From positions 6,912 through 47,413 of the forward strand of contig NZCA01000006.1 in assembly GCA_002688095.1 (NCBI GenBank): 40,502 nucleotides of DNA, read 5' to 3'. This stretch comes from Nanobdellota archaeon (GTDB taxonomy: Archaea; Nanobdellota; Nanobdellia; SCGC-AAA011-G17; ARS1403). The number at the start of each line of letters is the position of its first letter. Position 1 is the first letter of the stretch. Of this stretch, positions 1-40,502 are shown piece after piece. Below the pieces are notes generated by a model, which worked only from the letters and a program-made list of their open reading frames with translations, was not told where the DNA came from and ran no database searches. The position numbers and the translations under genes are program-made.

Positions 1-53
1 AAATCCTACCTTAACCTCTATAAATTCCAAGGTTTAGAAGCCCAAACATAACC

Positions 54-61
54 TTTATATA
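54..61 (+). promoter_or_regulatory. TATA box for candidate ncRNA
   Basis: The sequence TTTATATA is centred near 57.5, so an archaeal transcript would start near position 84. That is just before a GC-richer, foldable stretch (87-176) inside otherwise AT-rich DNA. Bases 1-53 contain no gene that I can see. Confidence 0.5.
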
Positions 62-83
62 CTCAATTTCTCTTTCTTTTTTT

Positions 84-178
84 AATCCCGAAAGGGTGCC
101 CGCCACGAGAGGTACTCAAAATGAGTCACGGCGAAGCCCAAACAATGATTTTGGGAGTTAGTGTTGCGGGCAACATAA
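84..178 (+). ncRNA. Candidate H/ACA-like structured RNA
   Basis: This stretch between a TATA box and dnaG has no credible ORF but folds well. A 5' mini-hairpin CCC-GAAA-GGG (87-96) is followed by a perfect 7-bp stem (97-103 with 166-172). The trinucleotide ACA (173-175) directly follows the stem, as in H/ACA guide RNAs. Inside, 114-122 can pair with 148-158 if GG at 153-154 is bulged. This leaves a pocket with strands 104-113 and 159-165, and 14 nt between the upper stem and ACA, which matches the archaeal H/ACA spacing rule. UGA-containing strands near 122-125 and 146-149 might form a kink-turn. Competing local hairpins exist (114-118 with 122-126; 137-142 with 150-155), so the fold is not certain. 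I could not name a target rRNA site. Confidence 0.42.
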
Positions 179-203
179 TATTAAAATAAAATCACATATC
201 AAC

Positions 204-274
204 AAGAACGAGTTCACATTCATTAAAAATTAAATTTAATTTAGTACCTGGCTTAGAAGCCACAACTTGTTCTT
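204..274 (+). promoter_or_regulatory. Stem-loop leader upstream of dnaG
   Basis: Bases 204-214 pair with 264-274 over 11 bp with one G-T. They enclose a smaller hairpin, GGCTTAGAAGCC at 250-261. The stem ends 8 nt before the GGGGG ribosome-binding site (283-287) of dnaG. A TATA-like TTAAAATA at 181-188 would start transcription near 210, so part of this structure could lie in the dnaG leader. A role in controlling primase translation is inference. Confidence 0.35.
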
Positions 275-294
275 AGAAGATAGGGGGAATTAAA

Positions 295-1536
295 ATGGGG
301 AAAATTAGCCCAGTATCAGCAAAGTATATAGTTCAAACTAACATAGAAATAGAAGGCGTAGTTGACAGACCAGACGTTATTGGAGCCATATTTGGCCAAA
401 CAGAAGGTCTTTTAGGAAGTGAATTAGAATTAAGAGAACTTCAAAGATCCGGTAGAATAGGTAGAATTGATGTTAAAACAAGTACTACTGCAGGTAAAAC
501 TTCTGGAGAAATAATCATTCCAAGTTCTTTAGATAAAGCCGAAACAGCCATTATAGGTGCTGCAATTGAAACTATTCAAAAAATCGGCCCTTGTAATGCT
601 AAAGTTAAAGTCGACAACATAGAAGACGTTAGAATTAACAAAAGGAATTATGTAATTGAAAGAGCTAAAGAATTATTACATAATCTTACAGATAACTTCA
701 TGCCAGACTCACAAGAATTAACAGATGAAGTTGCTAAATCTGTCAGAATGATGGAAGTTAAAGAATACGGTAAAGATAGATTACCCGCCGGACCTTTAAT
801 TGATGAATCTGAAGATATAATTGTAGTTGAAGGCCGAGCAGACGTTCTTAATTTACTTAAATATGGTATTAAAAATTGCATAAGTTTAAACGGAACTTCT
901 ATCCCAGACACAATAAAGGAACTAAGTAAAAAGAAAAATATAATCCTTTTTGTTGACGGAGATAGGGGCGGAGATCTAATCATAAGAGAAGCTACAGCTA
1001 CAGCTGAAATAGATTTTGTCGCTAAAGCTCCTGATGGTAAGGAAGTTGAAGAAATTACCCAAAAAGAAATCCTTAAAGCTCTTAGAGGAAAACTTACTCT
1101 AGAACAAGTAAAATTAGAGGAGAAAACTTCCACTCCAGAAATTCCAAAGAGAACTACTTTTACTAGAACTCCAACAAGGACTTCTACTCGTACTCCAACT
1201 AGAACTTTCAATGACAGAAAACCTTTAGTTAGACCTAAACCTCAAGCTACTCCTGAAAAATCTCAAGACTTCAAGAAAATGCTTGACGAATTAGTAGGTA
1301 CAAGAGGAGCTTACATCTTAGATGAAAGTTTAAATATCTTGGGCAAAGTTCCAGTAACCGAAGTAGTTTCTACTTTGAACAGTCTTCAAACAGGGGTTTT
1401 CGCAGTTGTTTTAGATGGCACTATTAATAGAGACCTAACTAATATAGCTGAAAGAACTAATGTTAAATATGTTATTGGTAGGGATACTAGCGTCAATAAC
1501 TCGAGAGTTAGTGTCTTAACTCAAAAACAACTTTAG
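295..1536 (+). CDS. dnaG: Archaeal DnaG-type primase
   Basis: The 413-residue protein is an archaeal DnaG homologue, which lacks the bacterial zinc-binding and DnaB-binding domains. The TOPRIM core is clear: EGRADV starts at E179 and DGDRGG spans residues 221-226, giving the acidic metal-binding residues. A low-complexity Thr/Arg/Pro linker at about residues 280-325 carries repeated RTPT units before a folded C-terminal domain. In archaea the protein makes primers in vitro and also associates with the exosome through Rrp4/Csl4, which fits the exosome genes elsewhere in this window. The start is supported by a GGGGG ribosome-binding site 8-12 bases upstream. A 648-1211 reading frame on the other strand is only its shadow. 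Confidence 0.96.
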   Translation: MGKISPVSAKYIVQTNIEIEGVVDRPDVIGAIFGQTEGLLGSELELRELQRSGRIGRIDVKTSTTAGKTSGEIIIPSSLDKAETAIIGAAIETIQKIGPCNAKVKVDNIEDVRINKRNYVIERAKELLHNLTDNFMPDSQELTDEVAKSVRMMEVKEYGKDRLPAGPLIDESEDIIVVEGRADVLNLLKYGIKNCISLNGTSIPDTIKELSKKKNIILFVDGDRGGDLIIREATATAEIDFVAKAPDGKEVEEITQKEILKALRGKLTLEQVKLEEKTSTPEIPKRTTFTRTPTRTSTRTPTRTFNDRKPLVRPKPQATPEKSQDFKKMLDELVGTRGAYILDESLNILGKVPVTEVVSTLNSLQTGVFAVVLDGTINRDLTNIAERTNVKYVIGRDTSVNNSRVSVLTQKQL

Positions 1537-1573
1537 AAAAATTTATTAACTAAAAAATAAACTTAGTTTAATA

Positions 1574-2041
1574 ATGAAAAAAAGAGGTATTTTAATTATT
1601 CTTATAGCACTTTTACTTATTCTCTCTCCCTTATATTTCGTCTTTAAAACTGATAGATGTGACACTGCAGGCTGCTTTGAAACAGCTGCTGATAGTTGTG
1701 ACAAAGCCAAAATTTTAGTAGAAGAATCTGAAGGTACTACCACCTCCCTTTATACTATTAAAGGTAAAGATGATGATAATTGTTTATTAAATGTCGAAGT
1801 CAAAAAAGTCTCTCCCACATTCTCTGAATTCACTAAAAATAGTTTTGAAGGTAAAGAAATGCTTTGTGAAATTCCTTTAAACGAATTTTCCAGAATGTCC
1901 CTAGAAGAAATGGGTGCTAACTTAGACTACTGCCACGGTCCATTAAAAGAAGCCATGTACGAGGCTGTTGTTAAAAAGTTATACAATTTAGTTGTTAAAG
2001 ATATGGCTACTGTTCTAGAAGAAGTTGAAAGAAATTTATAA
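1574..2041 (+). CDS. Small secreted or anchored protein, unknown
   Basis: The 155-residue protein begins with a positively charged N-terminus and one long hydrophobic segment (about residues 5-24), a signal peptide or anchor. A cysteine-bearing extracellular part follows, with CDTAGC, a DSC and further single cysteines, and the C-terminus is helical. I do not recognise a family. A TATA-like ATTTATTAA at 1541-1549 is about 26 bp before the ATG, so the mRNA is probably leaderless and separate from dnaG. It ends in a 6-bp convergent overlap with a small minus-strand ORF. Small Cys-containing exported proteins are frequent in DPANN genomes; the function is unknown. Confidence 0.75.
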   Translation: MKKRGILIILIALLLILSPLYFVFKTDRCDTAGCFETAADSCDKAKILVEESEGTTTSLYTIKGKDDDNCLLNVEVKKVSPTFSEFTKNSFEGKEMLCEIPLNEFSRMSLEEMGANLDYCHGPLKEAMYEAVVKKLYNLVVKDMATVLEEVERNL

Positions 2042-2170
2042 ATAAAGAATCTCGACAGGTCTAGACTTTTGAGTTTGAGTGTCTAATTCCATCCAAGTTA
2101 TTTCTCCATCCACAATCCTTCTATAATAAATTGGAAAATTAACCTCCAATAGGCTCACCTTCTTCATCAT
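2036..2170 (-). CDS. Small hypothetical protein, 44 aa
   Basis: This minus-strand ORF starts with two Met-Lys-type residues (MMKK) and encodes 44 residues with a non-random look: Tyr/Arg/Ile-rich middle (IYYRRIVDGEITWMELD) and a charged end. An AGAGGA element lies about 9 bases before the ATG. An overlapping ORF in another frame (2139-2219, minus) encodes 26 acidic residues and would fuse with it after one frame change, so the pair may be a broken longer gene. No family recognised. The rest of the 2042-2245 gap holds nothing else I can support. Confidence 0.4.
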   Translation of the reverse strand: MMKKVSLLEVNFPIYYRRIVDGEITWMELDTQTQKSRPVEILYL

Positions 2171-2245
2171 TTAAATTATCCTCTTTGTAATATCTGTCCA
2201 TTTCAACTAATATAACCATAAAGAATCTAAAAAAACTTAAGAACC

Positions 2246-2809
2246 TTATTCTACAATAACACAAGCCCCAGAATTACATCCATCCACACATTCTACAATA
2301 TGTTTCAAACAATGAATCTCATCCACATACTGGTCATAACCACAATTATATTCTCTTAAATAACCAAAGTCACAGAAATCTTCTACTCCATTTGGATAAA
2401 ATCCATCTAAACACTTTCCTTTAATATAAATATCCCCTTCATCACTATCACTACAACTATCCTCGGGTCTTACTAAATTAATCACTTTCAAAATCGCCCT
2501 ATAATCTCCAGTAGCAATGTTCTCTACTTGCACACCATTAACAACTCTTACTCCAGCATTCTTCACACTTTTCTGCACACCATTAACATCCATAATAACT
2601 TCCCCATTATCTCCAATAGTCAACAAAGTTATTACTTTATCATCCACATTTACCGGAAGTCCAATCTGGAAATTATATTCATCCACCCCCAAGGTTCTTC
2701 TAATCTCAACATTCCGACTAGCCTGCCCACTTAGATTAATATTATTAGACATTACAACAATAGCTAAAACAAATAAAACACCAATAAAGATTAAATCCCT
2801 CTTTTTCAT
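2246..2809 (-). CDS. Membrane-anchored Cys-rich surface protein
   Basis: The 187-residue protein has an N-terminal hydrophobic anchor (about residues 6-22) followed by SGQAS, a spacing motif often seen after the anchor in DPANN exported proteins. Its C-terminal third is a cysteine module: C-SDSDEGD, GKC, DFCDFGYLREYNC, HC, EC-x3-C and C near the end. I know this Cys/Asp pattern (acidic SDSD-G, then LREY-x-C, then a terminal CxxGxC-like part) from repeated modules in archaeal surface proteins; this copy is degenerate. A TATA-like box at 2831-2839 is 26 bp before the start, which indicates a leaderless transcript starting next to the 3' end of the SRP RNA. Confidence 0.7.
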   Translation of the reverse strand: MKKRDLIFIGVLFVLAIVVMSNNINLSGQASRNVEIRRTLGVDEYNFQIGLPVNVDDKVITLLTIGDNGEVIMDVNGVQKSVKNAGVRVVNGVQVENIATGDYRAILKVINLVRPEDSCSDSDEGDIYIKGKCLDGFYPNGVEDFCDFGYLREYNCGYDQYVDEIHCLKHIVECVDGCNSGACVIVE

Positions 2810-2845
2810 ACCTTATGGAATAATTCCTTAATTTAAATAATTTAC

Positions 2846-3120
2846 TAATAGCGAACACACCCAAAGTCGATATTCAGTTTAACCATCAGCACCCCCGACT
2901 TATTCTCAGTTCTGTTGACTGTAAGCGCTAATAACAATAATAACAGCTGCTATGTTCCCATCCTGACTGGGTTCTTACCATTACCAACCCTACAGGACAG
3001 CGCTTCATTGTCTAAATCGAGACCAATAATCAATCTCAATACCTCATTCAGGCTTCAGCTCCTTCTAAAGTGCATTGAAGGTAACAAGAGAGCACTAACC
3101 TCCCAGCCTAGTTCGCCAAT
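2846..3120 (-). ncRNA. Archaeal SRP RNA (7S RNA)
   Basis: Read on the minus strand, this roughly 275-nt element has the signature of the SRP S domain. Its helix 8 (plus 2946-2967) reads GUCAGG, a 3-bp stem AUG/CAU closed by a GGAA tetraloop, then AGCAG, which is the SRP54-binding site. The 5' part shows the Alu-type signature GGCUGGGAGGUUAG (plus 3095-3108) and UUGUUACC (around 3080-3087). The ends pair in a helix 1 as in archaea: GCGAAC at plus 2851-2856 with GUUCGC at 3111-3116, extended by a G-U and an A-U pair. It is clearly GC-richer than its flanks. The exact ends are estimated from helix 1. An ORF on the plus strand (2915-3136) is accidental. Confidence 0.92.
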
Positions 3121-3136
3121 AATATCTTTAATTTAG

Positions 3137-3147
3137 TTATTTTTAAA
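3137..3147 (-). promoter_or_regulatory. TATA box of the SRP RNA gene
   Basis: On the minus strand this reads TTTAAAAATAA, centred near 3142. A start 26 nt downstream falls at about 3117, at the base of helix 1 of the SRP RNA. A second AT-rich box (3151-3159) is possible but fits the 5' end less well. Confidence 0.55.
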
Positions 3148-3168
3148 GGTTTTTATAAGAAAAATTAT

Positions 3169-3209
3169 GTGTTGACATTCCTTGACAAAAAATAAATAAA
3201 TGTCAACAC
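3169..3209 (-). terminator. 11-bp inverted repeat after acidic peptide gene
   Basis: Bases 3169-3179 and 3199-3209 form a perfect 11-bp inverted repeat (GTGTTGACATT and its complement) around a 19-base AT-rich loop. On the minus strand it lies 10 bases after the stop of the acidic peptide ORF and is followed by ATAATTTTT, so it could end that transcript. It also contains TTGACA twice (3172-3177, 3182-3187) on the plus strand. A protein-binding operator is an alternative. Confidence 0.45.
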
Positions 3210-3218
3210 CTTAAGTTT

Positions 3219-3341
3219 TTACTCTTCGGAAGGTTCTTCTGCAGGTGCTTCTCCACCTTCGTCTCCACCTTCAGGTTCTCCTGCCGGTTCCCCTGTAGGT
3301 TCTTCAGCAGGTGCTTCTCCACCTTCTTCTTGAAATCTCAT
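3219..3341 (-). CDS. 40-aa acidic Gly/Glu/Pro/Ala repeat peptide
   Basis: This short ORF starts MRFQ and continues as a nearly pure G/E/A/P polypeptide with no basic residue after Arg2. The decapeptide EGGEAPAEEP occurs twice, at residues 6-15 and 28-37, joined by related GEPAGEPEGG units. A strong Shine-Dalgarno GGAGGTG lies 5 bases before the ATG, which is unusual here because most genes look leaderless. A palindromic TATA-like TTTATTAATAAA is at 3363-3374. It follows the sppA/RDD pair but is 66 bp away. No family is recognised. It is probably disordered and strongly negative; a DNA mimic, a charge-buffering tail or a partner of a basic protein are guesses. Confidence 0.6.
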   Translation of the reverse strand: MRFQEEGGEAPAEEPTGEPAGEPEGGDEGGEAPAEEPSEE

Positions 3342-3407
3342 TTAAACACCTCCTTAACGTGTTTTATTAATAAATCAAAAATCCATCCTTTATAATTATT
3401 TCTATTC

Positions 3408-4319
3408 TTAAGCCAATATTTTAAACTCTTCTTCTACTTTTATTTCCCGACCAATTCCCCTCCCCATACTAAAGAAAATTTGAATTCCAAACCTTTCTAA
3501 CAAATCTAAAATACTTTTCTTAGCTTTATACTCCACAATACTCCCATCACTTATATTCCCTAACTCTTTAGCTTTACTAACAGCAGTCTCTTTATTTCCT
3601 AACACATCTACCAAACCTAAATCTTTAGCTTCCACACCTAAATAAAAAAATCCTTTCTTAATTTCATTTACTTGATTTATATTCAAGTTTCTACTCTTTT
3701 GAACATCTTTAACAAAAAAGTCTTGAATTAATCTTAATTTAGCTTCCATCATTCTTCTTTCTTCACTACTTAACTCCCTAAATGGATTCCCCGTATCTTT
3801 AAACTCCCCAGCCACCAATCTTTCATATTTAACCCCGTATTTCTCCATTAAACCACTATAATCTAAATAACTTGAAATAACACCTACACTTCCGGTAATA
3901 CTCATCTCATCCGCAACAATTACATCACTACTTGCCGCAATCCAATAAGCTCCACTCGCCCCTACTTCCCTTATCCAAGCTATTACTGGTTTCTCTTCTT
4001 TTAGTTTTTTAACATAATCTGCAACCTCTTTACTGGCCACAACAGCTCCTCCTCCAGAATTAATCTCCAAAATAACCACCTTCACCCCCTTATTAGTTCT
4101 TGCTTTCTTTAAATTCTCTAAAATAGTATCACTTCCGATAGCATTAACACCAAAAATATTCTGAACATCATTTATCACAATGGCTCCATGAATGGGCACA
4201 ATTGCAATTCCTTCAGATACAATTTCCCCCCCCACCCTATCTCCTATAATAAAACTTAGAGCATAAGCACCCAACCAAAGCAATACTACAGTCATTATTA
4301 TGGTTTTAAATTTCTTCAT
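3408..4319 (-). CDS. sppA: Signal peptide peptidase SppA-like (S49 serine protease)
   Basis: The 303-residue protein is a short, single-domain S49 peptidase of the archaeal/Gram-positive SppA type. One N-terminal membrane segment (about residues 7-26) anchors it with the catalytic domain outside. The nucleophile is Ser122 in GASGAYWIAAS, and the general-base Lys is Lys174 in GEFKDTGNPF. The conserved ITGSVGVI and LGLVD segments are present. It should degrade leftover signal peptides in the membrane. It overlaps the upstream RDD gene by ATGA, so the two are translationally coupled and probably one operon. The C-terminal extension after residue 270 is family-variable. Confidence 0.93.
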   Translation of the reverse strand: MKKFKTIIMTVVLLWLGAYALSFIIGDRVGGEIVSEGIAIVPIHGAIVINDVQNIFGVNAIGSDTILENLKKARTNKGVKVVILEINSGGGAVVASKEVADYVKKLKEEKPVIAWIREVGASGAYWIAASSDVIVADEMSITGSVGVISSYLDYSGLMEKYGVKYERLVAGEFKDTGNPFRELSSEERRMMEAKLRLIQDFFVKDVQKSRNLNINQVNEIKKGFFYLGVEAKDLGLVDVLGNKETAVSKAKELGNISDGSIVEYKAKKSILDLLERFGIQIFFSMGRGIGREIKVEEEFKILA

Positions 4320-4744
4320 CCTTCCTCCATAGTTCTGGTTTTACTTAATTTCTCAAAAAATCTTTGTTTCTTTGGAGAAAAAAAGATGTGTATCGAGTCT
4401 ATTAACAAAAAGATTATACTTAATTTGGTAATATTCCTTAAGAAAACCCTCCCAAATTCCGCTTCCTTATTATCTTCAGTTCTCATTCTTAAATTAAATA
4501 TTAAAGCTCCCAAGGTCTGTCCTATCTTAAACTCTAAAATAGTCCAATACAAAACTCCTAACAAACCTATCAATAAGGAAATCAAAAAAAGATTATTTAA
4601 ACTTAATAAACTTAACACCTCATTAATAGAACTCACTTCTTTTACATCCACCAAGTTGTTCAAAGGCTTAGTAATGATCAAATCTACAATAGCTAAATCC
4701 ACAAAAAATGCTAACACTCTTTTCCAATTCTTAACCCCTTCCAT
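4316..4744 (-). CDS. RDD family membrane protein
   Basis: The protein begins MEGVKNWKRVLAFFVDLAIV, with the Arg and Asp of the RDD signature in the first membrane helix, and has two or three further hydrophobic helices and a charged C-terminus. I start it at 4744, not at the ATG at 4831: the upstream 29 codons lack RDD similarity, and a TATA box at 4767-4776 would start transcription right at 4744. RDD proteins are small integral membrane proteins, and some are proposed ion transporters. The substrate is unknown. The 4-base overlap with sppA suggests a shared membrane quality-control role, which is inference. Confidence 0.85.
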   Translation of the reverse strand: MEGVKNWKRVLAFFVDLAIVDLIITKPLNNLVDVKEVSSINEVLSLLSLNNLFLISLLIGLLGVLYWTILEFKIGQTLGALIFNLRMRTEDNKEAEFGRVFLRNITKLSIIFLLIDSIHIFFSPKKQRFFEKLSKTRTMEEG

Positions 4745-4766
4745 TATTCCTTCAAAGCCACAAACA

Positions 4767-4776
4767 ATATATAAAC
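4767..4776 (-). promoter_or_regulatory. TATA box of RDD-sppA operon
   Basis: The minus strand reads GTTTATATAT, centred about 26-27 bp before the ATG at 4744, predicting a leaderless operon mRNA. The divergent gap to 4825 also holds TATTTAAC at 4791-4798, placed correctly for the plus-strand gene at 4825. Confidence 0.5.
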
Positions 4777-4824
4777 TTTTGTATGGAAAACTATTTAACC
4801 TAAAACATCTTAATATAGACTGCA

Positions 4825-5118
4825 ATGACAATACAATTAGGGGATAGAATCCAACTTAATAATTTTAATGGACTCGAACCTGGAGAATTAACTATCTTAA
4901 AAAAAGTAATCGGTAACAACGCCAATCATTTCCAGGATTTTACAAAATTACATTTGACCCTAAAAGAAGTTCATAAAACAGAAAAATCCCAAAAATACCA
5001 GATAGATGCCCAATTAGAGATAGCTGATAAGCATTATGAAGCCGAATCCACCAATTTCAACTTATTCTTCGCTATTAATGAAGTCATGGACAGATTAAAG
5101 TCCCAAATCAAAGAGTAA
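4825..5118 (+). CDS. HPF/RaiA-like ribosome-associated protein
   Basis: The 97-residue protein matches the layout of the S30EA/HPF fold: a beta strand (KLHLTLKEV), a second strand ending in QIDAQLEIADKHYEAES, then the helix FAINEVMDRLKSQI. In the family this compact domain binds the 30S decoding centre and silences ribosomes in starvation. The C-terminal dimerisation domain of long HPF is absent. It heads a ribosomal protein/RNA polymerase cluster, which fits. The similarity is in pattern rather than strict motifs, so the call is moderate. If right, it pairs interestingly with the RelA/SpoT homologue at 27.6-29.4 kb. Confidence 0.6.
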   Translation: MTIQLGDRIQLNNFNGLEPGELTILKKVIGNNANHFQDFTKLHLTLKEVHKTEKSQKYQIDAQLEIADKHYEAESTNFNLFFAINEVMDRLKSQIKE

Positions 5119-5153
5119 CCTTTTTAAACCGAAAATAATCATTTCTATTTACA

Positions 5154-5456
5154 ATGGCACAAAGGATAGGTAAATTTAGAAGAAAAACTCGATCTAAATT
5201 AAAAAAATCTATTAAAACTCGAGGCAAGATTAGTATCAATAATTACTTACAAAGTTTTAAACCAGAAGAAAAAGTTTTACTCAAGGCAGAACCTGCTGTC
5301 CAAAAAGGCATGTATTTCCCTCGATTTCATGGGAAAGTAGGTGTTGTAAAGGGCAAACAAGGTAATTGCTATAAAGTAGAAATAAAAGATTTTAAAAAAC
5401 CCAAATTAATAGTAGTCCATCCTATTCATTTAAGAAAATGTCAAACACAAAACTAA
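5154..5456 (+). CDS. rpl21e: Ribosomal protein L21e
   Basis: A 100-residue archaeal/eukaryotic large-subunit protein. It has the basic N-terminus (FRRKTRSKLKKSIKTRGKIS), the central FHGKVGVVKGKQGNCYKVEI SH3-like strands and the final VVHPIHLRK typical of L21e. The ATG lies about 26 bp after TTTTTAAA (5121-5128), indicating a leaderless start. The 3' end overlaps rpoF by 19 bases, so both are cotranscribed. Confidence 0.95.
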   Translation: MAQRIGKFRRKTRSKLKKSIKTRGKISINNYLQSFKPEEKVLLKAEPAVQKGMYFPRFHGKVGVVKGKQGNCYKVEIKDFKKPKLIVVHPIHLRKCQTQN

Positions 5457-5800
5457 TCTCAGAAACTCCAATTTCTCTCACAGAATTAAGGGAAAAATTG
5501 GGAAAAATAGAAAAACGTGACAAAGAACTTACTTTTAGAGGCAACAAGGTCAAAGATTATCTCAATAAACTAGTGAAATTAGATTATAAACAAGTCTCTG
5601 AATTAAGAGAAAAGATCCTTGCTTTAGATATACCCAGAATCAAAGACCGACAAATAACTAAAATTATAGATATTCTCCCTTCAGATGTAGAAGACGTGAA
5701 AGCCATTTTTACCGGAGAAACCACAACTATTACTCCCGAAAACATAGAAAAAATAGTATCTGCTGTCAAGGACTACTTACCTAAATCTAAGAAAAAGTAA
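5438..5800 (+). CDS. rpoF: RNA polymerase subunit F (Rpb4)
   Basis: The 120-residue protein has the HRDC-like helical layout of archaeal RpoF: an N-terminal strand, a KDYLNKLVKLD helix and the terminal ILPSDVEDVKAIFTGE...ITPENIEKIVSAVKDYL segment that is diagnostic for Rpb4. It forms the stalk of RNA polymerase with subunit E, which is not encoded in this window. Its start lies inside the end of the L21e gene, the usual archaeal order L21e-RpoF-DUF655. Confidence 0.94.
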   Translation: MSNTKLISETPISLTELREKLGKIEKRDKELTFRGNKVKDYLNKLVKLDYKQVSELREKILALDIPRIKDRQITKIIDILPSDVEDVKAIFTGETTTITPENIEKIVSAVKDYLPKSKKK

Positions 5801-5862
5801 CCTTTTTATACTTATTTTTCCTTAAATAATACTAACAATGCATTTAACTATTGGAGCAAAAA

Positions 5863-6420
5863 ATGGATCAAACAAAAGAAGAAACAGTAATTATATTGGA
5901 CTTCCTGCCTCATGGCTATCCTTTCGATTCACGTCCAATGCATCAAAAGACCCCAATAGCGCAAGCTTTGGGTAAAGAACATTTCTCTTTATTAGAATTA
6001 GTTCCTAAAAAAGGTGTCCACCTTCAACCTCATGAAAAAGTTTACATTGGAGAGGGTAAAAGAGACCAAATTCATCATGTTTTAGGAAAATTAAGTTTAG
6101 ATAAATTAACCCAAACTGCCAGGGTGGAACTTAACGATATTATTACAGATCAAATAAAAGAAAAGGAAGCTAGATTCGTAGAGTTTTTCAACAAAGCCGA
6201 ACCTATAAATACCAGAAGGCATCAAATTGAATTACTTCCTGGTATTGGGAAAAAGCATATGTGGGAAATCTTAGAAACCAGAAGGGACAAACCTTTCACT
6301 AGTTTTGAAGATATTAAAAAACGTGTTAAACTCATCCCAGATCCTGAAAAATTAATCGTAAAAAGAATATTGGCAGAATTAAATAATGAAGATAAATACA
6401 AGTTATTCGTTGGAAATTAA
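5863..6420 (+). CDS. DUF655 family helix-hairpin-helix protein
   Basis: The 185-residue protein begins MDQTKEETVIILDFLPHGYP, a typical DUF655 start with the DSRP and YIGEGKRDQIHHVLG segments. It ends in a helix-hairpin-helix nucleic-acid-binding part (IELLPGIGKKHMWEIL). I chose the ATG at 5863 over an in-frame TTG at 5851 because GGAG lies 6 bases before it. DUF655 genes usually sit between rpoF and the rRNA dimethylase ksgA in archaea; here ksgA is absent and S13 follows. An RNA-binding role in ribosome biogenesis is inferred from this context. Confidence 0.92.
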   Translation: MDQTKEETVIILDFLPHGYPFDSRPMHQKTPIAQALGKEHFSLLELVPKKGVHLQPHEKVYIGEGKRDQIHHVLGKLSLDKLTQTARVELNDIITDQIKEKEARFVEFFNKAEPINTRRHQIELLPGIGKKHMWEILETRRDKPFTSFEDIKKRVKLIPDPEKLIVKRILAELNNEDKYKLFVGN

Positions 6421-6464
6421 CTTTCCAGAAAGTTTAAAAAGGGAAAATTTCCTTCTAAGATAAA

Positions 6465-6932
6465 ATGGTTGAAGAATTTAATCAAATAGTAAGGTTGCTA
6501 GATACCGATGTAAAGGGCAACTTCCAAACAGTTCATGCTCTAACCAAAGTTCATGGCATTAGCAATATGTTTTCAAATGCTATTTGTAGTTCTTTGAATG
6601 TTGACAAAACTAAAAAAATTGGAGAGTTATCTTCAGAAGAAATTAAAAGAATAGAATCTGCAGTTCAAAATCCAGATAATATTCCTAACTGGTTATACAA
6701 TAGACAAAAAGATTTAGAAACCGGAAAGGATTCTCACTTACTTAGATCTGATTTAAAATTTCAAAAAGATATGGATATAAAAAATTTAAGAAAAATTAAA
6801 TGTTATAGGGGTGTTAGACATTCTCTTGGACTTCCAGTTAGGGGACAAAAAACCAGAAGTAATTTCCGGAAGGGAAAAACAGTGGGCGTTAGAAAAAAAG
6901 GGATAACACAGGCTAAAACAGACAAAAAGTGA
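6465..6932 (+). CDS. rps13: Ribosomal protein S13
   Basis: The 155-residue small-subunit head protein has the family's features: the VHALTKVHGIS start of the H2TH-like region, and the C-terminal KCYRGVRHSLGLPVRGQKTRSN signature followed by a basic tail. TTTAAAAA at 6433-6440 is about 26 bp before the ATG, so it may have its own leaderless transcript. It begins the archaeal S13-S4-S11-RpoD cluster. Confidence 0.97.
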   Translation: MVEEFNQIVRLLDTDVKGNFQTVHALTKVHGISNMFSNAICSSLNVDKTKKIGELSSEEIKRIESAVQNPDNIPNWLYNRQKDLETGKDSHLLRSDLKFQKDMDIKNLRKIKCYRGVRHSLGLPVRGQKTRSNFRKGKTVGVRKKGITQAKTDKK

Positions 6933-6938
6933 TGACAT

Positions 6939-7670
6939 ATGGGCGATCCTAAAAAACAAAGAAAAAAATACCGTAAACCTATGATGATCTGGAACGAAGA
7001 AATTATAGCTGAACAGAAAGATCTCACCCAAGAATACGGACTCAAAAACAAGAAAGAGATTTGGAAGGTTGAATCTAAATTAAAATCTATTCATGATCAA
7101 GCTAAGACCCTTATTGCTAAAGACACTGAACAATCCAAAAAAGAGTCTGAACAATTAATAAAAAAATTGTCTGGTCTGAGTTTAATTCCTTCTGGTTCTA
7201 AATTGGAAGATATTTTATCTTTAACACTAAAAGATTTTTTAAACCGAAGACTTCAAACACTTATCCTTCAAAAGGGTCTTTCTAGAACTATAAAACAAGC
7301 TCGACAATTTATAACTCACAATCATATCTCTATAAGGGATCAAGTAGTAAACATCCCTTCCTATATGGTAAAAGCTTCAGAAGAATCTCAAATCAAATTT
7401 AACCATTCTTCTTCTTTATCTCAAGATGAACACCCTGAAAGAGTACTAGAACAAGAAGCCAAGGAAAAGAAAGCTAAGGAAGAGATTGTAGAAAAACCTG
7501 CCGAGACTAAACAGGAAGAAAAATCTGAAAAGAAAGTTAAAACAGAACCTAAAAAGGAAGAACCCGAACCCGAAACAAAAAAAGAGAAAGGTGAAAGAAA
7601 CATAGTTTCTTCTAAAGAAGAAGTAGAAAATAAAACTCCTGATGAACCAACACCACATAAAGAAAAATAA
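6939..7670 (+). CDS. rps4: Ribosomal protein S4 with long charged tail
   Basis: A primary 16S-binding protein. Residues 1-170 carry the archaeal S4 start ([14 protein letters not shown]) and the S4 RNA-binding domain around residues 98-142 ([20 protein letters not shown], then [16 protein letters not shown]). Residues about 171-243 form an extra Lys/Glu/Pro-rich tail, probably disordered, that makes it longer than usual archaeal S4 (about 170-180). The gene lies 6 bp after S13 and 1 bp before S11. Opposite-strand frames over the tail are low-complexity shadows. Confidence 0.96.
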
Positions 7671-7671
7671 A

Positions 7672-8076
7672 ATGGCATTTAAAGAAAGAAAATTAAGATG
7701 GGGAATAGCACATATTTTTGCTAGTTATAATAATACTATAATTCACGTTACTGACATCACCGGTTCTGAATCTCTAGCAAGGGCTTCAGGTGGAATGGTT
7801 GTAAAAGCAGATAGAATGGAATCTTCTCCAACAGCTGCTATGACTGCTGCTAAAATGATAGCAGAACAATGTAAAGAAAGGGGTATTAACGCTCTAACCA
7901 TAAGAGTAAAAGCTCCAGGTGGACATAACGGTCCTATGAATGCAGGTCCGGGAGCTCAAGCTGCAATCAGGGCTCTTTCACGATCTGGTTTAAAGATTGG
8001 TACTATCGAAGACGTCACTACAATCCCTCATGGTGGATGTAAGAAAAAGGGTGGACGTAGAGGTAGACGTGTATAG
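7672..8076 (+). CDS. rps11: Ribosomal protein S11
   Basis: The 134-residue platform protein shows the full family signature: [25 protein letters not shown], the PSPTAAM-like [20 protein letters not shown], and the end [21 protein letters not shown]. The true start is the ATG at 7672, one base after the S4 stop; an upstream in-frame ATG at 7642 would add ten residues from inside rps4 and is not supported. Confidence 0.98.
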
Positions 8077-8111
8077 ATACATTTAAAAATTAAAATTAGT
8101 TAAAATCAAAA

Positions 8112-8873
8112 ATGAACCTTAAAGTTTTAAAACAAACCGAAAATAAAGTTATTTTTCACATTTCTAATGCGGAAATACCTTTAGTAAATGCTTTACGTAG
8201 ATCTTTAGTAGAAGAAGTACCTACTATGGCTATAGAAGAAGTTACTTTTGCTAAAAATAATTCAGCTTTATATGATGAAATTCTGGCTCATAGAATGGGC
8301 TTAATACCTTTGTTAACAGATTTAAAAACTTATAATTTTTTAGAGGACTGTAAATGTAAGGGTAAGGGCTGTGCCAGATGTCAAGTTAAATTCGCTTTAT
8401 CCGCTAAAGGACCTTGTACAGTTCTAGCTTCTGATTTAAAATCCAGGGGAGGTGTAAAACCAGTTTACCCAAATATGCCTCTAACTATTTTATTAAAAAA
8501 CCAGGACTTACAACTAGAAGCGGTTGCTAGATTGGGAAAAGGAAAAGAACATGCTAAATTTTCTCCAGGCCTAGCTTACTATCGTTTTTACCCAGAATTA
8601 AAACTAACTAAAGATTCTAATATTAAAAAATGTGCTGAACTTTCTAAAAACTTGGTAGTTAAAGGAACTAAATTAGAAATCAAAGATATAACTGCTTGGA
8701 CTGAAGCAGACGAACAAATTTGTGAAGAAAATAAAGTGGAAGTTGACCATAACCAAGAAGAGTTTATCTTCACTTTAGAATCTTGGGGACAATTAGATAC
8801 TAAAAAACTCCCTAATTTAGCATTAGAAATTCTAGAAAAAAAGCTCAAAGAACTCGATAAGCTCATTAAATAA
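8112..8873 (+). CDS. rpoD: RNA polymerase subunit D (Rpb3)
   Basis: The 253-residue protein is the alpha-like assembly subunit. It has the N-terminal dimerisation motif NALRRSLVEEVPTMAIEEV and LAHRMGLIPL. A cysteine loop, Cys80, Cys82, Cys87 and Cys90 (C-x-C-x4-C-x2-C), resembles the Zn loop of Rpb3. The [4Fe-4S]-type cysteine cluster found in domain 3 of some archaeal RpoD proteins is not seen: only isolated cysteines remain around residues 160-220. ATTTAAAAAT at 8081-8090 suits a leaderless start. It ends the S13-S4-S11 cluster and precedes tRNA-Leu. Confidence 0.95.
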   Translation: MNLKVLKQTENKVIFHISNAEIPLVNALRRSLVEEVPTMAIEEVTFAKNNSALYDEILAHRMGLIPLLTDLKTYNFLEDCKCKGKGCARCQVKFALSAKGPCTVLASDLKSRGGVKPVYPNMPLTILLKNQDLQLEAVARLGKGKEHAKFSPGLAYYRFYPELKLTKDSNIKKCAELSKNLVVKGTKLEIKDITAWTEADEQICEENKVEVDHNQEEFIFTLESWGQLDTKKLPNLALEILEKKLKELDKLIK

Positions 8874-8885
8874 AATCCTTTTGAT

Positions 8886-8906
8886 CAAACTTTTCTCAAA
8901 AGTTTG
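8886..8906 (+). terminator. Perfect 9-bp hairpin abutting tRNA-Leu
   Basis: CAAACTTTT (8886-8894) and AAAAGTTTG (8898-8906) pair perfectly around a CTC loop. It lies 12 bases after the rpoD stop, and its last base is nucleotide 1 of the tRNA. TTTGATCAAA (8880-8889) overlaps it as an alternative palindrome. It may end the rpoD transcript or mark the 5' processing site of the tRNA. Confidence 0.45.
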
Positions 8907-8989
8907 CGGGGGTGTCAGAGTGGTCAAATGAGCAAGGTTGAGGGCCTTGTGGCTTAGTGCCTGCGCAGGTTCGAATCCTGTCCTCCGCA
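8906..8989 (+). tRNA. tRNA-Leu (anticodon GAG)
   Basis: An 84-nt type II cloverleaf. The acceptor stem pairs GCGGGGG (8906-8912) with CCTCCGC (8982-8988), with one G-T. The anticodon stem CAAGG/CCTTG encloses loop TTGAGGG, with anticodon GAG at 8940-8942, reading CUC/CUU leucine codons. A long variable arm (around GGCTTAGTGCC) and a T arm CAGG-TTCGAAT-CCTG follow. Discriminator A73 is at 8989, as expected for leucine. CCA is not encoded and no intron is seen. Frames over it on the other strand are artefacts. Confidence 0.97.
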
Positions 8990-9220
8990 GAAATTTTGCA
9001 GAATTTTCATAGATGAAATAAAAAGCAAAGAGAACTTGACTCACATAATCTTAACCTTATATTGAAACAGATGAAAAAAATTTAAAGATAAGAAGTATAT
9101 TGGTTAATTATTTTTGAGGGTAGGTATATTTCTATAAGTTAATTAAAACAATAAAGAAGATCCATACAAACCATATTGCCATGAATAGATTTAAAAAATT
9201 AGGGTTTTTATATTAATTTC
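8990..9220. other. Gap after tRNA-Leu, no gene seen
   Basis: This 231-bp AT-rich stretch holds no convincing ORF or fold on either strand. TTTAAAAA at 9189-9196 is placed about 26-28 bp before the next start and is its likely TATA box. Confidence 0.5.
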
Positions 9221-9436
9221 ATGTTGACTTTGGAAGTTAAATGTGATGAGGAGAATATAAAATTATTAAAATTTGAAACTCGAAGGGAGTTTGATATTTT
9301 TAATGAAAGAAGGATTGGAGTTTTGTATAGTAGAAGATGGTGTGAGCAAAATGGAATTAATTATGTGAATCCAGATGTGTTTAAAGTGAGTATAAAGATT
9401 TATGAAGGGATGAGGAGATCTGGAGAATTAATTTAA
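9221..9436 (+). CDS. Hypothetical protein, 71 aa
   Basis: A small mixed alpha/beta protein with a basic middle (RREFDIFNERRIGVLYSRRW) and a single Trp-Cys pair. I recognise no family. Its coding strand is strikingly G-rich and C-poor (line 9241-9300 has about 15 G and 2 C), unlike most plus-strand genes in this window, where C equals or exceeds G. That suggests a different origin or a recent arrival. It is convergent with the two-gene cassette at 9479-9782. The TATA box at 9189-9196 supports a leaderless start. Confidence 0.5.
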   Translation: MLTLEVKCDEENIKLLKFETRREFDIFNERRIGVLYSRRWCEQNGINYVNPDVFKVSIKIYEGMRRSGELI

Positions 9437-9478
9437 GTTTAGATTTGCGATCCCTTCTAAAATTTCTACTATAATTTT

Positions 9479-9652
9479 CTATCCATAGAGATTAATTAAA
9501 CGATCGATCTGTTTTTGATCTCTTGTAATTAAAGGGGTATAATGAACTCCTGATACTTTCTTAACTCGATTTCTGTTTTTTTCGGAAACTAATTTTTCTA
9601 CTGTAACCATTGCTCGAGACATATCGGGCGTTACAATATAATCGATTTTCAT
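9479..9652 (-). CDS. Small ORF 2 of a toxin-antitoxin-like cassette
   Basis: The 57-residue protein begins MKIDYIVTPDMSRAMVTVEK, has a basic middle (SEKNRNRVKKVSG) and ends TPLITRDQKQIDRLINLYG. The LITRD segment resembles the end of PIN-domain toxins, but the acidic PIN core is missing, so this could be a short remnant or an unrelated protein. A Shine-Dalgarno-like GGGAGG lies 7 bases before the ATG, as expected for the second gene of an operon. It follows ORF 1 by 16 bp. No family is assigned. Confidence 0.5.
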   Translation of the reverse strand: MKIDYIVTPDMSRAMVTVEKLVSEKNRNRVKKVSGVHYTPLITRDQKQIDRLINLYG

Positions 9653-9668
9653 TTTCAACCTCCCTAGA

Positions 9669-9782
9669 TTAGGAAATTTCTATATTTATTTGTAATTTAT
9701 TGAATTCCATACCATCCCGCTCATGAAGCCGAAAGTCTAAATTTAACAAAATTTCTGCTCTTCTAGCTTCTTTTTCACTCAT
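9669..9782 (-). CDS. Small ORF 1 of a toxin-antitoxin-like cassette
   Basis: The 37-residue protein starts MSEKEARRAEILLNLDFRLH and ends NKLQINIEIS. It has one charged amphipathic helix followed by strand-like residues, the size and charge of a minimal antitoxin or DNA-binding peptide. The TATA box (plus 9805-9812) lies 26 bp before the ATG, predicting a leaderless first gene, and is flanked by a perfect inverted repeat suited to autoregulation. The antitoxin role is inferred only from size, order and operator. Confidence 0.42.
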   Translation of the reverse strand: MSEKEARRAEILLNLDFRLHERDGMEFNKLQINIEIS

Positions 9783-9797
9783 ATTTAAGTTAAACCT

Positions 9798-9819
9798 CAC
9801 TAAACTTATATATTTAGTG
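9798..9819 (-). promoter_or_regulatory. Operator-like inverted repeat over TATA box
   Basis: CACTAAA (9798-9804) and TTTAGTG (9813-9819) are a perfect 7-bp inverted repeat. The 8 bases between them are the minus-strand TATA box TATATAAG of the two-gene cassette. A dimeric repressor bound here would block TBP. Confidence 0.6.
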
Positions 9820-9837
9820 CTTTTAGAGCTTTTTAAA

Positions 9838-9884
9838 TATGTGCAAAAAGCTTTTATTTATGTGCAGAATTTAGTTTATGTGCA
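9838..9884 (+). repeat. Three direct repeats TATGTGCA
   Basis: TATGTGCA occurs at 9838-9845, 9859-9866 and 9877-9884, spaced 21 and 18 bp, about two helical turns each. The array lies just upstream of TTTAAAAA (9905-9912), the likely TATA box of the L18e operon, and behind the promoter of the minus-strand cassette. It looks like a multi-site regulator-binding region; the regulator is unknown. Confidence 0.5.
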
Positions 9885-9930
9885 AACCCTGCATAATAAC
9901 AAACTTTAAAAACCCTTTTTTCATAATAAA

Positions 9931-10000
9931 ATTCAACTCTGCAAGCTAACGCGAACAGTAGAGATAAATTATATTTCTACCAGTTAGTTTTTAGTTGAGT
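9931..10000 (+). promoter_or_regulatory. Folded leader RNA of the L18e operon
   Basis: Three nested stems build one long irregular hairpin: 9931-9938 with 9993-10000 (8 bp), 9946-9950 with 9983-9987 (CTAAC/GTTAG), and 9958-9964 with 9974-9980 (GTAGAGA/TTTCTAC, one G-T). TTTTTATT follows directly. The TATA box at 9905-9912 would start RNA near 9934, almost at the base of the outer stem. A competing stem, 9937-9942 with 9958-9963, shares bases with the outer and inner stems. A ribosomal-protein feedback leader or a separate small RNA are both possible. Confidence 0.4.
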
Positions 10001-10020
10001 TTTTTATTAAAAAAATCAAA

Positions 10021-10386
10021 ATGGTAAAACGAACAGGATCTTCAAATAAGAATTTGATTCAATTAATCAGAGATTTGAAAAAATTATCCACTCAACAAAA
10101 AGTTCAACTCTGGAAAAGAATTGCCTCTGACTTAGAAAAACCTACTCGAATTCGTAGAACAGTTAATTTATATAAAATTGAAAAACATACACGACAGGGA
10201 GAGATTGCTTTGGTTCCTGGAAAAGTTCTCTCAGTAGGAACCTTGACTAAGAAAATAGAGATTTCTGCTTATCAAGCTTCAGAACAAGCTATAGAAAAAA
10301 TAAATAAAGCTGGAGCCAAATTCCTTTCATTACAAGAATTAATGAAAAATAACCCTAATGGAAAAAAAGTGAGGATTATAGGATGA
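10021..10386 (+). CDS. rpl18e: Ribosomal protein L18e
   Basis: The 121-residue protein is the archaeal L18e/L15-fold member: N-terminal KRTGSSNKNLIQLIRDL, VNLYKIEKHTRQGEIALVPGKVLSVGTLTK in the middle, and a C-terminal GAKFLSLQELMKNNPNGKKVRIIG. It opens the L18e-L13-S9-RpoN cluster and overlaps L13 by ATGA. Confidence 0.96.
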   Translation: MVKRTGSSNKNLIQLIRDLKKLSTQQKVQLWKRIASDLEKPTRIRRTVNLYKIEKHTRQGEIALVPGKVLSVGTLTKKIEISAYQASEQAIEKINKAGAKFLSLQELMKNNPNGKKVRIIG

Positions 10387-10796
10387 TAATTGACGCTAAA
10401 AATTTAATCTTAGGACGTTTAGGTACTTTTGTAGCTAAGCAAGCCTTACTTGGAGAGGAAGTTAAGGTTGTTAATTGTCAGGATGCAGTTATTGTAGGAA
10501 CTAAAAAAACAGTTCTAGCTAAATACAAACAAAAACAACAGATGGGTGTTCCTAAAAAAGGTCCATTCCAACCTAAAACTCCAGACAGATTTGTTAAAAG
10601 AACTTTCCGTGGGATGTTACCTTACAAGAAAACTCGTGGTAGAGAAGCTTTTGAAAGAATTAAATGTTTCAGAACTGTTCCCGAAACACTTAAAAAAGAG
10701 AAAATAACCACTTTAGACCAATTTAATGTCCTTAAAACAACAAATATTAATTTTTTAAAGATAGGTGATATATGCAAATACTTGGGGGGAAAATAA
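10383..10796 (+). CDS. rpl13: Ribosomal protein L13
   Basis: The 137-residue protein shows the L13 start IIDAKNLILGRLGTFVAKQAL, the VVNCQDAVIVGTK strand and the TFRGMLPYKKTRGREAFERIKCF signature of archaeal L13. The ATG overlaps the L18e stop (ATGA), and its TAA is directly followed by the S9 ATG, so translation is coupled through the cluster. Confidence 0.97.
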   Translation: MIIDAKNLILGRLGTFVAKQALLGEEVKVVNCQDAVIVGTKKTVLAKYKQKQQMGVPKKGPFQPKTPDRFVKRTFRGMLPYKKTRGREAFERIKCFRTVPETLKKEKITTLDQFNVLKTTNINFLKIGDICKYLGGK

Positions 10797-11198
10797 ATGA
10801 AACCTATTCACATCTCAGGAAAGAGAAAAAGTGCAATTGCACGGGTAACAATTAAAGAGGGGGATGGAATAGTCAGGATTAACAACCAACTTCTAGCTTG
10901 TTTTAGCAATAAACTATCTAGAGAAAGAATTAATGAACCTTTAAAAATAGCTGGAATGGAAACTGTTCAAAAAGTTAATTTTGATGTTAATGTTTTAGGC
11001 GGAGGCTGGCAATCCCAAACAGAAGCTATTAGATTAGCTATTGCTAAAGCCCTAGTAGCATTCACAAAATCAGACAAACTGAAAAAAGATTTCCTCACTT
11101 ATGATCGACATTTACTTATCGCAGATACTAGAAGAAAAGAAACTCGTAAACCAAACGATTCTAAAGCTAGAAAGAAACGACAAAAATCTTACAGATAG
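10797..11198 (+). CDS. rps9: Ribosomal protein S9
   Basis: The 133-residue protein has the GKRKSAIARVTIKEGDG start, GGGWQSQTEAIRLAIAKALV, and the RRKETRKPNDSKARKKRQKSYR end whose last Arg contacts the P-site tRNA in the family. No gap to L13. The 85 bp after it hold only a possible hairpin (ATGACCC with GGGTCGT) and a TATA box for rpoN. Confidence 0.97.
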   Translation: MKPIHISGKRKSAIARVTIKEGDGIVRINNQLLACFSNKLSRERINEPLKIAGMETVQKVNFDVNVLGGGWQSQTEAIRLAIAKALVAFTKSDKLKKDFLTYDRHLLIADTRRKETRKPNDSKARKKRQKSYR

Positions 11199-11283
11199 AT
11201 AATGACCCAAAAAACAGGTACTTTGATGGGGGTCGTGTTTCAAGAAGCATAAACTTATAAATTAAAAAAACCAAAAATAAAAT

Positions 11284-11481
11284 ATGATAATTCCAATAAG
11301 ATGTTTTGGATGTGGCAAACCAGTAGCTCATCTACAAACTCAATATAAAGAAGAACTCAAAAAGAGTAAGTCCCCTAAAGAAATTCTAGATAAATTAGGG
11401 TTAGAAAGATACTGTTGTAGGTCTTTATTCTTAAGTCATATTGATTTATTAGAAACTGTAGCTAAATTCAAAAAAAGCTAA
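11284..11481 (+). CDS. rpoN: RNA polymerase subunit N (Rpb10)
   Basis: The 65-residue protein has the Zn-binding layout of RpoN: CFGCG near the start and YCCRSLFLSHIDLL later. It bridges subunits D and L in the polymerase assembly platform. CTTATAAAT (11254-11262) is centred 26 bp before the ATG, so it can be transcribed alone and leaderless. In many archaea rpoK, enolase and S2 follow; here they are on the other strand from 14.7 kb on. Confidence 0.95.
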   Translation: MIIPIRCFGCGKPVAHLQTQYKEELKKSKSPKEILDKLGLERYCCRSLFLSHIDLLETVAKFKKS

Positions 11482-11513
11482 ATTTTATTAACAACTTCTT
11501 CTTATTTTTATGT

Positions 11514-12032
11514 ATGAAGTATCCAAAATTTTTCTTATTAATCCTAACCATTTTAATAGCTACTCAAATCTTCTCTAACAAAGACTTCACTTTAATCCAA
11601 ACCTTAACTAGCAATTTAGGTTATATTGGGGCTTTTATCTTAGGTATTATGTATGTCTACAGCTTTACAGCCGCTCCAGCTACCTCCCTTTTATTAATCC
11701 TGGCCACTCAACAGAATATTCTCCTAACAGGTTTAATAGCTGGCTTGGGTTCTCTAACCGGAGACTTAGTTATTTTCAAATTAATTAGGCATTCTTTTGA
11801 TAATGAAATTCAAAAATTAAAAAAAGAAAAATGGATTAAAAGAATAAAGTTACCCCCATTTATTACTGTTTTAATTGCTTACATTACCATGGCTGCCCCT
11901 CTACCAGACGAAATAGGAGTTACCCTATTAGCCGCTCATAAAAAAATATCCACCAAAACATTTTCTATTTTCGCTTATCTCCTTAACACAGCCGGAATAT
12001 TTGTAGTTTTGATAATCGGGAGGTTAATCTAA
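11514..12032 (+). CDS. DedA/VTT-like small membrane protein
   Basis: The 172-residue protein has about four hydrophobic helices: an N-terminal one (residues 5-20), a Gly-rich pair (about 35-90, with AGLGSLTGDLVIFKLIRH) and C-terminal ones. The GSLTGD and MAAPLPDEIG segments resemble the re-entrant loops of the VTT/DedA scramblase-like family (G-x-x-x-G-D and the second Pro-rich loop), but it is shorter than typical 200-residue members. A role in lipid or ion transport is inferred. It starts 32 bp after rpoN and precedes the P-type ATPase. Confidence 0.6.
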   Translation: MKYPKFFLLILTILIATQIFSNKDFTLIQTLTSNLGYIGAFILGIMYVYSFTAAPATSLLLILATQQNILLTGLIAGLGSLTGDLVIFKLIRHSFDNEIQKLKKEKWIKRIKLPPFITVLIAYITMAAPLPDEIGVTLLAAHKKISTKTFSIFAYLLNTAGIFVVLIIGRLI

Positions 12033-12042
12033 GGCTTTCCGT

Positions 12043-12086
12043 GAACTCTTTTTTAAAGGGTTCTTTTGGTGAAGCTTTTCCAAAAG
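12043..12086 (+). terminator. Two tandem hairpins before the P-type ATPase gene
   Basis: GAACTCTTT (12043-12051) pairs with AAAGGGTTC (12055-12063), 9 bp with one T-G, and TTTT follows, a terminator-like element. CTTTTGG (12063-12069) then pairs with CCAAAAG (12080-12086). TGAAC (12042-12046) can instead pair with GTTCA (12087-12091), so two folds exclude each other. The second hairpin also covers the only AGG before the ATG at 12094. Confidence 0.4.
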
Positions 12087-12093
12087 GTTCAAG

Positions 12094-14664
12094 ATGTATT
12101 ACAACCAAAAAAAAGAGGAAGTCCTAAAAAATCTTAACTCTTCTATACATGGATTAACACAAAAAGAAGCCTCGGAAAGATTACATAAATATGGTCTAAA
12201 CGAGTTAAAAAAAAAAGAAAATTTAACAGTTTTAAAATTATTTCTTAAACAATTCCTAGACCCTTTAATTATTATTCTAATCTTGGCAGCAGTAATCTCC
12301 TTTGTAATACAAGCTAAAATAGATGCTATCGCTATCTTGGCCATAGTTTTACTTAACTCTGCTTTGGGCTTTTCTCAAGAATACAAAGCAGAAAAGTCCA
12401 TTAAGTTATTAAAAAAACTCTCTTCTCAAACAGTTATAGTCCTAAGGGATTCTAAAAAAATAAAAATAGATTCACGCAAGCTTGTACCTGGAGATATAAT
12501 CTTCTTAGAATCCGGAGATAAAATTCCTGCAGATGCCAGACTCTTAGAAGTTAACAATCTCTTAGTAGATGAATCTACACTTACGGGAGAATCTTCTGCG
12601 GTTACAAAGGTAATCCATACAATTAACAAAACCAAACCTCAAACCCAAGATCAAACCAACATACTCTTCTCGGGTACTTTAATTACTCAAGGTAAAGCCA
12701 AAGCTGTTGTGACCGCCACCAACATGCAAACCGAATTAGGAAAAATAGCTCATTTAGTCCAATCTACCGAATCTACAAAAACACCCTTACAAAGAAAACT
12801 CAAGTATTTCAGCAAAGTCTTAGGCATCATTGTCTTATTCATTGCTTTTTTAGTTTTCATAGTGGGACTCCTAGAAAAATTCCCTCTTTATGATATGTTT
12901 TTACTTTCCTTAAGTTTAGCTATCTCAGCCATACCTGAAGGTTTACCCATTGTCATAACCCTAACTCTCGCTCTAAGTATCCAAACCATGTACAAAAAGC
13001 ATACTTTAGTTAGAAAACTTAAATCCATAGAAGCCCTAGGTTCAGTTACAACTATTTGTTCAGACAAGACCGGCACTTTAACTAAAAATGAAATGACTGT
13101 AACAGATTTATTCGTTAATAATCATCACATCAAAGTCACAGGCTCTGGTTATGAAACCACTGGCGATTTCTTGTTAAACAACAAAAAAATAGATTCTTCT
13201 TCTTTTAGATTATTACTTGAAATAGGTGCTTCCTGTAATAATGCAGCCTTACCCAATATTGGAGACCCGACCGAACTCTCTTTATTAGTATCTGCTATCA
13301 AAGCCAACATCAAACCCCTGAGAAAAATATCCGAAGTCCCTTTTGATTCTATTGAAAAATATATGACCACTACCCACAGAATCAAAAATCAAAATATAAC
13401 TTATCTTAAAGGCGCTCCTGAAAAAATCTTAGATCTATGTGATTCAATAAAAATTAATAACATAATCCAAAGACTTTCTCCCAAAGATAAAAAAACCATA
13501 CTGGAAAAAAATTCTGAAATGGCCTCCAATGCCCTAAGGGTTCTAGCTATGGCTTACAAACAAAATAACAAAACTATTTTTGTTGGCTTACAAGCCATGA
13601 TAGATCCTCCTAGAAGAGAAATCAAGAAAGCCATCTCTTTATGTAAAAAAGCCGGAATAAAAATCTACATGATAACCGGAGATAATGTCGGAACCGCCAT
13701 TGCCATAGGTAAACAAATTAGTTTTAATTCAGATAAGGCTTTAGAAGGTTCGGATTTAGATGAAATTTCGGATTCTGAACTCCAAGAAGTTTTAAAAACA
13801 ACTCATATTTTCGCTAGAGTCAGCCCCCAACATAAATCCCGTATTCTCAAAATCTTACAAAAAAATAAAGAAGTAGTTGCCATGACTGGTGATGGAGTTA
13901 ATGATGCCCCTGCTCTCAAAAAAGCTGACATAGGAATTTCTATGAACATTAAAGGTACAGATATTGCCCGAGACTCTTCTGATATAATCCTCTTAGATGA
14001 CAACTTTAACTCCATTGTCCAAGCTGTAAGACAAGGCAGAATAATTTACGATAACATTAAAAAATTCATCAAATATCTCTTATCTGTTAATTTTAGTGAG
14101 ATCTTTGTTGTTCTAGCCGCCCTCTTCACAAAACTCCCTATCCCATTCCTCCCCCTGCAAATTCTCTGGATGAACTTGGTAACAGATTCTCTTCCTGCTT
14201 TAGCTTTAAGTAAAGAAGAAGGGGATAAGAAAATTATGGATCGCCCTCCTAGAAACCATAGAAAAAGTATCCTGACAGGAATGAAAAACTATATTATAGG
14301 CGGGGGCATTTTATCCTTTATAGCCACCCTGAGCTTATTTTTATTAGAATATCTAAACTCTGGAAACTTAATCAAAGCTCGAACAATCGCCATAACCACC
14401 TCCATCATGTTCCAAATGTTCTTTGTCTTCTCTTGTAAATCCAATCGCTCCCTTAAAGAAACCTCCTTATTAAATAACAAGTATCTAACTGGAGCCGTTA
14501 TCCTCACTATTTTACTTCAAATTATCGCTATTTACACCCCTTTAAGCCAAGTCTTTAAATTCGCCCCCTTGACTTTAAATAATTGGATAACCATTATCTT
14601 AGTCAGCTCAATAGGATTTATAGCTTTTGAAACAAAAAAACTAATAAAAAAAAAGGACAGTTAA
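12094..14664 (+). CDS. P2-type cation ATPase, probably Ca2+ exporter
   Basis: The 856-residue pump has every P-type signature. The actuator TGES is at 164-167, and PEGLP in membrane helix 4 is at 281-285. The phosphorylated Asp is Asp324 in CSDKTGTLT, and the hinge is TGDGVNDAP around 599-606. The N-terminal cation-ATPase domain (LHKYGLNELKKKE) and about ten membrane helices are present. NLVTDSLPA in helix 6 (Asn694, Asp698) and PEG in helix 4 match Ca2+-site residues of the P2A (SERCA/PMR1-like) class. The helix-5 region NFSEIFVV also fits. It probably exports Ca2+ or Mn2+ from the cytoplasm. The start is preceded by tandem hairpins and lacks a clear ribosome-binding site. Confidence 0.93.
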   Translation: MYYNQKKEEVLKNLNSSIHGLTQKEASERLHKYGLNELKKKENLTVLKLFLKQFLDPLIIILILAAVISFVIQAKIDAIAILAIVLLNSALGFSQEYKAEKSIKLLKKLSSQTVIVLRDSKKIKIDSRKLVPGDIIFLESGDKIPADARLLEVNNLLVDESTLTGESSAVTKVIHTINKTKPQTQDQTNILFSGTLITQGKAKAVVTATNMQTELGKIAHLVQSTESTKTPLQRKLKYFSKVLGIIVLFIAFLVFIVGLLEKFPLYDMFLLSLSLAISAIPEGLPIVITLTLALSIQTMYKKHTLVRKLKSIEALGSVTTICSDKTGTLTKNEMTVTDLFVNNHHIKVTGSGYETTGDFLLNNKKIDSSSFRLLLEIGASCNNAALPNIGDPTELSLLVSAIKANIKPLRKISEVPFDSIEKYMTTTHRIKNQNITYLKGAPEKILDLCDSIKINNIIQRLSPKDKKTILEKNSEMASNALRVLAMAYKQNNKTIFVGLQAMIDPPRREIKKAISLCKKAGIKIYMITGDNVGTAIAIGKQISFNSDKALEGSDLDEISDSELQEVLKTTHIFARVSPQHKSRILKILQKNKEVVAMTGDGVNDAPALKKADIGISMNIKGTDIARDSSDIILLDDNFNSIVQAVRQGRIIYDNIKKFIKYLLSVNFSEIFVVLAALFTKLPIPFLPLQILWMNLVTDSLPALALSKEEGDKKIMDRPPRNHRKSILTGMKNYIIGGGILSFIATLSLFLLEYLNSGNLIKARTIAITTSIMFQMFFVFSCKSNRSLKETSLLNNKYLTGAVILTILLQIIAIYTPLSQVFKFAPLTLNNWITIILVSSIGFIAFETKKLIKKKDS

Positions 14665-14757
14665 ATATAATACAAAAAGAGATAAAACAGAATCTAATTT
14701 TATGGGTAATATCATAAACATAAGTAAAATTCTAACAGAAGGAAAATTAAAATAAAT

Positions 14758-15351
14758 TTAATCTTCTTCGGTTCCAAAATCTTCAGGTTTAACTTTTAAT
14801 TCACCTAATTTTCTCAACTTCAAATACTCTCTAGCTAAAATGTAAAAGATAAGTCCTAAACTTTTCTTCCCTTTGTTATTACAAGGAATCACCAAATCTA
14901 AATCATTCGCAGTATTATTTGTATCACATAGGGCCACTACTGGAATCCCCATCTTCAAAGCATCTTCAATAATATTTTTATCTGGCCAAGGATCCACTAC
15001 AAACAATAATTTAACTTCCATAAAACCTTCTAATTCTGGATTTAACAACACACCAGGTGGATATCTCCCTATAAATGCCCTAATCCCTGTAAGATCTGCA
15101 AACATCTTAATAGCTTTCCAACTATTTTCTCTTCTCCCCACTATCAAGATTTCTTCAGGTTCATATTGAGCTAAAAATTTAGTCAAAATATCAATTCTCT
15201 TATTGATTTCCTGAATATTCAAGATACTCAAACCATCGCCCCGTACTTTATAGATAAAAGGCTCCATATACTTTGTTTTATATTTAGTCCCAATATGTAG
15301 ACCCGCTTTCAGATAGGTCTCCAAAGGTACTAAAAATTCTTCCTCAGCCAT
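14758..15351 (-). CDS. rps2: Ribosomal protein S2
   Basis: The 197-residue protein is the archaeal S2/SA type: [32 protein letters not shown] split over the start, the [23 protein letters not shown] and [14 protein letters not shown] segments, and VALCDTNN. It has its own TATA box (ATTTATAA, plus 15373-15380) 26 bp before the ATG. It lies in the inverted half of the L18e-to-S2 cluster. The 93 bp after it, up to the convergent ATPase gene, hold nothing I can support. Confidence 0.97.
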
Positions 15352-15390
15352 CTTTTATCTTCTAAATTTACGATTTATAAAGATTACTAA

Positions 15391-16059
15391 TCAGAAATTC
15401 TTTAAGAAGTCCCTTATAAAATTCTCTGCATCTTTCTTCAGCCCTAGACCCAAACCAATACCCAATGCTAGAGATACACCCACCGCCAATGCTCCAATCA
15501 CAATCAGGAATAAATCTTCAATCAAATCTACTTGAATACCAATTTGTTTAAAGGCACTAATCACAATTACAAACAAAATAACCCATTTTATTATCTTACT
15601 CAATAGTTTCACACCTTTAACATCACTATTTTCATTAATTTTCAACTCAACATAATGTGCAATCACTAGTCCAAATAATATAATAACAATACCCAATATT
15701 AAATTTGGTAACCACAACACTAGAGAATTTAAAACACCACTTAAAGCACCCAAATCAATCTTGTCAACAGCCGCCCCTAAAAAGATAATAAAAATATACC
15801 ACTTTAACACCTCTCCAAATATAGAAGAGACATGCATCTTCCCAATTGCTCTACTCAACTCACTCTTCTCTACATACCTATCTAACCCAGCTTTCTTCAA
15901 AACCGCTTTCAAAATACTTCCTAAAACCAAGCCAGTTAAATAACCCACAACCAATAATAAAATTACAGCAACTAGGTCTGGAAAAAACTTGATAAATCCG
16001 ATTCGCAAAGCATCTAATGGATCTCTTATTGCCACCACAGTTTCTAATACACTTGCCAA
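15391..16059 (-). CDS. TM-helix-repeat (CmpX/MscS-like) membrane protein
   Basis: The 222-residue protein carries two or more copies of the conserved TM-helix unit found in CmpX-like and MscS-related proteins: a long hydrophobic helix with LP/PNL before it, followed by LKKAGLDRYVEKSELS and a small amphipathic part. Five hydrophobic segments are seen, and a Gly/Ala/Leu-rich last one (GALAVGVSLALGIGLGLG) may line a pore. No MscS beta domain is present. It may sense membrane tension or stress, which is inference. A TATA box near 16081-16090 supports a leaderless start. It has been inserted between enolase and S2 relative to the usual archaeal order. Confidence 0.8.
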   Translation of the reverse strand: MASVLETVVAIRDPLDALRIGFIKFFPDLVAVILLLVVGYLTGLVLGSILKAVLKKAGLDRYVEKSELSRAIGKMHVSSIFGEVLKWYIFIIFLGAAVDKIDLGALSGVLNSLVLWLPNLILGIVIILFGLVIAHYVELKINENSDVKGVKLLSKIIKWVILFVIVISAFKQIGIQVDLIEDLFLIVIGALAVGVSLALGIGLGLGLKKDAENFIRDFLKNF

Positions 16060-16105
16060 TCATATCACCTATCTCTTATATATTTTATATAATTTATATA
16101 GTTTT

Positions 16106-17308
16106 CTACAAATTTTCTTTGATTCTTATTAACTCATTTAATCGATTTATCCTTTCCCCACCCATTAATCCTGTTTTTATTAGGGGCAATCCCCATCCTA
16201 CAGCCAAATGTGCAATTATGGGATCATTAGTCGCTCCACTTCTATGCGAGATTACAGGCATAATTTTATTTTTTAAAGCAAAATCCACTGCTTCCTTAGT
16301 TTTAATCAAACTTCCAATCTGATTTGGTTTTATAATAACCGCACTTATTTTCCTAACTGCATTTTTCAATCTTTCAATATCTGTAACTATTAAATCATCT
16401 CCACAAATTACCCCCAAACCCTTATTTAATTCTCTAAATCCTTCAAAATCCTCTTCTTCCAAAGGATCTTCCACATAAGTTAAATTATAATTCCTTATTA
16501 ATTTTCGAATATATTCAATCTGCTCTTCTTTAGACAAATTCTTTTTAGTTTCTCCTTTTGAAAATTTCTTATATTCATATCTTCTCCCATTCCAAAGACC
16601 ATTCGCAGCAATATCTAATCCCAAACCAATTTCAATTCTATTTTTCTTTCCAATTTTATCACAAATCTTTTTTAACAAAGTTAAAATCTCTAGATTTAAT
16701 AAATCCGGAACTAAAGCTCCTTCAATATTCCTTCCTCCTTTAAAATCCTTATCCCTCTTCTTCAAATCTTCCTTGACTTTCTCATAAATTTCCACACTTA
16801 CTCTAATCGCCTTAGAAACATCTTTTGTTTTTGGAATAATCAAAAATTCTTGGAAATCGCTTCCATTATTGGCTGAATGTTTTCCTCCTCCAATAATATT
16901 TGCTAATATTCCCGGAATCTTTTTGGCTTTAGGATTTAAAAATTTCCACACTTCCCCTTTAGAAACAGCTTTCAAAATTGCATACTCTGTAGCAATTATT
17001 ATATTCCCCCCAATATTCTTCAAATCTTCAGTCACATCAAATATCCCAAATACTTTCTCCACTTCTTCTAAATCATCAAAATCACTTATGTCTAAATTCA
17101 CTATTTGTTTAGAAATATTTTTATTGAATTTATTCACAATAAAATCCACTCCTTCCTTAGGATAAGCCTTTACTTCAAATCCTCCCGTACTAGTCCCCGC
17201 ATCGCAACTCCCTTTAGCTACCGCTTTCTCACTTCTAATCTCGACTTCAATAGCTTCTTCACCTTTAGAATTATAGATTTTCCTAGCTTTAGCCCCTTTT
17301 ATTTTCAT
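16106..17308 (-). CDS. eno: Enolase, divergent
   Basis: The 400-residue protein converts 2-phosphoglycerate to phosphoenolpyruvate. Metal ligands are in place: Asp232 (GLDIAAN), Glu280 (VEDPLEE) and Asp305 (GDDLIV). Also kept are Lys327 (IKPNQIGS), Arg356-Ser357 (SHRSGAT), Lys378 (IKTG), Glu154 (FQEF) and a Glu at 196 for the acid side. The mobile serine loop, normally PSGASTG, reads SCDAGTSTGG, and the usual DEGGFAP is replaced by EGALVPD, so the enzyme is distant from standard enolases. The length is slightly short (usual about 420-430). It has its own TATA box (ATTTATAA, 17331-17338) right after the rpoK stop. The order RpoK-enolase-S2 is conserved in archaea, which supports the call. Confidence 0.88.
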   Translation of the reverse strand: MKIKGAKARKIYNSKGEEAIEVEIRSEKAVAKGSCDAGTSTGGFEVKAYPKEGVDFIVNKFNKNISKQIVNLDISDFDDLEEVEKVFGIFDVTEDLKNIGGNIIIATEYAILKAVSKGEVWKFLNPKAKKIPGILANIIGGGKHSANNGSDFQEFLIIPKTKDVSKAIRVSVEIYEKVKEDLKKRDKDFKGGRNIEGALVPDLLNLEILTLLKKICDKIGKKNRIEIGLGLDIAANGLWNGRRYEYKKFSKGETKKNLSKEEQIEYIRKLIRNYNLTYVEDPLEEEDFEGFRELNKGLGVICGDDLIVTDIERLKNAVRKISAVIIKPNQIGSLIKTKEAVDFALKNKIMPVISHRSGATNDPIIAHLAVGWGLPLIKTGLMGGERINRLNELIRIKENL

Positions 17309-17340
17309 ATAAACCTAAAAATTAAAAGAAATTTATAAAA

Positions 17341-17541
17341 CTAACCCCTTTCCGGTAAGGGTCTCTTAATAGTTATGGGCAAAATATCTTTCTTAAATTC
17401 CATTTTAGCTATCTCTACCGGATTATAATTTATCTTTTCTAAAGATTTCTTACCCAATTTAATTAAAAATGGAGCCCCCATTCCAATTTGTAAAGCTCTC
17501 GCCCCAATTATCCTCGCTTTTTCATATTTTGTAAACTTCAT
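17341..17541 (-). CDS. rpoK: RNA polymerase subunit K (Rpb6)
   Basis: A 66-residue protein with the near-invariant Rpb6 core TKYEKARIIGARALQIGMGAP, IEIAK-like VEIAKMEF and ILPITIKRPLPERG. It assists polymerase assembly by clamping the largest subunit. Its ATG overlaps the Rrp42 stop (ATGA), so it is the last gene of the exosome operon here, where L37Ae often stands in other archaea. Confidence 0.96.
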   Translation of the reverse strand: MKFTKYEKARIIGARALQIGMGAPFLIKLGKKSLEKINYNPVEIAKMEFKKDILPITIKRPLPERG

Positions 17542-18308
17542 TTCAACTCTTTCCTTAAAATTTTACCATTTTTAAGGCTTGCTTTTACCATTTCTTTAAT
17601 GTCTTCCGCAGTTAAAGTCCCTTCTCCACCCTTTTGCATAGCACAAACTTCTCCTTTTTCAGTAGTTGCTATTGTTAACCTTGCATCTAGATGTTTATAT
17701 TCATCTGCACTTACATCACTCAAGATTTTATCTTTAATTTTGATAGATGTACATTCCACAGGTAATTCTACTAAAGGCAAACTTCCTTTTTTCTTTTTAT
17801 AATCTACTTTTTCTCCATCAAAACTTGGCATTTTAGCATTTTTCAAAGCAGCTAAGGCTGCTAAAGTAGCCGCATCTTGCAAATTACCAGCATCATTTAT
17901 AGTATAGATATCAATAAGCACCATCCACACTTTCTCACCTTTCTCTACGCATAATTTCTTTAAATCCAAAGCATCAGATTCTCTAATAGCCCTATCTACC
18001 ACCCTAGCTAATTCAATACTTTCTTCACTCGGAGGACCACTTTCAAAATTTGGACTAGACAAGGGCAACATTTCTGCACTCACAATTATAGTTCCTTCAT
18101 CAAGATTGTCTGGATAAGGAGTTCCTATTTCCATCTTAACCCCCACAATAACTTCAGTATCCCCTAATTTAACTCTTGCACTTCCTTCCGCATTCTTGCT
18201 CACATTGTTTTCTATTTGCACTTTTCTTATTTCATCTAATTTCCTTCCATCTTCTCTTTTCCCTTTACTTAGGGAATTAACCAAATATTCTTTAGAAACG
18301 TTATTCAT
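17538..18308 (-). CDS. rrp42: Exosome subunit Rrp42
   Basis: The 256-residue RNase PH-fold protein is the non-catalytic partner in the hexameric exosome ring. It shows the KREDGRKLDEIRKVQIE start, GSARVKLGDTEVIVGVK, the ELARVVDRAIRESDALDL segment and the TINDAGNLQDAATLAALAAL motif typical of Rrp42. It overlaps Rrp41 by 8 bases and RpoK by 4. Confidence 0.96.
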   Translation of the reverse strand: MNNVSKEYLVNSLSKGKREDGRKLDEIRKVQIENNVSKNAEGSARVKLGDTEVIVGVKMEIGTPYPDNLDEGTIIVSAEMLPLSSPNFESGPPSEESIELARVVDRAIRESDALDLKKLCVEKGEKVWMVLIDIYTINDAGNLQDAATLAALAALKNAKMPSFDGEKVDYKKKKGSLPLVELPVECTSIKIKDKILSDVSADEYKHLDARLTIATTEKGEVCAMQKGGEGTLTAEDIKEMVKASLKNGKILRKELK

Positions 18309-18999
18309 TTTGATATTTCTCCTTTAGAGCTTTCTTTTGAATTTCTAAAATCTCTTGACAAGACTTTTTAGCCAATTCCAAGGCTTTATCTATTTCCTCT
18401 GGCTTTATCTCTCCATCCAATTGTAACAAACTCACTTCAGCTTTTCTAGGCAACATTGCCACAGGCATATCTGTACTTCCCTCTTCATAATCTTCTTCAA
18501 ATTTATCCAAATCCACTAAAACCTTCCCTCCAACTCGTCCTATTGAAATAGCACAGATCAAATCTTTCATTGGAATTCCTGCATCTGCTAAAGCCATACT
18601 AGCCGCACAAATACCCGCACATCTAGTTCCCGCATCTGCTTGTTGGATTTCTACAAAAACATCTACAACTGCATTTGGAAATTCATCCAAATTTACAGCT
18701 GGCAATAAAGCATTCCTAGTAACTAAAGAAATTTCCCTACTCCTTCTACTCGGTCCAGGTCTAATTCTTTCATCTACACTAAAACTCATCATATTATAAT
18801 TACATCTCAAAATACCTTTCTGGGGATTTTGCATAAATTTAGGATGTAAATCTCTAGGTCCTCTAACTGCAGCTATGGCAATAGTATCTCCAATTTTAAA
18901 CATCGCACTTCCATCTGCCGATTTAACAACCCCCACTTTAGCTTCCATTTTACGCATTTCTTCAAATTTTCTTCCATCATTTCTTTTACTATAAACCAT
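18301..18999 (-). CDS. rrp41: Exosome subunit Rrp41 (catalytic)
   Basis: The 232-residue phosphorolytic subunit has the RNDGRKFEEMR start, DGSAMFKIGDT, the substrate-binding RPGPSRRSREISLVTR, and the active-site region EDYEEGSTDMPVAM with its acidic residues. I place the start at the ATG at 18999: a GGGGGG ribosome-binding site precedes it, and the upstream nine codons overlap Rrp4. It degrades RNA 3'-to-5' with phosphate together with Rrp42. Confidence 0.96.
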   Translation of the reverse strand: MVYSKRNDGRKFEEMRKMEAKVGVVKSADGSAMFKIGDTIAIAAVRGPRDLHPKFMQNPQKGILRCNYNMMSFSVDERIRPGPSRRSREISLVTRNALLPAVNLDEFPNAVVDVFVEIQQADAGTRCAGICAASMALADAGIPMKDLICAISIGRVGGKVLVDLDKFEEDYEEGSTDMPVAMLPRKAEVSLLQLDGEIKPEEIDKALELAKKSCQEILEIQKKALKEKYQNE

Positions 19000-19000
19000 C

Positions 19001-19690
19001 TTACTTACCCCCCAGCAATTTCTCAATCTCCTCTGTCAATCCACTCAAGTGAGATTTTCTTTCAATTAATTTAATAGCTTCAATAGCTTTATTCACATTC
19101 TCGCCTTCTATCCAAACTTTTCCATTCTGACCCACAAAAATCTTACAGTCTGTTAGTCTTTTCAATAAAGAAATCATACTTCCTTGTTTACCAATCACCC
19201 TTGGTACTTTACTCGAAGCAATGTCCACTATTTTTCCATTAGCCTTATTTAATTTCATTAATCCAGGCCCTTTCATAGTTAGGTCTACCAAATTACTTTT
19301 ACTTACACTAGAAATCTTAGCAATCATATAATCGCCAAAATCATAATACTGACTTAAGTCCGCATTTCTATCAATAAAATCCCGACTTGCATCTCTCAAA
19401 GGTAATTGAGCATTATTACTAAATCCAAAATCTATGGCCCATCCATTAAAACCAATATTTACCACTTGACCAATAACATTATCCCCTACTTTAGGATTAT
19501 AAGCCCCAGACAAAGGAATTAATTTTACTAATCTATTATCTATATTCACTAACCCAATTTTATTAGCGACTAATTTATCTCCATCTCTCATCACACCTAC
19601 GGCAGGTAAAAAATCCATGCCTTCAGCAATAACTTCTCCAGGTACTACTAATTTTTTATTTTCTATTAATATATTTCCCATTTTATTCAT
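19001..19690 (-). CDS. rrp4: Exosome RNA-binding subunit Rrp4
   Basis: The 229-residue cap protein has three parts. The N-terminal domain contains LVVPGEVIAEG and is followed by an S1 domain (about residues 65-140, VGDNVIGQVVNIGFNGWAID). A KH domain follows (about 145-210, VPRVIGKQGSMISLLKRLTDCKI). It recruits RNA to the Rrp41/42 ring, and the same surface binds archaeal DnaG. Two starts are possible, 19690 or 19681, as GGAG is 4 or 13 bases upstream; it overlaps SBDS in the first case. Confidence 0.95.
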   Translation of the reverse strand: MNKMGNILIENKKLVVPGEVIAEGMDFLPAVGVMRDGDKLVANKIGLVNIDNRLVKLIPLSGAYNPKVGDNVIGQVVNIGFNGWAIDFGFSNNAQLPLRDASRDFIDRNADLSQYYDFGDYMIAKISSVSKSNLVDLTMKGPGLMKLNKANGKIVDIASSKVPRVIGKQGSMISLLKRLTDCKIFVGQNGKVWIEGENVNKAIEAIKLIERKSHLSGLTEEIEKLLGGK

Positions 19691-20381
19691 TCATCTCCTT
19701 AGTTTCTATATCTCCATGGGTTAACTTATTTAATTGATCAAAGAATTCCTCGGTCATTCCTGGAGGAATTTCCATGATTACATTCAAACTACCGTCATTA
19801 CCCCAATCTTCATTTATTATTTTTCCATATCTTTTAATAACGCTAAAAGAGCTTCCTGCAAATTGTGCAGGCACCTTAATTTGAAATTTTTTAACCTCAA
19901 ATTTAATAGGTAAAATTTCACTTAACTTGCTTATAACGTCTTGAATTTGATCTTCCGCACTCTTAAATTCATCAATATTCACTCTTGCCTCTTCAATCGC
20001 ATTTTCAATTCTTACTAATGGATGAGGCAATCCAGTTTTACTATCCACTGCATTTAATCTTATTAATTCAATCACTCTCTTTTTCTTTTCTTCTCTTAAT
20101 TTATTTCTGTAATCTTTAGTTAATTGTATTACCCCCTCTTTAACAATAATCTCAGCCACTTTCAAGGTATCTTGGGTATCAAAAAACTTCTCCATCTCAT
20201 GTTCACTCGCATGTAATCCTTTTTTGGCATCTTTATAGATAGATTCTGCAGCCAAAACTTCTTTAATATCTTCTAGTTTCCCATTCTTAAATTCAATAGC
20301 ACTCTCACAGTTTACTAGAACTTCAAAATTTTCTTCTCCTTTCTTCAGTCTAGCAATTACTGCTTCATCTAAATTAGTCAT
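19683..20381 (-). CDS. SBDS/Sdo1 ribosome maturation protein
   Basis: The 232-residue protein shows the three SBDS domains: an N-terminal FYSH domain (TNLDEAVIARLKKGEENFEVLV and SIYKDAKKGLHASEHEMEKFF), a helical middle (RNKLREEKKKRVIELIRLNAVDSKTGLPHP), and a ferredoxin-like C-terminus. In archaea and eukaryotes it helps release the anti-association factor from new large subunits. The ATG overlaps the PsmA stop by 4 bases. Confidence 0.96.
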   Translation of the reverse strand: MTNLDEAVIARLKKGEENFEVLVNCESAIEFKNGKLEDIKEVLAAESIYKDAKKGLHASEHEMEKFFDTQDTLKVAEIIVKEGVIQLTKDYRNKLREEKKKRVIELIRLNAVDSKTGLPHPLVRIENAIEEARVNIDEFKSAEDQIQDVISKLSEILPIKFEVKKFQIKVPAQFAGSSFSVIKRYGKIINEDWGNDGSLNVIMEIPPGMTEEFFDQLNKLTHGDIETKEMNE

Positions 20382-21103
20382 TTTATTATTTTCTTCAATT
20401 CGTTCAATTCAATTTTTCTATATTTTTTATCATCCACACCCACAAAAGCCGCACTTATTCTATTGATATCAAAGTCTTTGCCCAAAACTTTTCTTAAAGC
20501 CCTCATTGCTAAAGAAATTCCTTCATTAAAGCTCATCCCATCTTTGTATTCCTTATCTAGAATATTGCTCACTTCTACTTCTCCTTCTCCAATAGCTACT
20601 GCTTTATATTGAAAAAATATTCCACTCGGTTCTGTTGCAAATAATTTACTCTCACCATCTTCATCCACCCCTCCAAATAAAATACTTACTCCAAACGGCC
20701 TAGCACCCCCTACTTGAGTAAACCATTGCTTCATATCACAAATACCTCTAACCAATTCTAAAACATCAATAGGCTCATCATAAGTCACCCTATGTTGCTG
20801 TGCCCTTATCCTTGCTTTTTCAATTAAAATCCTTCCATCACTCACAAATCCAGAAATTGTTGCTCCTAAATGTCCATCAATTTGAAATAATTTCTCTACT
20901 GATTCTCCCACAATCAGTCTATTAGCAAACCTCTTATCAGTTAACAACAAGACCCCTTCTTTACAGACCATTCCAATAGCTGTGCTTCCTTGTCTTATGG
21001 TTTTTTTAGCATATTCTACTTGTAATAATCTTCCATCCGGACTAAACATTGTACTTGTTCGATCATAACCCATCATTTGATGATTAACAGTTTCTTGTTC
21101 CAT
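20378..21103 (-). CDS. psmA: 20S proteasome alpha subunit
   Basis: The 241-residue protein has the alpha-type N-terminal gate helix and YDRTSTMFSPDGRLLQVEYA signature, KEGVLLLTDKR, and the RIRAQQHRVTYDEPIDV region. As an alpha subunit it lacks a catalytic Thr. Beta subunits are not in this window. A clear GGAGG lies 7 bases before the ATG, and the gene is second in the Pop5-PsmA-SBDS-exosome operon. Confidence 0.97.
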   Translation of the reverse strand: MEQETVNHQMMGYDRTSTMFSPDGRLLQVEYAKKTIRQGSTAIGMVCKEGVLLLTDKRFANRLIVGESVEKLFQIDGHLGATISGFVSDGRILIEKARIRAQQHRVTYDEPIDVLELVRGICDMKQWFTQVGGARPFGVSILFGGVDEDGESKLFATEPSGIFFQYKAVAIGEGEVEVSNILDKEYKDGMSFNEGISLAMRALRKVLGKDFDINRISAAFVGVDDKKYRKIELNELKKIIK

Positions 21104-21119
21104 TTTTTATTTCCTCCTT

Positions 21120-21443
21120 TTATTTGACTTTATTTAAAATCCCGCTTACCTTCACATTCTTAAACAAAACTCTTTGATTATTAATCTTTTTTATTAACAT
21201 TAAACTCGTTTTAGTTATATCCACATATTTACTATTAACCCTAACCACTCCTTTATTTCCCTCTACCAATTTATCTATAACCCTCACACCGGCTTCTCCA
21301 TAGCTTAATTCTCCCATAAATCTCTTACAAGAATTGTTAACACTATTGATTATATCTTTTTTAGCTATTTTACCTTCAGAACTTAAATTAAAGGCAATAT
21401 AACGTTTTTTTTCCTTTAAACTTGGCAATAATTTCACTTTCAT
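21120..21443 (-). CDS. rnp2: RNase P protein component 2 (Pop5)
   Basis: The 107-residue protein begins MKVKLLPSLKEKKRYIAFNL, the Pop5 signature, with an alternating alpha/beta layout and the terminal strand RVLFKNVKVSGILNK. It pairs with Rpp30 in archaeal RNase P, which matures tRNA 5' ends. Rpp30 is 3.8 kb upstream on the same strand rather than adjacent. A TATA box (CTTTATAAA, 21502-21510) predicts a 37-nt leader holding a perfect hairpin. Confidence 0.92.
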   Translation of the reverse strand: MKVKLLPSLKEKKRYIAFNLSSEGKIAKKDIINSVNNSCKRFMGELSYGEAGVRVIDKLVEGNKGVVRVNSKYVDITKTSLMLIKKINNQRVLFKNVKVSGILNKVK

Positions 21444-21449
21444 TATAGC

Positions 21450-21469
21450 GAGAAAACATCCGTTTTCTT
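21450..21469 (-). promoter_or_regulatory. Leader hairpin of the Pop5-exosome operon
   Basis: AGAAAAC (21451-21457) and GTTTTCT (21462-21468) form a perfect 7-bp stem with a 4-nt loop (one more G-T outside). It lies between the inferred transcription start (about 21480) and the rnp2 ATG at 21443. This operon has one of the few leaders in the window, so a control role is plausible. Confidence 0.4.
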
Positions 21470-21518
21470 TTCTCTCTCACAAAAAAATCAAACAAAAAAG
21501 ACTTTATAAATATTATGG

Positions 21519-21655
21519 TTATTCATCAAAATCTTCCAACTCGAAGTCTTCCCACTTCCCTTCTTCCCCGTGTTTTATCTTAAAATCCCCTTCTTCCTTC
21601 TTTTCTTTTAAGTTTGTTTTTTCTTTCTTCTTCTCTTTTTTCTCTTTCTTTATTC
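21519..21655 (-). pseudogene. Out-of-frame C-terminal tail of the subtilase
   Basis: Directly beyond the subtilase stop (21650-21652), the minus-strand frame one base back is open for 44 codons. It continues the same Lys/Glu-rich coiled coil and ends in an ordered-looking acidic tail (GDFKIKHGEEGKWEDFELED then FDE, stop at 21519). It has no start codon of its own. The join sits in GAGAAAAGAATAA, an A-rich spot suited to a -1 slip or to loss of one base. Either a real frameshift mutation, programmed slippage or a sequencing error could explain it. Confidence 0.55.
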
Positions 21656-24600
21656 TTTTCTCTTCTCTCTTAATTTCTCTTCTCTTTCTTTTTCTTTCTC
21701 CCTTTCCCCCTCTTCCTTTGCTCTTTCTTCTCTTCTTCTTTCCTTCTCCAACTCTCTTTCTCTCTTAGCTTTTTCTTTTTCTTCCCTTTCTTTCTCTTTT
21801 TCTTCTTCTCTCTTCAATTTTTCCACTTCTTCCCTTTCTTTCTCTAATTCTTCTTTCTCTTTCTCTAACCTTTCCTTTTCCTTAGCAACTTTATCCTTAT
21901 GATGTCTCTTCAATTTACTTTTGACTAGCCTATCCTCTTCCCCCATTTTATCTTTAATTTTACCAACAAAACCAAAATTAATTTTCTTGAATGGAACAAA
22001 TATTTTATTTATATTTTTTATCTTACTTAAAAATCTAAATCTACTTCTATATCTATAACCTAAATAAATTAAAATTAAAAACACCAAAACTCCTGCTCCA
22101 ATCCAATAATACCTTTGATTTCCTTCTCTTTTGATTATACTTGTAGCCCTCCCAGTCAATCTATCCAACCAACTCTCATCCCCTTCACTTTCTGTTATTT
22201 CCGATTCTTCACTTTCTTCAATAGTTTCATTTTCAGCATTTGTAGTTTCAATAGTCCCCATACTAGTTAAATTTTTATCTGCGTTAATTGCAAAAAAACT
22301 AAAGCCCGGAGTTAAGGCTTCATAAAGTTGATAATCTCCATCCATTCCAGCAGTCAAGGTTTCTAATTCAACCCATTGCCCATTCACATATCTATTCAAA
22401 ACCACTTTAGTAGAATCCCCTAAGGCATTAATTGTAATCCAAGTTTGGGGTACTTTAAATTTAATTTTAGCTTCATCTAAATCCGCTTCTAATAAATTAG
22501 AATTTATCTTCAAATACCTATACACATTACTAACCGCACTCACACTATCTGGTTTGGATTCCTGTTTCTCCACTGTGATTTCCACACTATCCACTCCTCT
22601 CTTAAATTTAAATTCAAGTCCATTTACGCCTACATCCTTACTAATACTAAATTTCTTAACATCTCCAATAGCTGCACTAAATTTCAAAGTAGATTTATCT
22701 AAACTTGTAGTTACAGTATCTCCTCCCGAACTTCCAGTATCACCCCCATCGCCACTAGAACCACTATCATCATCCGGTGTACAAGTCTGGGATTCACTTG
22801 GTTTATCTGTATTAGTTCCACAACTATTAGAATCTGTACAAGTTCTTGTTCTGGTTCCACTGCTAGAACAACTGGTAGGATAATCTGTACAACTCCAACT
22901 TGGCTGACATACAGTCACATCCCAAATCCCGGAAGTATCGGTTTTACCTACCCTATCTAAACAAGTAACACTCCAATTATAATTCCCATTATCCAAATTA
23001 GTTGAGATGGTTTCCTGGGTATTCACACTCACAGAAGAATCTGTCTGATTCACAACTCCTCCAATAGTCAAATTACATTCACCTATAGCATAGTCACTTA
23101 CATTATAATTAAAGTTCACAGTGTTATCATAAACCGAAGTATTATTCAATGGAATAACCAAAGCCACAACAGGCTCACTTTTGTCTACATAGATTGTTTT
23201 ATTTTCACTATCTATACAATAATTATTCAAATCACATGCCTTTACACCCCAAAGATAAATCCCATTACTATCTGGAAAACTAACATTAAATTCCACACTA
23301 GTTTCGTTTATATTTCCACTCCAAGTTTCATTAGCTCCCCAACTACTATAATTATGATATAAAGTTACATTAGTTAGATTATATTTACTTCCCACAGTCA
23401 TATTAAAGATTACATCCGCATTTGAAGTATAGTTCGTATCATTTACAGGGGAATTAATTAAAGTTACAGTCGGAGGTCCAGTTATGTCCCTTACCAAAAA
23501 AGTCTTGCTAGTTAAATTCTCATTTCCACTTGTATCATTGGCCCAACCCCTTATAGTATAAACCCCTATATCTGTTAAATTCGTAGAAACCACACTTAAA
23601 TTAGTAATAAAATTACTCAACAAAGAACCATTTGGATAAATTACACTTCCATTATAACCTGTCAAAAAAGCATCATCATAACTTACACCAATAGTCAAAT
23701 TCTCCTGACCATACTCTACAGTTTCATTACTCAAAGTAAACTCCATACCCGGAACCCGACTATCATTTAAAGCTTCATAAACATTTATCCGACTAAAAGT
23801 CAAATTAGAAACAGAATCCAAGATAGTTTTTCCTGTCTCTTTTAATTCTTGAATAATTTGAGACACACTCGCGGTTTGGTTTGTATCATTATAATATTGT
23901 CTCAACAAAGCAACCGCTCCTGCCACATGCGGAGTTGACATAGAAGTTCCACTTCTTTCTTCATAACCCCCATTAAAAGCAGTAGAATTTATATCCGAAC
24001 CTGGAGCCATTAAACTCACTAAACCATTCCGATTACTATTAGTAGCTATAGTATCTGTTTGGGTGCTCCAACCAATTGCAGTTACATTAGCTATACAAGA
24101 TGGAGAAGAAATCCCTGTCACACTTCCATTATTCCCAGAAGCAGCCACAACCATAATTCCATTTCCTACCGCATTATTTATAGCAGTAGTAAAAGCTGAA
24201 GAATCCCCATCACATTCAGAAGTAAAAACATTATCCGTACCCAGACTCATACTTATAACTGAAATATTATACCTATCTTTTTTATTTACACACCAGTCAA
24301 TACCTGAAATAGCATCAGAGGAATAACCTCCTCCTTGATTATTTAAAACCTTAATAGCAATCAAAGAAGCATTTGGAGCGACTCCATTCACAATACCTGC
24401 CACATGAGTTCCATGACCCTGGTCATCCATAGGATCCTCATCTGTATTAACAAAATCATATCCCCCACTAACTTTACTACAAGTTCCATCACTAATATTC
24501 CCTGTAACACTACAACCTCCTAAATCTGTATGATTGTAAGCAATACCCGTATCTATTATACATACTCCTTGATCTCTTCCAGTTATATTTCCACTTCCAT

Positions 24601-25003
24601 AATTTAATTCTTGAACCACAGATGCATTAATTAAAGGAACTGAATCCTGTAAAAATAATCTTATAGGATAATCATACTCAATTTTCTCCACCCTTCCATC
24701 CTCAATTAAATCTCCTAATTCTTCAGAATTTACCTCACTCGAAAAACCTTTAACAGCACTAAATTCATTTTCTTTTTCAATGCCCAAATCTTCTACAACT
24801 TCTTGAACTTCAACTTCTTCACTAAAACTAAAAATCCCAATACCTTCATCTACTTCTTCTTTCAAAACCACAATAACTTTCACTTCTCCTTGATCTTCTA
24901 ATTCTTCCAGAACCTTATCGTCTACTTTTTCAGAATCTTCATTCGCATTAATAATTCCCAACAATAAAACAAATATCAAACCAAAAATTAAAACTTTCTT
25001 CAC
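21650..25003 (-). CDS. Membrane-anchored subtilisin-like serine protease (S8)
   Basis: About 1117 residues. Signal peptide (KKVLIFGLIFVLLLGIINA); I9-like propeptide (about 25-115). The S8 catalytic domain has Asp151 (IIDTGIA), His197 (QGHGTHVAG), Asn291 (AASGNNG) and Ser354 (GTSMSTPHVAG). Ig-like repeats rich in N-x-S/T sites follow, then a TSP1-like Cys segment (WSC...TRTRTC). Next are a Gly/Ser/Asp linker, a PGF-pre-PGF-type domain ending TPGFSFFAI, one membrane helix (about 963-985), and a long cytoplasmic Lys/Glu coiled coil. The start is GTG at 25003, not ATG at 25024: it overlaps the upstream stop as GTGA, with GAGGTGAG before it. It is probably a cell-surface protease or adhesion factor. 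It ends early relative to an open tail in another frame (21519-21655). Confidence 0.9.
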   Translation of the reverse strand: MKKVLIFGLIFVLLLGIINANEDSEKVDDKVLEELEDQGEVKVIVVLKEEVDEGIGIFSFSEEVEVQEVVEDLGIEKENEFSAVKGFSSEVNSEELGDLIEDGRVEKIEYDYPIRLFLQDSVPLINASVVQELNYGSGNITGRDQGVCIIDTGIAYNHTDLGGCSVTGNISDGTCSKVSGGYDFVNTDEDPMDDQGHGTHVAGIVNGVAPNASLIAIKVLNNQGGGYSSDAISGIDWCVNKKDRYNISVISMSLGTDNVFTSECDGDSSAFTTAINNAVGNGIMVVAASGNNGSVTGISSPSCIANVTAIGWSTQTDTIATNSNRNGLVSLMAPGSDINSTAFNGGYEERSGTSMSTPHVAGAVALLRQYYNDTNQTASVSQIIQELKETGKTILDSVSNLTFSRINVYEALNDSRVPGMEFTLSNETVEYGQENLTIGVSYDDAFLTGYNGSVIYPNGSLLSNFITNLSVVSTNLTDIGVYTIRGWANDTSGNENLTSKTFLVRDITGPPTVTLINSPVNDTNYTSNADVIFNMTVGSKYNLTNVTLYHNYSSWGANETWSGNINETSVEFNVSFPDSNGIYLWGVKACDLNNYCIDSENKTIYVDKSEPVVALVIPLNNTSVYDNTVNFNYNVSDYAIGECNLTIGGVVNQTDSSVSVNTQETISTNLDNGNYNWSVTCLDRVGKTDTSGIWDVTVCQPSWSCTDYPTSCSSSGTRTRTCTDSNSCGTNTDKPSESQTCTPDDDSGSSGDGGDTGSSGGDTVTTSLDKSTLKFSAAIGDVKKFSISKDVGVNGLEFKFKRGVDSVEITVEKQESKPDSVSAVSNVYRYLKINSNLLEADLDEAKIKFKVPQTWITINALGDSTKVVLNRYVNGQWVELETLTAGMDGDYQLYEALTPGFSFFAINADKNLTSMGTIETTNAENETIEESEESEITESEGDESWLDRLTGRATSIIKREGNQRYYWIGAGVLVFLILIYLGYRYRSRFRFLSKIKNINKIFVPFKKINFGFVGKIKDKMGEEDRLVKSKLKRHHKDKVAKEKERLEKEKEELEKEREEVEKLKREEEKEKEREEKEKAKRERELEKERRREERAKEEGEREKEKEREEKLREKRKE

Positions 25004-25275
25004 ACTCTCACCTCTTCCAAACAAGTTTTATAATCTTCATTTTCATTCCATTGACATTTATTATCCACACAACCACACAAAGTTAACTTTAAACATCCAT
25101 ATTCCTCCCTATATTCACAAGTGGTTATCAAATCTTTTGCCTTATCTATCGATGTACAAACTTGACTTGAACATCCCCCAATAGCACATTCACTATCTTT
25201 AGTACATTCAACCCTTTGTTGACTAACACAACCATTTAACAATACTAAAAATAATAGCATCCACCACTTGTCCAC
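25000..25275 (-). CDS. Cys-rich lipoprotein
   Basis: The 91-residue protein has a short N-terminus, a hydrophobic stretch and the lipobox LLNGC, then ten further cysteines in patterns such as ECTKDSECAIGGCSSQVC and LCGC. This resembles small eight-cysteine-cluster domains of secreted proteins. It should be lipid-anchored outside the cell. The start is GTG at 25275, directly after the Rpp30 stop, with GGTGG five bases before it; an ATG at 25260 is the alternative. It overlaps the subtilase start, so the two are coupled and may act together, for example as inhibitor or chaperone. That role is a guess. Confidence 0.75.
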   Translation of the reverse strand: MDKWWMLLFLVLLNGCVSQQRVECTKDSECAIGGCSSQVCTSIDKAKDLITTCEYREEYGCLKLTLCGCVDNKCQWNENEDYKTCLEEVRV

Positions 25276-25809
25276 TTAGACCACCTTAATATCTGAAAAT
25301 TCCTTTAATTTAAAAACTTTAGTATTGCCTAATTTATCTATCCCAATTAATTTTCCAAAGACCTCTAAATCCTTTTTTAATCTCAAATCATACTTGGTTT
25401 TAGCAAAACTCCCCAAAACCATGTTTACCTTATATTTTTTACATAACCTAACATTTTGCATCATTCTTCCTATTAATTTCCCTTCTTCCAATCCACTTAA
25501 TACATCATTAAAATTAAACCCCACACTTATTTTGTTTTTCTTAGCCAGATTACATAAAACTTGATTTAATCCAGAATTTTTATGATGTAAACTGTCTTTA
25601 TCTTCTAATTTTTCCAAACCTAAAACAATATCTACATTATTACTTTCAAATATTTTCCTTAAATTCTTATTATCCACCTCTACAATTACTAAAGTTTCTT
25701 TAGAAGTCTTCAAATCTTTAAATTTAATTATTTTTACATTTACAAATTTACTAAATCCAAACTCTTTACTTAATCCCAAAAGAGCCTTATTTAACACAAA
25801 ATCCATCAT
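25276..25809 (-). CDS. rnp3: RNase P protein component 3 (Rpp30)
   Basis: The 177-residue protein has the diagnostic LHHKNSGLNQVLCNLAKKN and MMQNVRLCKKYKVNMVLGSF segments of the Rpp30 PHP-like barrel. It is shorter than the usual 210-230, mainly at the N-terminus. It is the Pop5 partner in RNase P. In many archaea rnp3 and rnp2 are adjacent; here the lipoprotein and subtilase genes lie between them in the same direction. MM at the start gives two possible ATGs (25809, 25806). Confidence 0.9.
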   Translation of the reverse strand: MMDFVLNKALLGLSKEFGFSKFVNVKIIKFKDLKTSKETLVIVEVDNKNLRKIFESNNVDIVLGLEKLEDKDSLHHKNSGLNQVLCNLAKKNKISVGFNFNDVLSGLEEGKLIGRMMQNVRLCKKYKVNMVLGSFAKTKYDLRLKKDLEVFGKLIGIDKLGNTKVFKLKEFSDIKVV

Positions 25810-25828
25810 AAATCTTTAATAGAAAGAT

Positions 25829-25840
25829 TTTTATATAAAA
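25829..25840. promoter_or_regulatory. Palindromic bidirectional TATA box
   Basis: TTTTATATAAAA is a perfect 12-bp palindrome. Its centre (25834.5) is 25.5 bases from the rnp3 ATG at 25809 (minus) and 27.5 from the uppS ATG at 25862 (plus). One TATA element can thus serve two leaderless divergent genes. Starts are 53 bp apart, exactly as at 29364/29417. Confidence 0.7.
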
Positions 25841-25861
25841 TTTTCCGTTCCTCCCTTACAA

Positions 25862-26566
25862 ATGGAAATCTCAAATGTCCCTAAACATGTTGGTATTATC
25901 TTGGATGGTAACAGAAGATTCGCAAAAAGATTAATGCTTAAACCTTGGAAAGGCCATGAATGGGGATACAATAAAATCAAAGAATTGTTTGATTGGTGTA
26001 AAGAATACCAAGTTAAAGAATTAACACTCTACGCTTTTTCTATTGAAAACTTCAACCGACCTAAAGATGAATTTAACTTTTTAATGAAATTATTTGAAAC
26101 CGCCTTTAAAGAAACTAAAAAAAACAAAAAAATACATGAAGACAAAATAAGAATTAACTTCATCGGAAGAATAAATATGTTCCCAAAAAACGTTCAAGAT
26201 TCTATGCAAGACCTCATGGATTCTACAAAGGACTATTCTAACTTTACAGTAAATTTTGCCATGGCTTATGGTGGCAGAGCTGAAATTATTGACGCTACTA
26301 AAAAAATAGCCTCCCAAATTAAGGAAGGTAAATTAAATATTGATGATATTAACGATGAAGTTTTCAAAAAGAACATTTACTTAGAATCTGAACCCGATTT
26401 AATAATCAGAACCAGCGAACAAAGATTATCCGGATTCTTATTATGGCAATCTAGCTACGCTGAAATTCAATTCCTCCCAGATGTTTTATGGCCAGAATTC
26501 TCAAAAGAAATTTTCTTACAATGTTTAAAAAATTACTCTAAACGAAGTAGAAGATTCGGTAAATAA
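25862..26566 (+). CDS. uppS: Polyprenyl diphosphate synthase (UppS family)
   Basis: The 234-residue cis-prenyltransferase has the P-loop-like IILDGNRRFAKR with the catalytic Asp15, GHEWGYNKIKE, the LTLYAFSIENFNRPKDE region, and the C-terminal RTSEQRLSGFLLWQSSYAEIQF and LWPEF. It extends a prenyl chain to the long cis-polyprenyl diphosphate used as glycan lipid carrier. The usual DGNGRW is DGNRRF, as in many archaeal/eukaryotic-type members. Leaderless start. Confidence 0.95.
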   Translation: MEISNVPKHVGIILDGNRRFAKRLMLKPWKGHEWGYNKIKELFDWCKEYQVKELTLYAFSIENFNRPKDEFNFLMKLFETAFKETKKNKKIHEDKIRINFIGRINMFPKNVQDSMQDLMDSTKDYSNFTVNFAMAYGGRAEIIDATKKIASQIKEGKLNIDDINDEVFKKNIYLESEPDLIIRTSEQRLSGFLLWQSSYAEIQFLPDVLWPEFSKEIFLQCLKNYSKRSRRFGK

Positions 26567-27232
26567 TTAACTAATTGTGGTCCCATTAAACCTCTCATCC
26601 TTCAAAACTTTCTCTAAATTATCCACATCTTTCAAAATTGCAGTTTTAATCTTATGTCTGTTTATTATCCTAGCAGCTGATTGATCCAACACAAAATGCT
26701 GTCCAGCTTTAAACTTAATCTTATTCACTTTCTTCATAAATTCCTTAAAACTAATCTCAGAAATAAATTTAGCATTTTTAACTTTTCTAGGATCTGCACT
26801 ATATAATCCCCTAACATTAGTCATATTAATCAAATAATCTGCTTTCACATATCTAGCTATATTAGCTGCAGTTCCATCTGAAGTCATATCTGGATGATAA
26901 CCTAAAGCCCCACATACCACCAAATTTTTCTGCTTTAATAATCTTCCAATTTCGTTTAAAGAATTTGGAATCAAAAGATTGGCCCCTAAAAAATTACTTA
27001 CCAACATAGCATTTAATTTTGTAGTCTGGATCCCCACCAAAGATTTTATTTTCTCACCTTTATCTTTCAAACTGGAAATATACTGCCTAGCTAATGCTCC
27101 TCCGCCCGTAACTATAACAATCTTATATCTAGAAAATTTCTTAATCACTTTCTTTAATCTTTTTAAGAATTCTAAATCTACTTTATTAGGAATCACCAAA
27201 CTCCCACCTACAGATATCACCACTTTTTTCAT
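26567..27232 (-). CDS. pyrH: UMP kinase, archaeal type
   Basis: The 221-residue amino-acid-kinase-fold enzyme makes UDP from UMP. It begins KKVVISVGGSLVIP, has VTGGGALARQYI for phosphate binding, and the PDMTSDGTAANIARYVKAD and INMTNVRGLYSADPRK segments typical of archaeal PyrH. DUF357 precedes it by 3 bp, and uppS ends convergently right next to it. Confidence 0.94.
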   Translation of the reverse strand: MKKVVISVGGSLVIPNKVDLEFLKRLKKVIKKFSRYKIVIVTGGGALARQYISSLKDKGEKIKSLVGIQTTKLNAMLVSNFLGANLLIPNSLNEIGRLLKQKNLVVCGALGYHPDMTSDGTAANIARYVKADYLINMTNVRGLYSADPRKVKNAKFISEISFKEFMKKVNKIKFKAGQHFVLDQSAARIINRHKIKTAILKDVDNLEKVLKDERFNGTTIS

Positions 27233-27235
27233 TTT

Positions 27236-27526
27236 TTAATCTTGGGCAAATAATTTATTATCATGCACATCAAATATCCCCAATCTTGCTCCCGCATCCA
27301 AAAAACCATGAGCATAATTTAATGCCGCAAACGCATTTACTTCATCTCCTTTCCCTCTAAAATGCTTAGCATCTTCAATATATCTCTCCACTATATCCAC
27401 AAAGTCTTCTCTAGCTTTTTTTATAGCTTCTAAATTTACACTTTCCTTAGATTTCTTAGCCTTTTCTAAAGCATCACTAGCCAACTTAAAATATTTCTCT
27501 AATTTCTCTTCTTTTATCTCATTCAT
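27236..27526 (-). CDS. DUF357 family protein
   Basis: A 96-residue helical protein with the DUF357 end signature NAFAALNYAHGFLDAGARLGIFDV. Two long helices (KYFKLASDALEKAKK and DFVDIVERYIEDAKHF) form a hairpin resembling a tetratricopeptide-like unit. I use the ATG at 27526, where GGGAG is 5 bases upstream and a TATA-like box at 27547-27556 fits; a TTG at 27538 is less likely. The family function is unknown, and it is usually near nucleotide or RNA genes in archaea. Confidence 0.85.
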   Translation of the reverse strand: MNEIKEEKLEKYFKLASDALEKAKKSKESVNLEAIKKAREDFVDIVERYIEDAKHFRGKGDEVNAFAALNYAHGFLDAGARLGIFDVHDNKLFAQD

Positions 27527-27585
27527 ATTAACTCCCAATATAACATAGTATTTAACTTTTTTGATGAAACGCTTCTTAAAAGTTC

Positions 27586-29364
27586 CTATTCAATTCTGAT
27601 TTTTCTCACACCCTCTATATGATTCACCCTTTCAATCACTTTCTTCAATTCTTTTAATCCATTAAAATTAATATCCAAAGTACATTCTGCAATCTCATCA
27701 CTTGCATTCTTAGCCTGGGCAGTTTGAACACCAATCCCCATAGCCGCAACTGCATTTAAAATCTCAGCAAAAATACCCAGTCTTTCTTCTGCCAGTATTT
27801 TCAACTTAATTTTATTATTAAAATCCTCTATCCAAAAAGCTCCAATTTTATTTTTAACATCTTTAACATTTTTACAACTATAAGAGTGTACTACTGCGTT
27901 TTTAAAACTACTAACTACCCCGATTAAGTCTTCTTCGGGTAATGGATTACAACATTTGGCCATCCTTAAATCGTAATCCCCCTCTACCCCAATAAAAAAA
28001 TTCTCAATCACAACTTCTTCTTCCGCAAGCTTCCTACGTCCAGGCATTCCAGTAATGCTAAAATGCTGCCTAATTTTTTCAAATGCTTTCCTAGTTTTAA
28101 CAAAACTTAACCAATTCCTACTTGGCTTATGCAAAGTCGAAGTCAAAACTTCTACTTCATCCCCATTTTTTAATTTCTGTCTTAAACTTACAAACTTTCC
28201 ATTCAATCTTCCCCCTGTACATTTGTCTCCAATCTCACTATGTACAGCATAAGCAAAATCCACAATACTACTTCCTTCATTCAATTCTATGATTTTTCCT
28301 TTTGGAGTAAAACAGTAAATCTTATTTTCAAATAAATCTAATTTTAACTTATACAAAAATTCCTTATCACTTTCAGTTCCAAAATCTAAGATTCTCCTTA
28401 ACCAACTTAACTGCTTATTAAACTTCTTCTCCCCTTCAATTTTTTTATATCCCCAATGAGCTGCTACTCCCTCTTCGGCCATATCATTCATCCTTTTAGT
28501 CCTAATCTGAACCTCAACAGGAATTTGATTATAAAAAAAAGTAACGTGTAAACTTTGATAGATTCCTCCTTTAGGAGAAACAATAAAATCCTTTAATCTC
28601 TCTGGGATAGTATCCCACAAGGTATTCACAATCCCTAAAACCCTATAGCAATCCTCACTAGTCTCTACAATAATTCTTAATCCTAATAAATCATAAATCT
28701 CTTCAAATTTCTTACCCTTATCCACCATTTTTTTATGGATACTATAGAAATGCTTGGGTCTTCCAAAAATTTCATATTTGATCTTCTTCTTTTTAAGTTC
28801 TTTAATCAATTGTTCTTCTAATTCCCTAATAAATTTCTCTCTTTCCCCTCTCTTAATCTTAATTTTTCTTTTTAATTCAAAATATTTTTGAGTATTCAAA
28901 TATCTAAAGCTTAAATCTTCTAACTCCCATTTCAAATCACTCAATCCTAGTCTATAGGCTATAGGAGCATAAATTTCCATTGTGTCTCTGCTTATTCTTT
29001 TCCTTTCTAATTCACCCAAAATACTCAAACTCCTCATCTTATACAATCTTTCTAATAATTTAATTAGTAAAATTCTCAAATCTTCAATAGTCGCTATCAA
29101 CATCTTCCTAACCTTATCTGGTTTGTTCCCCTTTCCTGCCTTAGCAGCCAGCATATTGAATTTTTTTAAACCTCTTATAATCTTATTAACCTCAATCCCA
29201 AAGCCCTTCACATCAGAACTAAAATCATACAATAAAGTTGCAGAAATAGCTTTTTCATCCAAACCATAATTTTGCAAAAATTCACAATATTTTTTCTTAT
29301 TTTTGTTCTCCAAATTACCATAATTCTTTTTCACAAAATCCAAAGTTTTTCCCACTAATTCCAT
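27586..29364 (-). CDS. Long RelA/SpoT homologue, HD domain degenerate
   Basis: 592 residues with complete RSH architecture, in order. The pseudo-HD region covers residues about 20-140. The (p)ppGpp synthetase follows (about 190-310), with GRPKHFYSIHKKM, YDLLGLRIIV (Asp225), SPKGGIYQSLHVTF and VEVQIRT (Glu284). TGS covers about 349-410 (YCFTPKGKIIEL), then a conserved-Cys region (AKCCNPLPEEDLIGVVS) and a C-terminal ACT domain. The hydrolase residues are gone: the HD pair reads YD (46-47) and the LADRLHNM-like motif reads LLERLYKM. So it should make but not degrade the alarmone. Start is ATG at 29364, 26 bp after TTTTAAAA; an ATG at 29397 is upstream of that promoter. Full RSH proteins are rare in archaea; transfer from bacteria is likely. 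Confidence 0.93.
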   Translation of the reverse strand: MELVGKTLDFVKKNYGNLENKNKKKYCEFLQNYGLDEKAISATLLYDFSSDVKGFGIEVNKIIRGLKKFNMLAAKAGKGNKPDKVRKMLIATIEDLRILLIKLLERLYKMRSLSILGELERKRISRDTMEIYAPIAYRLGLSDLKWELEDLSFRYLNTQKYFELKRKIKIKRGEREKFIRELEEQLIKELKKKKIKYEIFGRPKHFYSIHKKMVDKGKKFEEIYDLLGLRIIVETSEDCYRVLGIVNTLWDTIPERLKDFIVSPKGGIYQSLHVTFFYNQIPVEVQIRTKRMNDMAEEGVAAHWGYKKIEGEKKFNKQLSWLRRILDFGTESDKEFLYKLKLDLFENKIYCFTPKGKIIELNEGSSIVDFAYAVHSEIGDKCTGGRLNGKFVSLRQKLKNGDEVEVLTSTLHKPSRNWLSFVKTRKAFEKIRQHFSITGMPGRRKLAEEEVVIENFFIGVEGDYDLRMAKCCNPLPEEDLIGVVSSFKNAVVHSYSCKNVKDVKNKIGAFWIEDFNNKIKLKILAEERLGIFAEILNAVAAMGIGVQTAQAKNASDEIAECTLDINFNGLKELKKVIERVNHIEGVRKIRIE

Positions 29365-29385
29365 CCTAAAATATAAGAAAGATAG

Positions 29386-29393
29386 TTTTAAAA
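29386..29393. promoter_or_regulatory. Palindromic bidirectional TATA box
   Basis: TTTTAAAA is centred at 29389.5, which is 25.5 bases from the RSH ATG (29364, minus) and 27.5 from the TtuA-like ATG (29417, plus). The two starts are 53 bp apart. This is the same geometry as the rnp3/uppS pair. Confidence 0.65.
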
Positions 29394-29416
29394 GCATATT
29401 CTCTACAATCTATATC

Positions 29417-30337
29417 ATGCCTTGTAAAATCTGTAAGTCCAAACCCGTAATTACTCTTTCCAATAACAACATCTCTCTTTGCAAGAACTGTTTCGTTAGA
29501 TATTTTGAAAAAAAAACCCTTAAAACCATAAGAAAATACAAATTAATAAAACCCAGAGATCATATTGTAGTTGCAGTTTCCGGAGGTAAAGATTCTATCT
29601 CGGTTCTTAATATTTTAAACAAAATAGCCTCTAAAAAGATGGACATTAAACTTACCGCTCTATCTGTAGATGAAGGTATTCCCAACTATAGAAACAAAAC
29701 AATACAAAATGCTCAAAAATACTGCAAAAAACACAACATCCCCCACTCTGTCATATCTTTCAAAAAAGAATTCGGAAAGACCATTAAGGAATTCAAAAAA
29801 GATTCCCCAGAAATGATGGCCCATGGTATGTGCGGAGTTCTAAGACGTCACGTTCTAAATAAATACGCCAAAAAATTAAAAGCCACAAAGTTAGCCACAG
29901 GCCATAACTTAGATGACGAATCTCAATCTATCCTTATGAATCAACTTCGCCACAACATTGCTTTATCTGCTCGCTTAGGTCCCAAAACAGGTGTCACTAA
30001 AGATTCCAGATTCATTCCCCGAATTAAACCTTTTTATTTCCTAACAGAAAAAGAAACCGAACTTTATGCTAAGCTAAAGGATTTTCTCCCTAAAGTAACC
30101 AAAGGTTATCCGAATAGATTTAACTCCAATCGATTCTCCATAATGAACATGTTAAATAATTTAGAAGAAAAATATCCCGGTTCCAAACATTCCTTGATCG
30201 CCTCTTTTATGGAAATTTTACCTTTACTAAAAGAAAAATACAAAGGGCAAAAAATAAATTCCTGTAAGATTTGTAAAGAACCTACCTCCTCTGAAATATG
30301 CAACGCTTGTACTTTACTAAAAAAAATAAAAGAATGA
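29417..30337 (+). CDS. TtuA/Ncs6-family tRNA thiolase-like ATPase
   Basis: The 306-residue protein has an N-terminal Zn finger (Cys3, Cys6, Cys22, Cys25), a PP-loop SGGKDS at 55-60, LSVDEGI, TGHNLDDESQ, and a C-terminal Zn finger (Cys283, Cys286, Cys295, Cys298). It belongs to the family that 2-thiolates U54 or U34 of tRNA. The central Cys-x-x-Cys that normally holds an Fe-S cluster reads HGMC (His136, Cys139), and the third cluster Cys before PYA-like residues is missing (KGYPNRF, about 229-235). It may therefore use a persulphide route, bind metal differently, or act on another substrate. It overlaps the methyltransferase by ATGA. Confidence 0.88.
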   Translation: MPCKICKSKPVITLSNNNISLCKNCFVRYFEKKTLKTIRKYKLIKPRDHIVVAVSGGKDSISVLNILNKIASKKMDIKLTALSVDEGIPNYRNKTIQNAQKYCKKHNIPHSVISFKKEFGKTIKEFKKDSPEMMAHGMCGVLRRHVLNKYAKKLKATKLATGHNLDDESQSILMNQLRHNIALSARLGPKTGVTKDSRFIPRIKPFYFLTEKETELYAKLKDFLPKVTKGYPNRFNSNRFSIMNMLNNLEEKYPGSKHSLIASFMEILPLLKEKYKGQKINSCKICKEPTSSEICNACTLLKKIKE

Positions 30338-30825
30338 AATACTACAATTCAATCGCAAAGGGCTATGAAGAACTTCACAAAGAAGAACAACAAGAGAAAT
30401 TAAAAATCATCAAGAAGTTCCTTAAGGTCTCCAAAAATACTAAGCTCCTAGATGTCGGATGTGGCACAGGCCTCACCACTTCTCCCTGGAGGTGTAAAAA
30501 ATATGGCATAGATCCTGCCGAAAACATGCTCCAAAAAGCCAAAAAGAAATATCCTAAAATTATTTTCAAAAAGGCTAAAGCTGAAAAAATCCCTTTCAAA
30601 GCTTCTTTCTTTGACGTTGTAATCTCGATTACAGCCCTACAAAACTTCCAAAACATCGAAAAGGCCCTAAAAGAAATTAAACGTGTGGGCAAAGATAAAT
30701 TTATCTTAACTTTCTTAAAAAAATCCTCTAAAAGGCCTAATATAAATAGATTAATAAAAAAACATTTCAAAGTCAAAAAAATCATAGAAGAAACCAAAGA
30801 CCTAATCTATATTATAATCCCTTAG
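30334..30825 (+). CDS. SAM-dependent methyltransferase
   Basis: The 163-residue class I methyltransferase has motif I LLDVGCGTG, the acidic GIDPAENML, KAEKIPFKASFFDVVIS and a short C-terminus. The substrate cannot be told. Its ATG overlaps the TtuA-like stop (ATGA), so it may modify tRNA with it, which is inference. The start at 30334 is preferred over an in-frame ATG at 30298 that lies inside the upstream gene. Confidence 0.88.
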   Translation: MKYYNSIAKGYEELHKEEQQEKLKIIKKFLKVSKNTKLLDVGCGTGLTTSPWRCKKYGIDPAENMLQKAKKKYPKIIFKKAKAEKIPFKASFFDVVISITALQNFQNIEKALKEIKRVGKDKFILTFLKKSSKRPNINRLIKKHFKVKKIIEETKDLIYIIIP

Positions 30826-30946
30826 TATCTTCTTCCTTGCATTTCTCACTACAAAAACTTACTAATTCTCCAGCAAAAGGCATATCAATTATGGCCTCTT
30901 CATCAAATTCATCTATTTCTTCTCCACACGCAATACATTTTCTCAT
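30812..30946 (-). CDS. Small zinc-finger-like protein, 44 aa
   Basis: The ORF encodes MRKCIACGEEIDEFDEEAII followed by 24 more residues, with C-x2-C near the start and C-x3-C (FCSEKCKEE) later. This is a treble-clef or TRASH/MYM-like metal site in an acidic protein. The last 14 bases overlap the convergent methyltransferase end. A weak AGGAAAAA precedes the ATG. The regular Cys pairs make chance unlikely. Function unknown. Confidence 0.65.
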   Translation of the reverse strand: MRKCIACGEEIDEFDEEAIIDMPFAGELVSFCSEKCKEEDTKGL

Positions 30947-30998
30947 TTTTTCCTTTTCCTATTTTTTAAATGGATTAAAAGGGATAAATTCCTTTCTT

Positions 30999-32495
30999 TT
31001 AATTGAATATATCAAAAAAATTGTTTTTACTAGAACTATCTTCTTTCTTCTCTTCACTTTCTTCTTTGGGTTTTACTTTATTAACGAGGAAGTCTATGTC
31101 TGATTTCTTAATTTCTTTCTCATCTTTCTTCCCTTCTTTTTCCTTTTGCTTTTCTATTACTTTGTTAATTGCTTCCTGAGACAAAATCTCTTTTCCCTTC
31201 TTTCTTGCTTCTTGTCTTCTACTCAATCTTTTCTTACCTTTACTAATAACTACAAAAATTAAAAATAAAAATACAAAAATCAAAGCAAAATAACCAATAT
31301 TGACTGAATTTTTAAGATTACCTAAACTACTCCCTTCCACAACCACATTTCCAGTAATCAAACTCCCACCTACACTTACATCATAAGCCCCCCCTGGAAC
31401 TTCTCCTTTCAAATCTACGACTATAGTTTGATTTGGTTTCAAAGAAGTCTTCTTAATAACTGTATATTCTTCTCCATTTTCATTCACTAAATCAATCTGA
31501 ATCGGATCTTCAAATTTCACATTTCCAGTATTGATAATAGATAATTTATCTCCTTCTAATCGCACTTCTTTATCCTTAACTTCTTCAACATAGAATTTCT
31601 TATCTATCTTCAAATCATTATTCTGAGCTTCTAAAATCCAAGTCCCGGGTAAAGCTACACTAGATAAAAAAATTTCAAAATCATTTCCATTATCTGCTAC
31701 TCTTGATAATTCTTCATTACCTTCTGGATCCTCTAATTGCACAGTACTACTTCCCTCAATATTTTTTCCACTTTGGTCATTCAAATAAACAGTAGCCAAA
31801 ACTCTGTCTTTTGGTTTATAACTGTCTTTATCCAATTCAATACCCAGTCCTTCAGGAACCGACAACACTTTAAATTCTACATTTCCCCTTCCCTCATTAC
31901 CTTCCAAATCTCTTGCTTTAATCTCAACTGTTCGAATTCCAGAACCTATATCACTGGGTAAGTTAAAAGTATAACTAAAAGCTCCATTACTCAAACCCGA
32001 AGCATAAACTTTATTATTTAAAGTTAAAGCCACGCTTCCACTCTCCACTCTTATTCCATTTTCTTTCCTAATAACCCCCTTCACAATAACTTGCTCCCCC
32101 GGTTTCTGACTCAACACATTGGTCTCTCCTTCCACCCTTAATTCCTTAGTTACACTAAAACTTTCAGAATCACTCGTCTCTAAAACATTAGTTTCATCAT
32201 CTTTTAGATTAATCTTAAAATTACAACCCCCTAACATACTCTCCTTAGCGGGTACAGTCACATCAAACTCATCCCCATCTTTAACAGTAGACAAATGCAC
32301 CATTTTAGACACATTACCACAATTAGAATTAATTTCTAAAGTTGCAAAGCCTTCTATATCTCTAATATATCCTTCCAACTCGATAGAATCTCCTAAATTA
32401 TATTTTTCAGATTCAAATCCAGTAATCTCAATCTCTGCATTTGCTATATTTGAGAATAAAACAGCTATAAATAACAAAAGCACTATCTTTTTCAT
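30999..32495 (-). CDS. Surface protein with Ig-like repeats
   Basis: The 498-residue protein has a signal peptide (KKIVLLLFIAVLFSNIANA). Four or so Ig/CARDB-like beta domains follow (each with a YNLGDSIELEGYI-, KPGEQVIVKGVI- or YKPKDRVLATVYL-like start), then an ITGNVV spacer, one membrane helix (about 412-430) and a charged cytoplasmic tail. The tail ends in NNFFDIFN, which may be a short docking motif. It is probably a cell-envelope or adhesion protein. A TATA box near 32517-32526 supports a leaderless start. The same ITG-x-V motif pattern occurs after domains in other DPANN exported proteins. Confidence 0.85.
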   Translation of the reverse strand: MKKIVLLLFIAVLFSNIANAEIEITGFESEKYNLGDSIELEGYIRDIEGFATLEINSNCGNVSKMVHLSTVKDGDEFDVTVPAKESMLGGCNFKINLKDDETNVLETSDSESFSVTKELRVEGETNVLSQKPGEQVIVKGVIRKENGIRVESGSVALTLNNKVYASGLSNGAFSYTFNLPSDIGSGIRTVEIKARDLEGNEGRGNVEFKVLSVPEGLGIELDKDSYKPKDRVLATVYLNDQSGKNIEGSSTVQLEDPEGNEELSRVADNGNDFEIFLSSVALPGTWILEAQNNDLKIDKKFYVEEVKDKEVRLEGDKLSIINTGNVKFEDPIQIDLVNENGEEYTVIKKTSLKPNQTIVVDLKGEVPGGAYDVSVGGSLITGNVVVEGSSLGNLKNSVNIGYFALIFVFLFLIFVVISKGKKRLSRRQEARKKGKEILSQEAINKVIEKQKEKEGKKDEKEIKKSDIDFLVNKVKPKEESEEKKEDSSSKNNFFDIFN

Positions 32496-32584
32496 ATAAT
32501 TAACAATGCTTAACTTCTTTAAATAATTTATGCCATTCCAAAATAATCGCTAATTTTAAATAACTCCTTATTATCCTAAGATAT

Positions 32585-34282
32585 ATGGATAAACAACTAG
32601 AAAAAATACGTCATTCCACAGCCCACATCTTAGCTTTCGCTGTTAAAAAACTCTATCCTTCAGCTAAACTAGCTATAGGCCCGGCCATAAAAGACGGTTT
32701 CTATTATGATTTCGATAACTTAGAAATTTCCGAAAAAGATTTGAAAAAAATAGAAAAAAAGATGAAAAAACTAATCAAACAGAACCTAAAATTCAGTAAA
32801 AAAAATCCTACAAAGGCTGAAGCTAAAAAATTATTAAAAGGAGAAAAATACAAATTAGACTTATTAAAAGATCTCAAAAAACCTTCTTTCTATAGTGTCG
32901 GAGACTTCCAGGATTTATGTGCCGGTCCCCATGTTAAATCCACAAAAGAAATCCCTGCTTTCAAATTAACTAAGATAGCTGGAGCTTACTGGAAAGGAGA
33001 ATCTAAAAATAAAATGTTAACTAGAATCTATGGAACTGCTTTCAAATCTCCAAAAGAACTTGCAAACCATTTAGAATTCTTAAAAGAAGCTGAATTAAGA
33101 AACCATATTAAATTAGGCAAAGAATTAGATTTATTTTCCATTCAAAAAGAAGGTCCTGGCTTCCCTTTCTTTCATCCTAAAGGCATGATTGTCTGGAATG
33201 AACTCCTCAAATATTGGAGAGAAGAACATTCTAAAGAAAATTACTTAGAAGTCTCTACCCCCTTAATGTTAAATAGAGAATTATGGGAAACTTCTGGTCA
33301 CTGGGAAAATTACAAACAAAATATGTATTTTACTAAAATAGACAAAGAAGATTTCGCAATTAAACCTATGAATTGTCCTGGAGGAATTCTAATCTATAGA
33401 AATGATTTACATAGTTATCGAGAACTCCCATTAAAAGTGGCTGAACTTGGCCAAGTCCATAGACATGAACTTTCAGGGGTTTTAAATGGACTTTTCAGAG
33501 TAAGAATGTTCACTCAAGATGACGCCCATGTCTATTGTACTGAAGCTCAAATTAAAGATGAAGTAGTTAAGATCATAAAACTTATTGACAGAATGTACAA
33601 AACTTTTGGTTTAGACTACCATATGGAATTATCTACCCGACCCAAGAAATCCATTGGCACAGATAAAATGTGGAAAACCGCAGAAGCTTCTTTAAAGGGT
33701 GCTCTTAAAAAAATAAAAGCCAAATATGAATTAAACCCCAGAGATGGAGCTTTTTATGGACCTAAAATAGATTTCCATATCAAAGATTCTTTAGGCAGAA
33801 CTTGGCAATGTGGTACTATCCAATTAGATTTTGCACTTCCAGAAAGATTTGACTTAACTTACGAAGGTCAGGATAACAAAAAACATCGTCCTGTTATGTT
33901 GCATCGTGTTGTCTATGGTGCCATTGAAAGATTCTTTGGCATTTTAATCGAACACTACGCTGGAAAATTCCCTTTATGGTTAGCTCCCACTCAAATTAGA
34001 ATCCTAACTGTTTCAGATAAAAACAAAGCTTTTGCAAATAAAATAAAAAAAGAACTAGAAAAAAATAAGCTGAGAGTTGAATTAGATGACAAAAGCGAAT
34101 CTATAGGTAAAAAAGTTCGAAATGCCCAAGTTTCTAAAGTCCCTCAAATAATTACAATCGGTGACAAGGAACAATCCTCCAAAACATTAGCAGTGAGGAC
34201 TTTAGACGGTAAAATAAAATTCAAAGTTAAAATTCCTTCTTTCATTAAAGACTTGACTAAACAAATAGAGAAAAGATGTTAG
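32585..34282 (+). CDS. thrS: Threonyl-tRNA synthetase, bacterial type without TGS
   Basis: The 565-residue class II enzyme charges tRNA-Thr. It starts directly with the bacterial/eukaryotic N2 editing domain (His10-x3-His14 in HSTAHIL, Cys112 and His116 in CAGPH) and lacks the usual N-terminal TGS domain. The catalytic core has MNCPGG with Zn ligand Cys264, His315 in DDAHVYC and a later His in VMLHRV. The anticodon-binding domain covers about residues 460-565 (APTQIRILTVSD). Many archaea have an unrelated D-aminoacyl-type editing domain instead, so this gene is likely of bacterial origin. Leaderless start (TTTTAAAT at 32554-32561). Confidence 0.95.
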   Translation: MDKQLEKIRHSTAHILAFAVKKLYPSAKLAIGPAIKDGFYYDFDNLEISEKDLKKIEKKMKKLIKQNLKFSKKNPTKAEAKKLLKGEKYKLDLLKDLKKPSFYSVGDFQDLCAGPHVKSTKEIPAFKLTKIAGAYWKGESKNKMLTRIYGTAFKSPKELANHLEFLKEAELRNHIKLGKELDLFSIQKEGPGFPFFHPKGMIVWNELLKYWREEHSKENYLEVSTPLMLNRELWETSGHWENYKQNMYFTKIDKEDFAIKPMNCPGGILIYRNDLHSYRELPLKVAELGQVHRHELSGVLNGLFRVRMFTQDDAHVYCTEAQIKDEVVKIIKLIDRMYKTFGLDYHMELSTRPKKSIGTDKMWKTAEASLKGALKKIKAKYELNPRDGAFYGPKIDFHIKDSLGRTWQCGTIQLDFALPERFDLTYEGQDNKKHRPVMLHRVVYGAIERFFGILIEHYAGKFPLWLAPTQIRILTVSDKNKAFANKIKKELEKNKLRVELDDKSESIGKKVRNAQVSKVPQIITIGDKEQSSKTLAVRTLDGKIKFKVKIPSFIKDLTKQIEKRC

Positions 34283-34731
34283 ACTTTAAAGCTGTCTTAA
34301 AAAGACTTGAAGACTCTGTAAAATTTCAAACCTATTTGAAAAAAAATCCAGATGCCTATTTAACCAATGCTATTTATCTAGAAGAATGGCAAGTTAATTA
34401 CTTCTCACCTAAAACAGAATTAATTACCATATTCAAAGTAGATAAAAAAATTACATCTAAAACCGTAGCTGAAAAAAGAAAATTCCCAAAACTAAATACT
34501 AATCTAAAAATAGATCTAAAAGAAGCTTTAAAGATTTTAAAGAAACAAATCTCCAAATTCTATTCTTCTGAAACGTTTACTAAAACAATTATTATTCTAC
34601 AACAATCTCAAGAACCCGAATGGAATATTACTCAATTATCTTCTTCCATAAAAATACTTAACATAAAAATATCCGCAATCTCAGGAAAAATAACTTATGA
34701 ATCTTATGACAAATTAATTGATATGAAATAG
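34276..34731 (+). CDS. Conserved-looking protein of unknown function, 151 aa
   Basis: The gene overlaps the end of thrS by 7 bases (ATGTTAG), so it is cotranscribed. The protein has a helical N-terminus, a beta-rich middle (WQVNYFSPKTELITIFKVD) and a C-terminal segment (EWNITQLSSSIKILNIKISAISGKI) that resembles PepSY-like strands, where W-N, then I-D/S-A-x-T/S-G-K recur. No signal peptide, so it would be cytoplasmic. The function is not known. Confidence 0.75.
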   Translation: MLDFKAVLKRLEDSVKFQTYLKKNPDAYLTNAIYLEEWQVNYFSPKTELITIFKVDKKITSKTVAEKRKFPKLNTNLKIDLKEALKILKKQISKFYSSETFTKTIIILQQSQEPEWNITQLSSSIKILNIKISAISGKITYESYDKLIDMK

Positions 34732-34775
34732 TTATTCAGGATCTGAAGGTTTCTGGTCTCTAACTTCAAAATTAT

Positions 34776-35678
34776 CTAGGGCAAACTTCTATATTTAGTA
34801 TTCATCAAACTCCATTCTAACAATAACATTACAACAGAAATCATCAAAAATATCAAAGTCAAATCTTTACTCACTCTTTTTAACCTTGATTTAGCAATAT
34901 TTCCTAAGGCTCTTTTTAAATCATCCCCTTTTTCTACATGGAAATAACTTCCACCAGTTTCTTGCGCAATCATTTTCAAAGTAACTTCGTCTAACTTACT
35001 TATAGCTACATCTCCTGCAAACTTCCCCCCTTCTATAGTTCCAATTCCAACAGTATACACCAAAATATTATTATCTAATAAATAAGGCAAAGCATCTATA
35101 GGTTCTAAACCCACATTACTCTGTCCATCTGTAATTAAAACCAAAACATTATCTCCCCCTTCTTCAGAAAAAAACAAATTACTCCCTGTAACTAAGACAT
35201 CTCCTATCGCAGTTCCACCCACACTCTCTATATCAATATTCCTAATCACTCTTTTTATTTCACCTATATCATCCGTCAATCTCGACTTCAAATAAGTAGT
35301 TCCTGTAAAAGTAACTACCCCTAACTGTACACCTTTTCCTACAGCATCTACAAAACCCAAAGCTGATTCTTTAGCTGCATCCAATCTTGTAGGCTCATAA
35401 TCATCCGCCATCATACTTGCCGAAGCATCTATTAATAATCCAAAATCGAATTCACTCCCCCTAGCATTATACCAATAAGTAGCTCCTGAAGCCGATAATA
35501 TCAAACAACTCACAATAATTAAACGCATTAACAACAATAACCAATTTTTACTTATAATTCTCTTCCCAGTTATTTTCTCGATAACATTAAAATTCGCAAA
35601 CTTCATAGCTTTCCTTCGAGTATATTTCAAACTCAAAAAATGAATTATAACCAAGATGGGCAGAGCTACAAAAATCAT
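34776..35678 (-). CDS. BatA-like VWA-domain membrane protein
   Basis: The 300-residue protein has membrane helices at about 1-18, 47-66 and near the C-terminus, with a VWA domain between. The MIDAS metal site is intact: Asp84-x-Ser86-x-Ser88 in DASASM, a Thr in GGTAIGD and Asp in ITDGQSN. It is the usual partner of MoxR and DUF58. The in-frame codons just upstream of the ATG spell ISFGHPEYL, the standard BatA N-terminus, and begin with ATT at 35705 overlapping the DUF58 stop (TAATT). The real start may thus be a non-ATG codon. Confidence 0.9.
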   Translation of the reverse strand: MIFVALPILVIIHFLSLKYTRRKAMKFANFNVIEKITGKRIISKNWLLLLMRLIIVSCLILSASGATYWYNARGSEFDFGLLIDASASMMADDYEPTRLDAAKESALGFVDAVGKGVQLGVVTFTGTTYLKSRLTDDIGEIKRVIRNIDIESVGGTAIGDVLVTGSNLFFSEEGGDNVLVLITDGQSNVGLEPIDALPYLLDNNILVYTVGIGTIEGGKFAGDVAISKLDEVTLKMIAQETGGSYFHVEKGDDLKRALGNIAKSRLKRVSKDLTLIFLMISVVMLLLEWSLMNTKYRSLP

Positions 35679-35704
35679 TAAATATTCTGGATGACCAAAA
35701 CTAA

Positions 35705-36595
35705 TTACCGGTATTTTGCCAACCTCCTTCTAAAAAATTTAATCATAGGATTTACAAAATCCTCTCCCGTCGTAAACATCAGAAATTCTGCTCCTACTTC
35801 CTTAAATATTTCCTGAATCCTCGCCTCTTCTCTCTTAACATACATTTCATATTCCCGTTTAATAGTCGCAGGATTAACTACTTTTTTTCTATTATCTTCT
35901 GTACTCTCCACCACAATTTCCATATGATCCTCAGGCAACATCCTATCTCTCTCATCCCTAATCATTATCCCAATCACATCCAATTTTCTAGCTGTTATTT
36001 TCAAAGTCTCAATCCAGTCTTGTCCTTTTAATCCAATAAAATCAGAAACAATAAAAAACAAACTCCCTTGGGTTAATTGATCTGTATAAAACTTCAAAGG
36101 TTTAACCAAATCAAATCCTCTTCCATACAAATTCATATCCACAAGGTTATTCAAAATCATATAATACTGTTTCTCTCCAGATGTAGGCATAAAACTCTTA
36201 ACCATTTTCTCATTAAACATCCCAAAACCCACAGAATCACTTGCATGCATAATCGCATAAGCCATACTTGCAATAAATTCAGACGCATATTGTGCTTTTA
36301 ATTTATCTTTGCTTCCAAACAACATAGTACTACTTGCATCCATTAAAAAAAACACATGCAAACTCCTCTCCTCCATAAACTCCTTTATTAAAATATCGTT
36401 TGACCTTACAGTTGCCTTCCAATCTATTTTGGCAGCATCATCTCCTTGCGTATATTTCCTAAAACCTACAAATTCCAATCCTTCTCCTTTATAGGCAGTT
36501 TGATAATTCCCCATTAAAGTGGATTTAAACAATTTTTTTGTAGAAATATCCAAACGATTAGCTAAATCTTTAACATCTAATTTCAACTTTTTCAT
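35705..36595 (-). CDS. DUF58 family protein
   Basis: The 296-residue protein has the DUF58 hallmark GLEFVGFRKYTQGDDAAKIDWKATVRSNDILIKEF, followed by a VWA-like domain (HVFFLMDASSTM, FIVSDFIG). It acts with MoxR ATPases and VWA proteins, probably as a substrate or assembly factor. It lies 1 bp after MoxR's stop. No membrane helix is seen. Confidence 0.95.
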   Translation of the reverse strand: MKKLKLDVKDLANRLDISTKKLFKSTLMGNYQTAYKGEGLEFVGFRKYTQGDDAAKIDWKATVRSNDILIKEFMEERSLHVFFLMDASSTMLFGSKDKLKAQYASEFIASMAYAIMHASDSVGFGMFNEKMVKSFMPTSGEKQYYMILNNLVDMNLYGRGFDLVKPLKFYTDQLTQGSLFFIVSDFIGLKGQDWIETLKITARKLDVIGIMIRDERDRMLPEDHMEIVVESTEDNRKKVVNPATIKREYEMYVKREEARIQEIFKEVGAEFLMFTTGEDFVNPMIKFFRRRLAKYR

Positions 36596-36596
36596 T

Positions 36597-37772
36597 TTAC
36601 GGCGTAGGTACTTTTAATAAAATCTCAGAAATGATATCATCGGTTTTTAGATTTTCAGCCTGACCTTCATAATTTAGAATAATCCTGTGTCTTAAAACAT
36701 CATGGGCAATATTCTTTACATTCTTAGGAGTCACATAATTCTTTCCCTCCAACAAAGCATCAGCCTTAGCTGCAATAAACATTCCAATTCCTGCCCTTGG
36801 ACTGGACCCCCAACCCACATATTTCCCATTTTTCAATTTGTATTTATCTGGGAATCTAGTGGCATCCACCAATCTTACAATATATCTCTCCACTTCTGGA
36901 CTTAAATAAATCCTCTTAACTATTTCCTGCATTTTAATAATCTCTTGAGAAGAAATTACAGATCTTAAATTAAAATTCTCAAAACTTCCAATAGTTATAT
37001 TTTTTTGTAAAATACTTTGCTCTTCTTTAATATCCGGATATCCTATAAATAATTTAAACAAAAACCGGTCTATCTGAGCTTCTGGTAAGGGAAAAATAGC
37101 CACACTTTCAATTGGATTTTGTGTTGCTAATACAAAAAAAGGCTCTGTAATCCCAAAACTATTTTTTCCAATTGTAACTTGCTTTTCCTGCATCGCTTCC
37201 AATAACGCACTTTGCACCTTGGCCGGAGCCCTATTGATCTCATCTGCTAATAAGAAATTAGTAAAAACCGGTCCCTTAACTACTGAGAACCCCATTTTAG
37301 GATCGTAAGTTGTTAAACCAATGATATCTGTTGGTAACAAATCTGCGGTAAACTGAATTCTCTTAAAATCTGAAGTTGTCACATGTGCTAGAACTCTAAT
37401 GATTAAAGTTTTAGCAATTCCTGGTACTCCTTCCACCAACACATGTCCTTTTGCTAAAATTGCTCTTAACAAACCACTAATAACATTATCTTGACCCACA
37501 ACCCCATTTGCAATTTCTTTTCTTACCAAATCCAAATCCTTTTTACATTTTTTAACTTCGCTTTCACTCGCTCTTCCAGTTTTATACTTAATAACAGGCT
37601 TCTTAGAAAATACTTTTTTGATTATATTCCCCCCGTTTGAGGGAAGATTTCTTTCCAAATGATTTTTTTCCTTCTTTAGAGAAGTATTCTTAACAATACT
37701 GCTTACTTTTTTCTTTATTTTGGTTAATCTATTCTTCTTTACAGAAATCACCTTCTTTTTTCCTGTCTTCAT
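36597..37772 (-). CDS. MoxR-family AAA+ ATPase with Lys-rich extension
   Basis: The 391-residue protein has Walker A GVPGIAKT (115-122), Walker B LLADEIN (174-180), ATQNPIE sensor 1, and PLPEAQIDRFLFK with the Arg finger region. The first 75 residues are a Lys/Ser-rich extension (KKKVISVKKNRLTKIKKK) absent from standard MoxR (about 310-330 residues); it could bind nucleic acid or acidic partners. MoxR proteins are chaperones that activate VWA proteins. A TATA box at 37793-37801 is 26 bp before the ATG. Confidence 0.95.
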   Translation of the reverse strand: MKTGKKKVISVKKNRLTKIKKKVSSIVKNTSLKKEKNHLERNLPSNGGNIIKKVFSKKPVIKYKTGRASESEVKKCKKDLDLVRKEIANGVVGQDNVISGLLRAILAKGHVLVEGVPGIAKTLIIRVLAHVTTSDFKRIQFTADLLPTDIIGLTTYDPKMGFSVVKGPVFTNFLLADEINRAPAKVQSALLEAMQEKQVTIGKNSFGITEPFFVLATQNPIESVAIFPLPEAQIDRFLFKLFIGYPDIKEEQSILQKNITIGSFENFNLRSVISSQEIIKMQEIVKRIYLSPEVERYIVRLVDATRFPDKYKLKNGKYVGWGSSPRAGIGMFIAAKADALLEGKNYVTPKNVKNIAHDVLRHRIILNYEGQAENLKTDDIISEILLKVPTP

Positions 37773-37790
37773 ATCCTATGGGAACTTAAT

Positions 37791-37811
37791 GGGATATATA
37801 AATTTTATCCC
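37791..37811 (-). promoter_or_regulatory. Inverted repeat around the moxR TATA box
   Basis: GGGATA (37791-37796) and TATCCC (37806-37811) flank TATAAATTT, and the TATA element overlaps them. The position suits a repressor site that controls the MoxR-DUF58-VWA operon. Confidence 0.5.
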
Positions 37812-37878
37812 TCTATATAAAAAATAACCTAATCCAAATATATTTTCCAGAATTGATAGAAATATTTATATATACCTT

Positions 37879-37972
37879 GGTACTACCAATAGTATAGGAA
37901 ACTACAATTAAACTATACTCAACTAATACCCAAGTATGATTAACATATAGATAAGTATACATAGGTACTACC
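37879..37972 (+). promoter_or_regulatory. Repeated elements upstream of the nuclease-like gene
   Basis: GGTACTACC occurs at 37879-37887 and again at 37964-37972, ending 5 bases before the ATG at 37978. AGTATAG (37891-37897) and CTATACT (37913-37919) are a perfect 7-bp inverted repeat. A TATA-like CATATAGATA lies at 37944-37953. The array suggests dedicated control of the plus-strand pair. Confidence 0.45.
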
Positions 37973-37977
37973 TAACT

Positions 37978-38412
37978 ATGAACAAAACCCAAGAAAAAGC
38001 TTTGAATTGGCTCCTTCAACAAGGCTATAAAAAAGAAGATCTAGCTCTTAGACAAAAGTCCCCTAATTTTTTAACTTCAGATAATAAAAAATTTGAAGTC
38101 AAACGTTTATACGGCACTCAAATTATCTTCTACAATTCTCAATATCAACAACTCAAAAAAGACCTTAAAACCACCATCTTAGTTTTTCGTGATAACGAAT
38201 CTTCTCCCTTCCTAAAATTCAAATTCGAAGAAATAAAATCTCTTCCTAAAACTTACAAAGGCATTGAAATAAATTGGGTCAATCTAGATGAAGATATTAA
38301 GGCCATCAGACTTTCTAAGAAAACCAAAGAACGCCTCCAAGGTTTTGGTAAAATGGGGGAAGATTTTGACCATTTAATCAACCGTTTATTGGATAAAATA
38401 AAAAATGACTAA
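37978..38412 (+). CDS. Putative PD-(D/E)xK-like and RHH fusion protein
   Basis: The 144-residue protein has two parts. Residues 1-75 resemble a small endonuclease-like fold: a helix, then FLTSDNKKFEVKRL with Asp35, Glu40 and Lys42 (D-x4-E-x-K) and strand TTILVF. Residues about 109-140 (IRLSKKTKERLQGFGKMGED then FDHLINRLLD) match the ribbon-helix-helix antitoxin pattern. The acid that usually precedes E-x-K is uncertain, so activity is unproven. It overlaps the next gene by 8 bases and diverges from moxR, with repeated elements in its promoter. Confidence 0.6.
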   Translation: MNKTQEKALNWLLQQGYKKEDLALRQKSPNFLTSDNKKFEVKRLYGTQIIFYNSQYQQLKKDLKTTILVFRDNESSPFLKFKFEEIKSLPKTYKGIEINWVNLDEDIKAIRLSKKTKERLQGFGKMGEDFDHLINRLLDKIKND

Positions 38413-40502
38413 ATTAAAATTACTCACATTAATTGTACTCCTCTTCACTTTAACTACTGTATTCGCTCAAGACAACTTAGTTTCTAGATTTGAAAAGGTT
38501 CGTGACGTAGAAGATTTAACTCTAAAACTATCTTTCCATTCATGGGGGGAAGACCGGACCACGGAGATCAATTTAGACACTTATTTCCCTATAAAACGAG
38601 ATCCCAACTCTAGATATATTTTTCTAGCACCTCCAGAGATCTCGGTTCGCATTGATCAAACCAAAGGCACAGCTTATCTTCAAGCTTTTGAACAATGGAT
38701 CGGCACTAAAGACATCATCTTTACTCTGACAGATATCTATAGATTAGAAGCGGCTACTTCCAGTCTTCAAGCCTATAGAACACTTATTACTCAACAAAGA
38801 GCACCTCTAAAAATAAAACGTGAATTTAAAGATCTTCCCCCTTACCATTTATTTGAAAAGATTTTAGATCATTTAGAAAATCAAAAAACCCCCACACCCG
38901 AAGTAAAAGTAGTCAAAAGAGGAGAAAACGTAAAGATAGACATTGCCGAAGAGTTAAATATAGAATTAGATATACAAACCCTAACTGAAGATAAAATCCC
39001 TACCTTAAAACCTACTATAGACATCTCTATCCAACCTGAAAAAGTCAGTGAAGAAGCTGAATTAACTTCCGGAACCTCTCTTTTCATCTTCATTCCCTTA
39101 ATCTTGATAGCCCTCACTTTAGTCATCATCGCTGGATTCTATCTTAGAAATAACTTAGATAAACTCAAAGAACGCTTCAAAAAGAAAGAACCTAAAGAGA
39201 AATCTAAGATAAACAAACTAGTAGAATGCACTCGAAAATTATCTGAAATAGAAAACAAGATAGGTAAAGATCCACTTGAAAAATCCACTTCTAATTTATT
39301 CGCTGTAATTAAGCGTTTCTTCAATCTCATAACCCCTGCAGAATACCAATTCTCGTACTCTGAAATCAAAGAAAAACAATTAGACCCCGAACTTAGCGAC
39401 CATTTAAAAGAGAAACTCTGTGACTTCTCTCGAAACATAGCCGACATTAGGTTTAGCGGAGATAAGGTAGAGAAAGGAGAACTAAAGAAAATCCTCTCCA
39501 ATAGTAAAAAACTAATTCATGCTTCTACAAGAGAGGAAAGGGGAGTGGCTGCAGAAAAAGAAAAAGCTAGAATAAGTAAAACTTTCCCCATTAGTACCAT
39601 AAAGTATATCTTAGAATCTTTCACCACAAAAGAAAAAACTCAAAGACAAGTCTCTACAGTCAAGGAAAGATTCGATTTAAGAAAATCTACTAAAAATCTT
39701 TTCCATAAACTTGGTCTCCTTCAAACCTTAGCTGAAAAAGAATTAACTAGAAAAAGAAAATACAAACTCCAATTAACCAGGCTTAGAGACAAACAGAAAG
39801 CCATAGAAACTCGGAAACACCAAAAAGAACTCGCTATCAAGAGAAGAAAAGACGAGAAAAGACGTAAGAAACTATTAAAATTAAGAGAGAAACAAGCTAA
39901 AGAAAAATTAAAAGTTTTAGAAGAGCATCGTAGACTAAGAGAAACTCAGAAAAGAAAAGACGAAAAGCTAAAACACAAAAAAGCCCAGGCTAGAGCCATA
40001 AGGCAGTATTTCCATGACAAATTCGGCTTATTCAAAACCGTTAAAGACTTAGAAAAAAGATTAGAAGCTAAACGAAAAGAAAAAGTAGAAAAAGAAAGAT
40101 TCAAAAGAACTAAGAAGAGAAAACGAAAGCAGGCCTTCCTTAATTTTTTACACTTCTTGAGATTATACAAGACTCCAGAAGAAAAACATCAGGCCGGGTT
40201 AATCCTCAAAAAAGAAGAAAGATTAGAGAAACAAAGACAAGATCGAAAAAGACAAGATCGAAAAGAAAAATTCTTAGATGTTTTACATTCTTTTAAACTT
40301 TATCGTACTCCTCAAGAAGTCCAAAAAGAAAAAGATAGAAGATTAAAAAAACTAAGAGAAAAAGAAAGATCCAAAGAAGAAAAATACCATTTAGAACAAT
40401 TAGAAAGAAGAAAAAAACTCCAAACCAAAGAAAGAATCAAACTCAAAAAATTAGCTGAAAAACACATAAAACAACAACAAAAAGCTTTGGCCAAAAGACA
40501 TA
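38405..40502 (+). CDS. Long membrane coiled-coil protein with repeats, partial
   Basis: The gene runs off the window; 699 codons are present. The parts, in order, are a signal peptide (residues 1-20), an extracellular domain (to about 220) and a membrane helix (about 226-247). A helical cytoplasmic domain follows (about 262-370, RKLSEIENKIGKDPLEK and FSYSEIKEK) that resembles the cytoplasmic part of DUF4129/BatD-like proteins. A very long Lys/Arg/Glu coiled coil completes it. A motif of the form (F/L)-H-x-(F/L)-x-L-(Y/F/L)-(K/R/Q)-T-x-x-(E/D) recurs with His at 434, 537, 583 and 628. Sitting opposite MoxR/DUF58/VWA, it may be part of the same surface system, which is inference. No family match recognised for the repeats. 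Confidence 0.8.
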   Translation, partial: MTKLKLLTLIVLLFTLTTVFAQDNLVSRFEKVRDVEDLTLKLSFHSWGEDRTTEINLDTYFPIKRDPNSRYIFLAPPEISVRIDQTKGTAYLQAFEQWIGTKDIIFTLTDIYRLEAATSSLQAYRTLITQQRAPLKIKREFKDLPPYHLFEKILDHLENQKTPTPEVKVVKRGENVKIDIAEELNIELDIQTLTEDKIPTLKPTIDISIQPEKVSEEAELTSGTSLFIFIPLILIALTLVIIAGFYLRNNLDKLKERFKKKEPKEKSKINKLVECTRKLSEIENKIGKDPLEKSTSNLFAVIKRFFNLITPAEYQFSYSEIKEKQLDPELSDHLKEKLCDFSRNIADIRFSGDKVEKGELKKILSNSKKLIHASTREERGVAAEKEKARISKTFPISTIKYILESFTTKEKTQRQVSTVKERFDLRKSTKNLFHKLGLLQTLAEKELTRKRKYKLQLTRLRDKQKAIETRKHQKELAIKRRKDEKRRKKLLKLREKQAKEKLKVLEEHRRLRETQKRKDEKLKHKKAQARAIRQYFHDKFGLFKTVKDLEKRLEAKRKEKVEKERFKRTKKRKRKQAFLNFLHFLRLYKTPEEKHQAGLILKKEERLEKQRQDRKRQDRKEKFLDVLHSFKLYRTPQEVQKEKDRRLKKLREKERSKEEKYHLEQLERRKKLQTKERIKLKKLAEKHIKQQQKALAKRH

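Follow-up and report, generated by a model that had tools for sequence, protein, structure and literature searches.

A long RSH with a degenerate hydrolase domain and a conserved synthetase domain in a Nanobdellota archaeon, and apparent recurrent hydrolase loss in its phylum

The window, a stretch of 40,502 nucleotides from a Nanobdellota archaeon, contains an uninterrupted open reading frame encoding a long RelA/SpoT homologue (RSH) (Table 1). The protein has 592 aa when counted from the ATG at 29364, and an alternative in-frame ATG upstream, at 29397, would give 603 aa. Pfam matches to RelA_SpoT (131 bits, cut-off 27), HD_4 (80 bits, cut-off 27.2, the HD being degenerate), TGS and ACT_4 were obtained, and the top match among solved structures was 6yxa, a GTP pyrophosphokinase (1e-113). 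The score against NCBIfam TIGR00691 (spoT_relA) was 494.7 bits, below the curated cut-off of 499.2. It was found that the protein has the features of a long RSH, namely a synthetase domain (SYN) with catalytic residues, an N-terminal HD domain, the TGS His, an ACT domain and a CCHC zinc finger. A full-length alpha-helical (AH/HEL) domain between TGS and the zinc-finger domain (ZFD), which is not strictly required for membership, was not found. The model that AlphaFold predicted from a four-row alignment, three rows of which were bacterial RelA, was poor (pLDDT 52.9, pTM 0.35).

Table 1. Positions of the RSH gene, its domains and motifs, and other genes of the window.
Feature	Position	Strand	Basis
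Long RSH (RelA/SpoT homologue), synthetase-only by residues, 592 aa	27586..29364	-	ORF, Pfam, NCBIfam, structure match
Degenerate HD (pseudo-hydrolase), residues 28-141, N-terminal part shortened	28942..29283	-	HD_4 2.1e-22, lost residues, HD/SYN divergence
YDFSSD replacing HDxxED, residues 46-51	29212..29229	-	Residue alignment
LLERLYKM replacing LADRLHNM, residues 103-110, D144->E, N148->K	29035..29058	-	Residue alignment
(p)ppGpp synthetase domain, residues 201-308, RLKD (RXKD-type) motif	28441..28764	-	Pfam RelA_SpoT 2.6e-38, residue table
TGS, residues 349-408, DFAYAVHSEIG, tRNA CCA-end sensing His375	28141..28320	-	Pfam TGS 1.3e-19, His conservation
Shortened alpha-helical (AH/HEL) linker, residues 409-468	27961..28140	-	~60-85 residues below bacterial Rel/RelA/SpoT
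Zinc finger (ZFD/RIS), C471 C472 H493 C497	27820..27969	-	CCHC pattern
ACT/RRM domain, residues 519-589	27598..27810	-	Pfam ACT_4 1.3e-9
DUF357 protein, next gene, syntenic with RSH across family f1	27236..27538	-	Pfam 8.3e-24
Amino-acid-kinase family, UMP-kinase-like by resemblance, syntenic with RSH in f1	26567..27232	-	Pfam 2.7e-31
Weak HPF/S30AE-like protein	4825..5118	+	PF02482 23.1 bits vs 23.7; yfiA 27.0 vs 40.9, both sub-threshold

The RSH is of a bacterial family and its best solved matches are bacterial, which might point to bacterial contamination or a mis-binned contig. Nevertheless, the genes flanking it on the same contig were archaeal (SRP RNA, L21e, Rpb4, an Rpb3-like polymerase subunit, SBDS and archaeal DnaG), its GC content and codon use agreed with those of the flanking genes, and its synteny was seen again in four further genomes. 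Contamination was refuted by these observations, and its probability was considered negligible. A scan of viral contigs gave no match, and a scan of genome contigs matched four RelA loci, all of them bacterial. Elsewhere in the window, a 1124-aa subtilisin-like protein with a PGF-pre-PGF domain is encoded at 21650-25024 on the minus strand, and its synteny is conserved in the family. A ThiF/E1-like gene lies divergently beside the RSH gene in f1, f3 and f5 (L138, L139, L140, L141, L142, L143); it is missing at 29398-29416 of the window, and there the RSH is adjoined by a TtuA-like gene for tRNA thiolation instead.

The hydrolase residues were mapped by alignment to E. coli SpoT and RelA (MG1655), and are given below as SpoT numbers followed by those of RelSeq (S. 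equisimilis Rel) in brackets. Six of the eight residues were gone from the window RSH: R39 [44] and H48 [53] were lost, the alpha2-alpha3 segment that bears them being shortened, and H72 [77], E76 [81], D139 [144] and N143 [148] were replaced by Y, S, E and K, respectively. D73 [78] and D77 [82] were retained. The alignment confirmed both replacements proposed in the earlier note, in which YD and LLERLYKM stand in for the HD and LADRLHNM motifs. The residue set of bifunctional Rel[HS] (R44, H53, H77, D78, E81, D82, D144, N148) was incomplete, and the protein had, by residues alone, the dead HD and live SYN of RelA[hS]. It was reported that the Mn2+ ligands of RelSeq are His53, His77 and Asp144, that guanine is bound by Arg44 and Asn148, and that R44Q and D78A each abolish hydrolysis (PMC13299517). 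On the basis of these ligands and mutant effects, loss of hydrolysis in the window RSH is a safe inference from its sequence.

The synthetase positions tested were all present in the window RSH (GRPKHFYSI, the D and R of YDLLGLR, RLKD, K, YQSLH and EVQIRT), and they were invariant or nearly so across hydrolase-intact and hydrolase-dead archaeal RSHs alike. The residue tables and the archaeal contig support the original description, namely that the window RSH is an archaeal long RSH with a dead hydrolase and an intact synthetase. The type of synthetase motif did not follow hydrolase loss here: the dead window clade carries RXKD, and the RelA-typical EXDD co-occurs with an intact hydrolase in L006-L015 and in further members of the window's order. 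A gammaproteobacterial RelA-type protein (L116:5845-8064) kept HDVVED and lacked the H53 position (ELYFQRS), an intermediate stage of hydrolase decay.

The earlier note had listed the synthetase, TGS, Cys-region and ACT domains as retained. All four were found, but the shortening of the AH/HEL linker had been overlooked. The spacing from the TGS His to the Cys-Cys pair was 95 aa in the window RSH and 91-108 aa in 117 of the 118 archaeal rows, the exception (72 aa) being a truncated ORF. In bacteria, the same spacing was 158-183 aa in E. coli SpoT and RelA and in 10 of 11 other measurable proteins; one divergent Streptomyces RSH was exceptional (115 aa). The archaeal linker was therefore ~60-85 residues shorter than the bacterial one, and the missing stretch corresponds to the AH/HEL domain. 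This domain is counted among the conserved domains of long RSHs (PMC13376610), and in E. coli RelA it spans aa 485-580, with its core packed near the D stem of the A/R-tRNA (PMC4974054). The short linker may result in weaker or different ribosome binding. The TGS His was present in 118/118 archaeal rows and the CCHC finger in 116/118. In E. coli, these two elements touch the tRNA end and the ribosome. We infer that the archaeal RSH senses the ribosome, with its linker trimmed.

Of the 279 genomes sampled from the phylum, 115 gave RSH matches, ~105 of them full or nearly full; by rank, they were present in 8/8 genomes of the window's family (f1) and in 52/103 of its order. No long RSH was found in archaea by Atkinson et al. 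2011 (PMC3153485). The presence of RSHs in DPANN archaea is already published, with RelA/SpoT given for 41.7% of Woesearchaeota, 21.3% of Pacearchaeota and 69% of Diapherotrites (PMC8407392), and our counts agree with that source. The rarity put forward in the earlier note, that of reports of (p)ppGpp signalling in archaea, was not supported as stated, long RSHs being common in this phylum. The window RSH most likely belongs to the same family as the proteins listed there (Woesearchaeota/Pacearchaeota-type, of predicted bacterial origin). The passages of PMC8407392 drawn on here list presence and do not describe loss of the hydrolase or of the linker; both the repeated loss of the hydrolase and the short linker seem to be new. 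It had also been suggested that the HPF-like protein of the window may be a downstream partner of the RSH. S30AE-type matches did not differ significantly in frequency between genomes with an RSH (26/105) and the others (30/174; p=0.16), the match of the window protein was sub-threshold, and nothing beyond proximity connected the two genes; the partnership was not supported.

A careful reduced maximum-likelihood tree was made with the HD columns left out. The archaeal RSHs, including the window RSH, formed one clade (100/99) against a limited bacterial sampling of nine sequences, and shared descent with beta/gamma-proteobacterial RelA was not found. The window proteins grouped by family, and the f1 locus was syntenic. 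The earlier note had proposed phylogeny to date the transfer. A recent transfer was rejected on the single archaeal clade seen with this limited bacterial sampling, the grouping by family and the f1 synteny.

With hydrolase-dead defined as the loss of at least two of six core residues, 60 of the 103 archaeal RSHs scored had an intact hydrolase and 39 a dead one, 2 were ambiguous and 2 truncated; the synthetase was conserved in all. Family f1 was divided, with four intact (G238, G279, G280, G281) and four dead members, one of them from the window genome (G000). The window's four dead proteins formed a clade (100/100) whose sister, L005, is an intact member of the same family (100/99). It was observed that the RSH gene order was common to the dead G000, G031, G149 and G181 and the intact G238, indicating that the hydrolase was lost in place. 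Further dead lineages were f24+f54+L020, f2, L018, L057 and L068. If loss is irreversible, the sequences suggest about six hydrolase losses; at least three are well supported, namely those of the window clade, of L068 and at least one for f24/f54. The number is uncertain, since seven state changes, one of them the RelA branch, were obtained when the tree held two bacterial rows, and four when it held long, divergent ones. In AU tests, a single clade of all dead proteins was rejected (p=9e-114), as was one clade of the window proteins and f24/f54 (p=0.009). Two partial cases, L173 and L175, had lost E81/D82 only.

Clade f24 comprised L030, L031, L033, L042, L045, L056, L058, L059, L061, L063-L066, L069, L071, L072, L078, L080, L083, L084, L086 and L088. 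In all 22 proteins R44, H53 and N148 were kept and D78/E81/D82/D144 were lost, and clade-specific residues N54, K112 and D147 were nearly fixed. The HD of f24 is possibly a nucleotide-sensing pseudo-hydrolase rather than a product of decay.

The HD/SYN divergence ratio was 1.66 in the window clade and 1.5-1.7 in dead clades, compared with ~1.1-1.3 (1.10-1.32) in intact clades, and SYN was the least or second-least divergent domain in most clades. In the dead same-genus pair L002/L004, pN was 0.248 for HD, 0.083 for SYN and 0.019 for TGS; dS was close to saturation in most pairs, and dN/dS values were taken as indicative only. The ratios and the pN values indicated that the dead HD is under weaker but remaining constraint, as would be expected for a regulatory remnant. 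In E. coli RelA, the inactive HD (pseudo-hydrolase) controls the synthetase (PMC8012599).

The degraded and N-terminally shortened HD, the shortened linker and the small genome might also reflect a decaying gene en route to loss in a shrinking genome. However, the reading frame was stop-free in 4/4 clade members, pN was low in SYN and TGS, the gene was present in 8/8 genomes of the family with conserved synteny, and the short linker was common to all archaeal rows, which indicates that it is not decay of the window copy. Decay was considered very improbable, and a pseudogene was rejected on the open frames, low pN, family-wide presence and synteny. Another alternative is a relaxed or non-signalling role, in which the RSH would produce hardly any alarmone, or none, or would form a different product, e.g. 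(p)ppApp, and would act mainly as a ribosome/tRNA-binding factor. Repeated hydrolase loss without evident replacement would be easiest with low alarmone output, and ~60% of the sampled genomes had no RSH, implying that the system is dispensable. Nevertheless, the conservation of the tested catalytic residues in all dead lineages and the low divergence of SYN indicated selection on catalysis, and a relaxed role seems unlikely.

In the window clade (G000, G031, G149, G181), no second HD_4 protein was found, and G000 gave no match to the general HD family PF01966. An extra HD_4 was likewise not found in 30/38 dead-RSH genomes, and Ppx/GppA was absent from the 13 genomes examined, window clade included. 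MAG incompleteness (G000, 606 kb, is 81% complete, and G031 97%) and unrecognised hydrolases are the main caveats to these absences. The claim that a synthetase-only enzyme needs another way to clear the alarmone was supported. In bacteria, a synthetase without a hydrolase is said to be prohibited, and SAS without SAH has already been noted in a few archaea and eukaryotes (PMC3153485); the present cases add long, ribosome-type RSHs, from many genomes, to this exception.

The hydrolase might instead have moved to another protein, so that its loss from the RSH was neutral. In the window clade the Nudix proteins were the sole clearance candidates seen, a ppGpp-degrading Nudix enzyme of Thermus thermophilus being cited in PMC3153485, and f1 genomes hold 2-5 Nudix proteins each (two in G000). 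But dead relatives (2-5) had no more than the intact G238 (four), no Nudix gene of the window clade lay beside the RSH, the genomes G010 and G092, in which the RSH is also dead, gave no Nudix match, and a Nudix gain tied to hydrolase loss was not seen. In f54, all four dead-RSH genomes of genus g142 had one stand-alone HD_4 protein of ~180 aa (L127-L130) retaining R-K, H, HD, E and LADRLDN, compared with 0/5 f54 genomes without RSH (p=0.008); this is perhaps one event in one genus, and the p value exaggerates independence. With most dead-RSH genomes having no extra HD_4, such a split system is conceivable and falls somewhat short of an even chance. In f54, a Nudix-like gene with a damaged box lies directly upstream of the dead RSH (L091:4715-5107, L094:4363-4755, L095:7409-7801, L099:4651-5043) and adjoins a conserved ~233-aa gene, tentatively exosome Csl4/Rrp4-like.

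Taken together, the window protein is probably a synthetase-only, ribosome-activated stringent factor of bacterial-type Rel descent, in which the dead HD regulates synthesis. An ancestral bacterial-type bifunctional Rel would have entered these archaea long ago; its hydrolase would have been lost in situ, before the f1 genera g1, g2 and g3 diverged from their common ancestor, with comparable losses on several further occasions across the phylum. Through its TGS His and zinc-finger/ACT region, the RSH most likely sits on the archaeal ribosome, where uncharged tRNA in the A site would engage TGS/ZFD/ACT and relieve inhibition by the pseudo-HD. This pseudo-HD would be a relic that persists, as its counterpart in E. 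coli RelA does, to serve as a regulatory scaffold. SYN would then transfer pyrophosphate from ATP to GTP/GDP to yield (p)ppGpp, and the alarmone might be removed by a non-HD enzyme (Nudix), by dilution, or be kept low by very low synthesis. Against this reading were counted the failure to detect (p)ppGpp in H. volcanii or S. acidocaldarius, both of which have no RSH (PMC8646023), the short AH linker, the incompleteness of G000, the poor AlphaFold model and the bacterial prohibition of a hydrolase-free synthetase. More tentatively, and with rather less than even confidence in the whole, several archaeal lineages may have such a ribosome-activated (p)ppGpp synthetase without an HD-type hydrolase, the archaeal stringent factor being a distinct short-linker long RSH with the HD as regulator and the f24 HD perhaps sensing nucleotide.

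The window RSH resembles RelA[hS] of beta/gamma-proteobacteria in its dead HD, its intact SYN, TGS, zinc finger and ACT, and its single-chain synthetase-only make-up. However, RelA works beside the SpoT hydrolase, whereas the window RSH has no HD-type partner; it also differs in RLKD (EFDD in the RelA sequences here), in the shortened AH/HEL linker, in its archaeal host and in the independence of the loss. With bifunctional Rel[HS] (B. subtilis Rel, 6yxa) it shares the architecture and the RXKD-type motif; it differs in the missing hydrolase residues and in the spacing of 95 aa compared with 176-183 aa in measured Rel proteins. Judged against G238 and the other archaeal RSHs with an intact hydrolase, Rel[HS] is the ancestral state of the window family, and f1 offers a natural before/after pair in G238 and the window. 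Alarmone signalling has been sought in few archaea and was not detected; the conservation of the synthetase and of the ribosome-sensing parts across a phylum-wide RSH family opens archaeal (p)ppGpp to direct testing, and recurrent hydrolase loss, mostly without HD-type replacement, challenges the bacterial rule that a synthetase needs a hydrolase.

The window protein, being a long RSH, differs from the small enzymes SAH (MESH1) and SAS, and neither of these was found in its clade. The stand-alone HD_4 protein of f54 resembles SAH, and SAS-like small synthetase-domain proteins were observed beside a long RSH in a few genomes (L104:5373-6068, L105:1029-1778, L106:1979-2740, L108:5311-6243, L110:4311-5153).
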